A stretch of 64,000 bases of DNA from the NCBI GenBank assembly GCA_028278425.1, contig JANQEJ010000211.1, positions 1 through 64,000 on the forward strand. The letters are read 5' to 3'. This DNA comes from Planctomycetota bacterium. GTDB lineage: Bacteria; Planctomycetota; UBA1135; GCA-002686595. Below, in pieces: positions 1 to 64,000 of this stretch (position 1 is the stretch's first letter; each line of letters begins with the position of its first letter). Both the position numbers and the translations under genes were made by a program. The notes under the pieces were generated by a model. The model saw nothing but the letters and a program-made list of their open reading frames with translations. It did not search any database and was not told the DNA's origin.

Positions 1-689
1 AGAAGCGCTGGCACGACGAGGACCGCCGCGAGACGCGCCGGCGCCTCGGCTTGTCCACGGAGTGGATCGAGAGCTTCCTGATCGTGAGCTTCGGCGGCGT
101 GCAGCCGCACAAGCGCGTCGACAAGGTCCTGGAGGCCGTCGCGGAAGCGCGCCGCGAGCGCGACGACGTGCGGCTCGTTCTCGCGGGCAAGAAGCACGCG
201 GAGGGTTTCGACCCCGAGGGCTACGCGCGCGAGCTCGGCATCGCCGACGCGACGCACTTCACCGGCTTCGTCGAGGAACGGGAGGGTTGGGACTGGATGC
301 ACGCCGGCGACGTCGGCGTCAACCTCCGCGGACCGACCTCGGGCGGGACGTCCGGCGGCATCTTCCAGTCGCTGGGGCAGGGTCGTCCCGTCCTCGCGAG
401 CAACGCGGGGGAGCAGCGCGAGCTTCCCGATTCGTGCACGGTGAAGGTGCCGGTCGGCGTCGCCGAGGTGGAAACGCTCGCGCAGAGGATCGTGGAGCTG
501 CGCGACGATCCGGCGCGGCTTGCCGAGCTGGAAGCCGGCGCGCGCCGCTTCGTCGAGGAGGAGTGCCACTGGAGCCACACGGCGGCGAAGTACGTCGAGT
601 ATCTCGACTCCTTCCCCGGGCCGCGGGCGACGCGCAAGGGGCTGTTGGCGCTCGGGATCGAGCGCCAGCGCCAGCGCGCCCAGGGCTAG
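1..689 (+). CDS. GT4-type glycosyltransferase, C-terminal part (cut by window edge)
   Basis: The reading frame is open from base 3 to a TAG at 687-689, so the gene begins before the window. The visible part is the C-terminal Rossmann half of a GT-B glycosyltransferase. It opens with a segment like the start of the second domain (LIVSFGGVQPHKRVDK), where GT4 enzymes carry a G-x-x-x-x-x-K strand-loop. A donor-binding region follows (SGGTSGGIFQSLGQGRPVLAS), in the place of the usual E-x7-E loop. The role is transfer of a sugar from a nucleotide donor to a glycan; donor and acceptor cannot be told. The stop overlaps the stop of the convergent neighbour on a shared CTAG. Family call is firm, exact function unknown. 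Confidence 0.8.
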   Translation, partial: KRWHDEDRRETRRRLGLSTEWIESFLIVSFGGVQPHKRVDKVLEAVAEARRERDDVRLVLAGKKHAEGFDPEGYARELGIADATHFTGFVEEREGWDWMHAGDVGVNLRGPTSGGTSGGIFQSLGQGRPVLASNAGEQRELPDSCTVKVPVGVAEVETLAQRIVELRDDPARLAELEAGARRFVEEECHWSHTAAKYVEYLDSFPGPRATRKGLLALGIERQRQRAQG

Positions 690-2041
690 TCGGACGTCTT
701 CTCTTCTTCGCGGAGCTCCGCGAGGAGTCGTTGCAGCTCCGTCTCGAAGGCCTCGCCCCAGTGGAAGCGTTCGGGGTCGAGCCCCTTGTAGATCGAGGGG
801 TCGAGCTGTGTGACCCAACGATCCGGCGTGGGCGACGCCGCGTCCTTCTTCCACTCGCGCTCGGGCGCGAAGAAGAACGCCGTGTCGAACACCGCGGCGG
901 GACCGTAGAGGTAGTCGAGCTTGAGTCCCTTCTCGAGGCCCTTGGGGTCGCCGCCATTCTTGCGGACGGCTTCGGCGAGCGCCGGCATGTCGATGTGCCC
1001 CGCGATCGCCTCGCCCAGACGCCGCTTCGGATCGTGGAACTGTCGGACGCGCGGGTCGTCGAAGATCGCCGCGGCCTTGCGCGCGCCGTCGGGGCCGTCG
1101 GTCGCGACGGTGTCGGTCCAGACGATGATCACGCGGAGCTCGTCCTTCGGGTAGGCGTCGATCAGCGCCTTCTCGACCCCACGGGCCGCGCGCAGGCAGT
1201 TCGCTCACGTCGGCGCGAAGAGGCAGAGCACGCGTGTGTGCCCGCGTTCCGCGTTGAAGTGCTCGCGCAGCGGCTGGAGGGACTCGACGAGCGTCGTCGG
1301 TGCCGTCACCTCTCTCGCCGCCGCTGGCGTGGGCGGCACGTACGGGACCGGCTCGACGAGGCGGTAGCCCTCGGGGATCCCGCTGACGAAGGTCTCCGGC
1401 GGATAGTCGTCGTCGCTTGCGATGAGCTCGAGCTTCTTGATCGTGAACCGGCGGTGCAGCGAGTCGCCCTCTCCGATCGGCCGCCTCGTCTCCCAGAGCC
1501 GCGGCAGGCCGTCGCGCGCCGAGAGGTACCACGTGTGGTCGGTCGGCCCGTCCGGCGTGCTCGCCACGACGACGCGGCACGGCTCGGCTCCCATCGATTC
1601 GTTGCCGCGCAGGGACGGCTTGCCCGCGGACGCGATCTTCGTCGGCTCCGCGGGGAAGAGCGTGAGCAGCTCGTAGGCGAGGCGGCTCGGCTCGCCGCCG
1701 ATCAAGGGCACGTCGCCGCGGGTGTAGGTGCGCGCCTTGTGGTCGACGAAGACGTACCGCTTCCCGTTTCGGACGAGCAGCACCCGGCGGCGGTCCTCGC
1801 CGCGCAGCTCGCGGATCTCCGCCTCGATCCGAAAGCGCTTTCCGAGGTCGTTCTCGTGGTCGCGCCAGAAGACGGTCCCGTCGACCGCCCAGGAGCGCCA
1901 CTCGAGGGCGTTGCTCTCGACGAACGAGGCGTCGTACCGCCCCCGCGCGGCCGCGGCGCGGGCGGCCGCGGACTGCTCGAGCACGGCGCGCGCGTCGTCT
2001 TGCGGCGCGAGGAGCAGAGCGAGGGCCAGAAGCAGAGCCAC
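686..2041 (-). CDS. Probable selenoprotein: exported LolA/DUF2092-like domain fused to thioredoxin-fold domain with U-x-x-C motif
   Basis: Two same-frame open stretches on the minus strand (2041-1208 and 1204-686) are separated by one TGA at 1207-1205. Read through as selenocysteine they give one 451-residue protein. The GTG start lies 4 bases after the mutS stop, suggesting coupling. Residues 1-12 form a short hydrophobic export signal. Residues about 15-230 look like a LolA/DUF2092-type beta-rich domain (conserved aromatic pairs such as RYVFVDHKARTY). The C-terminal part is thioredoxin-like: a hydrophobic strand VLCLFAPT, then U279-A-N-C282, a helix beginning LRAARGVEKAL, then a strand RVIIVWTDT. 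The UGA stands where redox Cys is expected. There is no other stop in the second part, whose protein character continues unbroken. Alternatives are a nonsense mutation or sequencing error. The domain names are by eye; the redox role is inferred. Confidence 0.8.
1174..1207 (-). promoter_or_regulatory. Candidate bacterial SECIS hairpin following the in-frame UGA
   Basis: Counting from the UGA at 1207-1205 on the minus strand, 16 bases are followed by a 6-bp stem (CGGCCC, 1188-1183; GGGUCG, 1179-1174, one G-U pair) closed by a GUG triloop (1182-1180). The apical loop therefore starts 22 bases after the UGA, with G as its first base. Bacterial SECIS elements lie directly downstream of the UGA, inside the coding sequence. 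They commonly carry a G in the first two loop positions at roughly this distance, so the geometry fits. The stem is short and the region is GC-rich, so a chance hairpin is possible. Confidence 0.5.
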
Positions 2042-2045
2042 GTCC

Positions 2046-4709
2046 CTACCCTAGCTGATCTTTGAGCTCCTTGAGCTTCACGAGCGCGTCGATCGGGGTC
2101 ATCCCGTTGACGTCGAGGCTTCTGAGCTCGCGCTCGATCCTGCTCTCCTCCGCGGCGAACAGGGCGAGCTGACCCTGGCGCGTCCCCTCCGCCGGCGCCG
2201 CGCCGGTGAGAATGCGATCGGCCAGGTCCTCCTCGTCCTGCTCGAGGTCGCGCAGGATGCTCTTCGCGCGGTCGATCACCTCCTGCGGCACGCCGGCGAG
2301 CCGCGCGACGTGAATGCCGTAGGAGCGGTCGGTGCCGCCTTCGACGATCTTGTGCAGGAAGACGATCTCGTCGCCCCACTCGCGCACGGCGACGTTCTGG
2401 TTGCAGATGCCGGTGTAGCGCGCGGAGAGATCGGTGAGCTGGTGGTAGTGCGTCGCGAAGAGCGTGCGAGCGCGGACGGTCTCGTGCACGTGCTCGACGA
2501 TCGCCCAGGCGAGCGCCAGGCCGTCGAAGGTGCTCGTGCCGCGCCCCACCTCGTCGAGGATGACGAGGGAGCGCTCGCTCGCGTTGTTCAGGATGTTCGC
2601 GATCTCGACCATCTCGACCATGAACGTGGACTCGCCGCGGCTGATGTCGTCGCCCGAACCGACGCGGGTGAAGATGCGGTCGACCGCGCCGATGCGCGCC
2701 TCGGCGGCGGGGACGAAGGAGCCGATCTGCGCGAGCAGCACGATCAACGCGACCTGGCGGATGTAGGTCGACTTGCCCGCCATGTTGGGTCCGGTCAGGA
2801 TCGTGATCCGGCGCGCGTCGCTGTCGATGCGCGTGTCGTTCGGGACGAAGGCCTCGCAGGCGGGGGAGCGCTCGATCACCGGGTGGCGGCCCTGGCCGAT
2901 CTCGATCGCGTCGCCGCGGTCGATCACCGGTTGAGCGAAGCGGTGCTCGGCGGCGATCTGCGCGAGGCCCGCGAGCGCGTCGACCTGCGCCAGGGCGTGC
3001 GCGGTGTCGAGGATGCGGCCGACCTCCGCTCCGACGGCGTCGCGCAGCTCGGTGAAGACGCGGTATTCCAGGTCGCGTGAGAGCTCTTCCGACTTCAAGA
3101 CCTTGGTCTCGAACTCCTTGAGCTCCGGCGTGATGTAGCGCTCGGCGGTCTTGATCGTCTGCTTGCGGATGTAGTGCTCGGGCACGCGCTCGACCTGACC
3201 GCGCGGCACCTCGATGTAGTAGCCGAACACGCTGTTGAAGCCGATCTTCAAGCCCGGCAGTGAGCTGCGCGCGCTCTCCTCCGCCTGGAAGCGCGCCATC
3301 CAGGACTTCGCGTCGCCCGCGATCTGACGCAGCTCGTCCAGCTCGGCGGAGAAGCCGTCGCGGACCAGACCGCCCTCGCGGATCGTCAGCGGAGGCTCGT
3401 CGACGAGCGTCTCGCGGATGCGCGTGGCGACGTCTTCGAGCGGATCGAGGCCGTCGTGCAAGCGTCCGAGGACACCCGAGTAGGCGCCCTCGAGCTTCGC
3501 GCGGAGCGGAGGGACCAGCTCGAGCGAGTTCTGGAGCGCGACGAGATCGCGCCCGTTCGCGCGGCCGGTGGAGACCTTCGACACCAGGCGCTCGACGTCG
3601 AGCACCCGGTCGAGGAGCTCGCGCACCTCCTCGCGGAGAAACGGCGCCTCGACGAGCTCCGCGACGCCCTGCTGGCGGTCGAGGATCGCCTCGACGTCGC
3701 GCAGCGGGGTGAGGAGCCACTCCCGCAGGAGCCGCGAGCCCATCGGGGTCAGCGTGGCGTCGATCGTGTCGAGCACCGTGCCCTCGCGCCGGTTCTCGCG
3801 CTGCGTCGCCACGAGCTCGAGGCACGAACGCGTGGCGCGGTCGAGCACGAGGTGCTCGTCGGCGTCGACGAGCTGGATGCGGCGGATGTGCTCGCAGGCG
3901 GTGTTCTGCGTCTCCTCGACGTATTCGATCAACGCTCCGGCCGCGGGAACGACCGGCGAGTCGTCCGCCAGCCCGAAGCCCTCGAGGCTCTGCACCTTAA
4001 AGTGGCGCAGGAGCAGGTGGCGGGCGGTGTCGCGCTCGAAGCGCCATTCCTCGCGCCGCGTGAGCTTCGCGCCGAGCTCCTCGCGCAGGCTTGCGGCGAG
4101 GGCGTCGAAGCGGTCGTCCGGCGCATCGGGCGCCAGCACCTCGGCCGGCGCGAGACGCGAGAGCTCGTCGGCCAGCGCGTTCGGCTCGAGCTCGACGGCG
4201 TGCAGACGGCCGGTCGAGAGATCCACCCAGACGAGACCGCAACGCCCGCCGCCGATCCAAGCGCTCGCGAGGAAGTTCGGCTGCCGGGCGTCGAGCGCGT
4301 TCTCCTCCGTCAGCGTTCCCGGCGTGACGACGCGCACGATGCCGCGGTCGACGATGCCCTTGGCGTCGCGCGGATCCTGAAGCTGCTCGCAGATCGCCAC
4401 CGTGTGGCCCTTCTTCACGAGCTTGATCAGGTAGGACTCGGCGGCCTTCACCGGCACGCCCGCCATCGCGATCGCCTCGTCGCCCTTGGACTTGGAGCGC
4501 GACGTCAGCGTCAGGCCGAGCTCGCGTGACGCGACGACCGCGTCGTCGTGAAAGAGCTCGTAGAAGTCGCCCATCCGAAAGAAGAGCAGAGCGTCGGGTG
4601 CCTCCTTCTTCGCGCGCCAGAACTGCTCCATCATCGGCGTCTGCGAGCGCTTCTCGCCGCGTTTGCGGCTCGGCTGCGTGCCCGGGAGCATCCGCTGCGG
4701 ATCGGCCAT
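2046..4709 (-). CDS. mutS: DNA mismatch repair ATPase MutS
   Basis: A full-length MutS of 887 residues. It recognises base mismatches and small loops and recruits MutL. The N-terminal mismatch-recognition domain has the Phe-x-Glu element in GDFYELF. The Walker A loop GPNMAGKST is near residue 640 and the Walker B segment LVILDEVGRGTSTFDG follows. I chose the ATG at 4709 (MADPQRML) because the open frame upstream to 4871 is low-complexity Arg/Ser/Gly sequence unlike any MutS, and it would run into the divergent gene. The C-terminus ends in KLKELKDQLG, a typical MutS tail. The stop at 2048-2046 lies 4 bases before the GTG of the selenoprotein gene, so the two are probably one transcript. I see no odd residue in the catalytic motifs. 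Confidence 0.97.
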   Translation of the reverse strand: MADPQRMLPGTQPSRKRGEKRSQTPMMEQFWRAKKEAPDALLFFRMGDFYELFHDDAVVASRELGLTLTSRSKSKGDEAIAMAGVPVKAAESYLIKLVKKGHTVAICEQLQDPRDAKGIVDRGIVRVVTPGTLTEENALDARQPNFLASAWIGGGRCGLVWVDLSTGRLHAVELEPNALADELSRLAPAEVLAPDAPDDRFDALAASLREELGAKLTRREEWRFERDTARHLLLRHFKVQSLEGFGLADDSPVVPAAGALIEYVEETQNTACEHIRRIQLVDADEHLVLDRATRSCLELVATQRENRREGTVLDTIDATLTPMGSRLLREWLLTPLRDVEAILDRQQGVAELVEAPFLREEVRELLDRVLDVERLVSKVSTGRANGRDLVALQNSLELVPPLRAKLEGAYSGVLGRLHDGLDPLEDVATRIRETLVDEPPLTIREGGLVRDGFSAELDELRQIAGDAKSWMARFQAEESARSSLPGLKIGFNSVFGYYIEVPRGQVERVPEHYIRKQTIKTAERYITPELKEFETKVLKSEELSRDLEYRVFTELRDAVGAEVGRILDTAHALAQVDALAGLAQIAAEHRFAQPVIDRGDAIEIGQGRHPVIERSPACEAFVPNDTRIDSDARRITILTGPNMAGKSTYIRQVALIVLLAQIGSFVPAAEARIGAVDRIFTRVGSGDDISRGESTFMVEMVEIANILNNASERSLVILDEVGRGTSTFDGLALAWAIVEHVHETVRARTLFATHYHQLTDLSARYTGICNQNVAVREWGDEIVFLHKIVEGGTDRSYGIHVARLAGVPQEVIDRAKSILRDLEQDEEDLADRILTGAAPAEGTRQGQLALFAAEESRIERELRSLDVNGMTPIDALVKLKELKDQLG

Positions 4710-4797
4710 GGGGCGGGAGTGTAGCAGGCGTCGGTGGTCCGGGAGTTGCGGATCGGGCGCCGTCCTTCGCGTTCCCGCGCTCCCCCGAATCGAACCC

Positions 4798-6108
4798 GTG
4801 CGCCTCGCCTCGCTCCCTCGCCGTCCCTCGCTCCTGCTACCGACCGCGCTCGCCTTCGTCGGTTGCGCCACCTATCCCGAGCGGACCTCCGAGGCGTTCG
4901 ATGCCTTCCAGAGAGGACACTTCGAGCACGCCGCCCTCGAGTACGCGGACCGCGACGTCACCGATTCCGCCTTCCTCTCGGGGGCGGAAGCCGGGGCGGT
5001 TGCGCTGGCCGCCGGCGACTGGGACGACGCGCTCGATCACCTGCACCGTGCCGCGGACGCGGTCGAAGACCTCGAACGCCGCGCGCTGGTGTCAGCGGCT
5101 TCCCTGGGCGAAGGGATGGCCTCGTGGGCGCTCAACGACACCGCCAAGCCCTATCGCGGGGAGGGTTTCGAGCGCGTGTACGTGCACTGCGGGCTGGCGC
5201 TCGCCTACCTCGCGAGCGGGCGGCTGGATGACGTCTGGGTCGAGGTCGCTCTTGCCAACAAGCTCCTGGAGGCGGAGGAGGAGCTCTACGAGAAGGAGTA
5301 CCGAGCGGGCGGATTCGGACACTTCTTGTCGGCGCTGGCCTACGAGATCCTGGGTCAGCCGGACGAGGCCTACGTCGACTACCGGCGCATGGTGGAGAAG
5401 GACGTCGGCACGCGGCTGGCCGGCCGGGCGCTGGTGAGGATCGCGAACGAGGAGGGCTGGCTCGACGAAGCGAGGGCGTGGGAGCAACGGTTCGGTCCGG
5501 ACACGGTTCGCCCTGCCGGCGCGGCCAACATCGTCGTCATCGCCGGGGTCGGATGTGGGCCGATCAAGGAGGAGGGCCGTTTGATCGTTCCGACTCCGGA
5601 CGGCGTGATCCCCTTTGCCGTACCGACCTACGCCAGGCGGCATCAGTGGGTCGACGGGATGCGGCTAAGGCTCGCGAGCGGCGAAACGGTCCGGACCGAC
5701 GTGCTCGAGGACGTTTCCGACGTGGCCGAGCAGAACCTCGCCGACCGTCTCGCGTGGATGGCGGCCAAGTCGGCGGCGCGCGGACTGCTGAAGCGCGAGC
5801 TTACGCAGAAGTTGGAGGCGGAGCTCGGCCTCGGCGGCCGAGCTCTCGGCGAGGTCTTCGCGATCGCCTCCGAGCGTGCCGACCTTCGCGGATGGCAGAC
5901 GCTGCCGGATACCTGGCAGGCCTGCCGCATGTTCGTCCCGCCCGGAGCGCACCGGCTCACGCTCGAGGCCGTGGGAGGTGCACGCTCGCACCTCGGGACG
6001 TTTGCGCTGGAAGAGGGAGAGACGATGCTCATCCTCGCCCGTACCGTACAAGGACGGCTGTATGCCCACGCGATCGGCGGCCAGCCGCTCGGCGGTGCCG
6101 TCCTCTGA
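4798..6108 (+). CDS. COG3014-like lipoprotein, first gene of an LpoB operon
   Basis: A 436-residue lipoprotein if started at the GTG at 4798. That start gives a basic n-region (RLASLPRR), a hydrophobic stretch and the lipobox AFVGC, so the protein should be lipidated and face the periplasm. Residues about 35-220 look like helical TPR-type repeats (LAYLASGRLDDV, LSALAYEILGQPDEAYVDY). The C-terminal half has a conserved strand and loop (NIVVIAGVGCGPIKEEGRL) and an AVPTY segment like the COG3014 family. YcfL-like and LpoB genes follow at short spacing; this triad is seen together in other Gram-negatives and is linked to activation of class A penicillin-binding proteins. Its precise role is not known to me. 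No strong ribosome site precedes the GTG, so the start is a choice. Confidence 0.75.
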   Translation: MRLASLPRRPSLLLPTALAFVGCATYPERTSEAFDAFQRGHFEHAALEYADRDVTDSAFLSGAEAGAVALAAGDWDDALDHLHRAADAVEDLERRALVSAASLGEGMASWALNDTAKPYRGEGFERVYVHCGLALAYLASGRLDDVWVEVALANKLLEAEEELYEKEYRAGGFGHFLSALAYEILGQPDEAYVDYRRMVEKDVGTRLAGRALVRIANEEGWLDEARAWEQRFGPDTVRPAGAANIVVIAGVGCGPIKEEGRLIVPTPDGVIPFAVPTYARRHQWVDGMRLRLASGETVRTDVLEDVSDVAEQNLADRLAWMAAKSAARGLLKRELTQKLEAELGLGGRALGEVFAIASERADLRGWQTLPDTWQACRMFVPPGAHRLTLEAVGGARSHLGTFALEEGETMLILARTVQGRLYAHAIGGQPLGGAVL

Positions 6109-6123
6109 AGCGAGAATCGAACC

Positions 6124-6549
6124 ATGGGGAACACGAAGTTACAGAGCTCACTGATCCTGCTCGCCGCGCTGGCCGCCGCCGCGTGCGCAAGCCGGAAGGT
6201 GGATACCGAGAACACCTATCGATCGGGCGGCGAGGCGACCGTCTTGGAGGAGGAGATCGGGAGCTCGCTCTTGGAACGCCAGCTCGAGATCCGGGCACCG
6301 CTTCACAAGCGGGACGACGCGGGCTTCCTCTCCTGCCAGTTCGAGTTGCACAACAAGCAGAAGAGCCAGATCGAGATGGAGTGGACCGTCTCCTGGTTCG
6401 ACGAAAGCGGCATGAAGATCGATACGAACGAGCATTGGCGCCCGCAGGTGCTCGGCGGCATGGCATTCGAAACGCTCAAGATCGTCGCACCGACACCGGC
6501 GGCGGCACGCTGGAAGCTCAAGGTGCGGGAATCGAGCGCGATTCAGTAG
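6124..6549 (+). CDS. YcfL-like (DUF1425) lipoprotein
   Basis: A 141-residue lipoprotein. The N-terminus has a signal peptide ending in AAAACAS, a good lipobox with Cys near residue 21. The remainder resembles the DUF1425/YcfL fold: a core strand segment (LSCQFELHNKQKSQIEMEWTV), then the WFDESGMKID motif characteristic of the family, then HWRPQVLGG and an IVAPTPAAARWKL strand. It lies 15 bases after the COG3014-like gene and 26 bases before lpoB. The surrounding genes suggest an outer-membrane or periplasmic accessory of peptidoglycan synthesis. No enzymatic residues are visible. Confidence 0.8.
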   Translation: MGNTKLQSSLILLAALAAAACASRKVDTENTYRSGGEATVLEEEIGSSLLERQLEIRAPLHKRDDAGFLSCQFELHNKQKSQIEMEWTVSWFDESGMKIDTNEHWRPQVLGGMAFETLKIVAPTPAAARWKLKVRESSAIQ

Positions 6550-6575
6550 CTCGCGGGCAACAAAGGCAGACCTCA

Positions 6576-7208
6576 ATGGCAGTCATGAAGAAAGCTCTCG
6601 CAACGTTCCTCCTCCCCGTCCTGTTTCTCGGATGCAGCTCGATCGAATACGACGATCCCGGGCGCGTCGAAACGCTGACCATCGACTTCGGGTCGACGGA
6701 CCTGCAGACGCTGGCCGGCGAGATGGTCGACTCCCTCATCCGGTCGCCCGCCCTGAACTACATCGAGCATCCGGACGACCGCACGGATCGGCGGATCGTG
6801 ATGCTGATGGGCGGGATCTCGAACCGGACGACCGAGCACATCGATACGGCGGGCATTACCGACAAGATGCGGGTCAAGCTCCTCAACTCGGGCAAGTTCC
6901 GGTTCGTCGCCGGCGAGCTCGGCCAGGACGAGATCGAGGGCCAGGTCCGCTTCCAGCAGGGCTCGGGACGCGTGGATCCCGAGAAGGCGCGCGCGTTCGG
7001 AAAGCAGGTTGGCGCCGACACCGTGCTCTACGGCACGCTGCGCTCGATCGACAAGGAGAAGGGGCGCTCGCTCGAGGATCTCTACGACAAGGAGGACCTC
7101 TACTACCAGTTCGTCCTGAGCTGCGTGAACGTCGAGAGCGGAGAGATCCTCTGGAGCGACGAGGCGGAAATCCGCAAGACCGCCCGTACCGGCATCTTCG
7201 GGGGCTAG
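6576..7208 (+). CDS. lpoB: Penicillin-binding protein activator LpoB
   Basis: A 210-residue outer-membrane lipoprotein. Its signal peptide MAVMKKALATFLLPVLFLGC ends in the lipobox LFLGC. The body matches LpoB: an N-terminal segment binding the ATP-independent globular fold, with VMLMGGISNRTTEHIDT and a late AFGKQVGADTVLYGTLRSI strand-helix that is diagnostic of the family. LpoB in E. coli stretches through peptidoglycan to stimulate PBP1B. I chose the ATG at 6576; an in-frame ATG at 6585 is equally possible and gives a slightly shorter n-region. The TAG stop overlaps the stop of the convergent methyltransferase gene through a CTAG. Confidence 0.88.
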   Translation: MAVMKKALATFLLPVLFLGCSSIEYDDPGRVETLTIDFGSTDLQTLAGEMVDSLIRSPALNYIEHPDDRTDRRIVMLMGGISNRTTEHIDTAGITDKMRVKLLNSGKFRFVAGELGQDEIEGQVRFQQGSGRVDPEKARAFGKQVGADTVLYGTLRSIDKEKGRSLEDLYDKEDLYYQFVLSCVNVESGEILWSDEAEIRKTARTGIFGG

Positions 7209-8557
7209 TCGGGGATCGCCTCGGATTCCAGCCCGAAGGCGTCGAGCACGAGCGCCTCGATCGCTTCCACCGCGTCGCGGGCCGGGTGACGCCCGAGCGC
7301 GCGCACCCGCCTCGCAACGTCGTCGTGAAGGCGAGGCGCGTCCGCGCGCGCGGTGATCGGGAAGGGCTGCGTGCGCAGGTGTCCGACCTTCACTTGAGGA
7401 AAGGTCCGCTGGCGCGCATCACGGAAGGACTTCTGGTGCCACGCGCGCGCCGTGGGCGCGTTGAGGACGGCTACACAGAAGGCGGGGTCGAGGTCTCGCG
7501 GCGGACGGCAGGCGAGGAGACTGTTGCGAAAGTACCCCGGCCTCGTGTGCAGCGCCGCGATCGGTCGGTCCGCGGTCTGGCGCAGGAGGACGGCCACCGC
7601 GCGGAAGCGCTCGAGCGGGCCGATGCGGAAGCGCTGGTGCGGGCGAGCCACGTGGTCGGCGCGAAGCCCGAGGCGCGGGGAGGCGAGGACGTAGGCCCGC
7701 AGGTCCTTGCCTTCGCGCAGTCCCGGCAGGCCGCTCGAGTCCGCGCGCACGACGAGATCCGCCGCCGCGTTACCCGTGTGGACCCCCGGATCGCCGAAGC
7801 TCCGAGGGGGTAAACGCGGAAAACGACCAAGCTGGGCTAGGAGGCTCTCGGCGGCCGGATCGACGGGGGTCCAGGCCTCCGGTCCCGACGGAGCGCCGGC
7901 CCGAGGAGCGAGCTCGATCGAGATGGCCGGCTCGATCACCTCCGCGAAGGCGGACTCCCCGAGCTCGCGCAGGGGTGAGGCGAGCCGCGCGAGCTCCGTA
8001 ACGCGCGCCCGGAGCGGCCCGTAGCGCTCGAGATCGGCGACGGAGGCGGGGAGCAGGACGCTGGCGCCGCGGCCCGTGGTCGCGACGTGGGCGGCGATCC
8101 GCTCGAGAAAGGCCCCGTGCAGCGACGGCCATCCGGCGCCCGTCCTGCCCGTCCCGACACGAGGGCTCTGGCGGCCGGAGAAGCTCACCCAGGGCGGGTT
8201 GGCGACCACGGCGGCATCCGGCCAGCGCGTCTCCGGAGCCAGCGCATCGGCCAGCTTGACGCGGCGCGCGGCAGCCTCGCCGGCCGATCCGCCGATCGCC
8301 CTCCGCAGGCGCCGGCGGGCCGCTCTGGCCAGCTCGGGGACGACCTCGAGCCCGTGGAGGTGATCCCGGGCAAACGCCCGATCGCGCCCGGAGGCCTCCC
8401 ACGCGGCGATCAGGAGGTCCCCCGCCCCGCAGGCTGGATCCAGGAGGGGGACCCGGGCCTGCGCCCACCCCCGGCACAGCTCGCGGCCGAGCGCCGGGGG
8501 GGTCGGGACCACCCCGGGGAGTCTCAGCCGCGGGTTCGCGGGGCGCGCAGGGGTCAT
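7205..8557 (-). CDS. N6-adenine DNA methyltransferase, TaqI-like, orphan
   Basis: A 450-residue protein with the two signature motifs of a gamma-class N6-adenine methyltransferase. The S-adenosylmethionine site is LLDPACGAGDLLIAAWE near residue 45, and the catalytic NPPW is in VVANPPWVSF near residue 130. The C-terminal half (after about residue 260) resembles a TaqI-type target recognition region, including a segment with LREGKDLRAYVL and an RPGYFRNSLLACRP stretch. The ATG at 8557 has GGAG eight bases upstream, so I prefer it over earlier in-frame Met codons at 8581 and 8653. No restriction endonuclease is next to it, so it may be a solitary regulator-type or protective methylase. The specificity is unknown. 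Confidence 0.85.
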   Translation of the reverse strand: MTPARPANPRLRLPGVVPTPPALGRELCRGWAQARVPLLDPACGAGDLLIAAWEASGRDRAFARDHLHGLEVVPELARAARRRLRRAIGGSAGEAAARRVKLADALAPETRWPDAAVVANPPWVSFSGRQSPRVGTGRTGAGWPSLHGAFLERIAAHVATTGRGASVLLPASVADLERYGPLRARVTELARLASPLRELGESAFAEVIEPAISIELAPRAGAPSGPEAWTPVDPAAESLLAQLGRFPRLPPRSFGDPGVHTGNAAADLVVRADSSGLPGLREGKDLRAYVLASPRLGLRADHVARPHQRFRIGPLERFRAVAVLLRQTADRPIAALHTRPGYFRNSLLACRPPRDLDPAFCVAVLNAPTARAWHQKSFRDARQRTFPQVKVGHLRTQPFPITARADAPRLHDDVARRVRALGRHPARDAVEAIEALVLDAFGLESEAIPD

Positions 8558-8858
8558 GGGAGCTGCTCCAAGCGTCTCCATGGCAAGGGTTTGCGTCCCG
8601 TAATGCAATCCCGGAGGGGCTGGGCGTTCGGTCCCTGGGGAGGGCCGGCTCACGGGCCTGTCGCCCGGCGAAACGAGGGAACGACCGAGAAGACGGCGGG
8701 CGACGGACTTTGAAAGCCCGCGGTTCTTGGAGCAGTTCCTGCGGGACTAGAAGTTCCTCCTGAGTGACTGCGATTCTCCTGGGGATGGGCGCCTTGGTCC
8801 GCGCGGGCCGAGGCGCCCAGTCTTTTAACCCCTTGAGGTTCGCTAGCATGCCGCGCAG
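8558..8858. other. 301-base gene-free stretch holding two hairpins and a terminator
   Basis: There is no convincing coding sequence here. Two plus-strand hairpins stand out. The first is CCCGCGG/CCTGCGGG (8717-8723 with 8739-8745, 7 bp with one G-U) around a 15-base loop. The second is a long terminator-like stem at 8787-8818. The ribosome site of the methyltransferase (minus) and the start of the epimerase gene (plus) bound the region. Either a small RNA of about 130 bases ends at 8826, or this is the leader of the epimerase mRNA. Confidence 0.5.
8786..8826 (+). terminator. Intrinsic terminator or attenuator upstream of the epimerase gene
   Basis: The stem 8787-8800 pairs with 8805-8818 (14 bp, two G-U pairs, plus an outer T-A pair) around a GCGC loop and is followed by GTCTTTTAAC. 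It reads as a terminator only in the plus direction. No plus-strand protein gene ends here, since the nearest one stops at 7208. It may close a small RNA or attenuate transcription into the gene starting at 8859. Confidence 0.65.
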
Positions 8859-9821
8859 ATGCCCCGCTTCCTCGTCACCGGCGGCGCCGGCTTCATCGGA
8901 TCGCACATTGCCGCCGCGCTGATCGAACGGGGCGACACCGTCCGGGTCCTGGACGACCTCTCCGCCGGGAGGCGGGAGAACCTCGCGGGCCTCGAGGTGG
9001 GAGGGCCCGGCTCGGGGGCGCCGGTCGAGCTACTCGTGGGGGACATTCGCGACGCGGCGATCGCCCGCGAGGCCTGCCGGGGCGTCGGGGGCGTGTTCCA
9101 CGAGGCCGCCCAGGTCTCCGTCCCGCGCAGCATCGAGGACCCCGAGACGAGCTACGAGATCAACGTGATGGGGACGCTGCGCCTGCTGGAAGGTGCGCGT
9201 CTCCAGGGCGTGTCCCGTTTCGTTCTGGCCGCCTCTTCGGCGGCCTACGGCGACTCCGAGGAGCTGCCCAAGCACGAGGCGATGCGTCCCCATCCGCTCT
9301 CCCCTTACGCTTCCGGCAAGCTCGCCGCCGAGGACCTCCTGTCCGTCTGGGGAAGGGTCCACGGACTGCGGACCGTCTCCCTGCGCTACTTCAACATCTT
9401 CGGTCCGCGCCAGGCCGACGACAGCCCGTATACGGGCGTTATCGCGCTCTTTGCGCGTGGGTTGCTCGATTCGACCCCTCTCAAGATCTTCGGCGACGGG
9501 GAGCAGTCGCGCGACTTCACCTACGTGGAGAACGCCGTGCAGGCCAACCTGCTCGCGATGGAGAAGGACGTGGAGCCGGGGGCGGTGATCAACGTCGGGA
9601 CGGGGGAACGGGTGACGGTTCTCCAGCTCTATCGGCGCATGGCGGAGCTCTGCGGATCCGAGATCGAGCCGACCTTCCTGCCGCCGCGGGCGGGCGACGT
9701 GCGCCACAGCCTGGCCTCGCTGGACAAGGCGCGGGATCTCCTCGGCTACGATCCTTCGGTGGGTTGGGAAGAGGGGCTCGCGACGACGGTGGATTGGTAC
9801 CGGGGTCGCGGCGATTCCTAG
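8859..9821 (+). CDS. NAD-dependent nucleotide-sugar epimerase/dehydratase
   Basis: A 320-residue extended short-chain dehydrogenase. The N-terminal FLVTGGAGFIGSHIA carries the GxxGxxG NAD-binding loop, and the catalytic Y-x3-K is in SPYASGKLAAED. A Ser-rich strand LAASSAAYGDSEELP supplies the usual active-site Ser/Thr. An RYFNIFGPRQ segment is typical of UDP-glucose or UDP-N-acetylglucosamine 4-epimerases (GalE/WbpP group), and SRDFTYVENAVQANLLAM is also family-typical. It probably makes a sugar nucleotide for a surface glycan, in the cytoplasm. The substrate cannot be settled from sequence alone. Its stop is one base from the stop of the convergent zinc-ribbon gene. Confidence 0.9.
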   Translation: MPRFLVTGGAGFIGSHIAAALIERGDTVRVLDDLSAGRRENLAGLEVGGPGSGAPVELLVGDIRDAAIAREACRGVGGVFHEAAQVSVPRSIEDPETSYEINVMGTLRLLEGARLQGVSRFVLAASSAAYGDSEELPKHEAMRPHPLSPYASGKLAAEDLLSVWGRVHGLRTVSLRYFNIFGPRQADDSPYTGVIALFARGLLDSTPLKIFGDGEQSRDFTYVENAVQANLLAMEKDVEPGAVINVGTGERVTVLQLYRRMAELCGSEIEPTFLPPRAGDVRHSLASLDKARDLLGYDPSVGWEEGLATTVDWYRGRGDS

Positions 9822-9822
9822 G

Positions 9823-10029
9823 TCAGTTGGCGGCCCGGTACTCGGTCGTCCGGCGGGGGAGGTCTCGCTCCATCTTGCGGGCCAGCTTCGGCGGGAGCAT
9901 CTGCATGTGGTCGCAGTAGGGCTCCGGACAGGTCAGGGCGATGATGCGCCGGCGACCCTCTTCCACGGCGTGGACCGGGACCAGGGGGAAGTCGCAGCGC
10001 GGACAGACGTAGCTCGTTTCTCTTTTCAT
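9823..10029 (-). CDS. Small zinc-ribbon protein of unknown function
   Basis: A 68-residue protein with four cysteines arranged as a zinc ribbon: CPRC near residue 9 and a second pair in CPEPYC near residue 34. The segment between holds EEGRRRIIALTCPEP. A basic tail (RKMERDLPRRTTEYR) follows. A purine-rich GAGAG lies about ten bases before the ATG. No partner domain is present. It could be a small nucleic-acid-binding or metal-binding protein; nothing nearby decides this. Confidence 0.65.
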   Translation of the reverse strand: MKRETSYVCPRCDFPLVPVHAVEEGRRRIIALTCPEPYCDHMQMLPPKLARKMERDLPRRTTEYRAAN

Positions 10030-10279
10030 GCTTGGATAACTCTCGATGGCACTCGTGAAGGTCGTCTTTATCGGATGTGTTCTTTCGATGAAAAGCGGGG
10101 TGCGGGACCCTCTCCGAACGTTCTGGCGCGACTTCGGGTGACCGAGGCTGCCGCGGGAAACGCGCTCAGGGCCTCAAAACGGCGCGTTCGCGTCCCTGCG
10201 CTGGTTGCCGCCTCGCGGGGGCGCCGCTAACCTCTTCGCCCTGCTCCAGGAGACCCCCCTCGAATCCCCAGAGAACGCC

Positions 10280-11938
10280 ATGGATCACGCCGCCGCCCTT
10301 GAACAGCTTTTCGGTCTGAAAGGCGTCCATTACAAGGCCAACCTGCCCAAGGAGGAGCTGTTCCACGAGGCGATCGCCAACGATCGAGGGCGGATCCGGC
10401 CGGACGGTCCCGACGACGAGCAGAAGGCCCATCCGACCAAGCTCGGCGTGAACGGCCCCCTGGTCTACTACACCGACCCGACGTGCACCGGGCGGCCCGT
10501 GCAGGACACCTTCGCCGTGGCGTGGCCCGAGCTGGAGGACGAGATCTGGTGGAAGGCGGACTTCCAGAAGTACGACCCGGAGAAGTACCAGGGGCTCCTC
10601 AAGCGGGTCGTCGAGCACCTGAACGCCAAGGGCGCGACGCTCTACGTCAAAGACGTCTTCTGCGGCAACGACCCCGCCTACGCGGTGCCCTACCGCTTCG
10701 TCGGCGAGTACGCGACGCACGCCATGTTCGCGCACAACATGTTCCCCAAGGAGGTCCAGGGGACCGCGGGCGACGAAGAACGGCGCTGGACGATGCTCAA
10801 CGTCCCCACGTTCCATTGCGATCCCGAGCGCGACGGCAGCCTTTCCGAGCGTGCCGTCATCATGGACCTCAAGAACCGGATCGGCTTGGTCGTCGGGCGT
10901 GCGGACTACTGCGGCGTCGTCAAGAAGACCATGTTCACCGTGATGAACTTCCTTCTGCCGCGGATGAACGAGCTGTCGATGCACTGCTCTGCCAACGTCG
11001 GGGAGAGGGGCGACTGCGCCATCCTGTTCGGCCTCTCGGGCACCGGGAAGACGACGCTCAGCGCGGACCCCGACCGCAAGCTGATCGGCGACGACGAGCA
11101 CGCGTGGACCAGCGGCGGGATCTCGAACTTCGAGGACGGTTGTTACGCCAAGCTGATCGATCTCGACAAGGACGACGAGCCGGTCATCGCCGCCGCGCTC
11201 TCGATGCCGGGCACGATCATCGAGAACGTTCCGCCGCTTCCGGGCAGGAAGATGGAGGACCTCGATCCGCAGGAGCTCGACCTCACGGACGGCTCGGTCA
11301 CGGAGAACACGCGCTTTTCCTATCCGCTGTCCTGCAACCCCAACGTCATGCCGGGCGCCACGGGGCCCCAACCCGAGACGATCGTGCTGCTCACGGCCGA
11401 CGCTTTCGGCGTGCTCCCGCCGATCTCGGCGCTCGAGGGTCGCGAAGTGATGTACCACTTCGCGTCCGGGTTCACCGCGAAGCTAGCGGGAACCGAGGTG
11501 GGCGTCACCGAGCCGAAGGCCGCCTTCAGCGCCTGTTTCGGCGCGCCCTTCATGTCGCACAAGCCGTCGGTCTACGCGCGGCTCCTCGCGGAGAAGATGA
11601 AGGCGCAGCACGCGCGCTGCGTCTTGCTCAACACCGGTTGGTCCGGAGGTCCGTACGGTGTCGGCAAGCGCATCTCGATCGGGCACACACGCGCCCTGCT
11701 CAACGCCGCCCTGAACGGAGATCTCGACGAGGGCAAGGTCGAGTACGAGACCCATCCGATCTTCAACCTGCGCATGCCGAAGAGCTGTCCGGGTGTTCCG
11801 TCCGAGATCTTGAACCCGCGCAACACGTGGGCGGACAAGGCCGCCTACGACGTCCAGGCCGAGAAGCTCCGCGATATGTTCCGCGCGAACTTCGAGGAGA
11901 AGGGCTTCGCGGAGTTTGGAATCGAGCCGGTGATGTAG
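10280..11938 (+). CDS. pckA: Phosphoenolpyruvate carboxykinase (ATP)
   Basis: A 552-residue enzyme that interconverts oxaloacetate plus ATP with PEP, CO2 and ADP in gluconeogenesis. The P-loop GLSGTGKTTLS lies near residue 251 with ILF before it and the metal-binding LIGDDEHAW after it. The upstream VVKKTMFTVMNFLLPRMNELSMHCSANV segment and the late GWSGGPYGVGKRISI are typical of the ATP-dependent family. I start at the ATG at 10280 (MDHAAALEQLFGLKG); the in-frame Met 25 codons earlier adds low-complexity sequence. The length fits the family. A TPR gene follows 13 bases after the stop. Base 10030-10279 upstream has no other gene and should hold the promoter, though I see no clear match. Confidence 0.95.
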   Translation: MDHAAALEQLFGLKGVHYKANLPKEELFHEAIANDRGRIRPDGPDDEQKAHPTKLGVNGPLVYYTDPTCTGRPVQDTFAVAWPELEDEIWWKADFQKYDPEKYQGLLKRVVEHLNAKGATLYVKDVFCGNDPAYAVPYRFVGEYATHAMFAHNMFPKEVQGTAGDEERRWTMLNVPTFHCDPERDGSLSERAVIMDLKNRIGLVVGRADYCGVVKKTMFTVMNFLLPRMNELSMHCSANVGERGDCAILFGLSGTGKTTLSADPDRKLIGDDEHAWTSGGISNFEDGCYAKLIDLDKDDEPVIAAALSMPGTIIENVPPLPGRKMEDLDPQELDLTDGSVTENTRFSYPLSCNPNVMPGATGPQPETIVLLTADAFGVLPPISALEGREVMYHFASGFTAKLAGTEVGVTEPKAAFSACFGAPFMSHKPSVYARLLAEKMKAQHARCVLLNTGWSGGPYGVGKRISIGHTRALLNAALNGDLDEGKVEYETHPIFNLRMPKSCPGVPSEILNPRNTWADKAAYDVQAEKLRDMFRANFEEKGFAEFGIEPVM

Positions 11939-11951
11939 AATCCCGTTCGCC

Positions 11952-12332
11952 ATGAGCGAAGCGCAGGAGCACTACATGAAGGGCCTCGGTCTCTACGGCC
12001 AGGGCAAGCACGCGGAGGCCGTGACCGCTTTCGAGAAGGCGCTCGAGCTCGAGCCGGACCGCGCGGACTGCCTCCAAGCGCTCTCGATGGCGCAGATGCA
12101 CGCGGGAAAGCTCGACGAGGCCCTAGCGAACGTTCTGAAGCTCACCGAGCTCACGCCGGACGACCCGCAGGCGTTCACCAGCCTGTCGATGGTCTACCAG
12201 CGCAAGGACCGCATCGACGATGCCGAGAAGGCCCAGGCGAAAGCGCGCATGCTCTCCTGGAAGGAAGAGCTCAAGACGAACCCGAACGCCCCGCCGCCCG
12301 CCGGGGCGGACGGAATGAACGTCGTCCAGTAG
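11952..12332 (+). CDS. Small TPR-repeat protein
   Basis: A 126-residue cytoplasmic protein made of about three tetratricopeptide repeats (for example YMKGLGLYGQGKHAEAVTAF and EALANVLKLTELTPDDPQAF), followed by a Pro/Ala-rich tail. There is no signal peptide. It lies 13 bases after pckA in the same direction, so it is probably co-transcribed, but no functional link to gluconeogenesis is evident. TPR proteins act as protein-binding scaffolds; a partner is not visible. Confidence 0.8.
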   Translation: MSEAQEHYMKGLGLYGQGKHAEAVTAFEKALELEPDRADCLQALSMAQMHAGKLDEALANVLKLTELTPDDPQAFTSLSMVYQRKDRIDDAEKAQAKARMLSWKEELKTNPNAPPPAGADGMNVVQ

Positions 12333-12338
12333 CGCTTG

Positions 12339-12659
12339 CTAGCCTTCCTCGCCCTCGGTGTCTTCGATGCCGAGGATCTTGCGGCCCTCGGGCGAGATGA
12401 GCTGAGGCGACCACTGCGGCTCCCAGACCACTTCGACCTCGGTCTGTCCGATCCCCTCGATGGTGTTGACGCGCCGACGGACGACGTCGGGGATGGACTT
12501 CGCCTCGGGGCACGCCTGCGAGGTCAGGGTCATCGTGATGTTGCAGGTTTCACCGTCGAGCTTCACGTCGTAGATGAGGCCCAGGTCGACGATGTTGACC
12601 GGGATTTCGGGGTCAAAAACCTGCTTGAGCTGACCGTAGACGTCTTCCGTGTTTGCCAT
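12339..12659 (-). CDS. SufT/MIP18-type (DUF59) iron-sulfur assembly factor
   Basis: A 106-residue DUF59 protein. It has the family opening segment QVFDPEIPVNIVDLGLIYDV, the Cys-containing loop LTSQACPEAKSIP and the late strand EVEVVWEPQWSPQLIS. In the family the conserved Cys is implicated in Fe-S cluster maturation by the SUF system or related pathways. No suf genes are in the window, so it is a stand-alone copy. It is transcribed minus, convergent with the TPR gene, and lies downstream of the YheT-type hydrolase with a 16-base gap. An exact role (SufT or PaaD-like) cannot be told. Confidence 0.85.
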   Translation of the reverse strand: MANTEDVYGQLKQVFDPEIPVNIVDLGLIYDVKLDGETCNITMTLTSQACPEAKSIPDVVRRRVNTIEGIGQTEVEVVWEPQWSPQLISPEGRKILGIEDTEGEEG

Positions 12660-12675
12660 GGGGCGAAGATTCTAC

Positions 12676-13752
12676 TCAGGCGGAGCCGTTCCCGCGAGCA
12701 TCCAGATCCAGACAGTATTGCACCAGGCGGTTCTCGCCCCAGCGTCTGTCTTCGTCCGCGTAGCTCGCGGAGCGCGCCGGCTCTCGCGCGATGAAGGCCG
12801 TGTGCCCTCCGCGATCCGGTGCAATCAGAGTCACCCGCGGATTCCCCGTGACTTCCTCGCGCTCGAAGCTCTCGAAGGGCACGAGCGAGTCGTCCCGCGC
12901 CGCGGCGATCAGAACGGGCACGCAGATGCGAGGAATCCACGGCAGAGCGCTGGCGCGCTCGTAGTAGTCGTCCGCGTTGCGAAAACCCGCGAGCGGCGCG
13001 GTGTAGCGGTCGTCGAAGTCGCGCACCGTGCGGATCGACTCGATACCGTCGAGCGAGATTTCCGGCTGGTGGAGCTCCTTGCGTCGCCGGACGATGCGCT
13101 TCAAGCCCTTGACGAAACGATGCTGGCACATCCGGTTGAAGAGGTTGGCGTCGAGGCAGTCGGCTGAGGAGGCGAAGTCGATGCAAGGGGACATCGTCGC
13201 GACGCCCCGCAACCATTCCGGTGTATCGTCGCCGAGCTCGCCTGCGAGCTTCAGCGCCATGTTGCCGCCAAGGGAGAAGCCGCAGACGTAGATCCGCGTG
13301 AGCCCGTCTCGCTCGGCGAGCTCTTCACCGATGGCGCGCAGGTCATCGGTCATTCCGCCGTGGTAGGCACCCGGCGCGAGCTCCTCCGTGCCGCCGCAGT
13401 TGCGGACGTTGATCCGAACAGCGTTGAAGCCGCGCGCGAACGCCTTGTCGGCGGTCCCCAGCACGTAGGGCGACGTCCAGTCGCCGACGAGCCCGTGCAC
13501 CAGGAGAAGCGTAGGGCGCTCGTGCCGTTCCTCCTGCCAGTGACAGCTCGACAGAACCCGGTTTCCGTCGACGGTGTCGAACACGCGCTCGACGCCCGTC
13601 GCTTCCAGCCGCGCCGGGATCGAACGCGGTAGCGCCCCGACGAACGTCTGCGCGTACGTGTGGGCGAGCAGGGGGTGAGGGACGTAGGGCGGGAAGTCGA
13701 ACGTCGAGGGGGCCACGGTAGGATGGGGGGATGATCCGGTACGAGGGCTCAC
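12676..13752 (-). CDS. YheT-family alpha/beta hydrolase
   Basis: A 358-residue alpha/beta hydrolase. The oxyanion-hole strand is LLLVHGLVGD, the nucleophile elbow is CGFSLGGNMA, the acid is in AARDDSLVP and the His is in DRGGHTAF. The N-terminal PPYVPHPLLAHTYAQT segment is typical of the YheT/EMB8 subgroup, whose substrates are poorly known but include esters. The GTG at 13752 has a clear GGAGG eight bases upstream. It would make the 5' ends of this gene and the divergent radical SAM gene overlap by 22 bases; a GTG at 13716 avoids overlap but lacks a ribosome site. Confidence 0.88.
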   Translation of the reverse strand: MSPRTGSSPHPTVAPSTFDFPPYVPHPLLAHTYAQTFVGALPRSIPARLEATGVERVFDTVDGNRVLSSCHWQEERHERPTLLLVHGLVGDWTSPYVLGTADKAFARGFNAVRINVRNCGGTEELAPGAYHGGMTDDLRAIGEELAERDGLTRIYVCGFSLGGNMALKLAGELGDDTPEWLRGVATMSPCIDFASSADCLDANLFNRMCQHRFVKGLKRIVRRRKELHQPEISLDGIESIRTVRDFDDRYTAPLAGFRNADDYYERASALPWIPRICVPVLIAAARDDSLVPFESFEREEVTGNPRVTLIAPDRGGHTAFIAREPARSASYADEDRRWGENRLVQYCLDLDARGNGSA

Positions 13753-14612
13753 TCTATCGGCCTCCGTCGGAGGCGCGGAGCCTGATTCTCCAGGCGACGA
13801 TCGGTTGCAGCTACAACGAGTGCACGTTCTGCGGCATGTACCGCGACAAGCGCTTCCGCGTCCGCCCGTTCGAGGAGCTCTCGCGGGAGATCGCCTGGGC
13901 GCGCGACGAGCTCGGCGGCGAGGTGCGCAAGGTGTTCCTGGCGGACGGCGACGCCTTGATCGCGAAGGCGAGCTTTCTGCACGCGATTCTGGACGAGCTG
14001 CGCGAGGCCTTCCCGAACCTGCGGCGGGTCTCGTGCTACGCGTCGCCGCAGTCGATGCAAGTGCGGTCGGTCGAGGAGATGCGGGAGCTCCGCGACGCCG
14101 GCCTGACCCTCTACTACCTCGGCATCGAGAGCGGGCACGACCGCGTGTTGGAGCATCTGGTCAAGGGCGTGGACGCCGCCGAAATGATCCGGGTCGCCGG
14201 CAAAGCGACCGAAGCGGGTGTCGCGCTCTCGACGATGATCCTGCTCGGCGCCGGCGGGCGCGAGCTGTCCAGCGAGCACGCCCGCGAGTCGGCGCGGGTG
14301 GTCAACGCGATCCAGCCGCGCTTCGTGAGCACGCTGGTGATGACGCCGGTCGAGGATACGCCGCTCTGGGAGCAGGACCGCCGCGGGGAAGTCGATCACC
14401 TGGATCCCATTGAGCTAGCCGCCGAGCTGCGCACGTTCGTGGCCGACCTCGAGCTTCGCGGCTCGGTATTCCGCTCCAACCACGCGAGCAATTACCTGGC
14501 GCTCTCAGGCACGCTCCCCAAGGACAAGGAGTCCCTGGTCCGCGCGTTGGACGGAGTCCTGGCCCACCCGGAGAACGCGCCCTTCGTTCCGGACTGGTTG
14601 CGCGGGCTCTAG
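13731..14612 (+). CDS. Radical SAM protein with Cx4Cx2C cluster motif
   Basis: A 293-residue radical SAM enzyme. The cluster-binding site is IGCSYNECTFCGMY near residue 25, with four residues between the first two Cys instead of the usual three. A family with this spacing is known, so it is probably functional. The SAM-binding loop FLADGDAL, a YLGIESGHDRVLEHL strand and an ILLGAGGRELSSEH segment follow the TIM-barrel order. The C-terminus (SNHASNYLALSGTLPKDK) is typical of the group. The reaction is unknown. A purine-rich tract directly precedes the ATG. No partner gene suggests a substrate. Confidence 0.88.
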   Translation: MIRYEGSLYRPPSEARSLILQATIGCSYNECTFCGMYRDKRFRVRPFEELSREIAWARDELGGEVRKVFLADGDALIAKASFLHAILDELREAFPNLRRVSCYASPQSMQVRSVEEMRELRDAGLTLYYLGIESGHDRVLEHLVKGVDAAEMIRVAGKATEAGVALSTMILLGAGGRELSSEHARESARVVNAIQPRFVSTLVMTPVEDTPLWEQDRRGEVDHLDPIELAAELRTFVADLELRGSVFRSNHASNYLALSGTLPKDKESLVRALDGVLAHPENAPFVPDWLRGL

Positions 14613-14615
14613 GAG

Positions 14616-15503
14616 CTAGCCGTCCTTCTTCTTGAAGAGCCCGCCAAGCTCCTTCAGAGCCTCGCCAGCCGCGTCCTCGACCTCCTTGCCGACGCCTTCG
14701 AGCGCCTCGCCGGCCTTCTCACCGAGCTCGCCGAGTTTCTCCTGGCCCTCGCCCAGGAGCTTCTCGGCGCTCTGAACCACGCCCTCGGTCAGCTCGAAGC
14801 CGACGCTGCCGAGCCTGTTGAGGTGCCCGTTGAGATCTTCGAGCATGTCGGCCGGGAGCAGGCCGCCCGCGTTGTTCAGCACCGCGGTCAGAAGCGTCTT
14901 GATCACGATGCCGAAGAGATCAGCCGTGCTGGTCTCGTTTCCCAAGTCCTCGATCACGATCTCCGGGATCTGGAACGACACTCGCGTCGAGTCTCCACCG
15001 ATGGGAATCAGGTCGATCGTCGAGCTGATGTCGCGCAGGACGATGCGCCGGACCACGAAGACCTTGCCGCCCTCTTCGCCCTCCGCCTGCTCCGTCTCGC
15101 CGGACTCGAACCGCGCCAGGCTGTCGAGGATGACGCCGTAGTTGGTATTTCCTCCGGAACGCTCCAGGTTGATCTCGATCCCCTCGAGCAGAATCTCCGG
15201 AACTTCGACGGAGTCGCTCATGATCGATCCGAGGGGGAACTCCAGCCCGCCGGCTCCGAGGGCGAAGAACCGCGGCGACTCGAACCCGGGCGGGTTCGCG
15301 ATCTCGAGGCCCGAAAGCCCGGCGTGGAGTTCCCCGCCGAGGTCGATGTCGACGGCGTCCACCGTCGTTTCGACGCCGAGGGCATACGTCCCGCCGCGCT
15401 CGATGGTCTCGGCCGCGATGGAGTCGAGCATCATGACGATCGCGACCCCGCCGACGATCAGCAGGATCGCCAGTCCGATGAGGATCCGAATCAGGACTTT
15501 CAT
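14616..15503 (-). CDS. AsmA-like membrane-anchored protein
   Basis: A 295-residue protein with an N-terminal membrane segment (ILIGLAILLIVGGVAIVMML) followed by a beta-rich region of the AsmA/DUF748 kind. The core has LGVETTVDAVDIDLGGELHA, EIANPPGFESPRFF and VRRIVLRDISSTIDL. The C-terminal 80 residues are low-complexity amphipathic helices rich in Glu, Gly and Lys, ending GGLFKKKDG. AsmA-like proteins reach from the inner membrane into the periplasm and are linked to lipid transport; this one is short. I start at the ATG at 15503 because the open frame upstream is charged non-membrane sequence. Confidence in the fold is moderate. Confidence 0.7.
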   Translation of the reverse strand: MKVLIRILIGLAILLIVGGVAIVMMLDSIAAETIERGGTYALGVETTVDAVDIDLGGELHAGLSGLEIANPPGFESPRFFALGAGGLEFPLGSIMSDSVEVPEILLEGIEINLERSGGNTNYGVILDSLARFESGETEQAEGEEGGKVFVVRRIVLRDISSTIDLIPIGGDSTRVSFQIPEIVIEDLGNETSTADLFGIVIKTLLTAVLNNAGGLLPADMLEDLNGHLNRLGSVGFELTEGVVQSAEKLLGEGQEKLGELGEKAGEALEGVGKEVEDAAGEALKELGGLFKKKDG

Positions 15504-15586
15504 GGGGCGGATTATTCCGAGGGCCTCAGGCTTCCGGAAGGGAATTGCCCTGGCGCTACGATCCGAACTTGGGACGGACGCCTCGT

Positions 15587-16084
15587 TCAGGCGAGGCTGT
15601 GGAGAAGCGTGTTCAGGTTGTGGGCGGCGTTCGTGCCCGTCCAGGTCCATCCGCTCTTGCTTTGCAGCACGTTCAGGCGGCGGTTGCCCACGCCTTCCCA
15701 CGCCAGGTAGGCCGTGCTGCCCGCCCCGAGCAGAGCGGGACGCGACGTCGTCGTTTCACCCAGCGTGCCCTTACCGCTGAAGCTTGTCCCGTTGGTGGAC
15801 TGCGTGATGTTCAGCATGTTGCTCCCGACCCCGCGCCATCCGAGCAGGAGCCGCTTGCCCAGCACGCAGAGCGCGGGCCCGGAGGTGGTCGTCCCCTTCA
15901 ACGTTCGCTTGTCGCGCCACGACGTGCCGTTGGACGACCGGAGGACGTTCAGACGGTTGTTGCCGACGCTGCTCCCGAAGCGAGCCAGCGTCGGCGCGTC
16001 GGTCGACACCCGCCCGTACTCGACGACCATCGTCGACTTCCCCGGCGGCATCAAAGGCGTCGCCTTCTTGCGCTTCTTGGCCAT
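15587..16084 (-). CDS. Small Asp-box-like repeat protein of unknown function
   Basis: A 165-residue protein with a strong ribosome site (GGAGGAG) before its ATG. After a basic N-terminus it holds about three repeats of roughly 46 residues. Each contains an L-N-V/I strand, a box like SSNGTSW, STNGTSF or SKSGWTW, and (in two repeats) TTTS-x-PAL followed by an L-x-W-x-G strand. The boxes resemble degenerate Asp-box (BNR) turns of beta-propellers. Three repeats are too few for a closed propeller, so it may oligomerise or not be a propeller. There is no signal peptide. The protein is basic at the front (AKKRKKATP). No function can be named. Confidence 0.65.
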   Translation of the reverse strand: MAKKRKKATPLMPPGKSTMVVEYGRVSTDAPTLARFGSSVGNNRLNVLRSSNGTSWRDKRTLKGTTTSGPALCVLGKRLLLGWRGVGSNMLNITQSTNGTSFSGKGTLGETTTSRPALLGAGSTAYLAWEGVGNRRLNVLQSKSGWTWTGTNAAHNLNTLLHSLA

Positions 16085-16262
16085 CTCACTCCTCCCTAGC
16101 GACGAAACCGGCGGGACACGGGGAAGCTCCTCGGCGCCTGACGGCGGGAACCGCGGCGAGCGGCGCCGGTCGCGATGCTAACAAGGAGGCCGCGTGACGG
16201 TGAGGCGGCCCTCGCCGGAGCCTTGAACCGGCTGCGGGTCGTGGACGAAGCGTCGTGCCGTC

Positions 16263-17453
16263 CTAGGCGTCGATGAGCTCGAGAGACGCGGCGTTCGTCG
16301 CTGAGTTGAGCCGCATCCAGTCGCGCTCAAGCGCCGCGTAGACCGAACGGAAGTCGGTCGTCGGCGGAACGTCGCCGTTCTCCAACCGCTGCAGATCGGG
16401 CGCCGTGCCGTGCATTCCCCCGCGAACCGCGTGTCCGACGAGGAGCACGGGCGCGCCCGCTCCGTGGTCGGTACCTCGCGACGCGTTCTCCTTGACGCGC
16501 CGGCCGAACTCGCTGAAGACCAGCGTGATGACGCGGTCGGCCGCGCCGGACGCCTCGAGGTCGCGCTGAAACGCGGTCAGGCTCTGGGACAGCTCGCCCA
16601 GAAGCGCGGCGTGCGTCGCTTTCTGACGCGCGTGGGTATCGAAGCCTTCCAACGCCACGTGGAACACGCGGGTGCCGAAATCGCCGGCGACGAGCCGGGC
16701 GATCAGGCGGAGCCGTCGCGCGAGCTCCAGGTCGGGGTAGCTCACCGCGGACTCCCGACCCGCTACCGCGGCCATGCGCTCGGCGGCGCGGTAAGTGCCC
16801 GCGGCGGCTTCGCGGAGGAACGCGAGGTCGCCGGTCGCGGGCGGCCGGTCGAGCAGTCGCCCGCGGAGCCCGTCGAATCCGCCGCCGGGCTTGCGAAGGC
16901 GGAAGCCGCGCGCGTCGCGCACGGTCGGGCTGAAGTACTCGCGCCCGTACATCGCGAGCGGCAGGTCGCCGCCGCCGACGTGAAGCGCCGCCATCGTGCC
17001 CGGTTGGCGCACCGCGATCTGGTCGGCCAGCCTGCCCATCCAGCCGGTGTCGCCCGGCGGCGCGTCGGGATCGGCGGTGTGCCAGATCTCCATCGAGCGG
17101 AAGTGCGAACGATTGGGCTCCGGGTAGCCGACCCCGTGAACGACCGCGAGGTGGCCTTCGGCGTAGAGCTCGCCCAGACCCGCCATGTCGGGGTGCAGGC
17201 CGTGGTCGTCGTCCAGCGCGTGAAGGTTCTCCCGCGCGAGCGAAAGCGTCGGCCTCATGCGGTAGTAGTCGTCCTGCCGGTGGGGGACGACCATGTTCAG
17301 CGCGTCGTTCCCGCCGGAGAGCTGGAGCACGACGAGGACCGGGTCGCCCTCCGTGCGCGCCGACGCGCGCGCTCCGCCCGCGAGGGAAACGAGCGGCACA
17401 GCCGCGGCCACTCGCACGCCGCCGATGAGGAATTGCCTTCGCGTGGTGATCAT
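16263..17453 (-). CDS. DUF1501 protein with Tat signal
   Basis: A 396-residue protein of the DUF1501 family, which belongs to the alkaline phosphatase/sulfatase-like fold. The twin-arginine signal TTRRQFLIGG begins at residue 3 and a hydrophobic stretch follows, so it is probably exported folded. Family landmarks are VLQLSGGNDALNMVVP, LHPDMAGLGELYAEG, VVHGVGYPEPNRSHFRSMEIWHT and the late FSEFGRRVKENASRGTDHGAG. I start at the ATG at 17453, which shortly follows the stop of the DUF1800 gene. DUF1800 and DUF1501 genes occur as adjacent pairs in many Planctomycetota and Proteobacteria. Their biochemical role is unknown to me. Confidence 0.92.
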   Translation of the reverse strand: MITTRRQFLIGGVRVAAAVPLVSLAGGARASARTEGDPVLVVLQLSGGNDALNMVVPHRQDDYYRMRPTLSLARENLHALDDDHGLHPDMAGLGELYAEGHLAVVHGVGYPEPNRSHFRSMEIWHTADPDAPPGDTGWMGRLADQIAVRQPGTMAALHVGGGDLPLAMYGREYFSPTVRDARGFRLRKPGGGFDGLRGRLLDRPPATGDLAFLREAAAGTYRAAERMAAVAGRESAVSYPDLELARRLRLIARLVAGDFGTRVFHVALEGFDTHARQKATHAALLGELSQSLTAFQRDLEASGAADRVITLVFSEFGRRVKENASRGTDHGAGAPVLLVGHAVRGGMHGTAPDLQRLENGDVPPTTDFRSVYAALERDWMRLNSATNAASLELIDA

Positions 17454-17460
17454 GCTCGCC

Positions 17461-18783
17461 TCACAGGAGGTGGTACTCCGGGGAGGTGAGGACGGCCGCC
17501 GTGACGAGGGCGAGCGCGTCGTCGACCGACTCACAGGACTCGGCTCCGGCCCGTAGCGCGTTCACGTACGCCGGGTCGTCCAGGTCGGGCACGAGGTTCC
17601 CGACGACCATCGCGGCCACCTCGTCGCGCGATTCGGCGGCCCCCAGCGCGACGCTCAGGTCGACCTCGACGGCGTCGCTCTCGCCGCGGTGGGCCGCGGC
17701 GACGTCGGCCAGCGCGTTGTGGCGCGCGAGCCAGGTGCCCGCGTTGATCCACGTCCGCCCGCCGTCCCAACCCTTGACCGACGGCGGGCGGAAGAGCGAC
17801 TGCCCCATCTCCGCCGCGGCCTCGGCGGCGTCGCGCGGCGCGACGCGTGCGCCGAGCGCGCGCACCGTGATCGCGACGAGCTCGACCGGTCCCGCGATCC
17901 TTGCACGGCGGGCCTCGGGCCCGAAGAAGAGCCTCGAGCGCAGGATGCGCTCGACGGTCGCGCCGATCCGCCAATCGAGCTCGATCAGCGCGCCGGCGGT
18001 CTCGTCGATCCAGGCTTCCTTTGGACGGGGCGCGACGAGCTCCTCGAGCAGCCGGCGTGCGACGTGCCGCGCGCAACCAGGGTGCGCCAGGACCAGGTCG
18101 ATCGCGTCCTCGCCGCGGAAATCGCCCGTTCGCCCGAAGATCGTCTTCGGACCGGGGTCGTGGTCCGCTTCGCGCATCCGGAAGGCGCGCCCCTGGGTTC
18201 CCCAGCCGGTGAACGCGCGCGCCGCCTCCCGGATGTCCGTCTCGGTGTAATGGCCGATGCCGAGCCCGAAGAGCTCCATCACCTCGCGGGCGAAGTTCTC
18301 GTTCGGGTGACCGCGCTTGTTGTCGTTCCCGTCGAGCCAGTTGAGCATCGCGGGATCCTTGGCCGCCGCGTGCAGAAGCTCGCGGAAGTCGCCGAGGCCG
18401 TGCTCGCGGAAGAGCGCGTTCTGGCGGTGCATCAGCCGCACGTCGTCCACCTTGGCGTTCGACGTCGCGAAGTGGTCGTGCCACATGAGGGTGACGCGCT
18501 CGCGCAGCGGCGCGCCGCCCGCGAGGATCAGGGACATCCACCAGGCGGCGAGCTGGTCGATGCTCCCCGCGGCGAGCAGGTGCTTGACGCCGTTCAGCAG
18601 CGCGGGATCGTGCCCGTCGCGCGCGAGCAAGGCCTCGAGCGCGGCCTCGAACCCGACGTCGAGCGCGTGCTCGACGTCGCCCGGCGCGGGGCCGAAACCG
18701 GCGCGGCGGTACAGGTGCGTCGCCGCCGCGCGATCCCACTCCCCGTCGCGAGGCTTCCAGGCTTCGAGCGCGCCCGCTCTCAC
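17461..18783 (-). CDS. DUF1800 protein
   Basis: A 440-residue DUF1800 protein. Landmarks are an HLYRRAGFGP opening, LMWHDHFATSN, NENFAREVMELFGLGIGHYTETDI, ARAFTGW, a conserved DHDPGPKTIFG and, near the end, GQSLFRPPSVKGWDGGRTWIN. It starts at a GTG (18783) that overlaps the last bases of the upstream DUF3352-like gene by four bases. The DUF1501 gene lies 8 bases downstream. This is the standard DUF1800-DUF1501 pair. No signal peptide is evident in this copy. The function of the pair is not established. Confidence 0.92.
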   Translation of the reverse strand: MRAGALEAWKPRDGEWDRAAATHLYRRAGFGPAPGDVEHALDVGFEAALEALLARDGHDPALLNGVKHLLAAGSIDQLAAWWMSLILAGGAPLRERVTLMWHDHFATSNAKVDDVRLMHRQNALFREHGLGDFRELLHAAAKDPAMLNWLDGNDNKRGHPNENFAREVMELFGLGIGHYTETDIREAARAFTGWGTQGRAFRMREADHDPGPKTIFGRTGDFRGEDAIDLVLAHPGCARHVARRLLEELVAPRPKEAWIDETAGALIELDWRIGATVERILRSRLFFGPEARRARIAGPVELVAITVRALGARVAPRDAAEAAAEMGQSLFRPPSVKGWDGGRTWINAGTWLARHNALADVAAAHRGESDAVEVDLSVALGAAESRDEVAAMVVGNLVPDLDDPAYVNALRAGAESCESVDDALALVTAAVLTSPEYHLL

Positions 18784-20573
18784 CGCACAGCCTCCTCGTC
18801 CTCGTCGGCGTGCAGCACGAGCGTCGCCCGGACCTCGACCGAGTCGTCGTCTGGGTAGAGGATCTCAGCGTCCAAGCGCTCGAGGCTCTGGACCGCTCCG
18901 AGCAAGCCGCCGATCTCCTGGCGCGCGGCCTCGATGTCGTGTCCCTCGTCGAGCATGTTCTGCATCACCAGCGCGTCGAAGTTGTCTTCGACGACGCGCG
19001 CGAGCGCCGGCCCGTCGAGCCACATCGCCTCGCTCGCACCCTCGACGGGCCGCGTCTCGCCGCTCGCGATCTCGCCGACGAGGTCTCGCACGACGCTCGC
19101 GTGCGTGCCGATCACGAACACGTCGCCGACCATCGCGGCGGCCGGAACGAAGTTGTAAATCATGTCGACGCCGTCCTCCGGGCCGGGCGGGGGATAGTGC
19201 GCGCGCGTGACGAAGACGCCGTCCACGGTCTCGAGCTGCATGACGAAGGGCGACATGCCCTTCTGCGCCCGGTCGAGGTTGATCGCGCTGATCAAGGTCT
19301 GGAACGCGGCGGTCAGCTCCGGTCCGCGCGTCGCGGGGTCGTCGACCTTCACGAGCGCGGCGGCGGCGGGCAGCGGGATCTCGGGCACGACGCCTTCGTC
19401 GAAGCGGGGATGACGCGCCACGACCCGGATCCAGGGCGAAACGTGCGGCAGGACGTCTTCGCCGAGGTCCTTCCCGCCGAAGAAGAGCGCCAGATCCGTC
19501 GTCGCCTTGGAGAACTTGGGGAGCATCTCCGGCGGGAAGAGATCGACGCGGTGCGCGAAGGCTCCGGCGAGGTCGCGGTAGACGAGCAGACTCCCGCAGT
19601 CGTCCGCATGGGGAAGCGGCGCGGGCGGCGCGTCGCGAGACGGGTCCGGCATCAGGACCTCCGCGGGTTCGACACCTTGGCCCGCGAGTCCGAGCTCGAG
19701 TTCCGCGCCGCGCGTCGCGATCCAGAACGTCGCGGTCTCCGACGTGCCGAGCGCGGCGACCCCCGGCCCGAGGAGCATCTGCACGGCCGGCTGACCGTTC
19801 ATCGCGCGCAATTCCTTCATCTTCTCGCCGCTGCCGGACCAGTTGGCGACCGCCTCGACTCGCTTCAGATCGACCCATCCCCAGAGAAGCTGTTCGTCCG
19901 AGCGCGTTTCCCGCGCCTCGTCGAACGACGCGCGGCCGGCGAGGCCCTTGGCGGACGGCTCCGCCGCGAGGTCGAGCACGTCGCGCAGGTAGCCTTCGTC
20001 GCTGCTCGCCACCACGAGCGCATCGCGCCGCGCGATCTTCACGTCGTCGCCGAGGTACCAGACGTCGGCGCCCCGTACCGAAGCGTGCGGTTCGTCGAAA
20101 GCTCCCGGCGCCTCGAACTGACTCTCGAGCTGGTCGAAGATCTTCGTGAGGACCTCTTCTGCGATGAGATCGTCGTCCCCGTGCAGCACGAGCACCCAGG
20201 CGACGCCCTTCGGCCCGAAGCCCGAGGCGAGCGCCGCGCCGTGCCGCGTCATGCTCGCGAGGGTGGGGAGAACGGGCGCGCCGAGCAGCGCTTCGCCGAC
20301 CGCCAGAAGCTCTTCGGGACTCGCCTCCATTTCCGTTTGGAGGAGTTGCCCCAGCGGCGAAGCCAGGAGCGTCTTGAGGAAGGGATGATCGAGCCCCTGC
20401 TCCAGCAGCGCCGGCATGCCGGGGGCGTCCACGTAGAACACGGCGCGGTCGGGAATCAGCGTGGCGACGTCGCGCTCCGGAGCGATGGGCGCGGGCGGAT
20501 CGTGCAGGACTCCACGGGTCGCCACGGGGAGCAGGAGGAGGGCTCCGAGCGGCAGGATGCGTTCCAGATTCAT
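18780..20573 (-). CDS. Exported DUF3352-like protein of unknown function
   Basis: A 597-residue protein with a signal peptide (MNLERILPLGALLLLPVATRGV). The first ordered segment, ATLIPDRAVFYVDAPGMPALLEQGLDHPFLKTL, resembles DUF3352, a family of exported proteins with an alpha/beta mix and no known catalytic site. No cysteines or metal motifs stand out. It is the first gene of a three-gene minus-strand operon and overlaps the DUF1800 start by 4 bases, so it may act together with the DUF1800/DUF1501 pair. The assignment to DUF3352 is by eye. The function is unknown. Confidence 0.7.
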   Translation of the reverse strand: MNLERILPLGALLLLPVATRGVLHDPPAPIAPERDVATLIPDRAVFYVDAPGMPALLEQGLDHPFLKTLLASPLGQLLQTEMEASPEELLAVGEALLGAPVLPTLASMTRHGAALASGFGPKGVAWVLVLHGDDDLIAEEVLTKIFDQLESQFEAPGAFDEPHASVRGADVWYLGDDVKIARRDALVVASSDEGYLRDVLDLAAEPSAKGLAGRASFDEARETRSDEQLLWGWVDLKRVEAVANWSGSGEKMKELRAMNGQPAVQMLLGPGVAALGTSETATFWIATRGAELELGLAGQGVEPAEVLMPDPSRDAPPAPLPHADDCGSLLVYRDLAGAFAHRVDLFPPEMLPKFSKATTDLALFFGGKDLGEDVLPHVSPWIRVVARHPRFDEGVVPEIPLPAAAALVKVDDPATRGPELTAAFQTLISAINLDRAQKGMSPFVMQLETVDGVFVTRAHYPPPGPEDGVDMIYNFVPAAAMVGDVFVIGTHASVVRDLVGEIASGETRPVEGASEAMWLDGPALARVVEDNFDALVMQNMLDEGHDIEAARQEIGGLLGAVQSLERLDAEILYPDDDSVEVRATLVLHADEDEEAVR

Positions 20574-20730
20574 AACGACTCCGTTAGGCGGCAGGCGATC
20601 CGACTCTCGGGGGAACCCCGCGCCGGCCCTGCGTGAAATCGAACCGTGCTTCTCCGGTTAAGAAGGTACATTGATCCGTGGGCATCACGGCAGGCATGAC
20701 CTCTCCCCGGTCTGGTTGGAGGAGATATCG

Positions 20731-22749
20731 ATGAAGCACCTCTTTTTCCCGCCGCTCGCCGCTGCGGCCGGACTCGTGTCCTTTGGAGCCGTCCTCGCTG
20801 CTCAGGTGACCACCGGTCCCAAGCGCGCGGACATCGTCTCGCTCGAAGGGCGCAAGGCTTACTACCAGGACCGTTCCGAGAGCTACGGCGTCCTTTTCAA
20901 GAACACCGAGGGGAGCTTCGGCCTGGGTATGGGGGCCGGATGCGCCTGGTTCGACATGGACGGGGACGGCGACGAGGATCTGTACGCCCCGAGCGGCCAG
21001 AACGCCGGTGCGCTCTTCCGCAACGACGGCGACTCCTTTGCCGACGTCATGGCGGGATCCGGGATCGGCGTGTCGCCCCTCGTCGATCCGATCGCCGTGA
21101 GGACGGCCGACTACGACCAGGACGGTCGCTCGGACGTCTACCTGATGACGACCGGCCAGAACTACATGTTCCGGAACGAGGGCGGCGGCCAGTTCAGCGA
21201 CAAGACCGCCGTGCTCGGCGTCTCGGGCGGCAGTCGGTTCAGCACGGGCGCGTCGTTCGCGGACTTCGATCTCGACGGAGACCTCGACCTGTACGTCGGG
21301 CACTACATCCGCATCCTGAACTTCCCCTATCACTACGGCGAGCCGAACCAGCTCTTCATGAACCTGGGAACGGTCTTCGCCGACTTCGCGCCGGCGCTGG
21401 GCGTCGACAACGTGGGCGTCTTCGGCCCGTCGGTGCCGGGCTATCCCTACGAGTCGCCCGAAGGCCAGCCGACGGCCGGGTGCACGCTCGCGACGGCCAC
21501 CTGCGACTACGACGAGGACGGGGATCCCGACCTTCAAGTGGGCAACGACTTCGGCGAGTGGGTGATCGGCAACACGCTCTACCGGAACGACGTGTCGGGC
21601 GGACTCCTGGCCTTCGCCGACGTGTCCGCCGCGACCGGGTTCGACACCCGGCCGCACTACAACATGGGGATCTATCCCCGGGACTTCGATCACGACGGGG
21701 ACTGGGACTTCTACCTCAGCAACCTCGGCGACAACCTGCTCCTGCGCAACGACGGCGGGCAGTTCGTCGACGGGACGTACGCGGCCGGCCCGGTCGACGG
21801 CGTCGGGCCGACCGGCAAGCTGCTGACCTCCTGGGCGACGGTTTGGGAGGACGTCGACAACGACTCGTGGGAGGACCTGATCGTCTGCAACGGTCACATG
21901 CCGTCGGCGAGCTTCATCGCGAACGAGCTGCGCTCGGCGAACACCCTCTGGATGAACCAGGGGGACGGCACGTTCGAGCGCGTGCCCGACGTCTTCTCCG
22001 GCCTCGCCGACCTCGGATCCGGTCGTGGACTGGCGTGGGTCGACCTGCAGAGCGACGGCTTTCCGGACTTCTACGTGCAAAACAACGGCGCCGACTGGAT
22101 CGCCCTCCCCGGCGACCGCAGCCGGCTGTTCGTGAACAAGGGCCTGATCGGCGCCGACAACCACTGGTTCGAGCTCGACCTGGCGGGTCGCTTCAGCAAC
22201 CGGGAGGGCATCGGAGCGCGCATCGACGCCGAGGTCGACGGCACGGTGCTGAAACGCCAGGTGCTCGCCGATCCGATCTTCGAATCGAGCCCGACCCTGA
22301 TGGTCCACTTCGGGCTGGGCTCCGCGGAACAGATCGACAGGATGACGGTCCACTGGCCGTCCGGCGTCGTGCAGACGCTGGTGGAGCTGCCCGCGGATCA
22401 GCGGATTCAACTCCTGGAGCCGGCCGTCACCGGGGCGGGCATCCAGCCGATCGCCTACGACCCCGTGGCGGAGATGCTGACTCTGCGGGCCGACGTCGAG
22501 AACCACGACACGGTCCCGCAGGGCGTTTCGGCGATGTTCGAATTGCGGGCCAAGAGCGACGGATCGGTCCTGCTGAAGAAGTCGCTCAGCGGAACCCTCC
22601 CCGGGGGGAGTATCCTGACGTTGACCGTCAACCAAGCCGTCCCCCAAGCGGCCTACGCCGCGCTCCAGGGTTCGGCGGTTGAGCTCGTCGTCTCCTGTGC
22701 CGCCTCCGGCGGCCAGGACAGCGACATGCTCGATACTTCCCTGCCGTAG
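20731..22749 (+). CDS. Exported FG-GAP/VCBS repeat protein with ASPIC/UnbV domain
   Basis: A 672-residue protein with a signal peptide (KHLFFPPLAAAAGLVSFGAVLAAQ). The ATG at 20731 has GGAGGAG about seven bases upstream. Residues about 40-480 are FG-GAP repeats, each carrying a calcium-type loop such as DMDGDGDEDLY, DYDQDGRSDVY, DFDLDGDLDLY, DYDEDGDPDLQ and DFDHDGDWDFY. This predicts an integrin-like beta-propeller. An ASPIC/UnbV domain follows (NHWFELDLAGRFSNREGIGARI, then HWPSGVVQTL). The last roughly 100 residues look like an extra beta domain. It is probably secreted or surface-bound and calcium-dependent. Its partner or ligand is unknown. The next gene starts 8 bases later, so it may lead the amidohydrolase operon. 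Confidence 0.92.
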   Translation: MKHLFFPPLAAAAGLVSFGAVLAAQVTTGPKRADIVSLEGRKAYYQDRSESYGVLFKNTEGSFGLGMGAGCAWFDMDGDGDEDLYAPSGQNAGALFRNDGDSFADVMAGSGIGVSPLVDPIAVRTADYDQDGRSDVYLMTTGQNYMFRNEGGGQFSDKTAVLGVSGGSRFSTGASFADFDLDGDLDLYVGHYIRILNFPYHYGEPNQLFMNLGTVFADFAPALGVDNVGVFGPSVPGYPYESPEGQPTAGCTLATATCDYDEDGDPDLQVGNDFGEWVIGNTLYRNDVSGGLLAFADVSAATGFDTRPHYNMGIYPRDFDHDGDWDFYLSNLGDNLLLRNDGGQFVDGTYAAGPVDGVGPTGKLLTSWATVWEDVDNDSWEDLIVCNGHMPSASFIANELRSANTLWMNQGDGTFERVPDVFSGLADLGSGRGLAWVDLQSDGFPDFYVQNNGADWIALPGDRSRLFVNKGLIGADNHWFELDLAGRFSNREGIGARIDAEVDGTVLKRQVLADPIFESSPTLMVHFGLGSAEQIDRMTVHWPSGVVQTLVELPADQRIQLLEPAVTGAGIQPIAYDPVAEMLTLRADVENHDTVPQGVSAMFELRAKSDGSVLLKKSLSGTLPGGSILTLTVNQAVPQAAYAALQGSAVELVVSCAASGGQDSDMLDTSLP

Positions 22750-22757
22750 GAGTCTCC

Positions 22758-24515
22758 ATGACCCGATCGCCCCGCTGGAGGGGAGCGTGCACGCTCACGC
22801 TCCTCGCCGCTTCGTCGTCTCTCTCGGTCGCTTTCGCCCAGGCACCGCCGCGTCCCGAGGCCTACTCGGTTCAGGGGGTCCAGCTCGGCCGCGGGGGCGA
22901 TTCCGCCACGCTGCTCCTGCGCGACGGGCGCATCGAGGCGGTGCTCGAAGCCGACGCATCCGTGCCCCACGGGACGCGCGTGATCAACGGGGCCGGGCTG
23001 ACCGCCCTGCCCGCCTTCGTCGACGCCTACTCGCGCGCCGGCTGCGCGACGCCGGAGCCGGTGAAGGACCAGGACGCGCCGGTCGACGTCGTCAGCGACG
23101 TGCGGGTCGACATGCGGCTCGCGAACCGCAAGGGGATTCAGCCTTCGTTCCGCGCGGTCGACGTCCTCGCGCTGAGCGAGGGCGACGTCAAGGCGTGGCG
23201 CGAGGCGGGCTTCGGCGCGCTGCTCTCTTCGCCCAGCGGACAGTTGCTCGCGGGGACGAGCACCTTGGCGACCGTCCGCGACGCCGCGATGCGCGACGTC
23301 GTCGTGCGGCCCGACGTTTACGCCCACGCGGCCTTCCGCGCCGGCGGGTCCGGCTATCCGAGCACGCTGATGGGCTACATCGCGCAGTTGCGCCAGTTCT
23401 TCCTCGACGTCCGCCACCACGAGGAGCTGCAGCGGCGCTACGCGCAGGGGCGGCCCGGGATCCGTCCCCCGCACGACGACGAGCTCGAGGCGGGGCGCGC
23501 GATCCTCTCGGGCGACGTGCGCCTTCTGTGCGAGGCCCAGACGGCGCGCGACGTCGAGCGCTGGATCAAGCTCTCCGAGGAGTTCGGCTTCCGGCCCGCG
23601 ATCAGCGGCGGCAGGGACGCTTGGAAGGTCGCGGACAAGCTCGCCGTCCTCGACGTTCCCGTGGTCCTCACCCTCGACTGGGGCGAAGAGGCGAAGGACC
23701 CCGAGGACAAGAAGGAGAAGAACAAGAAGCTCGACGAGTGGGAGTACCGCGAGCCCGAAGCCGTGCGGGCGGAACGCCGGCGGCTTTGGGAGGAGCGGCG
23801 CGACTGTGCCATTCGGCTGAGCGAGGCCGGCGTTCGCTTCGCCTTCGGCACCGGCGACGCGAAGCCAAAGGACCTGATGAAGAACGTCCGTGCGCTGATC
23901 GAGGCAGGCCTGGACGCCGACGTCGCTCTTGGCGCGCTGACGACAGGCGGCGCGGCGGTGGTCGGTGCCGAGCGCCGCCTCGGCGAGATCGCGCCCGGTC
24001 ACGACGCGACCCTCGTCCTCTGGGACGGCGATCCGCTCACCGACAAGAAGGCGAAGCCCGCCTGGGCCTTCGTCGACGGTTTCGCGCACGAGTTCGAGCG
24101 CAAGGAAGAGAAGGGCGCCGGCGGCGGCGACGGACCCGACGAGGGCGTCGACGTCACCGGCGATTGGACCGTCGCGCTGCAGGGCGAGGGAGAAAGTCCG
24201 AGCGAGGCGACCGTCACACTCGAGATGGAGGAAGACGGCGCGGTGACGGGCACCTACTCGACGACCATTCCCGGCGGGCCCGCGATGGAGGCCGACGTCG
24301 AGGGATGGGTCGACGGAACGAAGCTCACGCTGTCCGGCTCGATGGAGCTCGGCGATCAGGAGATCACCTTCGAGCTCACCGGCGAGATCGAGGGCGACAC
24401 GATCGAAGGCGAGTCCAAGGTCAACCTGCCGTGGGCGGAGGAACCCACGACCAGACTGTTCGAGGCCACGCGCGATCCAGAATCCGGCGACTCGGAGAAA
24501 GGAGGGGTCCAGTGA
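22758..24515 (+). CDS. Exported amidohydrolase-like protein lacking the HxH site, with C-terminal beta domain
   Basis: A 585-residue exported protein. After a signal peptide (to AFAQ) it has an amidohydrolase-type N-terminal beta-sandwich strand (LLLRDGRIEAVLEAD) and barrel. Where active members have HxH after the first strand, this one reads FVDAYSRAGC, so the metal site is missing at that point. The late barrel and closing sandwich are present (LGALTTGGAAVVGAERRLGEIAPGHDATLVLWDGDPL). From about residue 470 a separate domain begins (VTGDWTVALQGEGE), resembling a lipocalin-like or exported small-beta domain, after a Gly/Asp-rich linker. It overlaps the next gene by 3 bases. It is probably catalytically inactive or works differently; a role as partner of the next protein is inferred. 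Confidence 0.75.
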   Translation: MTRSPRWRGACTLTLLAASSSLSVAFAQAPPRPEAYSVQGVQLGRGGDSATLLLRDGRIEAVLEADASVPHGTRVINGAGLTALPAFVDAYSRAGCATPEPVKDQDAPVDVVSDVRVDMRLANRKGIQPSFRAVDVLALSEGDVKAWREAGFGALLSSPSGQLLAGTSTLATVRDAAMRDVVVRPDVYAHAAFRAGGSGYPSTLMGYIAQLRQFFLDVRHHEELQRRYAQGRPGIRPPHDDELEAGRAILSGDVRLLCEAQTARDVERWIKLSEEFGFRPAISGGRDAWKVADKLAVLDVPVVLTLDWGEEAKDPEDKKEKNKKLDEWEYREPEAVRAERRRLWEERRDCAIRLSEAGVRFAFGTGDAKPKDLMKNVRALIEAGLDADVALGALTTGGAAVVGAERRLGEIAPGHDATLVLWDGDPLTDKKAKPAWAFVDGFAHEFERKEEKGAGGGDGPDEGVDVTGDWTVALQGEGESPSEATVTLEMEEDGAVTGTYSTTIPGGPAMEADVEGWVDGTKLTLSGSMELGDQEITFELTGEIEGDTIEGESKVNLPWAEEPTTRLFEATRDPESGDSEKGGVQ

Positions 24516-27118
24516 AAGCGATGACTTTCATTTCCCTCCTCCTCTTGCCCTGCCTCGCAGTCGCTCAGGAAACCGAGGGCGAAGAGTCCGCTCCGGAGAC
24601 CACCCCGCGCTTCGAGCATCCCTTCGAGACCGACGCGGAGCGCGTTCCGCGGATCTCGACCGGCGGCAATTGCCTCATCGAGAACGTCACGATCCACTCG
24701 GCGGTCTCGCCCGCGTACGAGGGCGACGTCCTCGTCCGCGACGGCGCCATCGCGGCGATCGGGTCCGATCTGGAGGCGCCGGCAGGCGTCCTGGTCATCG
24801 ATGGCCGCGGCAAGCATCTCGCGCCCGGCGTCATCGACCCGCACTCGCACCTCGCGATCGAGCGCGGCATCAACGAGGGCACGCTCTCGATTACGGCGGA
24901 GTGCGACATCACCGACGTCATCAATCCCGACGACGTCGGGATCTACCGCGCCCTGGCGGGCGGGGTCACCGCGATGCAGTGCCTGCACGGCTCCGCCAAC
25001 ACGATCGGCGGGCGCAGCGAGGTGTTGAAGCTGCGTTGGCACCGCGACTCCGACGCCGACGCGCTGCGCTTCCCGGACGCTCCGCAGGGCATCAAGTTCG
25101 CGCTCGGAGAGAACGTGAAGCGCTCGAACTGGGGCCAGCCCGGCCAGCGCTTCCCGGGCAGCCGCCCCGGCGTCGAAGCCGTGTTCGAGCGCGGCTTCCG
25201 GCGCGCGCAGGAGTACCGGCAGGAGTGGGACGCCTACGAGGCCGCCAAACGTCGCGGCGAGGATCCGGTCCCGCCGCGCCGGGACGTGCGGCTCGACGTC
25301 CTGGTGGGGGTCCTGGAGCGCGACGTCCAGGTCCACTCGCACTGCTACCGCGCCGACGAGATCCTGATGCTCTTGCGGACGGCGGAACGCTTCGGCTTCC
25401 GGATCCAGACGCTGCAGCACGTGCTCGAGGGTTACATGGTCGCGGACGAGATCGCCAAGCACGGCGCCGGTCCGTCGACCTTCAGCGACTGGTGGGCCTA
25501 CAAGGAGGAGGCGCGTTTCGCGATCCCGCACAACGCGGCCCTCATGCACGAGGCCGGCGCGGTGGCGACGATCAACTCCGACAGCGGCGAGCTGATCCGT
25601 CACCTCTACCACGAGGCGGCGAAGTCGATGCGCTACGCCGGGCTCGACCCGGTCAGCACGCTGCGGCTCTGCACGTTGAACGCCGCGATCCAGCTCGGCA
25701 TCGAGGACCGCGCCGGATCGATCGAGGTCGGAAAGGACGCCGACCTGGCGCTCTTGAACGGCGATCCGCTGTCGATTTACTCGCGCGTCGAGCTCACCCT
25801 GGTCGACGGCGAAGTCGAGTTCCAGCGGCGGGACGCCTTCGGGCTCGACGACGAGACGCTTCCGGTGCGCCCGCTGGACGACGCGCCCATCATCGAGGCG
25901 TCCTTCAACCCCGACGGCGGCGACGTGATCGCGATCGTCGGCGGGACTCTTCACCCCGTCACCGGTCGGGACATCGAGAACGGCACCCTGCTCATCCAGG
26001 ACGGCCGCATCGTCGACATCGGCATGCAGATCCCGATTCCCGCCGGCGCGGAGGTGGTCGACGCGACGGGCCGCCACGTGTGGCCCGGCATCATCGCGCT
26101 CAACACGCCGCTCGGGCTGCGCGAGGTGGGGTCCGTGCGCGGCACGGTCGACGACCGCGAGTACGGGGGCAACCAGCCCGACCTGCGGGTCTCCGCGTCG
26201 CTGCACGCCGAATCCGCGCACATCCCGGTGACGCGCAGCAACGGCGTCACGCGGTCGCAGTCGGCTCCTCAAGGCGGCGGTCCCATGATGGGACAGTCGG
26301 CCGTCATGCGGTTGACCGGAAACACCTGGGAAGAGCTTCTCATGGTGGATCGCGACATGCTGCACGTCTCTTTCCCGCGGACGCGCAACAACGCGGACAA
26401 GAAGGAGGAGAGCGACGCGGTGAAGGAGCTCAAAGAGCTCTTCGCCGAGGCGCGCGAATACGACCGCCTTCAGAACGACGCCCGCCAGCACGCGACGCGC
26501 GCTCCGGGCTTCGACCCGCGCCTCGAAGCGCTGATCCCCTACGCCCGCGGCGAGAAGAAGGTCGCGCTCCACGCCGACAACGCCCAGACGATCCTCTTCG
26601 CGCTGAAGTTCGCTCAGGAGGAAGAGCTCGACTGCGTCCTCTACGGCGCGACCGAAGGTTGGAAGGTGGTCGAGGCGATCGCCGCTTCCGGCTTCCCCGT
26701 CGTCATCGGGCCGGTGCTCGACGTTCCCGGCTCCTACGACCCGTACGACGCGTCGTACGCGAACCCGGCGCTCCTGCACCGCGCGGGCGTGCCGATCGCG
26801 ATCATGTCGGACGACTCGGGCAATCCACGCAACGTCGCCTTCCACGCCGGCATGGCGGTGGGCTTCGGGTTGCCGTACGAGGAGGCTTTGCGCGCGATCA
26901 CCTGGTATCCGGCGAGGATCCTAGGTCTCGAGCGCCAGCTCGGGAGCCTCGCGCCCGGCAAGATCGCGGACGTCGTCGTGACCGACGGGGACCTGCTGGA
27001 GATCGGAACGCAGGTGAAGCAGGTCTTCATCGACGGCGTACCGCAGGACGTCGGGAACCAGCAGGTCGAGCTCTACGAGCGCTATCGCGAGCGCCTGCAC
27101 CGGGTGCAGGGGAAGTAG
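24512..27118 (+). CDS. Exported tandem amidohydrolase (one active-looking, one degenerate domain)
   Basis: An 868-residue exported protein. The GTG at 24512 sits in GTGA, overlapping the previous stop, with GGAGG six bases upstream, so translation is coupled. A signal peptide ends at AVAQ. The first domain (about 40-450) is an amidohydrolase with the HxH motif in VIDPHSHLAIERG, later His in VHSHCYRADE and LQHVLEGY, and Asp in INSDSGELIRH. The second domain (about 470-868) has the same sandwich and barrel opening (IVGGTLHPVTGRDIENGTLLIQ) but reads IALNTPLGLREVG where HxH should be. It keeps ALHADNAQT and IMSDDSGNPRN. The substrate is unknown. The tandem arrangement is unusual. Confidence 0.85.
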   Translation: MKAMTFISLLLLPCLAVAQETEGEESAPETTPRFEHPFETDAERVPRISTGGNCLIENVTIHSAVSPAYEGDVLVRDGAIAAIGSDLEAPAGVLVIDGRGKHLAPGVIDPHSHLAIERGINEGTLSITAECDITDVINPDDVGIYRALAGGVTAMQCLHGSANTIGGRSEVLKLRWHRDSDADALRFPDAPQGIKFALGENVKRSNWGQPGQRFPGSRPGVEAVFERGFRRAQEYRQEWDAYEAAKRRGEDPVPPRRDVRLDVLVGVLERDVQVHSHCYRADEILMLLRTAERFGFRIQTLQHVLEGYMVADEIAKHGAGPSTFSDWWAYKEEARFAIPHNAALMHEAGAVATINSDSGELIRHLYHEAAKSMRYAGLDPVSTLRLCTLNAAIQLGIEDRAGSIEVGKDADLALLNGDPLSIYSRVELTLVDGEVEFQRRDAFGLDDETLPVRPLDDAPIIEASFNPDGGDVIAIVGGTLHPVTGRDIENGTLLIQDGRIVDIGMQIPIPAGAEVVDATGRHVWPGIIALNTPLGLREVGSVRGTVDDREYGGNQPDLRVSASLHAESAHIPVTRSNGVTRSQSAPQGGGPMMGQSAVMRLTGNTWEELLMVDRDMLHVSFPRTRNNADKKEESDAVKELKELFAEAREYDRLQNDARQHATRAPGFDPRLEALIPYARGEKKVALHADNAQTILFALKFAQEEELDCVLYGATEGWKVVEAIAASGFPVVIGPVLDVPGSYDPYDASYANPALLHRAGVPIAIMSDDSGNPRNVAFHAGMAVGFGLPYEEALRAITWYPARILGLERQLGSLAPGKIADVVVTDGDLLEIGTQVKQVFIDGVPQDVGNQQVELYERYRERLHRVQGK

Positions 27119-27126
27119 CGCGAGAA

Positions 27127-27291
27127 TCAGCCCTGCTGCGCGCTCAGCGTGACCAGGACGGCCAAGAGGCCGAGCCAAAGCACGACGCCGAGCATCCGCT
27201 CGGGGTGCTGGAAGAGGCGCTTGGCCGACACGGCGGAGGCCTCGTCGCGGGCTTGGACGGGTCGCATGGAGGTCTCGTGGTAGATGCGCAT
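27127..27291 (-). CDS. Small single-pass membrane protein (tentative)
   Basis: A 54-residue frame with one hydrophobic segment near the C-terminus (MLGVVLWLGLLAVLVTLSAQ) and a charged N-terminal half. The ATG at 27291 is the one that gives a plausible short protein; a longer start is possible but would add basic, low-complexity sequence. There is no obvious ribosome site. It could be a small membrane peptide or a chance frame. Nothing in the context helps. Confidence 0.4.
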   Translation of the reverse strand: MRIYHETSMRPVQARDEASAVSAKRLFQHPERMLGVVLWLGLLAVLVTLSAQQG

Positions 27292-27392
27292 GGCGGATAC
27301 AAGGTTCGGAGCGATCGCCAAAAGGCTTGAGCGGCCTTTTCGGCGGCCCGGATTCCCACTTCTGGGGCCCCCGGAAGGCCTAGGATGGCCGC

Positions 27393-27689
27393 ATGGAGAC
27401 CAAGGAAGTCGCAATCCGCTGTCCTTGCTGCGATAGCCGCATCACCGTCGACGTCCGAACGCAGAAGATCGTGACCTGGCGCCGCGCCGGCGAGGTCGAC
27501 CACACGGGCAAGCCGATCGTCACCGACGAGGACTGGAACAGCGCCCAAGGTCGCGTCGAGGGTAGGCTCGCCGCGGGTGAAGATCGCTTCGACGCCAACC
27601 TCGCCCGTGAGAAGAGCCGCGAGAAGGACCTCGACGACCTCTTCAAGAAGATGAGCGACAAGCTCAAGGACGCCGACGACGAGGACTGA
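27393..27689 (+). CDS. Small CPCC-motif protein of unknown function
   Basis: A 98-residue cytoplasmic protein with one cysteine cluster near the N-terminus (IRCPCCDSRITVDVRT), like the start of a zinc-ribbon or rubredoxin-type knuckle, but no second pair is seen, so metal binding would need dimerisation. The C-terminal half is highly charged and helical (EKSREKDLDDLFKKMSDKLKDADDED). Its TGA stop directly abuts the stop of the convergent copper ATPase gene. The function is unknown. Confidence 0.65.
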   Translation: METKEVAIRCPCCDSRITVDVRTQKIVTWRRAGEVDHTGKPIVTDEDWNSAQGRVEGRLAAGEDRFDANLAREKSREKDLDDLFKKMSDKLKDADDED

Positions 27690-29897
27690 TCAGCTCCAGC
27701 GCAGGCGCAGGCTGTTCGTCACGACGAGCACGCTCGACGCCGACATCGCCGCGGCCGCCCACGCGGGCGGGATGCTCCATCCGGTCCAGGGGGCGAGCGC
27801 GCCGGCCGCGACCGGCAACGCGAGCAGGTTGTAGCCGAAGGCCCACGCGAGGTTCTGGCGGACGGTTCTGAGCGTCTTGCGCGCGAGCTTGACCAGCTCC
27901 ACCAGCACGACCGGGTCGTCGCGAAGGAGCGCGCAGTCGGCGGCCTCGATCGCGACGTCGGCCCCGCCGCCCATCGCGATGCCGACGTCGGCGGCTTCGA
28001 GCGCGAGAGCGTCGTTGATGCCGTCGCCGGCCATTCCGACCGCGCGGCCGGCTCGACGCAGCTCGTCCACGCGCGCGGCTTTGTCTTCGGGGGTGAGCTG
28101 ACCCTCGTGCTCTTCCACGCCGAGCGTCGCGGCCGCGGCCGCGACCGCGGCCGAGTGATCGCCGGAGAGGATCCGCGGCTCGATTCCGAGCGCGCGCAGG
28201 TGCTCGATCGCCGCTGGGCTCGTTTCGCGCAGTCGATCGGTCACACCCAAGCACGCTGCGATTCGCCCGTCGAGCGCGATCAGAACGGGAGTCTCGCCGC
28301 GCGCGGTCACGCCGTCGATCGCGGTTTGGATCGTCGGCCCGACGAGCTCGGCCTCCGCCGCGGCCTTCGGGCTTCCGATCCAGACGTTGCGACCCTCCAC
28401 CGTCGCGCGGACTCCCCGACCGGGCTCGGCGGTGAAGTCGTCCGCGTCCGGAACGGCGAGGCCGCGCTCTTCGGCCGGTGCCCGGATGGCTTGGGCGAGC
28501 GGCTGTTCGCTGCCGCGTTCCGCGGCGGCCGCGAGACGCAACAGCTCGTCCTCCGGCACTTCGGGATCCAGCGGCACGATGCGGGCGACCTTCGGCTCTC
28601 CGCGCGTCAGGGTGCCGGTCTTGTCGAGCGCGAGGACGTCGATCCGCGCGAGGGTCTCGATCGCCGCGGCCTTGCGAATCAGCGCTCCGTCGCGCGCGCC
28701 GCGGCCGGTCGCCACCATCACCGCCGTCGGGGTCGCGAGCCCGAGCGCGCACGGACACGCGATCACGAGCACGGAGACGACGTGTGCCAGCGCGACGCTC
28801 CAGCCGGCTCCACTCGCGAGCCAGCCCGCGGCCGATGCGACCGCGACGGCGAGCACCAGCGGCACGAAGACGGCGCTGATGCGGTCGGCCAGACGCTGCA
28901 CCGGCGCGCGCGAGCCCTGCGCCATGTGTACGGCCTCGGCGATGCGACCGACCGCCGAGTCCGCGCCGATCCGCTCTGCCTGGACGGATAGCGCGCCGAG
29001 ACCGTTCAGCGTCCCGGCGTGAACGCGGTCGCCCGGGCCGACCTCGACCGGGAAGCTCTCGCCGGTGAGCATCGACTCGTCCAGCGTCGAGCGTCCGTCG
29101 AGCACCGTGCCGTCCACGGGCAGGCGCTCGCCCGGCCGGACCAAAACGAGGTTGCCGCGCTTCACCTCGGCGAGCGGGACCTCGAGCTCGCGGCCGGCGC
29201 GGAACACGCGCGCCCCCGGCGGGGCGAGCTCCAGCAACGCCCGAACGGCGCCGCCGGCTCGTGCGCGCGCGCGTCCTTCAAGCCAGCGGCCGATGAGGAC
29301 GAACGCGACGATCATCGCCGCGGCGCGGAACGCGTGGACGCCGTGTCCGAAGACCTCGGGCGCTAGCGGTGCCGCAGCGGCCGACAACCACGCCGACACC
29401 GCGCCGAGCGCGACCAGGGTGTTCATGTCCGGCGCCAGGTGGCGTGCCGCTCTCCATCCGCTTGTGAGAATGCGCCAGCCGGCGACGAAGACCACGGGCG
29501 TCGCGAGGAGTAACGGCCACGGACCGGGCTCTTCAAGGCCGACCGCGACCGCGGCCGGTACGCCCAGGACGACGGCCAGCGCCGCCTCGCGGGCTCCGCG
29601 CCGCCGGTCGCTGACTTCGGCCCGCTCGGCGAAGTCCAGGTCGGCGCGAAGGGAGCGCGCTCCCTCGCCCGCGTCCGCGGGAACGCCGTAGCCGGCGCGC
29701 TCGATCGACGTACGAATCGCCCGGCCGGTCGCAAGCTCCGGGTCGCGCTCGATGGTGGCCGTGCGGGAGCCGAAGTTGACCTCGGCCCGCCGGACTCCAT
29801 CGACCGACCGGATCGCGCGCTCGACCGCGTGAGCGCACGCCTGGCACGACATGCCGGTCACCGGTAGACGCAGGACGTCGGACTCTGTGGTCGGCAC
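27690..29897 (-). CDS. copA: Copper-translocating P1B-type ATPase
   Basis: A 735-residue heavy-metal P-type ATPase of the copper type, in the inner membrane. The N-terminal metal-binding domain has [14 protein letters not shown] (Cys pair near residues 18 and 21). The transmembrane metal site is CPC in [18 protein letters not shown] near residue 380. The phosphorylated Asp is in [11 protein letters not shown], and the hinge [10 protein letters not shown] follows, so the catalytic core is complete. Late membrane segments end in [18 protein letters not shown]. It should export Cu(I). No copper-sensing regulator or CopZ is adjacent. Zinc or other metals cannot be fully excluded, but CPC with an HMA of this type favours copper. 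Confidence 0.93.
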
Positions 29898-29920
29898 GCG
29901 TTCCAGGGTACCCTGCCGCG

Positions 29921-30730
29921 ATGAACGAAAGTCGTTTCAGCGCGATCAAGGCGTACAAGAACGAGGCCTTTCTCGGCAGCCGTTCCGCGCGCTCCCTCCG
30001 CATCCTCTCCGAGTACCTGGAGCCGGCCTCGCGCTTCGACGAGTTGCGCATCCGGGACACGATCGTCGTCTTCGGCTCGGCGCGCGTGCTGCCGCGCGAC
30101 AAGGCCGAACAGGCGCTGGCGGACGCCCGCGCGGGCCGCGGCGACGTCGCCAAGGCCGAGAAGGCGCTCGCGATGTCGCGCTACTACGAGGACGCGCGCG
30201 AGCTGTCCTATCGGCTGACCGAGTGGTCCAAGTCGCTCGAGGGCACCGAGCGGCGCTTCGTGATCTGCTCCGGCGGAGGGCCGGGGATCATGGAGGCCGC
30301 CAACCGCGGCGCGTCCGAGGCGCGGGGGGAGAACATCGGGCTCAACATCTCGCTGCCGTTCGAGCAGGACGAGAATCCCTACATCACCCGGCGGCTCGCC
30401 TTCGAGTTCCACTACTTCTTCATGCGCAAGTTCTGGTTCAGCTACCTCGCGAAGGCCTTCGTGATCATGCCCGGCGGCTTCGGGACGCTGGACGAGTTCA
30501 TGGAGGTCGTGACGCTGGTCCAGACGCTCAAGATCCGGAAGAAGGTGGCGATCGTGCTCTACGGGACGGACTTCTGGGACAAGGTCCTGAGCCTCGAACC
30601 GCTCGTGGACTACGGGACGATCAGCCGCGAGGACCTCGAACTCTTCCATCGCTCCAACTCCGTCGACGACACCTACGAGTTCATCACCGACTGGCTGAGG
30701 CGGTACTCGCTGGACGCGGGGGAGGCCTAG
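29921..30730 (+). CDS. LOG-family (lysine-decarboxylase-like) phosphoribohydrolase
   Basis: A 269-residue cytoplasmic protein of the LOG/YvdD family (TIGR00730-type). It shows the family motifs [20 protein letters not shown] and [20 protein letters not shown]; the second includes the PGGxGTxxE signature. Some members are cytokinin riboside 5'-monophosphate phosphoribohydrolases; others hydrolyse nucleotide 5'-monophosphates. Length and an N-terminal extension resemble the longer bacterial subgroup. It runs divergently from the copper ATPase gene with only 23 bases between the starts. Confidence 0.9.
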
Positions 30731-30912
30731 ATCCGCCGGGAAACCCTTCCCGATTGCGATTTCCCTGATAGGATTCGGACAGGAGTTCAGCCCCCCCTGC
30801 TCAGCTCCCCCCTGCGAGAGGTTCCCGCCTCGGCCCCCGGGAAACCGGCCCCTCTCGCTCCTTCGTTCCCTCGCAGAAGTTTCTTCCGACCCCAGGATCG
30901 AGAGCTACTCCG

Positions 30913-32028
30913 ATGCAGCGATCGCTTCGGCTTCTTGCCGTGGGATGTTTCGCTTTGGTGCTGAACAGCACCGCCGTTGCGCAGCGACTTCAGCGGGTCG
31001 AAGGCCCGCTGCGGGCCTACACGCTCGACCTCGCGACGGGCACGATCGAGCCGGGCGAGCTTTCTTCCGGTTCCGCCGCGGACGTGCCGGGAGACACCTT
31101 CGCGAATACGACGACCTCCGGTTTCTTCGGCACTCCCCCCGTGGGCGAGGAGTGGATCGACTGGGGCGTCAAGGCGGGGGGGATGACCGGGCTCACCTGC
31201 ACGCTGGAGCTCGCCTACGGCACGACCGAGCTCGACCCGTCCATCGGCGGCCCCGGAGCGGCCATCGACATCGCGGTGTACTCCGGAACCCTGGGGAACT
31301 GCGGAGCGGGGGACGTCGCCAGCGAGGAGCAGCGCCTGAGCTTCACCGGACTGCCCGGATCCACCGACGGCAGCCCCGTCGGCGTCGTGATGACGGTTCT
31401 GCTCGCGACCTCCAACTTCTACCTGAACGACGGTGCGATCGGCTGGGGTTACGTCGGAGTGGACGGTCGCACCGGTCCGCTGCTCATCACGGTGGGAATG
31501 GACCCCACGGGCACCGTCGACGGCTACGACGTGTACTCGCCGGCGCCGGCGACTTCCGGGGTCTGCACGGGGACCTTCACCTTCCCGTTCCCCGGCATCG
31601 GCTCGTTCTACCTCCGCCTGGAGGAGGATGACGGCAGCGAGCCGGGCTCCCAGGTCCTGCGGCCCGGCACCGGCGTCAACGTCGGTGTTCTCAGCCTGGG
31701 CAGCGGTCCCCCCAAGATCGGCCAGCCCTGGGATCCGAGCATCACCACGCCGGCCGTCCCGACGCCCACGCTCGATTTCATCGCACTCTCGACGCAGCCG
31801 ATCGCCCCGGTGATCGTCCCCGGGATCGGCGAGCTCCTGATCGGGATCGTCTTCCCGAATCCGATCTTCGTCGCGGCGGTCCCGGTCGGCGCGGGCTCCC
31901 CCTTCAACCTGCACTTCCCCTTCAACTGCAACTACATTGGGGCGCCGCTCACCTGCCAGGCCGGGCAGGCCGACATCACCGGCACCATCGGGCTCACCGA
32001 CGCCATCGACATCGTGCTCGGCCTGTAA
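30913..32028 (+). CDS. Secreted protein with repeated C-terminal module
   Basis: A 371-residue secreted protein with a signal peptide (LLAVGCFALVLNSTAVAQ). The body is Gly/Thr/Pro-rich beta sequence without recognisable catalytic residues. From about residue 265 (PPKIGQPWDPS) to the end it shares a module with the secreted protein at 54199-56139: a W-D-P turn, DFIALS/DFVAIS, a P-x-G strand, and an ending in DAIDIVLG/DAIEITIG. Such endings recur in Planctomycetota secretomes and may be a cell-surface or secretion-related domain. A terminator-like hairpin lies 33 bases downstream. The function is unknown. Confidence 0.75.
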   Translation: MQRSLRLLAVGCFALVLNSTAVAQRLQRVEGPLRAYTLDLATGTIEPGELSSGSAADVPGDTFANTTTSGFFGTPPVGEEWIDWGVKAGGMTGLTCTLELAYGTTELDPSIGGPGAAIDIAVYSGTLGNCGAGDVASEEQRLSFTGLPGSTDGSPVGVVMTVLLATSNFYLNDGAIGWGYVGVDGRTGPLLITVGMDPTGTVDGYDVYSPAPATSGVCTGTFTFPFPGIGSFYLRLEEDDGSEPGSQVLRPGTGVNVGVLSLGSGPPKIGQPWDPSITTPAVPTPTLDFIALSTQPIAPVIVPGIGELLIGIVFPNPIFVAAVPVGAGSPFNLHFPFNCNYIGAPLTCQAGQADITGTIGLTDAIDIVLGL

Positions 32029-32060
32029 CGGGCGGGCATCCGACGTCAATCTGGAATACC

Positions 32061-32097
32061 GTCGGCGGCCCCGGCGTAAGGGGCGCCGACCCCTTTC
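32061..32097 (+). terminator. Terminator-like hairpin after the secreted protein gene
   Basis: GTCGGCG (32061-32067) pairs with CGCCGAC (32084-32090), and CCCC (32069-32072) with GGGG (32080-32083), with one bulged G and a GGCGTAA loop. CCCTTTCC follows. The T-run is weak, but the position 33 bases after the stop at 32028 is typical for a terminator. Confidence 0.5.
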
Positions 32098-32112
32098 CCC
32101 AGGAGCTGCCCC

Positions 32113-32856
32113 ATGGCCGACCAGATCGATTACGAGCTCAGCGGCGACGACTTCCAGGCCGTCACGATCACCCTCGACCCCGGCGAAGGCGTGCGGGCCG
32201 AGCCCGGCTCGATGATGTTCATGGAGTCCGGCATCGAGATGGACACCTCCACCGGCGGCGGGATCATGAAGGGCCTGAAGCGCGCGATCGGCGGCGAGAG
32301 CTTCTTCATCACCACGTTCTCGAACGAGTCCGGGGAACGCGCAAAGGTCGGGTTCGCCGCCGACTACCCCGGAAAGATCCTCCCCGTCGATCTGGCGCGC
32401 GGCACCGTCCTCTGCCAGCGGGACGCCTACCTCTGCTCGGCCAAGGGCGTCGACGTGTCGGTGGCGTTCACGCGGCGACTCGGCGCCGGCTTCTTCGGCG
32501 GCGAAGGCTTCATCCTGCAGAAGCTCAGCGGCGACGGCCTCGCCTTCATCCACGCCGGCGGCTACATCATCGAGCGCGACCTGGAAGCCGGCGAGTCGCT
32601 GCGCGTCGACACGGGCTGTCTCGTCGGTTTCGAGCAGTCGGTCGACTACGACATCAAGATGATCAAGGGCATCAAGACGATGTTCTTCGGCGGCGAGGGG
32701 CTCTTCTACGCAGTCCTGCGCGGGCCGGGGAAGATCTGGATCCAGACCACGCCGTTCTCGCGTTTCGCGGATCGCGTGATGACGGCGGCCGGGGGCGGAA
32801 AGGGCGAGAAGCGTCGCGGTCCGGGGCTGATCGAGGGGATTCTGTCCGGCGACTGA
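32113..32856 (+). CDS. AIM24-family (TIGR00266) protein
   Basis: A 247-residue protein of the AIM24 family, a beta-rich fold of two similar halves. Landmarks are LDPGEGVRAEPGSMMFMESGIEMDT near residue 22, GGESFFITTF, and the late VDTGCLVGFEQSVDYDI. An AGGAG lies six bases before the ATG. There is no signal peptide. Bacterial members have no agreed function; the yeast relative is mitochondrial and affects cristae organisation. The Gly-rich C-terminus (TAAGGGKGEKRRGPG) is basic. Its stop lies 3 bases from the stop of the convergent SGNH gene. Confidence 0.92.
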   Translation: MADQIDYELSGDDFQAVTITLDPGEGVRAEPGSMMFMESGIEMDTSTGGGIMKGLKRAIGGESFFITTFSNESGERAKVGFAADYPGKILPVDLARGTVLCQRDAYLCSAKGVDVSVAFTRRLGAGFFGGEGFILQKLSGDGLAFIHAGGYIIERDLEAGESLRVDTGCLVGFEQSVDYDIKMIKGIKTMFFGGEGLFYAVLRGPGKIWIQTTPFSRFADRVMTAAGGGKGEKRRGPGLIEGILSGD

Positions 32857-32859
32857 GCA

Positions 32860-33981
32860 CTACCGTTCGCTCAGCGGTACCTCGAAGTCGCCGTTGATGC
32901 CGTCGCGCAGGGCCTGAAAGACCACCTCGTTGCCGAGGGGCGTGTAATGACCCTTGAGGCGTCCCTCGGTGCCGAAGAGCGTGTTTGGATCGCGCTCGTT
33001 CTCGTAGCGGTCGTTGACGATTGCCCGGCGCGCCGTGACGTAAGGGATGGACAGGTCGTCCAGCGTCTGTTCGAGGAAGCGCTCTTCCCAGAGCTTGTTG
33101 CGGCCGGACTGGGTGAGAAACTGCCGCCCGTAGAAGAGCAGGACGAACCAGTCGAGCTCGCGCGCATCGAGCTCGGCCTTCGTCGCTTCGAGGATGGCGC
33201 GGTTCAGCGCCATGATCTCGGGGATCCGGTCCGCGCTCTCTCCCCGACGCGACGCGGGAAGCAGCGTCGTTCCATGCACGAGAAAGCGCCAGGCGTAGCT
33301 CAGGAACCTCGGCGGCTTCTCGTCGAGGAAGGCCTCGACGCCATCGATGACCGGGTCGCCGTCGATCAGGCGTCCGTCCTCGACGGCCATGAGCGGCTTC
33401 GGCCAGCCGCGAAACGGGAGGATGGAACGCTCCAAATCGTCGTCGATCAAAAGGCTCACGACGACGATCGGATCCTTGTCGGCGAAGCGGTCCACCGAGG
33501 AACGCATCATCAGAAAGGTCTGGTCGAAGCCGAACCCGCCGACCCCGTAGTTCAGAAGGACGTGCTCCGCGGCGAGCTCGGATCGTTGCAGGAGCCCCTC
33601 CCAACAGTCCCTTCGTTCGGTCGGACAACGGGCGTAGGAGTCGCCGTAGAGGAGGATCGGTCGCCGATCGCCGATCAGGCGTTCGTTTCGGTGCGCGTAG
33701 GTTCCCGGCGCGACGTCCGGCCCACACCAGCCCACGACGGGGTCAAAACCTGGAACCGGCCGCAGCGTCGCCGGGTCCTTGAACGCGACCGAGAGCTTCC
33801 AGTAGTTGGGATCGGTCTTCTCCGCGAAGTTGCCGGGCTGGCGCAGCCGGATGCGGAGTCGCCGCGTGCCCGGCACGTCGACAAAAAGAAGCAGCCGGAA
33901 CGTGAGTTCCAAAAGCAGCGCCGCCGCCGCCAGGCTGATCGCGATGCGCAGGAGGATCGTTTTGGCGCGCCCGAAGCTCAT
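32860..33981 (-). CDS. SGNH/GDSL-type hydrolase, membrane-anchored
   Basis: A 373-residue protein with an N-terminal membrane segment (LLRIAISLAAAALLLELTFRLLL). The SGNH block I is in ILLYGDSYARCP near residue 113 with Ser in GDS. The block II Gly is in YGVGGFGFDQ and the late His is in GHYTPLGNEVV near residue 350. The usual block III Asn was not clearly assigned. Such proteins include acylesterases and carbohydrate acetyl-transferase partners. It is divergent to the cupin gene 26 bases away. The substrate is unknown; a role in modifying surface glycans is only inference. Confidence 0.7.
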   Translation of the reverse strand: MSFGRAKTILLRIAISLAAAALLLELTFRLLLFVDVPGTRRLRIRLRQPGNFAEKTDPNYWKLSVAFKDPATLRPVPGFDPVVGWCGPDVAPGTYAHRNERLIGDRRPILLYGDSYARCPTERRDCWEGLLQRSELAAEHVLLNYGVGGFGFDQTFLMMRSSVDRFADKDPIVVVSLLIDDDLERSILPFRGWPKPLMAVEDGRLIDGDPVIDGVEAFLDEKPPRFLSYAWRFLVHGTTLLPASRRGESADRIPEIMALNRAILEATKAELDARELDWFVLLFYGRQFLTQSGRNKLWEERFLEQTLDDLSIPYVTARRAIVNDRYENERDPNTLFGTEGRLKGHYTPLGNEVVFQALRDGINGDFEVPLSER

Positions 33982-34007
33982 CGGCCGGGGAACGATACCA
34001 TGGCGCC

Positions 34008-34436
34008 ATGAAGACCGTTGCGATCGCCGTGGCCTCCGCGCTCCTCGCGGGCGCGGGTTGGGATCTTCAGGAGCCCGGGCCGGAAGCGCCGAAGCCGGCG
34101 GAGTTCTTCACCGTCGAGAAACTCGTCGCTCAAGCGAAGAAGGAGAGCCGCGCCTATCTCTCGTTCCTCGAGCGTTCGACGATGAGCGTTGGACTCTACC
34201 GCTTGCCCGCGGGGGGTAAGGACGGACAGAGCCCGCACGACCGTGACGAGGTCTACTACGTCGTGGAGGGCGAGGCGACGTTCCGCGCGGCCGGCGAGGA
34301 AACCGTGGCAAAGCCCGGCGCGGTGCTCTTCGTCGCGGCAGGCGTGGAGCACCGCTTCGTCGACGTCAAGAAGGACCTCGTCCTCGTCGTGTTCTTCTCC
34401 AACGCGCCGGCGGAGGAGAAGGAGACCGAAGACTAG
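34008..34436 (+). CDS. Exported cupin-domain protein
   Basis: A 142-residue protein with a signal peptide (AIAVASALLAGAGWD). A single cupin domain follows, with the first cupin motif in SPHDRDEVYYVVEGEATFRAAG (His and Glu for the metal) and the second in KPGAVLFVAAGVEHRF (His). The metal site therefore looks complete. Exported single cupins act as enzymes or small-molecule binders; the substrate is unknown. The TAG stop overlaps the convergent lipoprotein gene's stop by CTAG. Confidence 0.85.
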   Translation: MKTVAIAVASALLAGAGWDLQEPGPEAPKPAEFFTVEKLVAQAKKESRAYLSFLERSTMSVGLYRLPAGGKDGQSPHDRDEVYYVVEGEATFRAAGEETVAKPGAVLFVAAGVEHRFVDVKKDLVLVVFFSNAPAEEKETED

Positions 34437-34927
34437 AGATAGCCGAGGCCGGCCATCTCGCTCAGCGCGGCCTCGTCGCCGTCGCGCTCGGCGGCGGCGG
34501 CGATGTTGTCCTTCAGGGCGACGAGCGCCGGCGACTCGCTGAAGGTCTTCATGCCCGCGTCGAGCACCGCGATCGCCGCGCTGTATTCCTTCGCGTTGGC
34601 GAACTTGCCGCCGATCAGGCTGAAGTCCTTGTCGGTGATCTGCGACGGCATTCCCTTGGCGAGCTCGAGGAACTCGTCTTTCGCCGCCGCGGCGTCGAGG
34701 TGGATGCGCGCCTCGACGGCGCCCAGCTTGGCGCCCACGTACTCGGCGTGGCTCGTGTCGTCGCCGATCGCCACGAGGGCAGACTCGAAGTCCGCGAGAG
34801 CCCCCTCGTAGTCGCTCGAACCCAGGGCCTCGTATCCCGACTCGCTGAGCGCGCGCGGGTCCGATCCACTCCCACAGGAGGCCAGGGTCAGGGTGAACGT
34901 CAGTCCGAGGAGGAGGGGGGTGCGCAT
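34433..34927 (-). CDS. Small TPR-like lipoprotein with LGYL tail
   Basis: A 164-residue lipoprotein. The signal peptide ends LTLASCGSG, with Cys near residue 18. The body is helical repeat sequence (GYEALGSSDYEGALADFESAL and SAAIAVLDAGMKTF) in TPR style. It ends in SEMAGLGYL, a tail that also closes the two RHH-like proteins in the window as LGYL or LGYIS. The tail match may be chance for this one. It faces the periplasm, at the inner or outer membrane. The function is unknown. Confidence 0.75.
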   Translation of the reverse strand: MRTPLLLGLTFTLTLASCGSGSDPRALSESGYEALGSSDYEGALADFESALVAIGDDTSHAEYVGAKLGAVEARIHLDAAAAKDEFLELAKGMPSQITDKDFSLIGGKFANAKEYSAAIAVLDAGMKTFSESPALVALKDNIAAAAERDGDEAALSEMAGLGYL

Positions 34928-35230
34928 GGCGGTATCCGGTGGTGGGTCTTCTGGAAGCGCCGAATCCTACCCGATCCGGCGGATGAGACGCTGCACCTCT
35001 AACTCCTTGATTTGTAACCAGGTTAGGGCCGATCGTCGCCCGTTGGGCTACAATAAGAGCCCGATAGCACCCCTATGGCACTCCGATCGGAGTATCATCG
35101 GGGTGCGATCGGAGTGCTTTTCCAGGCCTTGGTGCTCAGGGCCTTGCGGAAGGTAGCCGATGGGACGGCGCGGGCACGATGCCCGCGTCTTCGTATCTCC
35201 CCCCCCCCTCCCATCCCGCGAGCCAAGCCC
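34928..35230. other. Gene-free leader region of the sulfate-activation operon
   Basis: This 303-base stretch lies between the start of the minus-strand lipoprotein and the start of the plus-strand RHH-like gene. It contains a TAACCAGGTTA palindrome (35015-35025), a possible minus-ten TACAAT (35049-35054), the hairpin cluster at 35067-35121, a further hairpin CGCGGGC/GCCCGCG (35169-35175 with 35181-35187) and a run of ten C (35199-35208). No convincing minus-thirty-five is seen. An ATG-start frame from 35075 continues into the RHH-like gene, but it has no ribosome site. Confidence 0.5.
35067..35121 (+). promoter_or_regulatory. Two mutually exclusive hairpins with T-run: candidate attenuator or operator
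   Basis: Segment GCACCCC (35067-35073) can pair with GGGGTGC (35100-35106). Segment GCACTCCGATCG (35078-35089) can pair perfectly over 12 bp with CGATCGGAGTGC (35106-35117), and TTTTCC follows at 35118. The two pairings share a base and cannot form together, an arrangement typical of attenuators: the 12-bp stem would terminate and the 7-bp stem would prevent it. The DNA also holds a perfect 14-base palindrome (35080-35093) and two direct copies of GATCGGAGT 22 bases apart, so the site could instead be an operator, for example for the RHH-like protein. The site precedes the sulfate-activation operon. Confidence 0.6.
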
Positions 35231-35443
35231 GTGCGCGAGAGCAAGGTCACCGTCAAGATCCCCCGCCCGCTGTACCGCAAGATCCAGCAAGTGGTCGAAG
35301 GCTCGGGGTTCAACTCGCCGACCGACTTCATCGTGTACGTGCTCCGTGACCTGATGGGCGAGGCGGAGGAGCACGACAACGAGTTCACCCAGGAGGAGCT
35401 CGACGTCGTCAAGCGCAAGCTCAAGAACCTGGGCTACCTCTAA
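35231..35443 (+). CDS. RHH-like small protein with LGYL tail
   Basis: A 70-residue protein starting at GTG 35231 (VRESKVTVKIPRPLYRKI). The beta strand plus two-helix pattern (KVTVKIPRPLYRKI, then a helix containing SPTDFIVYVLRDLM) resembles ribbon-helix-helix (CopG-type) proteins. The final QEELDVVKRKLKNLGYL is a separate acidic-then-basic helix. A paralogue, 65 residues, lies at 49820-50017 and shares DFIVYVL/EFIIHVL and the LGY tail. I chose the GTG because upstream sequence is low-complexity and the ATG at 35075 lacks a ribosome site, but a longer start is possible. It lies 18 bases before the sat gene. DNA binding and autoregulation are inferred; it could equally be a partner protein. Confidence 0.7.
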   Translation: MRESKVTVKIPRPLYRKIQQVVEGSGFNSPTDFIVYVLRDLMGEAEEHDNEFTQEELDVVKRKLKNLGYL

Positions 35444-35461
35444 GAAACCTCCATCCACGCC

Positions 35462-36730
35462 ATGAGCCCTACCACTGCCGCCACCGTCGCCCCCGTCCAC
35501 GGTGGACTCTCCCAGCCGGTCAACCGCCTGATTCCCCGCGAGCGCGTCCTCTTTCCCGCTTGGAAGAAGCTCCCCGCCGTCGAGGTCAACGACACGGACC
35601 GCACGACGCTCTACCGCATCGCCGACGGCACTCTCTCTCCGCTCCTCGGCCCGATGGGGGAGGAGGACTACCACAGCGTTCTCGACAAGTGCGCCATCGA
35701 GCGCAACGGCAGGCTCTGGGCGTGGGGCATCCCGATCGTCCTCCCGATCACCGACGACGAGGCCGAGCGCTGCGTCGTCGGCAAGGAGATCGGCCTGACC
35801 TTCGAAGGTGAGGTGTTCGGCAAGCTGGTCGTCCAGTCGGTCTTCGACTGGGACAAGAGCGAGTTCATCACCAAGGTCTACGGCACCGAGCGCACCGACC
35901 ACCCCGGAGCGCGGCTCTGGACCGAAGATCCGCGCACCAAGCTGGTCGGCGGCGAGATCCAGCTCGCCTCCTTCAAGGACGAGCGCCCCTTCGCCGGCCG
36001 AGTGCAGTCGCCCCCGCAGTCGCGCGACATGGTCGAGCAGCGCGGCTGGGAGCAGTCGATCGCCTTCCAGACGAGAAACCCCCTGCACCGCGCGCACGAG
36101 TACGCGCTCGTCTACGGCGCGGAGCGGTTGCTCGAGTCGAACGGCCGCAAGACGGGCGTCGTCCTGAACCCGCTCGTCGGCCAGCTCAAGGGCGACGACG
36201 TGCCCGCCGCGACGCGCATGGAGACGTACGAGGCGCTGGTCGGAGGCCGCTTCCTCGGCCAGGGCGACATGGACGAAGCGCTCTGGGCGAAGCACGGCCA
36301 GCAACTGAACGACCAGCTAGAGCTCGTCGGGCTCGACATGCGCATGTACTACGGCGGCCCGCGCGAGGCCGTGATGCACGCGATCTACCGCCAGAACCTC
36401 GGCTTCACGCACTTCATCATCGGCCGCAAGCACGCCGACGCGCCCTTCGACGACAAGACTCCGATCTGGGGCGACTTCGACGCGCAGGAGATCTTCGACA
36501 ACCTGGAAGGCGATCTCGCGATCAAGACGGTGAACGTCGGCTTCGCGGCGTACTTCGAAGAGATCGGACGCGTCGGCCTGATCAAGGAAAACGAGGGCAA
36601 CACGATGGTCGGGATCTCCGGCACGAAGATGCGCGAGATCCTGACCGCCGGCGAGATGCCCGACGAGCGGGTGATGCGTCCGTCGACCGCCAAGGTGCTC
36701 GTCGACTACTACAAGACCCTGCAGAGCTAG
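35462..36730 (+). CDS. sat: Sulfate adenylyltransferase (ATP sulfurylase)
   Basis: A 422-residue homomeric-type ATP sulfurylase making adenosine 5'-phosphosulfate from sulfate and ATP. The nucleotide-binding QTRNPLHRAHEYAL is near residue 203, GPREAVMHAIYRQNLG lies near residue 300, and GRKHADAP follows, all diagnostic. The N-terminal PUA-like region is present (WKKLPAVEVND). It is followed 7 bases after its stop by an AlkP-superfamily gene and then by cysC, so APS is probably carried on to PAPS, the sulfate donor for sulfotransferases. No PAPS reductase is in the window, favouring sulfation over assimilation, but this is inference. Confidence 0.95.
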   Translation: MSPTTAATVAPVHGGLSQPVNRLIPRERVLFPAWKKLPAVEVNDTDRTTLYRIADGTLSPLLGPMGEEDYHSVLDKCAIERNGRLWAWGIPIVLPITDDEAERCVVGKEIGLTFEGEVFGKLVVQSVFDWDKSEFITKVYGTERTDHPGARLWTEDPRTKLVGGEIQLASFKDERPFAGRVQSPPQSRDMVEQRGWEQSIAFQTRNPLHRAHEYALVYGAERLLESNGRKTGVVLNPLVGQLKGDDVPAATRMETYEALVGGRFLGQGDMDEALWAKHGQQLNDQLELVGLDMRMYYGGPREAVMHAIYRQNLGFTHFIIGRKHADAPFDDKTPIWGDFDAQEIFDNLEGDLAIKTVNVGFAAYFEEIGRVGLIKENEGNTMVGISGTKMREILTAGEMPDERVMRPSTAKVLVDYYKTLQS

Positions 36731-36737
36731 CGACCCC

Positions 36738-37685
36738 ATGGGCCTTTTCGACGCCTTCAAGAAGAAGAAGCCGGCTCCGCCGCCGCGGCCGCTCAAGCCG
36801 CTTCTGCGGCCCGGCGGGATGCCCCCGCATCCCGAGCCCAAGGCGGACAACAACTTCATCATCATCATCCTCGATTCGCTCCGCCACGACTCGTACATGG
36901 CGGCCGAGCCGAAGGTGATCGGCAAGCTCGGCAAGGTCGAAAAGCGCTACACCTACGCGTCGTGGACGGCGCCGTCCCACTACAACCTCCTGACCGGACT
37001 CTTGCCGCACACGACGCCCGAGCACGTCTACGCGTCCGAGTACTACAAGGAGGACTTTTTCAACTACAACGAGCGCCTCGGCGCCAAGGACATCGAGTTC
37101 GCGAAGATGGTGCCCGGGCTCTGGCTGCCCGAGTTCCTGCGCAACTCGCTCGGTTACAGGACGCACGCGCGCGTGTCGCTGCCGGTGCTCAACCCGAAGA
37201 CGGGGATCAATCGGTCCTTCGACTCGTTCGAGCTCATGGACAGCCACAACGACATGCGCGCGATGCTGCCGACCATGAAGTTCGAGAGCGACCGCCCGGC
37301 GTTCTACATGCTCAACGTCGGCGAGACGCACTACCCCTACGCGAAGCCGGACGAGGACTCGTCGATGTGGCCCCGCATCAGCGGCGTCAACGGTGTCTTC
37401 AAGAAGATGGACACCCAGATCGACAAGGACCATCCGGACTTCAAGGAGGACTTCCAGTTCTTCGATCAGGAGAAGCTCGACCAGTTGCGCGAGCGCCAGA
37501 TCGACACCGTCCGCTACCTCGATGGTGTGTTCGAGGAGCTCTACGACATGGTGCCGAAGAACACGCACATCATCGTCACCGCCGATCACGGCGAGTTGTT
37601 CGGCGAGATGGGCTACTTCGGACACGGACCGATCATGCACGACAAGTGCTTCGAGGTTCCCTACCTCGAAGGCAAGATCCGCTAG
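36738..37685 (+). CDS. Cytoplasmic AlkP-superfamily enzyme with Thr nucleophile position
   Basis: A 315-residue protein without a signal peptide, lying between sat and cysC. After a Lys/Pro-rich N-terminus (residues 1-35) the AlkP fold starts at [14 protein letters not shown], which carries the first metal Asp. The nucleophile segment reads [13 protein letters not shown] with Thr77 where sulfatases have Cys or Ser. This matches the Thr-x-Pro-x-H-Y pattern of nucleotide pyrophosphatase/phosphodiesterases, so formylglycine sulfatase chemistry is unlikely. The second metal site is [11 protein letters not shown] near residue 275, with His in [10 protein letters not shown]. The protein ends soon after this, without the C-terminal subdomain of typical sulfatases. 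The substrate is unknown; a nucleotide or APS/PAPS product is a plausible guess. Confidence 0.7.
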
Positions 37686-37717
37686 GACGCCCCCCTCTCT
37701 CTCCGACAGATTTCGAA

Positions 37718-38254
37718 ATGACCGACAAAGGATTCACCCTCTGGTTCACCGGACTCTCCGGCAGCGGCAAGAGCACGCTGGCGCAGTACCTCACCCCTAA
37801 ACTGCTCGAGCTCGGCAAGAGGGTCGAAGTGCTCGACGGCGACGAGGTGCGTGAGAACCTCAGCAAGGGTCTTGGCTTCTCCAAGGAAGACCGCGACACG
37901 AACATTCGCCGCATCGGCTACGTGGCGAACATGCTGTCGCGCAACGGAGTCGTTTCCATCACGGCGGCGATTTCGCCCTATTCGGCTCTGCGCCGGGAGA
38001 TCCGCGACCTGACCCAGGCGAGCTTTGTCGAGGTCTACGTCGAATGCCCGCTCGAAGTCGTGGAGGAGCGCGACACCAAGGGGCTCTACAAGAAGGCGCG
38101 TCAGGGCATCATCAAGAACTTCACCGGCATCAGCGATCCCTACGAGGTTCCCGAGCGCGCCGAGGTGACCGTCAACACCGCGGAGGAGAGCATCGAGGAA
38201 TCCGCGGAGAAGATCCTCGCGTATCTGCGCAGCGAGGGCCTGGTCCCGGCCTAG
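37718..38254 (+). CDS. cysC: Adenylylsulfate kinase
   Basis: A 178-residue APS kinase that phosphorylates adenosine 5'-phosphosulfate to PAPS. The P-loop GLSGSGKST is at about residue 12. Further signatures are [32 protein letters not shown] and the substrate segment [30 protein letters not shown]. The length is normal and all catalytic parts are present. It is the last gene of the operon, 32 bases after the AlkP-type gene, and is followed by a strong intrinsic terminator at 38278-38316. Confidence 0.97.
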
Positions 38255-38277
38255 GTCGCGACGATTCCACCGTCCGG

Positions 38278-38320
38278 CGTCCGGCTCGAGCGCGCTGCGC
38301 TTGCGCCGGACGTTTTCTAT
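38278..38320 (+). terminator. Intrinsic terminator of the sulfate-activation operon
   Basis: CGTCCGGC (38278-38285) pairs perfectly with GCCGGACG (38305-38312). Inside, AGCGC (38289-38293) pairs with GCGCT (38297-38301). TTTTCTATT follows immediately. It lies 24 bases after the cysC stop and is the clearest terminator in the window. Confidence 0.85.
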
Positions 38321-38330
38321 TCCGCGGACG

Positions 38331-38612
38331 CTACTTCCGCGGCGTGAGATCGCCCGGCTGCCAGGTCAGCCCGCTGGCGTTCGCGGACAGGACCGCCGGG
38401 TCGGTCGCGTTCTCCTCGCTCGTGTCGATCTCGACCACCTGGCGCGCCGTCGGCGCGGCGGGCCCGCGGAGGCTCGACTCCCAGCCGGCCTGCCCGGGCG
38501 AGATCGCCCGGCGCTCGTCGTCCCCGGAAGCAGGCGCCACGACCGCGACCGCCGCGATCGAGCAGAGGGCCCCGAACGCGATCAGCACGAAGCTCTTTCC
38601 CCTGGTACCCAT
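38331..38612 (-). CDS. Small exported protein of unknown function
   Basis: A 93-residue protein with a good signal peptide (KSFVLIAFGALCSIAAVAVVAPAS), then a hydrophilic tail (SLRGPAAPTARQVVEIDTSEENATDP) ending SGLTWQPGDLTPRK. It lies 27 bases after the RND gene on the same strand, so it may be the last gene of the efflux operon, though no link in function is visible. I recognise no family. Confidence 0.6.
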   Translation of the reverse strand: MGTRGKSFVLIAFGALCSIAAVAVVAPASGDDERRAISPGQAGWESSLRGPAAPTARQVVEIDTSEENATDPAVLSANASGLTWQPGDLTPRK

Positions 38613-38639
38613 GCCCAGTTCATCGGCAGGGAACGGCGG

Positions 38640-41600
38640 CTAGGTTGTCGTAATCTCGGGATTCGAGCCGTAGAGCCGCCGGAAGGCCCCGCGCACGTCC
38701 TCCAGAACGAGGTAACCCGACGGAACCAGGAGGAGCGTGATCAGGGTCGAGAAGAGGACCCCGAAGGCGAGCGAAACCGCCATCGGGATGAGGAACTGCG
38801 CCTGAACGCTCCGCTCGAGCATCAGGGGCGTCAGTCCGGCGAAGGTCGTGAGCGACGTCAGGAGGATCGGCCGGAAGCGCGCGACGCCGGCGATGCGGGC
38901 GGCTTGGACGACCGACATCCCGAGCGCCCGGTTCCGGTTCACGAAGTCGACGAGCACGAGGCTGTCGTTGACGACCACTCCCGCGAGCGCGGCGATGCCG
39001 CAGACCGAGAGCATCGAAAAGTCGACCCCCATGATCATGTGGCCGACGACGGCACCGACGAGGCCGAAGGGAATCGCCGACATCACGATCAAGGGTTGCA
39101 GGTAGGAGCGGAACGGGATCGCCATGATCCCGTAGATCCCGAGCAGAGCGAACAGGAACAACTTCATCATCGTCCCGATGACCTCGGCCTGCTCGCGGTT
39201 GTCGCCCTCGAACGCGTAGTCGACGCTTGGGTAGCGACGTTTCAATTCGGGTAGGACGTCGCTCGCCAGCTTGGCTTGAATCTCGTTGGGATTCGCTACC
39301 GTGAGATCGACGTCCGCGGTCACGTTGATCGTCCGCTCACGGTCGGTGCGCTGGATGCTCGCGTAACCGCGGCGCAGGTCCGCGCGGGCGACGGTCGAGA
39401 AGGGGACCTCGTCGCCGATCGGCGTCCGGACGCGCATCGTCTCGAGACCGTAGAGCGACTGCCTGTCCAGCTCGGGGTACCGAACCATCACCTTGACGTC
39501 GTCGCGCCCGCGCCGGATCCGCTGCGCCTCCTCGCCGTAGAAGCCCTGCCGGACCTGCCGCGCGAGATCGCGCCGCGAGAGCCCCAGCGCTTCCGCCGCC
39601 GGCTCGATGTCGAGCACGAGCTCCTCCTTGCCTCCCCGGTAGGAGTCGGTGACGTCGAAGACGCCTTCGAACGACGCGAGCTCGAGCTTGAGCTCCTCGG
39701 AGATCCCGCGCAGCTCGTCCATGTCGGTGCCCGAGAACTCGACGTTGAGAGCCTCGCCGGTCGACATGAGGGCCGCGTCGAACTTCTGCTCGACCGTGCC
39801 GGGGATCGGGCCGCACAGCTCGCGCCAGCGCCGCACGATCTCGACCGCGGTGATCTCGCGTTCCTCCGCGGGCACGAGCTCGATCGTCACCTCGCCGAGG
39901 TGCGGCCCGACGAACCCGCCGCCACCCTCGAACCTCGCCTTCTGCGTCTTGTAGGGCTGCTCGCCGACCGAGGCCATGAAGCCGGCGAAGATCGGTCCGT
40001 TCTCCCGCTCGATCTCGCGCCTGAGGGTCTCCGCCGTTCCCTCGAGGCGCTCGACCGCTCGCGCCGTGACGTCGACCGGCGTGCCGAGCGGCATGGTGAT
40101 GTTGGCGGAGACGACGTCGCCCTCGATGTCGTTGAAGAACACGAACTTGGCGAAGCCGCCGCCGACGAGCCCGAACGTGAAGAGCATCGTCGAGATGGCC
40201 ACGGCGAGCGTGACGTAGCGCCACTCGAGCGCGGCACCGAGCAGCGGCTTGTAGACGCGCTCGATGAAACCCTGTAGCCCGCGGGCGAAGAGGCCCTGGA
40301 ACGCGACCCACCACTTGAACGGAGCAACCTGGCCGACGCGCGTGAGGAACGAGCTCTCGTGCGCCAGGTGCGCGGGCAGGATGAACTTGGACTCGACGAG
40401 CGAGAAGAGCAGCGTCGGGATGATCGCGAGCGGGATCACGCGGAAGAACTTCCCGAACAGGCCCGGGATCCCGAGCATCGGAAGGAACGCGATCACCGAC
40501 GTCAGGACGGCGAACGTGACCGGGATGGCTACGCGGTTGGCCCCCCGGATGGCACCCTCGACGCCCCCGTGGCCGCGCTCGCGTTCGCTGGAGATGCTCT
40601 CGCCGACGATGATCGCGTCGTCGACGACGATCCCCAGCACGAGGATGAACGCGAAGAGCGAAAGCATGTTGATCGACGTTCCGATCACCGGCAGGAGGAG
40701 CATCGCGCCGAGGAACGAGATCGGGATCCCGAGCGTCACCCAGAACGACAGGCGAAAGCGCAGGAAGAGGGCCAGAACGAGGAAGACGAGCGCCAGACCT
40801 TGCGCGCCGTTGCGCAGCATCAGGTCGAGGCGGCTCTCCAGCATGCGCGCGCCGTCCTGCCAGGTCTTGAGCTCGATCCCGGCCGGAAGCTGAGCCTGCG
40901 CCGTCTCCACGTACTCGTGCACCGCCGCCGACACGCCGAGGGCGCTCTCGTCGCCCGTGCGGAAGACCTGCACCATCACCGCCGGCTCGCCCTCGAAACG
41001 CGCGGATTGATCGGTGTCCTCGAAGCCGTCGACGACGGCCGCGACCTCGCCGAGCAGGATACGCGTCCCGTCGGCGCGGGTGCGCAACACGAGCTGCTCG
41101 AACTCGGGGCCCGTGTACGCCTGGTTCTTCGTTCGCAGGAGGATCTCCCCCTGCTGCGTCTTGACCGAGCCGCCGGAGAGATCGAGCGACGAGCTGCGGA
41201 TCGCGTTCGCCACCTCGTCCAGCGTCATGCCGTGGCGGCGCAGCGCCTCCTCGGAGATCTCGATGGAGACCTCGTACGGCCGCGCGCTCGCCAGCTCCAC
41301 CTGGCTGATGCCCGGCAACCCGTTGATGTCGTCGCGGACCCGCTCGCCGATGCGCTTCAGCGAGGCCTCGTCCGTGTCGCCGTACACCGCCACGTTGATC
41401 ACCTGATTGCGCATCAGGAGGTCCTCGATGATCGGCTTCTCGGCGTCCTCCGGGAGCGTGTCGATCGCGTCGACGCGCGTCTTGACGTCGTCGAGCAGCG
41501 CGTCCGCGTCGGTGCCGCTCAGCATCTCGATCGTCACCGTGCCGAAGCCCTCCGAGCTCGTCGAGCGCACGCGCTTGATCCCCTCGAGCCCGTTGACGGC

Positions 41601-41810
41601 CTCCTCGATCGGGACGCAGATCGACTCCTCGACCTCCTCCGGCGCCGCGCCCGGAAGCACGACCTCGACGCGGATCATGTCCATCGAGAACTCGGGGAAG
41701 AGCTCGAGCTTGTTCGTCGCCGCGGCGAACGCCCCGCCGATCAGGAGCGCGAACATCAGGAGGTTCGCCGCGACCGGGTTGCGGGCGAACCACTCGATCG
41801 CGCTCTTCAA
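38640..41810 (-). CDS. RND-family efflux transporter (AcrB/ACR_tran type)
   Basis: A 1056-residue inner-membrane proton-driven exporter. The start is a TTG at 41810 overlapping the TGA of the upstream adaptor gene (TTGA), preceded by GGAGG six bases away; this start gives the usual RND beginning SAIEWFARNPVAANLLMFALL. The transmembrane segment with the family Asp-Asp pair is in FILVLGIVVDDAIIVGES, and a second one reads GVVVNDSLVLVDFVNRNRAL. The large periplasmic loops and the late hydrophobic block (TFAGLTPLMLERSVQAQF) are normal. Together with the adaptor and TolC-like gene it forms a full tripartite pump. The substrate is not predictable; heavy metals or lipophilic drugs are possible. Confidence 0.95.
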   Translation of the reverse strand: MKSAIEWFARNPVAANLLMFALLIGGAFAAATNKLELFPEFSMDMIRVEVVLPGAAPEEVEESICVPIEEAVNGLEGIKRVRSTSSEGFGTVTIEMLSGTDADALLDDVKTRVDAIDTLPEDAEKPIIEDLLMRNQVINVAVYGDTDEASLKRIGERVRDDINGLPGISQVELASARPYEVSIEISEEALRRHGMTLDEVANAIRSSSLDLSGGSVKTQQGEILLRTKNQAYTGPEFEQLVLRTRADGTRILLGEVAAVVDGFEDTDQSARFEGEPAVMVQVFRTGDESALGVSAAVHEYVETAQAQLPAGIELKTWQDGARMLESRLDLMLRNGAQGLALVFLVLALFLRFRLSFWVTLGIPISFLGAMLLLPVIGTSINMLSLFAFILVLGIVVDDAIIVGESISSERERGHGGVEGAIRGANRVAIPVTFAVLTSVIAFLPMLGIPGLFGKFFRVIPLAIIPTLLFSLVESKFILPAHLAHESSFLTRVGQVAPFKWWVAFQGLFARGLQGFIERVYKPLLGAALEWRYVTLAVAISTMLFTFGLVGGGFAKFVFFNDIEGDVVSANITMPLGTPVDVTARAVERLEGTAETLRREIERENGPIFAGFMASVGEQPYKTQKARFEGGGGFVGPHLGEVTIELVPAEEREITAVEIVRRWRELCGPIPGTVEQKFDAALMSTGEALNVEFSGTDMDELRGISEELKLELASFEGVFDVTDSYRGGKEELVLDIEPAAEALGLSRRDLARQVRQGFYGEEAQRIRRGRDDVKVMVRYPELDRQSLYGLETMRVRTPIGDEVPFSTVARADLRRGYASIQRTDRERTINVTADVDLTVANPNEIQAKLASDVLPELKRRYPSVDYAFEGDNREQAEVIGTMMKLFLFALLGIYGIMAIPFRSYLQPLIVMSAIPFGLVGAVVGHMIMGVDFSMLSVCGIAALAGVVVNDSLVLVDFVNRNRALGMSVVQAARIAGVARFRPILLTSLTTFAGLTPLMLERSVQAQFLIPMAVSLAFGVLFSTLITLLLVPSGYLVLEDVRGAFRRLYGSNPEITTT

Positions 41811-42982
41811 CGCTCGCCTCCCGCGTCGACGACCTTGACGCGCATCCCCTCGGTCACCGCCTCGAGCGGCGACACCACGACGTCCGTGCCGCCGAGCTCG
41901 GCCGAGTCGAGCACGATTCGCTCGCTCTCGGCCTTGAACACGCGCACCGGGCGGATGCCCAGCCTGCCGTCCTCGACGACGTAGACCTGCGCGCGTCCGC
42001 GCAACGCGCGGCGCGGGAGCACGATCGCGCCCTCGATGACGCGCCCTTCGATCTCCGCCTCGACGAACATGCCGACGGCGAGGGGCGGGCGCGCGGCGTC
42101 GGCGTCGCGGCCGTAGGGGTTGTCCACGCTCGCGACCGCCACGACCATGCGGTTCATCGGGTCGAGCTCGCCCTCCGTGCGGACGATGTGCCCGTCCCAA
42201 CGGTGCTCCTCACCGGCGAAGTTGGCGCGCAGGGTCACCGTCGGTCCGTTGATGTCCTCCGCGTCTCCGCGATAGGTGAGCGGGATGTCGAGGTACGCGA
42301 GCTCGGAATCCGCGAGCGGCAGCCGCACCTCCGCGCGATCGATCGCGTAGACCTGCGCGAGCTCCGCGCCGAGCGTCACGTACTGCCCGGGATCCACGTG
42401 CTCGGCGCGCACGCGGCCGGCGTAGGGCGCGTTCACGCGGCAGCGCTCGACGTCGCGCGTCGCGCGCCGGAGCAGCGCCTTCGCCGCGTCGAGCGCGGCG
42501 CGCGCCTCGGCGACCTGGGGCTCGCGAACCGTGAGCGGATTCGGGTCCTCGCCGCGGCCGAGGCTCTCCCACTCGCTGCGCGCGAGCGCGGCGTCGGCTT
42601 CCTCCTGCGCGAGGCGCAGCTCGGCCTGTGAGACGGACATCTTCGCCTGCTCGACGGCGAGCTCGTAGTCGGTCGAGTCGATGGAGAGCAGGTGCTCGCC
42701 CTCCTCGAAGAACCCCCCGCTGACCATGACGGGCGAGACCCACGTCAAGCGACCCGACACCTCGGCGACGAGCCGGCTCTGGGTGCGCGGCACGACCGTT
42801 CCCTGCGTGTAGACGCTGAGCTGCACGGCCTCGGGGATCGCGCGCTGCACTTCGACCAGCGGGAGGACGACCTCGGGCGACCTGGCCGCCGGTTCGGGCC
42901 GCAGGGAAATCAGCCCCATCATCGCCGCGGCGCCCAGGGCGACGACGACGAACGGCAGGGCGATCTGCAGGAAGAGCTTCAT
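41807..42982 (-). CDS. RND efflux periplasmic adaptor (membrane fusion protein)
   Basis: A 391-residue adaptor. An N-terminal membrane anchor (LFLQIALPFVVVALGAAAMMG) precedes a biotinyl-lipoyl-like and helical-hairpin region (VSGRLTWVSPVMVSGGFFEEGEHLLSIDSTDYELAVEQAKM). The second lipoyl half is NAPYAGRVRAEHVDPGQYVTLG, and the beta-barrel with LPRRALRGRAQVYVVEDG follows. It links the RND pump with the outer-membrane factor. Its ATG overlaps the upstream gene's TGA by four bases (ATGA), and its own stop overlaps the RND start. Confidence 0.93.
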   Translation of the reverse strand: MKLFLQIALPFVVVALGAAAMMGLISLRPEPAARSPEVVLPLVEVQRAIPEAVQLSVYTQGTVVPRTQSRLVAEVSGRLTWVSPVMVSGGFFEEGEHLLSIDSTDYELAVEQAKMSVSQAELRLAQEEADAALARSEWESLGRGEDPNPLTVREPQVAEARAALDAAKALLRRATRDVERCRVNAPYAGRVRAEHVDPGQYVTLGAELAQVYAIDRAEVRLPLADSELAYLDIPLTYRGDAEDINGPTVTLRANFAGEEHRWDGHIVRTEGELDPMNRMVVAVASVDNPYGRDADAARPPLAVGMFVEAEIEGRVIEGAIVLPRRALRGRAQVYVVEDGRLGIRPVRVFKAESERIVLDSAELGGTDVVVSPLEAVTEGMRVKVVDAGGER

Positions 42983-44352
42983 TCGGATTCGCCTCCAAAC
43001 CCGCCGCCGAGGGCGAGGTGCAGGTCCACGCGAGCGTCGAGCCGCTGGCGTTGGGCGGTCAGGTGCTCGCTCTCGTTGTTGAGCGCGCGCCGCTGGGCTT
43101 CGAGCACCGTGATGAGCGGCGTCAAGCCGCTGGAGTAGCGATCCTCCGCGAGATCGCGCGCCGCGGCCGCGTTCTCGCTCGCGTCGCGGAGGCGGTCCTC
43201 GCGATCCGCGAGATGCTCCTCGACCGCGAGCGCGGTCTCGACCTCGGCGAAGGCCAGAAGGACGCCGCCGGCGTAGCTCGCGAGCAGCTCGCGCGTTCGC
43301 GCGTCCTCGAGGTCGATGCCGGCGCGGAGCCGGCCGCCTTGGAAGATCGGCTGCGTGACGTTCCCCAGCAGCGAGTAGATGGTCGCGGAGCCGCCGCTGA
43401 GCTCTTCGAGCTCTTCGCTCAATCGACCGCCGGAGGCGGTCAACGCGAACCGCGGGTAGAGCTCGGCCCGCGCAGCGTACAGCCGCTCGTCCGACGCCAG
43501 CAGCCGCAGTTCCTGCGCGCGAAGGTCCGGGCGGCGCTGCAACAGCTCGGAGGGCAGCCCCGCGGGCGGAGGCGGAGGCAGGTCGGGAAGGCCGATCACC
43601 GAAGCGATCTCGCCGGAGGGATAGCGGCCCGTCAGGATCTCCAGCGCCCGGCTCGAGCGCTCCCGTTCCTCCTCGCGGAAGGCCGCCAGCGCTTCCGCCG
43701 ACGCGGCGTTCGTCTCCGCGAGTCGCAGGTCGAGCGCATCGGAACGTCCGCCTTCGTAGCGGTCGCGGATGAGCTGCGCGTTGCGGCGGAAGTTCAACGC
43801 GGTTTCGTCCGCGAGCGCTTGTTGAAGGCGCGCCTCCTGCCAGGTGAGCCAGGCCTTGACCGTGCGCGCGGCGATCGAGTGCTGCGCTGCCCGGTAGTCC
43901 GCGGCGGTGGCCTCGAACTCCCGCTCCGCGGCGCGCGTGGCGGCGGCCAGCCGCCCCCAAAGGTCGAGCTCCCAGGCGACGTCCAGCGACGCGGTCCAGG
44001 GCCGCGAACGGCTGCTCGGCGCCGGGAAGCCGATGAACACGTCCTGCCGCAAGGTCCGGCCGAAGTTGGCGCCGACGGCCGGCAGCTCGTCGGCGCCGGC
44101 GATGCGCGCGAGCGCGGCCGCCGCCTCGACCCGCGCCGCGGCGGCGGCCAGGTCGTGGTTGTAGGCCAGCGCCTCCTCCACGACGGCGGTGACCGCCGGA
44201 CCGAGCGTCGTCCACCAGGCGGTCTCCGCCACCGCTCCGGGGTCGGCGGGCGCGTTCCAGCTCGAGGGGACCCGGACCTCGGGCTCGTACTGCTCCTCCG
44301 GAGCGACGCGGCACGCGACGAGAAGCGCGGCGAGAAGCGGGGCCTTCCTCAT
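42979..44352 (-). CDS. TolC/NodT-family outer-membrane efflux lipoprotein
   Basis: A 457-residue outer-membrane factor. The signal peptide ends in LLVACRVAP, a lipobox with Cys near residue 14. The following helix-loop segments match the NodT family: SWNAPADPGAVAETAWWTTLG near residue 30, ALAYNHDLAAAAARVEAA, AWELDLWGRLAAATRAAEREFEA, the middle QRRPDLRAQELRLLAS, and GNVTQPIFQGGRL near residue 340. It ends in a Gly-rich tail. This is the exit duct of the pump encoded by the next two genes. The stops and starts of TetR, this gene and the adaptor overlap by four bases each. Confidence 0.94.
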   Translation of the reverse strand: MRKAPLLAALLVACRVAPEEQYEPEVRVPSSWNAPADPGAVAETAWWTTLGPAVTAVVEEALAYNHDLAAAAARVEAAAALARIAGADELPAVGANFGRTLRQDVFIGFPAPSSRSRPWTASLDVAWELDLWGRLAAATRAAEREFEATAADYRAAQHSIAARTVKAWLTWQEARLQQALADETALNFRRNAQLIRDRYEGGRSDALDLRLAETNAASAEALAAFREEERERSSRALEILTGRYPSGEIASVIGLPDLPPPPPAGLPSELLQRRPDLRAQELRLLASDERLYAARAELYPRFALTASGGRLSEELEELSGGSATIYSLLGNVTQPIFQGGRLRAGIDLEDARTRELLASYAGGVLLAFAEVETALAVEEHLADREDRLRDASENAAAARDLAEDRYSSGLTPLITVLEAQRRALNNESEHLTAQRQRLDARVDLHLALGGGFGGESE

Positions 44353-44999
44353 CGGACCGGGGTGGGCGCGCGGAAGCCTTCGGCCGCGTAGATCACGAGG
44401 TGACGCAGCACCTCGTCGGGGTCGTCCGAGCGGCAGAGGCCCTCGGAGTGGATTTGGATCCGGAGCGGGTCGGCGATCAGCGTTGACATCGACCCGATCA
44501 GGAAGTGGAGGCGGTAGTAGAGGTCCTTCTCGCGCAGGTGGGGGACGGCGCGCAGGAAGGCCGGGAAGAAGCGCGCGGCCACCTGCTGGAAGACCTGGCG
44601 GAGGGGCTCCATGTGCTCGCCCGAAACCGAGTTGCACCGGCCGACGAGCTGCATGAAGCGCCGCCAGCCCTCGTCGTCGCGCCGGGCGGAGAGACGGAGC
44701 ACGGGACCGAGGAAGGCTTCGAGCACCTCTTCGAGGGAGGGCGGGTGCTCGGGCCCGCGCGCCTCGAGCTCGTCCAGCTTGGAGAGGCGCTCGGCGTTCA
44801 CGTCCTCGACGCGCCGACGGAAGACCGCCTCGAAGAGGGCGGCCTTGCTCCCGAAGTGGTAGTGCACGGCGGCCAGGTTCACCCCCGCCTGGCCGGTCAC
44901 TCCGCGCAACGAGGTGCCGTCGTAGCCGTGCTCGGCGAAGAGCGCCTCGGCGGCGTCGAGGATGCGGTCCTTGGTCGATTTCGCGGTCTGGGTGGTCAC
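44349..44999 (-). CDS. TetR-family repressor of the efflux operon
   Basis: A 216-residue TetR regulator starting at GTG 44999 (VTTQTAKSTKDRILDAAEALF). The helix-turn-helix is in TSLRGVTGQAGVNLAAVHYHFGSKAALFEAVFRRR. The C-terminal ligand-binding part resembles the CecR-like subgroup (RFMQLVGRCNSVSGEHMEPLRQVFQQ). It is the first gene of the operon. A palindrome overlapping its own promoter, at 45017-45030, is the obvious operator, so it probably represses itself and the pump until a ligand binds. Earlier in-frame starts would include the promoter sequence and are rejected. Confidence 0.92.
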   Translation of the reverse strand: MTTQTAKSTKDRILDAAEALFAEHGYDGTSLRGVTGQAGVNLAAVHYHFGSKAALFEAVFRRRVEDVNAERLSKLDELEARGPEHPPSLEEVLEAFLGPVLRLSARRDDEGWRRFMQLVGRCNSVSGEHMEPLRQVFQQVAARFFPAFLRAVPHLREKDLYYRLHFLIGSMSTLIADPLRIQIHSEGLCRSDDPDEVLRHLVIYAAEGFRAPTPVR

Positions 45000-45016
45000 G
45001 GGAGGGCTGTCTGAGG

Positions 45017-45059
45017 CAAACGATCGTTTGAATCGTACGTTTGAACGACTCCCTGTCAA
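45017..45059 (-). promoter_or_regulatory. Promoter and TetR operator of the efflux operon
   Basis: On the minus strand TTGACA (45059-45054) and TACGAT (45037-45032) are spaced by 16 bases, a good sigma-70-type promoter. The perfect palindrome CAAACGATCGTTTG (45030-45017) lies directly downstream, overlapping the expected start of transcription near 45025, as expected for a TetR operator. A direct repeat CGTTTGAA (45025-45032 and 45038-45045, plus-strand reading) adds a second half-site. Confidence 0.8.
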
Positions 45060-45403
45060 GACCCCGGTCAGGGAACCTCGCCCTCCCCCCGGGGGGTGGA
45101 CCGGCCGGCCGGGCCACGGTGGCAGTCGCGCCTCGAATTTCCGTGCGAGATCGCGCCGCCGGCCCCGGAAGGGAATCGCGCAAGAACGGGCCGACGGATG
45201 CGCGCAACGCTGCGATACCCACTTCGGCGGGGCGGTTCGGCGGGCGTCGAGCCCTACAATATTGCGGCTTCGTAGGCTGGAAGCGCTCTGGGTGACGATC
45301 CAGTTCCAGCCGCATCGCCTCCGGGCCGATAGAATCTTCCGCCCTCGATTTCGGCCCGCCCCCCCGCAGGGGCCGTCTCCAACTCGTCTCCCGATCCCCC
45401 TCT
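45060..45403. other. Gene-free region between tetR and the AlkP cluster
   Basis: These 344 bases hold no convincing gene. A perfect C6G6 palindrome at 45085-45096 and a nested CCGGCCGGCCGG run nearby could form structure. TACAAT (45255-45260) and TAGAAT (45330-45335) are possible minus-ten boxes for the downstream plus-strand gene, but neither has a clear minus-thirty-five. The final part is a C-rich tract just before the ATG at 45404. Confidence 0.45.
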
Positions 45404-47575
45404 ATGTTCGACTGGAAGCGGACTCTCCGCATCGGACTGGGGGCGCTCGCGGTGTGTGCCGCCGTTGCGCCCCCGGCATCGGCGTACGTGGGGCCGGGGG
45501 CGGGCTTCGCGGCGGCCGGCAGCGTGCTGGTGCTCCTCGGCACGTTCCTCCTGGCCTTCGTGATCGTGCTCGCCTGGCCGATCAAGGCGGTGATCCGGCT
45601 GATCGGTCGCATCGGGCTGCCCAAGCCCAAGGTCAAGCGGGTGGTCGTCGTCGGGCTCGACGGCTTCGATCCCGGGCTCGCGAAGCGCTTCGCGGACGAA
45701 GGGCTGATGCCCAACTTCAAGAAGCTTGAAGAGGAGGGCTGCTTCCACCCGCTGCAAACGGCCTACCCGTCGATCTCTCCCGTCGCCTGGTCGAGCTACG
45801 CGACCGGCGTCGATGCGTCGCGTCACAACATCTACGACTTCCTGACGCGCGACCCCTGCAACTACCTGCCGGCGCTCTCGTCGACCGACATCCGCTCGAT
45901 CCCGAAGACGCTCAACCTCGGGCTCGCGAAGATCCCGTTCGGGAGCAAGACGGTCTACCGCATCCTTCAGAAGAGCCAGCCCTTCTGGAAGCTGCTCGGC
46001 GCGAACGGCGTCTGGTCGTCGATCATCCGCGTGCCGATCACCTTCCCGCCGCAGAAGTTCAAGAACGGAACGCTGCTCTCCGGCATGTGCGTGCCCGACC
46101 TCCAGGGGACGCAGGGCTCGTTCAGCTTCTATTCGACGAAGGAGCGCCAGGGGCAGCACACCGGCGGGCAGCAGTACCAGATCCGCGTCAAGAACGGGAA
46201 GGTCAAGTCCAACCTCACCGGCCCGCCCGGCAAGGACGGCCACCCGATGAAGTGCCCGTTCGAGGTGCGCTTCGACGAGGAGACGCGCAAGGCCACGTTC
46301 ACCGTCGGCGACGAGAAGGTGACGGTCGGCTTCCGCGAGTACACGCCGTGGCTGCGCGTCCCCTTCCAGGGCGTCAAGGGCATCGCGCGCTTCTACGTGC
46401 AGACGTGGGACAAGGACGACGTCGGCATCTACGTCACGCCGATCAACATCGACCCGGACGCGCCGGCGATGCCGATCTCGCACCCGTTCGTGTACTCGAT
46501 CTACCTGGCGAAGCTGATCGGGCCCTACGCGACGCTCGGCCTCGCGGAGGACACCTGGGCGCTGAACGAGCGCGTCGTCGACGAAGAGGCCTTCCTCAAG
46601 CAGGCGTGGCTCATCTTCGAAGAGCGCAAGAAGATGCTCTGGGACGTGTTGAAGAAGACCAAGAAGGGCTTCGTCACGACGGTCTTCGACACGACCGACC
46701 GCATCAGCCACATGTTCTACCGCTACCTCGACCCCGACCACCCCGCGAACGAGGGCAAGGACGTCGAGGAGCACAAGAACGTGATGCGCGACCTCTACGC
46801 AAAGATGGACGAGTTCCTCGTCGAGGTCCGCGCGAAGGTCGGCGACGACAAGAACACCGTCCTGATGATCATCTCGGACCACGGGTTCTGCAACTTCACG
46901 CGCGGCGTCAACCTGAACGCGTGGCTGCGCGACGAGGGTTACCTCGTCCTGAAGGAGGGCAGCACCTCGCCCGAGTGGTTCCAGAACGTCGACTGGACGA
47001 AGACGCGCGCGTTCACGCTCGGCCTGACCGGCATCTTCTTGAACCGCAAGGGCCGCGAGGCGCAGGGCATCGTCGAAGAGGGCGAGGAGCTCAACGCGCT
47101 GCGCGCCGAGATCAAGGAGAAGCTCGAACGCCTCGTCGACCCGAAGACGGGCGATCCGGTCATCAAGGAGGCCTTCCTCACCGACGACATCCACGGCGGG
47201 CCGTACCGCGACATGGCGCCGGAGATCCTGGTCGGCTACCACAAGACGTTCCGCCACTCGTGGGACTGCGCGACCGGTGCCGTGTCCGAGGAGGTCTTCT
47301 CCGACAACACGAAGTCCTGGTCGGGCGACCACTGCGTCGATCCGCGGCTCGTGCCCGGCGTCTTCTGGTGCAACCGCAAGATCAACACGGACGAGCCGAA
47401 CCTGCTCGACCTCGCGCCGACGATCCTCGATCTCTTCGGCGTCGAGGCGCCGCGCTACATGCAGGGACACAACCTGTTCGGCCCGGCGCGACCGGAGGCA
47501 CCGCGCAAGGCGCCGGCGGAACCGGAGGAAGCGCCGCAGCCGCAACCCGTCTCCGCGGAGAAGGCGGCCTCATGA
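45404..47575 (+). CDS. Membrane-anchored AlkP-superfamily phosphohydrolase/phosphomutase (COG3379 type)
   Basis: A 723-residue protein. Two hydrophobic segments near the N-terminus (about 9-27 and 37-60, the second FAAAGSVLVLLGTFLLAFVI) anchor it to the membrane. The catalytic domain follows, with the metal Asp in VVVGLDGFDPG, and the nucleophile segment AYPSISPVAWSSYATG, where Ser125 fits the Ser/Thr position. HNIYDFLTRDP is like COG3379. Later motifs are DTTDRISHMFYR, IISDHGFCNF and WSGDHCVDP (His for metal). The last about 35 residues are Pro/Ala/Glu-rich. A second COG3379 protein follows with an ATGA overlap. Substrates of the family are poorly known. The domain faces in or out depending on which of the two segments spans the membrane. 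Confidence 0.88.
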   Translation: MFDWKRTLRIGLGALAVCAAVAPPASAYVGPGAGFAAAGSVLVLLGTFLLAFVIVLAWPIKAVIRLIGRIGLPKPKVKRVVVVGLDGFDPGLAKRFADEGLMPNFKKLEEEGCFHPLQTAYPSISPVAWSSYATGVDASRHNIYDFLTRDPCNYLPALSSTDIRSIPKTLNLGLAKIPFGSKTVYRILQKSQPFWKLLGANGVWSSIIRVPITFPPQKFKNGTLLSGMCVPDLQGTQGSFSFYSTKERQGQHTGGQQYQIRVKNGKVKSNLTGPPGKDGHPMKCPFEVRFDEETRKATFTVGDEKVTVGFREYTPWLRVPFQGVKGIARFYVQTWDKDDVGIYVTPINIDPDAPAMPISHPFVYSIYLAKLIGPYATLGLAEDTWALNERVVDEEAFLKQAWLIFEERKKMLWDVLKKTKKGFVTTVFDTTDRISHMFYRYLDPDHPANEGKDVEEHKNVMRDLYAKMDEFLVEVRAKVGDDKNTVLMIISDHGFCNFTRGVNLNAWLRDEGYLVLKEGSTSPEWFQNVDWTKTRAFTLGLTGIFLNRKGREAQGIVEEGEELNALRAEIKEKLERLVDPKTGDPVIKEAFLTDDIHGGPYRDMAPEILVGYHKTFRHSWDCATGAVSEEVFSDNTKSWSGDHCVDPRLVPGVFWCNRKINTDEPNLLDLAPTILDLFGVEAPRYMQGHNLFGPARPEAPRKAPAEPEEAPQPQPVSAEKAAS

Positions 47576-49800
47576 GAATCCCGCGCTGGACCGTCTACCC
47601 GGCGGTGGCCATCCTCGGGGCGCTCCTGATCACGGCGATCCCCGGCGAGACCCCCGACCCGCACGCGGGCGTGGCGCGGGCCCTGCTCGACGCGCAGTTC
47701 GCGGCGACCGCGGTCGACCCCAACGCGCCGGCCGTGCCGGAAACCCACCCGCGCGTGGTCGTGCTCGGGATCGACGGCATGGACCCCGACATCCTGAAGG
47801 ACGTCATCGAGCTCTACCCCGAGCGCGTGCCGAACCTGAAGCGTCTCGCCGAGGAGGGCAGCGGCATCCGCGCCCTCGGCACGTCGACGCCGCCGCAGAG
47901 CCCCGTCGCCTGGTCGAACTTCATCACCGGCCTGAACCCGGGCGGACACGGGATCTTCGACTTCATCCATCGCGACCCGGTCGATCGCAAGCCGGCGTCG
48001 TCGACCGTCCGCGCGGGCGGCGACCCGCTCATGCTCTCGCTCGGCAACTACCGCGTCCCGATCGCCGGCGGCGACGGCGGCGGGTCGAACCGTACGGGCG
48101 AGGCGTTTTGGACGACTCTGCGCGACCACGGCGTGCCGGCGGACGTCTGGCGCATGCCGATCAACTTCCCCGTGGAGCCCTCCAGGGGGTGGTCGTTCCC
48201 CGGGATGATGACGCCGGCGCTCGACTCGGCCTACGGCGAGTGCTCGTTCTGGACCACGTCGGACCGTCGCGCGCTCGAGGTCGAGTACCACAAGGTCGAG
48301 CAGGTGCGCGTCAACCGCGGTCGCGTCAACATCCGGCTGAAGGGCCCGCCGCACCTCTACAGGGTCGACGAACGCGAGGTCCAGGAGGAGACGTCGACGC
48401 CGATCAAGGTCTACGTCGACTACGAAAACGAGACGGCGGCGATCGACACCGGCACCAGGCGGCTGGTGCTCGAGCCGGGACAATGGAGCACGTTCGTGCC
48501 CGTCGAGTTCCCGATGCTCCCCGGGGTCATGGCGATGTTGCCCGGCCAGACGCTCAGCGGCATCTGCCGCTTCTACCTCCGCAGCATCGAGCCGGAGTTC
48601 GAGCTCTACTGCTCGCCGGTGAACGTCGATCCGATGGCGCCGATCAACCCCGTCTCCGAGCCTGTGAGCGCGAGCGCCGAGCTCGCCGCAAAGCCCTCCG
48701 ACGGGGGAATCGGCTACTACTACACGCAGGGCATGGCCGAGGACGTGGGCGCGCTGAAGAAGAACGTGCTCACCGATGAGGAGTTCATGCAGCAGGTCGA
48801 GCTCGTCTACCTCGAGCGCGTCCGCATGCTCGACTACGCGCTCGACCGCTACACGGAGAAGGAGGAGGGCGGTCTCCTCTTCTTCTACTTCTCCACGGTC
48901 GACCTGGCCAGCCACATGATGTGGCGCCACACCGACCGCGCGCATCCCGCGCACGACGCGGAGATCGCCGGGCGCGATTCGTCGTGGTGGTCCGACCGCG
49001 AGGGCAGCACCTGGATGGACACGGTGCACGACCTCTACATGAAGATGGACCCGGTCGTCGGCAAGATCCGCCAGCGGGTCGGCGACGACGCGACGTTCAT
49101 CGTCATGAGCGACCACGGCTTCGCGCCTTACCGGCGCAAGTTCAGTCTGAACACGTGGCTCCTGGAGAACGGCTACCTCGTCCTAGAAGAGGGCAAGGAG
49201 AAGGAGCTTCCCAAAGACGACCCCGCGCACCGCGACGTCGTGATCTTCGCCTCCGGCGTCGTCGACTGGTCGAAGACGCGGGCGTACGGGATGGGCTTCA
49301 ACGGACTCTACCTGAACCTCGCCGGCCGCGAGGGCAAGGACGCCGACGGGGAGCTCATCGGCTCGTCCGGGATCGTTCAGCCCGGCGCCGAGGCGGAGGC
49401 GCTGCTCGCCGAGCTGAAGGAGAAGCTCGAGGCCGTCGTGGACGAGGACACCGGCCTGAAGCCGATCCTGCGCTGCGACCTCGCCGCGGACGTCTACAGC
49501 GGCGAGCGGTTGGCCGAAGCGCCCGACATGCTCGTCGGATACAACGCCGGCTACGGCAACTCCGATCCCGCGTCCACGGGACGCATCACGAGCTACGTGA
49601 TCGAGGACAACACCGGCGGAACGTTCAACGGAAGCCACCTGATGGCTCCCGACGTCGTCGCGGGCATCCTGCTCTCCAACAGGCCCGTGCGCGACGGCGA
49701 CCACGACCTGACCGACCTGACCGTGGAGGTGCTGTCCCTCTACGGCGTCGACCCCTCACCCAACCAGAAGGGACACCGTGTCCTCGCGGCCGGCCCCTGA
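47572..49800 (+). CDS. Exported AlkP-superfamily phosphohydrolase/phosphomutase (COG3379 type)
   Basis: A 742-residue paralogue of the previous protein. An N-terminal membrane or signal segment (WTVYPAVAILGALLITAIPG) precedes the AlkP domain. VVLGIDGMDPDIL carries the metal Asp, and STPPQSPVAWSNFITG has Ser110 in the nucleophile position. NPGGHGIFDFIHRDP is a COG3379 hallmark. Later motifs are STVDLASHMMWRH, VMSDHGFAPY and FNGSHLMAPD, keeping the metal His. The two proteins also share the middle segments PITFPP/PINFPV and PINIDPDAP/PVNVDPMAP. The ATG overlaps the previous stop. No clear TPR tail is present. The reaction is unknown. Confidence 0.88.
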   Translation: MRIPRWTVYPAVAILGALLITAIPGETPDPHAGVARALLDAQFAATAVDPNAPAVPETHPRVVVLGIDGMDPDILKDVIELYPERVPNLKRLAEEGSGIRALGTSTPPQSPVAWSNFITGLNPGGHGIFDFIHRDPVDRKPASSTVRAGGDPLMLSLGNYRVPIAGGDGGGSNRTGEAFWTTLRDHGVPADVWRMPINFPVEPSRGWSFPGMMTPALDSAYGECSFWTTSDRRALEVEYHKVEQVRVNRGRVNIRLKGPPHLYRVDEREVQEETSTPIKVYVDYENETAAIDTGTRRLVLEPGQWSTFVPVEFPMLPGVMAMLPGQTLSGICRFYLRSIEPEFELYCSPVNVDPMAPINPVSEPVSASAELAAKPSDGGIGYYYTQGMAEDVGALKKNVLTDEEFMQQVELVYLERVRMLDYALDRYTEKEEGGLLFFYFSTVDLASHMMWRHTDRAHPAHDAEIAGRDSSWWSDREGSTWMDTVHDLYMKMDPVVGKIRQRVGDDATFIVMSDHGFAPYRRKFSLNTWLLENGYLVLEEGKEKELPKDDPAHRDVVIFASGVVDWSKTRAYGMGFNGLYLNLAGREGKDADGELIGSSGIVQPGAEAEALLAELKEKLEAVVDEDTGLKPILRCDLAADVYSGERLAEAPDMLVGYNAGYGNSDPASTGRITSYVIEDNTGGTFNGSHLMAPDVVAGILLSNRPVRDGDHDLTDLTVEVLSLYGVDPSPNQKGHRVLAAGP

Positions 49801-49819
49801 CCCATCCACGGAGAACGAA

Positions 49820-50017
49820 ATGTTTGGCGGTGGCAACAAGATCAAGCTCGAGAAAGACCTCCTCGACCGCATCAAGCGCGTCGCCGAGGTGGCGGGCTAC
49901 GCCTCGCACGAGGAGTTCATCATCCACGTGCTCGAGAAGGAGCTCGCGCACTTCGAGGACGCCTCGTCCGACGAGGACATCACCGAGAAGCTCCGCGGCC
50001 TCGGCTACATCAGCTAG
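49820..50017 (+). CDS. RHH-like small protein with LGYIS tail
   Basis: A 65-residue protein with GGAG eight bases before its ATG. It aligns by eye with the 70-residue protein at 35231-35443: KIKLEKDLLDRIKRV against KVTVKIPRPLYRKIQQV, EEFIIHVLEKEL against TDFIVYVLRDLM, and the tail EKLRGLGYIS against KRKLKNLGYL. The ribbon-like beta strand plus two helices suggests a ribbon-helix-helix fold. It follows the second COG3379 gene and precedes a membrane protein gene by 27 bases. The shared neighbourhood with AlkP-superfamily enzymes suggests a partner or regulator of them. Confidence 0.7.
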   Translation: MFGGGNKIKLEKDLLDRIKRVAEVAGYASHEEFIIHVLEKELAHFEDASSDEDITEKLRGLGYIS

Positions 50018-50044
50018 TCCAATCTCTCGCCCGTCCGCGGACCG

Positions 50045-50902
50045 ATGAACGCCCTCAACCGACTGACGACGAAGGTCTTCGACCTCCTCCTGACGCCGTT
50101 CGAGCTGATGGGAGACGAGCTCGCGTTGATCCTCGTCAGCGGACTCTTCGGAATCGTCGCGCTGATCATCTTCAAGCAGATCTCGTGGCAGAAGGGCATC
50201 AAGGCGGTCAAGGACAAGATCAAGGGCGACATGATCGCGATCCGGATCTACCAGGACGATCTGGTCGTGGTCGGGCAGTCGGTCGTGAGGGTGTTCTTCC
50301 GCAACTTCGCGTACCTGACGCTCAACTTCGGGCCGATGCTGCTCCTGCTCGCGCCCTTCGTCCTGGTGCTGGCGCAGTTCGTTGTTCGCTACGGCTTCGC
50401 GCCGATCCCGGTACACGGGGCCCAGGTGGCGATGCTCCCCGGCGAGGGCACGATGCTCGAGATCGAGATGGCCAAGGGCCGCGAGGCGGAAGTCGCCGGC
50501 ATGTCGATCCGCCTGCCCGCGGGCCTCAAGGCCGTCTCGCGCCCCGTGATCAACACCGCCGACGGCGTCGCCTTCCAGGAGGTGATCGCCGTCCAGGAAG
50601 GCGAGTGGGAGGTCGAGTTCGTGTTCGCGGACGGCAAGTCGGCGATCAAGCGCATCGTCACCGGGGAGGAGCGCGCCCGCGTCATGCAGCCGGAGCGCGT
50701 TTCGAGCTTCCTCCTGTCCTGGATCTGGCCGGCCGAGGATCGCTTCCCGAGCGACTGCCCGATCGCGAGCGTCAAGTTCGAATACCCCACGCGCGACCTC
50801 CGCTTCCTCCCCGACGGACCGGGTGCCATCCTGGTCATCTTCTTCCTCGCGTCGATGGCGTTCGGCGTGGCGATCCTGAAGCCGCTCGGGATCCAGATCT
50901 AG
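50045..50902 (+). CDS. Membrane protein of unknown function, Oxa1-like layout
   Basis: A 285-residue membrane protein. One segment is at about 27-45 (ALILVSGLFGIVALIIF), followed by a Lys-rich cytoplasmic helix (SWQKGIKAVKDKIKGDMIAIRIYQDD), then a second pair near residues 90-118 (MLLLLAPFVLVLAQFV). A periplasmic beta-rich domain of about 120 residues follows, and a last membrane segment ends the protein (GAILVIFFLASMAFGVAIL). The first half, a membrane helix then a positively charged coiled helix then membrane helices, is like the DUF106/EMC3 or Oxa1 layout, but this is weak, by-eye evidence. It overlaps no gene; the HD gene starts directly after its stop. Confidence 0.6.
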   Translation: MNALNRLTTKVFDLLLTPFELMGDELALILVSGLFGIVALIIFKQISWQKGIKAVKDKIKGDMIAIRIYQDDLVVVGQSVVRVFFRNFAYLTLNFGPMLLLLAPFVLVLAQFVVRYGFAPIPVHGAQVAMLPGEGTMLEIEMAKGREAEVAGMSIRLPAGLKAVSRPVINTADGVAFQEVIAVQEGEWEVEFVFADGKSAIKRIVTGEERARVMQPERVSSFLLSWIWPAEDRFPSDCPIASVKFEYPTRDLRFLPDGPGAILVIFFLASMAFGVAILKPLGIQI

Positions 50903-51469
50903 ATGTTCTCCCGGGGCGTGGAGCGCGCCCTCCAAGCGGCGCACGCCGCTCACGACGGCCAGGTCCGCAAGGGAACCGACTGCGCGCCCTACATCCTGCA
51001 CCCGGTGCACGTGGCGCTGATCGTCGCGCGCTGGGGCGCCGACGACGCCATCATCCAGGCGGCGATCCTGCACGACGTCGTCGAGGACTGCGAGGAGTGG
51101 ACGGTCGAGCGCGTGAGCGAAGGCTTCGGCGACGAGGTCGCGGCCATCGTGAACGAGCTCTCCGAGGACAAGTCGAAGTCCTGGGAGGAGCGCAAACAGG
51201 CCGCGGTGGACTCGATTCCCGGCCTCTCGGCGTCGGCCTGCGTCGTCAAGGCGGGCGACAAGCTCCACAACCTCCAGAGCCTCTTCCACGACCTCGAGCG
51301 CGCGGGGCGCGTGGGGGACCGCGACTCGGTCTGGAGCCGCTTCAACGGCGGCCGCGACCGCACGCTCGCGATGGACCGCAAGCTCGTCGACGCCCTGGCG
51401 GCTCGCCTGGACGCTCCCGCCGCCGCGGAGCTCCGCGACGCGATGACGAGCGTCGAGCAGATCGCCTAG
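50903..51469 (+). CDS. HD-domain hydrolase, MESH1/SpoT-like
   Basis: A 188-residue HD hydrolase of the type found in the hydrolase half of SpoT and in the small stand-alone MESH1 enzymes. The metal ligands are His in YILHPVHVA, the HD pair in AILHDVVEDCEE and Asp in VKAGDKLHNLQSL. This pattern fits hydrolysis of (p)ppGpp or another nucleotide. There is no synthetase domain. The ATG follows the stop of the membrane protein gene directly. A role in alarmone control cannot be shown here. Confidence 0.88.
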   Translation: MFSRGVERALQAAHAAHDGQVRKGTDCAPYILHPVHVALIVARWGADDAIIQAAILHDVVEDCEEWTVERVSEGFGDEVAAIVNELSEDKSKSWEERKQAAVDSIPGLSASACVVKAGDKLHNLQSLFHDLERAGRVGDRDSVWSRFNGGRDRTLAMDRKLVDALAARLDAPAAAELRDAMTSVEQIA

Positions 51470-51551
51470 CCGCAAGAGCCCGGATCTTCCTTAGCGAATC
51501 TTCACGCTGCCTTGATTCTCTCCGGCGGGTGCGGCCGCGAGAGTGTCGCCC

Positions 51552-52808
51552 ATGCCGCGCCGTCGCCCGCCCGTCCCCGCGGTACCCGTCGTGCTCTCCG
51601 CGCTTCTCGCAAGCTGCGCGGACGACAGCTTCACGCCCTTCGTCGCCCCGCTCGAGCCCATCCCGCCGAACGCGGGGGGCGCGAACGGGTGCAACGGCGC
51701 GGAGCTGTCCTTCGGTCCGGGATCGACGGTGATCCCGGTTCTCACCACGATCCAGATCGGCCCGAAGAGCCGCATCGCGGCGGCGACCGACGGGGAGAAG
51801 CTCTACCTGACCGGCCTGGACCCGTCCGACGGCGGGGCTGCGGTCGTCGAGCTCGACTTCACCGGCGGCGGGGCGCCGGCGGAGACGGTCCTCGCCTCTT
51901 CCGCCGACTTCCAGCAGGTCCTGAGCAGCGTCGGCGGCATCACGACGCTGGCGGAGGTCTCGGGCATCGCCGTGCTCCAGAGCTTCGGCGGAGGATCTGG
52001 CGTGCTGGTCGTCATGGAGCACACCTCCAACTCGATCCTGACCCTCGTCGAGGGCGCGGGGCTCTCGCACTTCATCGGCGAGATGGACGAGACGGGCGAG
52101 TACACGGCGCCCACGACGTCCGGCGCCGCGCGCTTCGACTTCCAGGAGCCCGGCGACCTCTGCCCCGCGGGCGACGGCCGGATCTTCATCTCGGACACGG
52201 GCAATGACCGCGTCCGCGTCTACATCCCATCGATGACGGCGGGGGACGGCGGTCCAGTCATTACCGCCACCGCGCTCAACTTCGTCGCGACCCACGCCGG
52301 CACGGGCACGGTCGCGTCCGTCGACGGCGACTTCGACGCGACGGCCTTCGACACGCCGTGGGGGCTCTCCGTGAGCTGCGGCGGCCAGCTCCTCGTCTCC
52401 GAGGCCGGCGACGGGGGAGGCGGCGGTCACCGCCTGCGCGGCGTGCTCAAGTTCTTCGGCAACGACTTCGTCGACCTGCCGATCGAGTCGTCCACGCTCG
52501 CCGGCGACGGAACGCCCGCGACGGTCGAGGGCGAAGGCGTGCTCGCGAGCCTGGCGCGGCCCTCGCCCGCGGTGACGACCGCGGACGGCGTCGCCTACTG
52601 GGTGGACACCCTGACCGGGGTCCTGCGCCGCTTCGACTTCGGAACGGAGACCGTCGACTGCCCCGGCTTCGTCGATTGCGCGTCGGCGGTCACGCTGCCG
52701 ATCTTCTCGACCACCGGTGGCAACGTCTCGCTCGCGATCTCGTCGGAGGGGGCGCTTTACGTCCTGGACTCGGAGGCGGGCTTCCTAGTGCGGTTCGCCG
52801 ATCCCTGA
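51552..52808 (+). CDS. Beta-propeller lipoprotein (NHL-like)
   Basis: A 418-residue lipoprotein starting at ATG 51552. The basic n-region (PRRRPPVP) leads into a lipobox LLASC. The remainder is repeated beta sequence with turns like GDGRIFISDTGNDRVRVY, GLSVSCGGQLLVSEAGDG and LAISSEGALYVLDSEAG, characteristic of NHL-type propellers. There are no catalytic residues. It is probably an outer-membrane-attached binding protein. The stop lies within the last codons of the convergent Sel1-repeat gene (24-base overlap). A GTG at 51543 is an alternative start. Confidence 0.8.
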   Translation: MPRRRPPVPAVPVVLSALLASCADDSFTPFVAPLEPIPPNAGGANGCNGAELSFGPGSTVIPVLTTIQIGPKSRIAAATDGEKLYLTGLDPSDGGAAVVELDFTGGGAPAETVLASSADFQQVLSSVGGITTLAEVSGIAVLQSFGGGSGVLVVMEHTSNSILTLVEGAGLSHFIGEMDETGEYTAPTTSGAARFDFQEPGDLCPAGDGRIFISDTGNDRVRVYIPSMTAGDGGPVITATALNFVATHAGTGTVASVDGDFDATAFDTPWGLSVSCGGQLLVSEAGDGGGGGHRLRGVLKFFGNDFVDLPIESSTLAGDGTPATVEGEGVLASLARPSPAVTTADGVAYWVDTLTGVLRRFDFGTETVDCPGFVDCASAVTLPIFSTTGGNVSLAISSEGALYVLDSEAGFLVRFADP

Positions 52809-53990
52809 GAGGACCTCGTCGGGGTGCGTCCCCGGCCACGCCTCGGCGCGTCGCTTCGCCTCGTCGATCTCGGCGGGGGTTAGCGCTTCCGCCAAGACGT
52901 CGAGCTCCGCGGCCGAAGCCGCGTCTCCGCGCGAGCCGGCGATGCTGTACCAGGCGTAGGCGCTGACCGGATCGCGCGGAACGCCGCGGCCGTGCTGGTA
53001 CATCCGCGCGAGGTGACGCTGCGCGGTCGGGAGCCCCTGGTCCGCGGCGCGCTGGAACCACTTCGCCGCCGCCGCCGGATCCGCGTCCACGCCGTCGCCG
53101 CGGAGGTGGAGCAGACCGAGGTTGATCTGCGCCTCCGCGAGCCCGTTCCCCGCGGCCCGCTGGATCCACCTCGCTGTTTCCTCGGGATTCGCGGCGACGC
53201 CCTCGCCGCGCGCGTACATCAGGCCGAGCTGGAGCTGTGCGGCCGTGACGCCCTGCTCCGCGGCGCGTCCCAGCAAGTACGCCGCCTGCCTTTCGTCCCG
53301 CGGGACGCCCTGTCCGCGGGCGTAGAGCAAGCCCAGGTTCGCCTGCGCGACGCCGAGCCCCTGCTCGGCGGCCATGCGCAGCCACTTCGCCGCCTCGACG
53401 TCGTCCTGCTCGACGCCCTCGCCGTGCAGGTACATCCAGCCGAGATCCGCCTGCGCCACGGCGAGCCCCTGGTCGGCGGCGAGCCGCAACCAGTTCGCGG
53501 CGGTCGCGTAGTCGCGGATCTCGTCGCGCGCGATGGTCGTGCGCCAAGGCAGGTCGGGGTGATAGATCGTCGCGAGTGAAAACCGGGCTTCCGCGATGCC
53601 CTGTTCCGCGGCGAGGCGCAGCCACTTGCTCGCCATGTCGGTGTCCTGCACGACGCCGGAGCCGTCGAGATACATGAGGCCGAGGTTCACCTGGGCGGCG
53701 GCGTAGCCTTGCTCGGCGGCGAGACGGTACCACGCCGCCGCTTCGACGAGGTCCTGCTCGACGCCCTTGCCGTCCTGGTACATGAGTCCCAGGCGGAATT
53801 GCGCGTCGGCGACCCCCTCCTCGGCGAGTCCGCGCGTTTCGACGAGGGCGGTCTCGTAGTCGCCGCGGTCGTACGCGCGCCACCCGGACGCGCGCAGATC
53901 GTCGGCCTTGCAAGCAACGAGGCCGGCGGCCATCAGACAGACCGCCGCGGTCCCGGTCGCTCTTCCTGGCGGTAGTCGAAGCAGCTCCAT
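52785..53990 (-). CDS. Sel1-repeat lipoprotein
   Basis: A 401-residue lipoprotein. The signal peptide ends in AAGLVACKADD. About eight Sel1-type repeats follow, each with the pattern LGLMYxxGxGVxxDxxxAAxWxRxAAxQG. The third repeat carries an insertion of about eight residues (HPDLPWRTTIARDEIRDYA). Sel1 repeats form alpha-solenoids that bind protein partners, often periplasmic glycan-related enzymes. I start at the ATG at 53990; earlier in-frame sequence is Ser/Arg-rich non-signal sequence. The leader upstream (53991-54198) holds inverted repeats on both strands. Confidence 0.88.
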   Translation of the reverse strand: MELLRLPPGRATGTAAVCLMAAGLVACKADDLRASGWRAYDRGDYETALVETRGLAEEGVADAQFRLGLMYQDGKGVEQDLVEAAAWYRLAAEQGYAAAQVNLGLMYLDGSGVVQDTDMASKWLRLAAEQGIAEARFSLATIYHPDLPWRTTIARDEIRDYATAANWLRLAADQGLAVAQADLGWMYLHGEGVEQDDVEAAKWLRMAAEQGLGVAQANLGLLYARGQGVPRDERQAAYLLGRAAEQGVTAAQLQLGLMYARGEGVAANPEETARWIQRAAGNGLAEAQINLGLLHLRGDGVDADPAAAAKWFQRAADQGLPTAQRHLARMYQHGRGVPRDPVSAYAWYSIAGSRGDAASAAELDVLAEALTPAEIDEAKRRAEAWPGTHPDEVLSGIGEPH

Positions 53991-54198
53991 GGCGGGTGTG
54001 ATCGTAGTTTCGCCGCCGCTTTGCGGCTTGTTCTTCGCGGTTCCTTTAAGAGCCCGCGCTGAAGAAAGCTTCGCCGGCTCTTTACCGCCGCTAAAAGGTG
54101 CGCCCCTAGCATCCCGCGCCGTTGGAGACGGCTCGCGTGGAGAGCGTCTCGCGTCAACACCCCAGAGAGCTCCAATCAACCCTCAGGAGTAGTACCCA
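53991..54198. other. Divergent intergenic region with inverted repeats
   Basis: 208 bases between the Sel1-repeat gene (minus) and the beta-helix gene (plus). A hairpin GCCGC/GCGGC with a TTT loop (54016-54028) and a longer inverted repeat AAGAGCC (54048-54054) with GGCTCTT (54076-54082) are visible. I can assign no promoter. The AGGAG at 54185-54189 is the ribosome site of the beta-helix gene. Confidence 0.4.
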
Positions 54199-56139
54199 GT
54201 GAGAAAGCTCATCCAGTCCACCGCGGTCGCGGCTTCGGTCGGAGCCTTGGCGGCAACCGCCAGCGCCGACGAGCTCGTCACCACCGACATCACGGGCGTC
54301 GAAACCTGGACGGCCGACAAGACCTACAACCTGCAAGGTCAGATCTTCGTCGACCCCGGCGCCACGCTGATCATCGATCCCGGCGTCGTCATCGCCAGCG
54401 ACCCGGGCGGTAGCCTTGCCGTCGCCGCGGGCGGCGAGGTCTTCGTCAACGGCACCGCCGACAACCCGGTCATCTTCACGTCGAAGGCCGACGTGGCGAC
54501 CTGGGATCCGGACGGCACCCACCCGACCGGCGGCGATCCGACCACCGGCACCTGGCGCGTTGCCGCCAACGAGTGGGGCAACCTGACGATCATGGGCAAG
54601 GGCTACATCTCCGAGGACGCGACCCCCGGTAACGTCCCGACTCCCTCCGCCAGCAACGTTGCCGCGATGGAAGGCCTAACGGTCGGCGGCACCAAGCAGC
54701 AGTACGGCGGCGGCGACGACGAGGACGACAGCGGCTCGCTCTCCTACGTGACCTTCCGCTACGGCGGCCGGGTGGTGACGCTCCAGAACGAGCTCAACGG
54801 CCTCTCGCTCGGCGGCATCGGTCGCGGGACCGACATCAGCCACGTCGAGATCATGAACAACGTCGACGACGGCATCGAGATCTGGGGCGGCACCGTCAAC
54901 CTCAAGAACTTCTCGATCTGGAACGTCGGCGACGACAGCCTCGACTTCGACCAGGGCTGGCGCGGCAAGGCCCAGTTCGGCCTGATCGTTCAGGGCTACA
55001 GCGCCGACGCCAAGCAGGGCTCTGGCGTGGGCGACAACGCGCTCGAGATGGACGGTGCGGAGAACTGCACCTGGCAGCCGGTCAGCTCCCCGGTGCTCTA
55101 CAACATGAGCGTCGTCGGCCAGCCGCTCGACGGCGACCACGGCACCTCCTGGCGTGACAACTGCCGCGCCCAGATCCGCAACTCGATGTTCATGGACATC
55201 GGCGCCAAGGTCGTCCACAACAACGGCGACGACACCGACGGTGCCTGCGGCTACGGCGGGGAAGATCCCCCCGGCTCGGGCCTCTTCGCCGACAGCTTCG
55301 CGTCGCTGTGGACGACCCCCTACAACAGCTACTTCGTCCCGCACGCCCCGATCCCCCCGCTGACCTACGGCGACCTCTACAAGTCGATGGTCGACGGCAG
55401 CATGATCGAGATCGCGGACACGGTCTTCTTCCGTACGCCGACCGCCGGCGACGCCCCCGGCCCGATCTTCACGCTGGCCAACAACGTCCTCATCCCCGGC
55501 ACCGACGATGCGGACGCTCCGATCCGCTCGATCACGCGCGGCTCGCAGGTCGACCTGAGCGCGTCGGGCACGACCTACTCGATGCTTCCGGTCGAGGGCC
55601 TCGACCCGCGGGCGGCCAACGAGGCCACCACGAGCGTCGGCGCCGCTCCGGCGGACGGCTTCTTCACGCCGGCCCAGTACCGCGGCGCGTTCGACGAGAC
55701 CAGCAACTGGCTGTACCCGTGGTCGGCTTCGGTCGCCTTCGACTTCATCGAGGTCCCGGGCCTCGAGACGATCTTCAACTCGACGATCGCCCCGAACCCG
55801 GCCGCGATGCAGACGAGCCAGACCACCGGTCCCGAGATCGGCAAGACCTGGGATCCCGCCCTCGACCACTCCGGCGGCTTCGCCCCGACCGCGCTCGTCG
55901 ACTTCGTCGCGATCAGCGGCGTGCAATCCGACATCCCGACGCCGCTCGGCTCGATCCTCTGCGGCCTCAGCCCGTTCCTGGTCGTTACGTCGCCCGTCGG
56001 CAGCCCGAAGACCGTCTTCGCGCTTCCGATTCCGCCGGACGACATCAACGTCGGCCTCACGCTTTACGTGCAGGGCGGCTCGTTCACCGCCTCCGGCATC
56101 CAGTTCTGCGACGCGATCGAGATCACGATCGGCGCGTAA
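54199..56139 (+). CDS. Secreted beta-helix-type surface protein
   Basis: A 646-residue secreted protein with a GTG start, AGGAG nine bases upstream, and a signal peptide ending in ATASADEL. The body opens with a strand pattern (TADKTYNLQGQIFVDPGATLIIDPGVVIAS) typical of right-handed beta-helix repeats, then Gly/Asp-rich repeats (GDNALEMDGAENCTW, NVDDGIEIWGGTV). From about residue 545 it carries the C-terminal module shared with the protein at 30913-32028 (PEIGKTWDPALDH, DFVAIS, and DAIEITIG at the end). It lies upstream of a TonB-dependent receptor locus, but a terminator at 56165 separates it. A surface role is inferred. No enzyme motif is seen. Confidence 0.78.
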   Translation: MRKLIQSTAVAASVGALAATASADELVTTDITGVETWTADKTYNLQGQIFVDPGATLIIDPGVVIASDPGGSLAVAAGGEVFVNGTADNPVIFTSKADVATWDPDGTHPTGGDPTTGTWRVAANEWGNLTIMGKGYISEDATPGNVPTPSASNVAAMEGLTVGGTKQQYGGGDDEDDSGSLSYVTFRYGGRVVTLQNELNGLSLGGIGRGTDISHVEIMNNVDDGIEIWGGTVNLKNFSIWNVGDDSLDFDQGWRGKAQFGLIVQGYSADAKQGSGVGDNALEMDGAENCTWQPVSSPVLYNMSVVGQPLDGDHGTSWRDNCRAQIRNSMFMDIGAKVVHNNGDDTDGACGYGGEDPPGSGLFADSFASLWTTPYNSYFVPHAPIPPLTYGDLYKSMVDGSMIEIADTVFFRTPTAGDAPGPIFTLANNVLIPGTDDADAPIRSITRGSQVDLSASGTTYSMLPVEGLDPRAANEATTSVGAAPADGFFTPAQYRGAFDETSNWLYPWSASVAFDFIEVPGLETIFNSTIAPNPAAMQTSQTTGPEIGKTWDPALDHSGGFAPTALVDFVAISGVQSDIPTPLGSILCGLSPFLVVTSPVGSPKTVFALPIPPDDINVGLTLYVQGGSFTASGIQFCDAIEITIGA

Positions 56140-56164
56140 CCCTCCCTACGGCAGCCGGCAGAAC

Positions 56165-56200
56165 CGGCCCGCGGCGTGCAAGCGCCGCGGGCCGTGTTTC
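56165..56200 (+). terminator. Intrinsic terminator after the beta-helix protein gene
   Basis: CGGCCCGCGGCG (56165-56176) pairs perfectly over 12 bp with CGCCGCGGGCCG (56183-56194) around a TGCAAG loop, followed by TGTTTCG. It lies 26 bases after the stop at 56139 and ends 21 bases before the next gene. The T-run is short. Confidence 0.7.
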
Positions 56201-56220
56201 GCCCTAATCAAGATCCCCAG

Positions 56221-57474
56221 ATGAACACGCAGTTCCTGTTCCCCCTCCTCGCCTGCCTCTGCCAGGGCGGCGCGATCGAGAGCGAGGCGGTCGTCCTCGC
56301 GCAGAAGGAAGAAGCTCAACCCGACGCCGCCGGCGTCGTGGACGCGCCGATCGACGAGTACCGGCTCAAGCTCCTCGATCTCGGCTACCGCGCGGCTCTC
56401 ACGATGCCGCTCCACCCGCACATCAAGAACCGCTCGCGGGAGATCGAGGCCGTGGCGAACGTTTGCCTGGACCTCGACCAGCCGCGTCTGGCTCTTCGGT
56501 ACATCGAGGAGATCCCCAACTGGCGCCGCGGAGCGGGCTACGGCGCCTACGCGCTCTACTGCGCGGAGAGCGGTCACTCCGCCGAGGCGCGGCGCTACAT
56601 CGATCGCGCCCAGGAGATCGCCGACTGGCCGGCGGAGCAGATCGGCCAGGATTGGCGCAAGGACCGGATCAAGGTCAAGATTGCGGAGACGCACCTCGCG
56701 CTCGGCGAAGCGGACAAGGCCGGTCAGGTGGACGCGTCCCTCGTGTCCGAGTCCGAGATGGGCAAGGTGCGGCAGGCCGAGGCCGCGCTGCTCCCCGAAG
56801 ACGACTTCGAGGCCCAGATGAAGGCGCTTGAGAACGCCGTCGATACGCAGCACTTCGACGTGATGCAGAACGCGTTGCACGGCTACGCGTACCTCTACGA
56901 GCGCTTCTACGCCGAGGAATCGCGCCGCACGCGCATCGAGAAGGCGATCAAGGATTCCCTGGCCTGGCAGAAGCTGCCGCTCCAGATCCGCTTCGAGCTC
57001 CTTCTCAAGCTCGCGGGCTTCGCGACGGACCACGGGGACTCCTCCACGGCCCTCGGCTTCGCGGCGGAAGCTCAGAAGCTCATCGACGACTTCGAGATCG
57101 GCGCGGAGTTCGGCGTCCCCATGCGGGCCGCTCTCGCGAAAGCGCTGGCGTTCGCCGGCGACGCCGAGGGCGCCAGCCGTCAGGCCGACTTCGCCCTCGC
57201 GCAGTACGAGAACGGGCGCGAGGAGATCGTCGACATCTTCCGTGCCGAGGCCCTGCGGCCCCTGGCCGAGGCGTACCACGAGATGGGCTCTCCGGCGGCG
57301 CCGGCGGTCTACCGCCTGACCGTCGAGGAAGGATTCCTCAACAAGAACACCCGGCCGCGGGCCGAGGACCTCTCCGCCACCTGTCGATCGATGGCGTCGG
57401 TCGGCTTCGAGCCCTCCCCCGACCTCTGGGACCTGATGAACCACATCCACGGCGAGCTGGGACGCGAGTGGTAA
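56221..57474 (+). CDS. Exported alpha-helical repeat protein
   Basis: A 417-residue protein beginning at ATG 56221. The N-terminus (NTQFLFPLLACLCQGG) looks like a short export signal. The body is helical repeat sequence of TPR or HEAT-like type (LALRYIEEIPNWRRGAGYGAYALYC, ETHLALGEADKAG, ALAKALAFAGDAEGASRQADFAL). There are no catalytic residues. It precedes the TonB-dependent receptor by 174 bases, a gap that contains a GGGGTC/GACCCC hairpin (57493-57506) and a TCCTTAAGGA palindrome (57530-57539). The function is unknown. Confidence 0.75.
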   Translation: MNTQFLFPLLACLCQGGAIESEAVVLAQKEEAQPDAAGVVDAPIDEYRLKLLDLGYRAALTMPLHPHIKNRSREIEAVANVCLDLDQPRLALRYIEEIPNWRRGAGYGAYALYCAESGHSAEARRYIDRAQEIADWPAEQIGQDWRKDRIKVKIAETHLALGEADKAGQVDASLVSESEMGKVRQAEAALLPEDDFEAQMKALENAVDTQHFDVMQNALHGYAYLYERFYAEESRRTRIEKAIKDSLAWQKLPLQIRFELLLKLAGFATDHGDSSTALGFAAEAQKLIDDFEIGAEFGVPMRAALAKALAFAGDAEGASRQADFALAQYENGREEIVDIFRAEALRPLAEAYHEMGSPAAPAVYRLTVEEGFLNKNTRPRAEDLSATCRSMASVGFEPSPDLWDLMNHIHGELGREW

Positions 57475-57648
57475 GGAGCGTGAGGCCACTAGGGGGTCTT
57501 GACCCCAATCCAAAGCGGGCTTGATCGTTTCCTTAAGGACGGCGCCTACGCTCCGCCGCCTGATCGGTCGAAGCACAACCAGCCCCACTCTCGTCATCAG
57601 GAAGGCAAGAGCGCAGCACCGTGATCGTTCGGACGCTAGGCGGGGACT

Positions 57649-60648
57649 TTGCAGTCGCTGTTTGAGCGGCGCTCGTTCTACCGGATCTGGATGGGAGCCA
57701 TGTTTGCCCTGAGCGCGCTCGCCGGCGCTCAGGAGCAACCGGGCTCGATCCGCGGCACGGTCTACGACAAGGACTTCGAGGTACCGCTGGGCGCGGCGAC
57801 CGTTCAGGTGGTCGAGGCGGGGCTCGAGGTCACGACCTCGACCCAGGGGAACTACGTCTTCAACGAAATGCCGCCCGGAACCTACACGCTCGTCTTCTCC
57901 AAAGAAGGCTACCTGCGACAGGTCAAGGGCGACGTCGTGGTCACACCGGGTCAGCTCACCGAGGTGAACGTCGAGCTCGCCGGCGACTTCGTCGACATGG
58001 AGGAATTCGTCGTCCAGGACGTCCTCCAGCTCGACGCGGGATCGGAGGCGGCCTTGCTCAAGATCCGTTTCGAGAGCCCGTCGCTGATGGACTCGATCAG
58101 CTCGGACCTGATGAGCCGCGCGGGCGCCAGCGACGCGGCCGCCGCGCTGAAGCTCGTGTCCGGCGCCTCGGTCGAGGGCGGGCGGTTCGCCGTCATCCGC
58201 GGCCTTCCGGACCGCTACGTCAGCTCGCAGTTGAACGGCGTGCGGCTGCCGACGGCGGACGAAGACAAGCGGGCGGTCGAGCTCGACCAGTTTCCCGCCG
58301 TCGTGATCGAGAGCATCCAGGTCACGAAGACCTTCACGCCGGACCAGCAGGGCGACGCCTCCGGCGGAGCGGTGAACGTGAAGCTCCGCGGCATCCCGGA
58401 GGAACCGATCTTCCAGGTCAAGGGCGAGGTGAGCTTCAACTCGAACGTCAGCGGGCGGAGCGACTTCCTGAGCTACTCCGGCGGCGGCGTCGACGGGCTC
58501 GGGATGAAGGACGTCGATCCGCAGCTCGACAACCTCGGGGAGAGCTGGGACGGCCCCGTCGGCGTTTCGCGCACGGACGCGCCGACCGACTACAAGTTCT
58601 CCGGAGCCTACGGCGGCAAGTACGAGGTCAACCGCGACTGGACCGTCGGCGCGTTCGCGAGCCTGTTCTACGAGCGCGACAGCTCTTTCTTCGACGACGG
58701 CATCAACGACGCTTACTGGGTCGAGACGCCGGGGGAGCCGTTGTCGCCCGAGAAGAAGCAGGACCAGGGAGGCGGGGACTTCCTGACGTCGCTCTTCGAC
58801 GTGACGCAGGCTACGGAATCGCTCCAGTGGGGCGGCCTGGGCGTCTTTGGAGCCGAAACCGACAACCACGCCTTCGCGCTGAACTACCTGTACACGCACA
58901 CCGCCGAGGACCGGGCGACGCTCGCGGTGGACACGCGCGGCAAGGAGTTCTTCTTCCCCGGCCACGACCCCAACGACCCGTTGAGCCCGGGGAGCTCGGT
59001 GGACGAGCTCTCGACCGCGCCCTACCTCCGCTCGCAGACGCTCGAGTACACCGAGCGGACGACGCAGACGATCCAGCTCACCGGAGCGCACGTCATCGAG
59101 AAGGACGGGTTCGATCTCCTCGACGCGCTCGAGTTCCAGGAGCCCGAGGTCGACTGGACCGTCGCGACGAGCTTCGCAAAGCTCCACCAACCCGACAAGC
59201 GGCTCTTCGGCGAGGTGTTCTTCCCGGAAAGCTTCGATCCCGGCACTCCGGGGTTCAGCGATCCCGGCTTCGATCCGCCCGGCTGGGGACCGTTCAAGCC
59301 CGCGGCCAACATCAACCTCGGCAACCTCCAGCGGATCTTCAAGGACATCGACGAGGACAGCCTGCAGTTCGCGCTCGACCTGAAGTTCCCCTTCGAGCAG
59401 TGGGACCGCGAAGAGGGGTATCTGAAGGTCGGCGCGTTCGACGACAGCGTCGAGCGCGAGTTCGACCAGAACACCTTCAGTAACTTCGGCGATCCGGGAA
59501 CGAACTACTCCGGGCAGTTCGGGGAGCCCTGGAGCGACGTCTTCCCCTTTGAGGATCATCCGGTCTTCGAGTCCGAGACCGACGTGGACTACGAAGGCGA
59601 GCTCGACGTGCGCGCCGTCTACGGCATGTTCGACCTGCCGCTCTCCGAGAGGCTGAACGTCATCGCGGGAGCCCGGTTCGAGACGACGGACATCAGCATC
59701 GTCAACTTCCCCGAGAAGGACGCGCTGTGGTTCCCGGAGGGGGCGCTTTTGCCGGAAACCCTGGATCCCGGCGAGGGCGACGCCGACTTCAGCTCGGACG
59801 ACCTTCTGCCCGCGGTTGCGCTCGTCTACGAGCTTGCCGACGGCGTAACGGTGCGCGCCGCCTACAGCCAGACGATCGCGCGACAGACGTTCAAGGAGCT
59901 AACGCCCATCCTCCAGCAGGAGTTCGTCGGCGGCCCGATCTTCATCGGCAACCCCGACCTCGAGCTCGGCCAGCTCGAGAACTACGACCTGCGGATCGAC
60001 TACGTGCCGTACGACGGCGGTCTGGTCTCGGCCTCGTACTTCTACAAGGACCTCGAGGACGCGATCGAGTACGTGACGAAGGAGGTGAACCTCACCTTCA
60101 CGTCGCCCGAGAACTACCCGGATGGGGAGATCAGCGGTGTGGAGTTCGAGCTGCGCCAGAGCCTCGGAAGGTTCCGTGAGGAGCTCGACGGCCTGGGCTT
60201 CGGCGGCAACGTCACGTTCATCAACTCGAGCGTGACGCTGCCCGACGACGAGGCGGCCGCGCTCGCCGGGCTTGGCGCGCCGATCACCTCGCGCGACGCG
60301 ACCTTCGCGCCCGAGCACCTCTACAACTTGTTCCTGACCTACGACCTGGCGGACACGAAGACGAAGCTCGCGCTCTTCTACACCGTCAAGGGCGACACCC
60401 TCGTGTCCGGCGCCGGTGAGTCGAAGGGCAACTTCGTGCCCAGCGTCTACGCCAAGGAGTTCGGCACGCTCAACTTCAGCCTGTCCCAGGGGCTTGGGGA
60501 CCACCTCACCCTGACCTTGAAGGCGAAGAACCTCACCAACCCGGAGATCCAGGAGGTCTTCCGCTCGAACTTCAGCGGGCCCGACGTGGTCAAGACCTCC
60601 TTCACCCGAGGCGTCGACTTCTCCATCGGCCTCACCTTCGTTCCCTAA
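57649..60648 (+). CDS. TonB-dependent outer-membrane receptor with carboxypeptidase-like domain
   Basis: A 999-residue outer-membrane receptor. It is best started at TTG 57649 with AGGCGGGG just upstream, giving a basic n-region and a hydrophobic signal to GAQE; an ATG at 57691 is the alternative. Residues about 31-105 form a CarboxypepD_reg-like domain (GSIRGTVYDKDFEVPLGAATVQVVEA). The plug follows near 150-240 (AAALKLVSGASVEGGRFAVIRGLPDRYVSSQLNG, then GGAVNVKLRG). The rest is a 22-strand-type barrel ending DFSIGLTFVP. It should import a large ligand using energy from the ExbB/ExbD genes downstream. The ligand is unknown. Confidence 0.93.
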   Translation: MQSLFERRSFYRIWMGAMFALSALAGAQEQPGSIRGTVYDKDFEVPLGAATVQVVEAGLEVTTSTQGNYVFNEMPPGTYTLVFSKEGYLRQVKGDVVVTPGQLTEVNVELAGDFVDMEEFVVQDVLQLDAGSEAALLKIRFESPSLMDSISSDLMSRAGASDAAAALKLVSGASVEGGRFAVIRGLPDRYVSSQLNGVRLPTADEDKRAVELDQFPAVVIESIQVTKTFTPDQQGDASGGAVNVKLRGIPEEPIFQVKGEVSFNSNVSGRSDFLSYSGGGVDGLGMKDVDPQLDNLGESWDGPVGVSRTDAPTDYKFSGAYGGKYEVNRDWTVGAFASLFYERDSSFFDDGINDAYWVETPGEPLSPEKKQDQGGGDFLTSLFDVTQATESLQWGGLGVFGAETDNHAFALNYLYTHTAEDRATLAVDTRGKEFFFPGHDPNDPLSPGSSVDELSTAPYLRSQTLEYTERTTQTIQLTGAHVIEKDGFDLLDALEFQEPEVDWTVATSFAKLHQPDKRLFGEVFFPESFDPGTPGFSDPGFDPPGWGPFKPAANINLGNLQRIFKDIDEDSLQFALDLKFPFEQWDREEGYLKVGAFDDSVEREFDQNTFSNFGDPGTNYSGQFGEPWSDVFPFEDHPVFESETDVDYEGELDVRAVYGMFDLPLSERLNVIAGARFETTDISIVNFPEKDALWFPEGALLPETLDPGEGDADFSSDDLLPAVALVYELADGVTVRAAYSQTIARQTFKELTPILQQEFVGGPIFIGNPDLELGQLENYDLRIDYVPYDGGLVSASYFYKDLEDAIEYVTKEVNLTFTSPENYPDGEISGVEFELRQSLGRFREELDGLGFGGNVTFINSSVTLPDDEAAALAGLGAPITSRDATFAPEHLYNLFLTYDLADTKTKLALFYTVKGDTLVSGAGESKGNFVPSVYAKEFGTLNFSLSQGLGDHLTLTLKAKNLTNPEIQEVFRSNFSGPDVVKTSFTRGVDFSIGLTFVP

Positions 60649-60650
60649 TC

Positions 60651-61457
60651 ATGCAAACAGCAAAACACCGCGCGGTCCTCGCTTCGGCGGCGCTCCTGGC
60701 CGGCGCCTTCGCCCTGTCCACCGGGGCCGCGCCGGGCGGCCAAGAAGAGGGCGACGAGATCGACCGAAAGGTCGACGACGCCCGCACCGCGCTCGAGGAG
60801 TGGGTCGAGAACCGGCGCCTGATCTCGCAGGAGAAGCGCGACTGGGCTCTCGGACGCGATCTGCTCGAGGACCGCATCGACATGGTCCAGGGCCAGATCG
60901 ATGCGGTACGCGAGGACATCGCCGAGGCCGAGAAGGAGATCGCGGAAAACGACGCCGAGAGCGCGGAGCTCGAGGCGGAGAACGCGAAGTACGTCGAGGC
61001 CGCCGACGAGCTCACCGCGACGGTCACGGAGCTGGAGGCGCGGATCAAGGAGCTCGTGAAGCGGTTGCCGGATCCGATCCTCGACCGCATCGGGCTGTTC
61101 CTCAAGCAGCTCCCGGACGATCCCGAGACGACCGAGCAGGGGCTGGGCGAGCGCTACATGTACGTCGTCGGCATCCTCAACGAGATCGACAAGTTCAACG
61201 GCGAGATCACCCGCACGAGCGAGGTTCGCACCCTGCCCGACGGCCGCGCGATCGAGGTCACCGCGCTCTACGCCGGCATCGGTCAGGCCTGGTACGCCAA
61301 CGCGGAAGGCACGATCGGCGGTACCGGCACCGCCAAGCCCGAAGGGTGGACGTGGACCGCGGCGAACGAGTCCGCCGCGGACATCGCCCAGGCGATCCGG
61401 ATCCACGAGGGTGTGGACCAGGCGGCCTTCGTGCGTCTTCCGCTGAGGGTGGAGTGA
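60651..61457 (+). CDS. DUF3450 protein, TonB-system partner
   Basis: A 268-residue exported protein starting 3 bases after the receptor's stop. A signal peptide (VLASAALLAGAFALSTGAAP) leads into a long coiled-coil (RTALEEWVENRRLISQEKRDW, DIAEAEKEIAENDAESAELEAE), then a globular part containing EITRTSEVRTLPDGRAIEVTALYAG and GWTWTAANESAADIAQAI. This matches DUF3450, which occurs with ExbB/TtpC genes of TonB systems such as the Vibrio TonB2 set. It is probably periplasmic and helps energise the receptor. Confidence 0.88.
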   Translation: MQTAKHRAVLASAALLAGAFALSTGAAPGGQEEGDEIDRKVDDARTALEEWVENRRLISQEKRDWALGRDLLEDRIDMVQGQIDAVREDIAEAEKEIAENDAESAELEAENAKYVEAADELTATVTELEARIKELVKRLPDPILDRIGLFLKQLPDDPETTEQGLGERYMYVVGILNEIDKFNGEITRTSEVRTLPDGRAIEVTALYAGIGQAWYANAEGTIGGTGTAKPEGWTWTAANESAADIAQAIRIHEGVDQAAFVRLPLRVE

Positions 61458-61461
61458 CGCG

Positions 61462-63066
61462 ATGAAGGCGATCCAGATCACAGGCTTGTCGTTCCTTCTC
61501 GCCCTGGCGTCGGCCGCGCAGGCTCAGGAACCGCCTGCAAACGAGCCGCCCGCGGAGCAAACCGAGCAACCCCGGCAAGCGGAGCAAGTCGATCCGTCCG
61601 AGCAAGCCGTCGAGCGCACGTTCGACGACGCGGTGTCCGACATCGAGGCTCGACTCGAGACCAGCATCACCGAGCTCGCGGAGCTGCGCCAGCAGATCGA
61701 GGACGAGATGCTTCCGCTCAGCGGCCGCCTCAGCGAGCTGCGGGCCGAGCTGGCCGCGGTCCAGCGCGAGTATCAGGAGAAGGCCCGCGCGCGCGACCGC
61801 GGCACGCTGGCCAAGAGCAAGCTCCGGACCGACACCGAGGCGCGGCGCGACGAGCTCGAATACGTCTCGACGCGGCTCCTGACGGAGTACGTGAACAACT
61901 TCGATCCGCGCCTGCACATCTCAGAGAAGCAGCGCTACGACGAGGTCGTCGAAGCGGCGCGCTTGGCCCCGGACGACAGCAACCTCTCCGACGGGGAAAT
62001 CTACGCGACGCAGGCGAAGCTCTTGTCCGTCGGGCTGGACCGGCTCGAGGAGGCGCTCGGCGGAACCCGGTTCGAGGGGACGGCCCTCGACTCCAGCCGC
62101 TTCGTGAACGACGGCACCTTCGTGCTGGTCGGCCCGATGGCGCTCTTCCGCTCCGCGGACGGAGCGAACGTCGGCGCGGTCGAGGAGCGTCTCGGCTCCC
62201 AGGAGCCCACCCAGATTCCCTTCGGGAATCCCGAGGACACCGCGGCGGCGGGCACTCTGGTGGCCAACGGCTCCGGCTTCTTCCCCGTGGACCCGACGCT
62301 CGGCAACGCGTTCAAGGTCGAGGCCACCCAGGAAACGCTGCTCGAGCACATCCAGGCCGGCGGCCCCGTGATGTATCCGATCTTCACGCTCGCGGGCCTC
62401 GCGCTCCTGATCGCGATCTACAAGTTCATCGCCCTGCTCTTCGTGCGCACGCCGTCGCGCAAGAAGATCGCCAAGCTGCTCGACGCGGTGCGCCGCCGCG
62501 ACGAGGAGGGCGCCAAGCAGGCGGCCGGCGCGATGCGCGGCCCGGTGGGCGCGATGTTGTCGACCGGCGTCGAGCACATCCGCGAGCCGCGCGAGCTGAT
62601 CGAGGAGGTCATGTACGAGAACGTCCTCGTCACCAAGCTCAAGGTGAACCGGATGCTGCCGTTCATCGCGATCTGCGCTGCGTCCGCGCCGCTGCTCGGA
62701 CTGCTCGGAACGGTGACCGGCATCATCGACACCTTCGCGATGATCACCGTCTACGGCTCCGGCGACGTCCGGATGCTCTCCGGCGGCATCTCCGAGGCGC
62801 TGATCACGACCAAGTTCGGCCTGATCGTCGCCGTGCCCTCGCTTCTCATGCACGCCTTCCTGTCCAGAAAGGCGCGCGGTGTCATCGGGAAGATGGAACA
62901 GGCGGCCGTAGCGCTGACCAACCAGATCGGGCGTACGCCGTTCGACGACGACGGCGGCTCGCGCCGCGACGAGATGACGCCGATGGCCCCGCCGCCCGCG
63001 GAGCCGCACGAACCCCCGGTCCCCGTTCCCGAGCGCGAGGCCCGCGAGCTCACCGCACAGACCTAA
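61462..63066 (+). CDS. TtpC/MotA-TolQ-ExbB family channel protein with long periplasmic N-terminus
   Basis: A 534-residue protein. After a signal peptide (to AQAQEPPA) comes a region of about 280 residues with a coiled-coil (SITELAELRQQIEDEMLPLSGRLSEL), and then a membrane segment near 302-325 (YPIFTLAGLALLIAIYKFIAL). The cytoplasmic part and two further membrane segments follow in MotA/TolQ/ExbB style ([30 protein letters not shown] and [23 protein letters not shown]), with an acidic Pro-rich C-terminus. This layout matches TtpC-type partners in TonB2-like systems. It follows DUF3450 closely and precedes exbB. Confidence 0.92.
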   Translation: MKAIQITGLSFLLALASAAQAQEPPANEPPAEQTEQPRQAEQVDPSEQAVERTFDDAVSDIEARLETSITELAELRQQIEDEMLPLSGRLSELRAELAAVQREYQEKARARDRGTLAKSKLRTDTEARRDELEYVSTRLLTEYVNNFDPRLHISEKQRYDEVVEAARLAPDDSNLSDGEIYATQAKLLSVGLDRLEEALGGTRFEGTALDSSRFVNDGTFVLVGPMALFRSADGANVGAVEERLGSQEPTQIPFGNPEDTAAAGTLVANGSGFFPVDPTLGNAFKVEATQETLLEHIQAGGPVMYPIFTLAGLALLIAIYKFIALLFVRTPSRKKIAKLLDAVRRRDEEGAKQAAGAMRGPVGAMLSTGVEHIREPRELIEEVMYENVLVTKLKVNRMLPFIAICAASAPLLGLLGTVTGIIDTFAMITVYGSGDVRMLSGGISEALITTKFGLIVAVPSLLMHAFLSRKARGVIGKMEQAAVALTNQIGRTPFDDDGGSRRDEMTPMAPPPAEPHEPPVPVPEREARELTAQT

Positions 63067-63069
63067 GCC

Positions 63070-63696
63070 ATGGCATACCGACTCGAAGCGCTCTTGGACG
63101 AAGCCGGCAAGATCTGGCTCGCAGGTGGATGGGCGATGGTGGCCATCGCGACCATCGCCCTGGTGATCTTCGGCATGGGCGTGCACGTCTTCCTCGAGCT
63201 CAGGCGCAAGGGCTTCCGCTCGATTCCGGAGAAGACCTGGCGCCGCTGGATCGAGCATCCCGAAGAGCGGAAGGGACCGATCGGCAGGCTGCTCGACAAG
63301 GTGACGGGCGCGCCCACGCTCACGCAGAACGCGGCCGCCTTCGAGGGCGTGCGCGCGACGGAGTCGGCGCCGTTCGAGCGCGACCTGCGCGTGATGAAGA
63401 TCTGCGTCGGCGCCGCGCCGCTCGTCGGTCTGCTCGGGACGGTGACCGGCATGCTCGCCACCTTCGGCGCCCTGTCCTCGGGCTCCGGCGGCGAGAAGAC
63501 GATGGGCCTCGTCGCCGAAGGCATCTCCGAGGCCCTGATCACGACCGAGACCGGGCTGGTCATCGCGCTGCCCGGGCTGTTCTTCCAGTACCAGCTCACC
63601 CGCACCCACGAGCGCTACAAGGCCTTCCTCGCCCACGTCGAGACGGTCTGCGCGCAGGTGCTCTACCGCAAGCTACGGGTCAAGGAGGCCGCCTGA
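63070..63696 (+). CDS. exbB: ExbB-type proton channel subunit
   Basis: A 208-residue inner-membrane protein starting 3 bases after the previous stop. It has the ExbB hallmark pair of membrane segments [22 protein letters not shown] and [28 protein letters not shown]; the first membrane segment is [21 protein letters not shown]. The Thr/Gly-rich pattern of the channel helices is intact. It forms the proton-conducting complex with ExbD, which couples the membrane potential to TonB and the receptor upstream. Confidence 0.94.
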
Positions 63697-63697
63697 C

Positions 63698-64000
63698 ATG
63701 GGACGCTTTCGCTCCGCTGCCGACGACGACGCCGGCGAGACCGGGATCGACATCTCCCCGCTCATCGACTGCGTGTTCATCCTGCTCATCTTCTTCATCG
63801 TGACGACGGTCTTCGTCGAGGAGACCGGCGTCGAGGTGGACAAGCCGCAGGCCGCGTCCTCCGTTCAGCTCGAAAAGACGAGCCTGCTCATCGCGCTGAC
63901 GGCGAAGGGCGAGGTGGTCTACGACAACCGCGACATCGGCATCCAGGGCGTCGCGCCGCTCGTGCGGCGGATGCTCCAGAAGGAACCGGTGCCGGTGATC
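63698..64000 (+). CDS. exbD: ExbD/TolR-family protein, N-terminal part (cut by window edge)
   Basis: The gene starts at ATG 63698, one base after the exbB stop, and runs off the window. The 101 visible residues hold the ExbD/TolR membrane helix with the proton-binding Asp: [21 protein letters not shown] (Asp near residue 24). A periplasmic segment follows ([17 protein letters not shown]). It partners ExbB. The remaining C-terminal domain and a tonB gene, expected next, lie outside the window. Confidence 0.92.

Follow-up and report, generated by a model that had tools for sequence, protein, structure and literature searches.

A probable exported selenoprotein with predicted LolA-like and thioredoxin-like domains, and its apparently new family in Planctomycetota

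Does an in-frame UGA at the active site of a predicted thioredoxin fold end a protein, or does it encode selenocysteine (Sec)? The question is raised by a gene on the reverse strand of a 64,000-nucleotide stretch of DNA (the window) that forms part of contig 306 of a Planctomycetota draft genome (7.83 Mb, 89% complete). A preliminary description of the window had read this gene as an exported LolA/DUF2092-like domain joined across a UGA to a thioredoxin-like domain with a U-x-x-C motif. Its sequence, its frame, the TGA at 1207-1205, Cys282 and the 172 further codons all proved exact on re-checking. The gene and its surroundings are laid out as follows:

2046..4871, minus strand: mutS, ending 4 nt before the start of the selenoprotein gene
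686..2041, minus strand: predicted selenoprotein gene running from a GTG to a TAG; with the UGA as Sec it encodes 451 residues
2041-2039, minus strand: GTG start codon
1985..2041, minus strand: hydrophobic N-terminus, candidate export signal (GTG-ALLLALALLLAPQDDARA), from the sequence and from relatives
1207-1205, minus strand: UGA (TGA) codon, residue 279, Sec or Cys in homologues
1198-1196, minus strand: Cys282, the predicted resolving partner in the U-x-x-C motif; alignments A3, A4 and A9, which are limited to Sec and CxxC forms, show no variation here
688-686, minus strand: TAG stop codon

In the read-through protein the UGA stands in the context VLCLFAPT-U-ANC, which gives the pair Sec279-Ala-Asn-Cys282, and it is the only TGA in the frame from 2041 to 686. 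Codon-position G+C is 0.72/0.51/0.94 on the 5' side of the UGA and 0.71/0.45/0.91 on the 3' side, values so alike that both halves look coding. The stop-free run of 172 sense codons before the TAG, to which attention had been drawn earlier, has the length claimed, but length alone is weak evidence here, and the question is decided by conservation instead. The genome is rich in G+C and such frames are common past gene ends: among ten ordinary genes of the window, the next in-frame stop beyond their own lies more than 150 codons away in five and more than 100 in six. The hydrophobic N-terminus has no basic n-region and, judged by its sequence, is a probable export signal; N-termini of relatives end in lipobox-like LGAC, LAGC or SIGC. 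The gene is probably co-transcribed with mutS. In relatives mutS does not adjoin it, and synteny with mutS or a glycosyltransferase is not conserved. Elsewhere in the window, 26 kb from the selenoprotein gene, a heavy-metal P-type ATPase with an N-terminal HMA-like motif is encoded at 27690-29897 (minus strand).

Relatives of the protein were recovered by protein search in 20 of 299 related genomes, and further searches gave matches in 10 of the 392 phylum genomes, 20 of the 81 family genomes and 20 of the 153 genomes from a class. A contig scan with four two-domain sequences, covering one genome per species (84,980 bacterial and archaeal genomes), returned seven loci, namely the three two-domain genes again, L054 and L055-L057; all are from Planctomycetota, a spread to be read with the kinship-based searches staying inside the phylum and the sole working wider pattern scan being strict. 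The window protein alone as query gave no match in the same scan, and the plasmids and viral contigs searched held no relatives. Three relatives share the two-domain layout (L018 in G007, L019 in G024 and L020 in G030) and have TGA at the same residue; they are 41-48% identical to the window protein over the 33 residues before the UGA and 41-52% over the 66 after it. G050 also has a fragment, which lies at a contig end.

Altogether, 11 further Sec sites of the form PTUxxC occur in Planctomycetota: those of the three two-domain genes, of the one-domain relatives L025, L027, L028, L031 and L033, of L050, and two in L054. Cysteine takes the place of Sec in L022 (PNCGPC), L032 (PSCPRC) and L023 (PSCPRS), and L055-L057 are also Cys forms; Cys versions in the family include the motif PTCxxC. 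Homologues that keep Cys282 and have Sec or Cys at residue 279 exist, as the preliminary description required, and the gene combines a UGA inside one coding frame with Sec and Cys counterparts, as expected of a selenoprotein. A tree of 28 domains groups the four two-domain proteins, including that of the window, in a single clade (100/99); the distribution of the three states (Sec, Cys or neither) requires at least three changes. The third state is that of a sub-branch (L024, L026 and L029) that has lost PTUxxC/PTCxxC and carries HMGCERGA instead, with the rest of the domain kept.

The family also varies in architecture. L054:4986-6260 (+) encodes tandem Sec domains in one frame with two TGAs, both in an SPTUGxC context and both with an identical hairpin sequence after them (GGCGCCCGUG). 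At L052:4275-7001 (+), a LolA-like plus Sec-thioredoxin protein is continued in the same reading frame by a sulfatase (PF00884, E 1e-42), and the Cys forms at L055:149-1147 and L056:5022-6050 have a C-terminal HMA domain after a Cys-rich segment (CxxC...GQC).

Downstream of the UGA, the RNA folds into a candidate Sec insertion signal:

1174..1188, minus strand: bSECIS hairpin CGGCC-CGUGG-GGUCG (or CGGCCC-GUG-GGGUCG), from MFE folding and covariation

This hairpin has a G-U-rich apical loop beginning 21-22 nt past the UGA and is part of the MFE structure of the window's RNA. Taken from the UGA onward, the 12 Sec sites align without gaps over 45 nt, and RNAalifold, given no structure, predicted a single hairpin for them (columns 20-24 with 30-34, loop start 21 nt after the UGA) with a pentaloop that is mostly CGUGG or CGUGC and with compensatory changes on both sides in four of its five pairs. 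Across six named pairs, 80.6% of cells are paired in the 12 sites, against 63.3% in shuffles and at most 55.6% in slid versions, and the covariation score is 0.475, against 0.193 +/- 0.050 in shuffles (0 of 500 as high) and at most 0.189 in slid versions. Four or more consecutive pairs form at the fixed place in 10 of the 12 Sec sites, in none of the 8 Cys homologues and in 3.0% of the 7151 codon positions taken as background; at the other two Sec sites (L031 and L033) the hairpin forms with a one-base shift or a bulge, as read by eye. The Arg codon in the loop is CGT in 9 of 11 cases, compared with 11% of Arg codons in the window. Because the stem lies partly within the codons for conserved A-R-x-V residues, part of the pairing is due to protein conservation.

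The hairpins of the window and its relatives agree with the model of the bacterial SECIS, in which a loop of 3-9 nt with G in its first two positions lies 16-37 nt after the UGA (PMC13188914). Taken alone, the window's hairpin stretch does not exceed its shuffles in stability (z = 0.66), and in a bSECISearch-like scan 72% of the window's background positions satisfy the rule of -7.5 kcal/mol, so that in this G+C-rich DNA the published energy threshold is uninformative. The bSECISearch check proposed earlier thus divides in two: the energy scan does not discriminate, and the case for the SECIS rests on the comparative test, which supports the hairpin.

The preliminary description had also remarked that none of selA, selB, selC and selD lies in the window, which is true yet irrelevant, as all four lie elsewhere in the genome. 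SelA (496 bits), SelB (357 bits), SelD (314 bits) and tRNA-Sec(UCA) (74.8 bits, anticodon TCA) were all identified there, and the genome therefore holds the set required for a bacterial selenoprotein. SelD has one in-frame TGA, at its catalytic site in CAGUAAK, where UxxK is the known Sec position of Sec-SelD (PMC13188914); this SelD (L038, G000:C155:566-1507) is thus itself a predicted selenoprotein. The machinery does not separate Sec holders from Cys holders, since selA is present in all 30 genomes tested, holders of either form alike.

Two domains can be assigned to the protein from its predicted structure:

1424..1945, minus strand: LolA/RseB-fold domain, residues 33-206, by AlphaFold model and Foldseek
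707..1294, minus strand: thioredoxin-fold domain, residues about 250-445, by model (pLDDT 93.1, pTM 0.90) and Foldseek

An AlphaFold model from nine aligned sequences has a mean pLDDT of 81.6 and places U279 between strand 269-275 and helix 280-294, which, together with the Sec and Cys homologues, bears out the claim that the UGA sits where a redox Cys belongs. The thioredoxin-like fold proposed for the C-terminal half is likewise supported by the model and by Foldseek, with the C/U-x-x-C pair at the N-terminus of helix 1. Its nearest structural neighbors are DipZ, ResA, TlpA, Sco and GPx, all weak matches (best E 9e-4, query TM <=0.47). A cis-proline is typical of thioredoxin active sites; in the family a proline occurs near the place expected opposite the redox pair, not in one fixed alignment column. 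For the N-terminal domain, Foldseek against the PDB returned RseB (3m4w, E 2e-9), LolA (2w7q, E 8e-9) and also LprG. The window protein matches no Pfam or NCBIfam model, including LolA, DUF2092 and similar profiles, so that of the LolA/DUF2092-like domain first described, the fold stands as predicted and sequence models give no counterpart; the domain can be called LolA-like by predicted fold only. Thioredoxin, Redoxin and AhpC-TSA profiles also miss the window protein and touch single relatives only (E 0.07-0.3). Relatives searched against family models gave nothing above chance-level matches, and PDB sequence searches yielded nothing, or marginal thioredoxins only.

That the window gene encodes a genuine selenoprotein with a LolA-like plus thioredoxin-like layout is, on this evidence, close to certain. 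The layout resembles several known systems without coinciding with any of them. The C-terminal domain shares with those of TlpA, ResA and DipZ a thioredoxin fold, a predicted exported location and a redox pair where helix 1 begins, but has Sec in place of Cys, a weak Foldseek match, no Redoxin, AhpC-TSA or Thioredoxin Pfam match and motifs of its own (VWxxxLxxD, DDPRVxxFHD and W..P.P..W.xQL). Residues 33-206 share the fold of the LolA/RseB/LprG superfamily of lipoprotein or lipid carriers and sensors, but are fused to a thioredoxin domain, match no profile and were seen with no LolB or RseA partner. The same order of export signal, LolA-like domain and redox domain is found in L030, whose N-domain is ~27% identical to that of the window protein in the multiple alignment; its redox domain, however, is an ordinary TlpA type in Cys form (WCVSC), outside the new family. 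Known UxxC selenoproteins (for example Sec-Trx, SaoT NF040730, GOS_C NF045500 and the HUIPC-type NF047660) share the U-x-x-C pair and mostly the thioredoxin fold, and NCBIfam models including SaoT and other UxxC selenoprotein families match neither the window protein nor 11 relatives.

The preliminary description did not recognize this domain order among described bacterial selenoprotein families, and indeed it fits none of the 119 prokaryotic families catalogued in 2026 (PMC13188914). A LolA plus Sec-thioredoxin layout is absent both from that catalogue and from the deep-Sep paper (PMC12013277), and a full-text literature search for selenoprotein and LolA retrieved nothing relevant. PMC4807772, which deals with Planctomycetes selenoproteins, names fdhA and fmdB among them. 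Short members of the family may already be filed under a broad label, for instance 'thiol-disulfide isomerase-like' (cd02966). Both the domain layout and the family of Sec-containing thioredoxin-fold proteins that these genes make up, with its Sec and Cys branches, are apparently new.

The best overall explanation, to which we give a probability of roughly 0.85, is an exported Sec protein that combines LolA/RseB-fold and TlpA/ResA-type domains in a redox role. From Sec insertion and export to electron donor, ligand and substrate, we infer the following course for the window protein. The ribosome would read the UGA as Sec by means of tRNA-Sec, SelB and the hairpin ~21 nt downstream, and the product would be exported with its LolA/RseB-fold domain first and its TlpA/ResA-type thioredoxin-fold domain second. 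Outside the cytoplasm, the Sec selenolate would attack an oxidized or electrophilic substrate (a disulfide, sulfenate, peroxide or soft metal), Cys282 would resolve the selenenyl-sulfide, and a DsbD-type membrane reductase, which is encoded in the genome, would recharge the Sec279/Cys282 pair. Sec at the attacking position, the invariant Cys282 and the export signals or lipoboxes of relatives point to an extracytoplasmic selenol-disulfide oxidoreductase; that this is its role, exercised with a LolA-like module for hydrophobic ligands, is somewhat favored. LolA/RseB-fold domains in known relatives form a pocket for lipid or acyl groups. The modeled fold suggests a hydrophobic or lipidated partner here too, and the LolA-like domain would hold such a hydrophobic or lipid-anchored partner. 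More tentatively, it could present a lipid, a lipoprotein or a hydrophobic toxicant (lipid peroxide or organometal) to the attached Sec-x-x-Cys site outside the cytoplasm.

The same selenoprotein could instead handle mercury, organomercury or other soft metals, its Sec-x-x-Cys motif binding or reducing metal-thiol adducts outside the cytoplasm. This role is unlikely, though some neighborhoods recommend it: in G173 both Sec copies (L082:2854-6200 (+) and L081) lie directly downstream of a MerB-type alkylmercury lyase gene, the copy on C47 also having a zf_CopZ-MerT-HMA protein upstream, and the HMA domains at the C-termini of L055 and L056 are of the same tenor. Yet merB or merT does not accompany the gene in most members; the merB link is confined to that one genome, neither the window's genome nor those of the three two-domain relatives contain MerB, and the other members have no metal-related neighbors among the genes checked. 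In the C47 copy the frame is ambiguous after PTUGWC. Separately from the family, a MerB-family match with an in-frame TGA (G169:C158:23643-24011) is possibly a Sec-containing MerB-like protein.

Far less probable is that the UGA is an ordinary stop, so that after a 278-residue LolA-like protein there would come a thioredoxin fragment, either decayed or with a start of its own. A GTG inside the frame at residue 304, preceded by AAGGACG, could serve as such a start, and the frequency of long open frames past gene ends fits this view, but the first protein would then break off within the thioredoxin fold, immediately ahead of the active-site residue, and the second would lack the active site with its helix as well as the first strand. 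Moreover, the TGA is kept in many independent genomes, is exchanged for Cys codons and has a SECIS hairpin after it. Reading of the UGA as another amino acid such as Trp, or its origin in a sequencing error, is more improbable still: TGA is a normal stop in this genome, closing 3 of 10 window genes checked, which rules out a reassigned code; homologues have Cys and never Trp at the site; the Sec system is complete; and recurrence of the TGA in independently assembled genomes makes an error very unlikely.

The predicted exported Sec protein described here thus represents a selenoprotein family, apparently not yet described, that has both Sec and Cys branches as well as a common RNA signal; few selenoproteins have been described from its phylum. 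Current annotation does not see the redox half of the protein: a gene caller would terminate the gene at the UGA and leave a truncated LolA-like product on record. The parent Sec/Cys family also occurs fused to a sulfatase, duplicated with two Sec residues and, in Cys form, joined to HMA. Its merB-linked and HMA-fused members offer a second lead, towards metals, next to the first: a LolA fold attached to a Sec redox site may lead to selenium chemistry on lipid-bound substrates.
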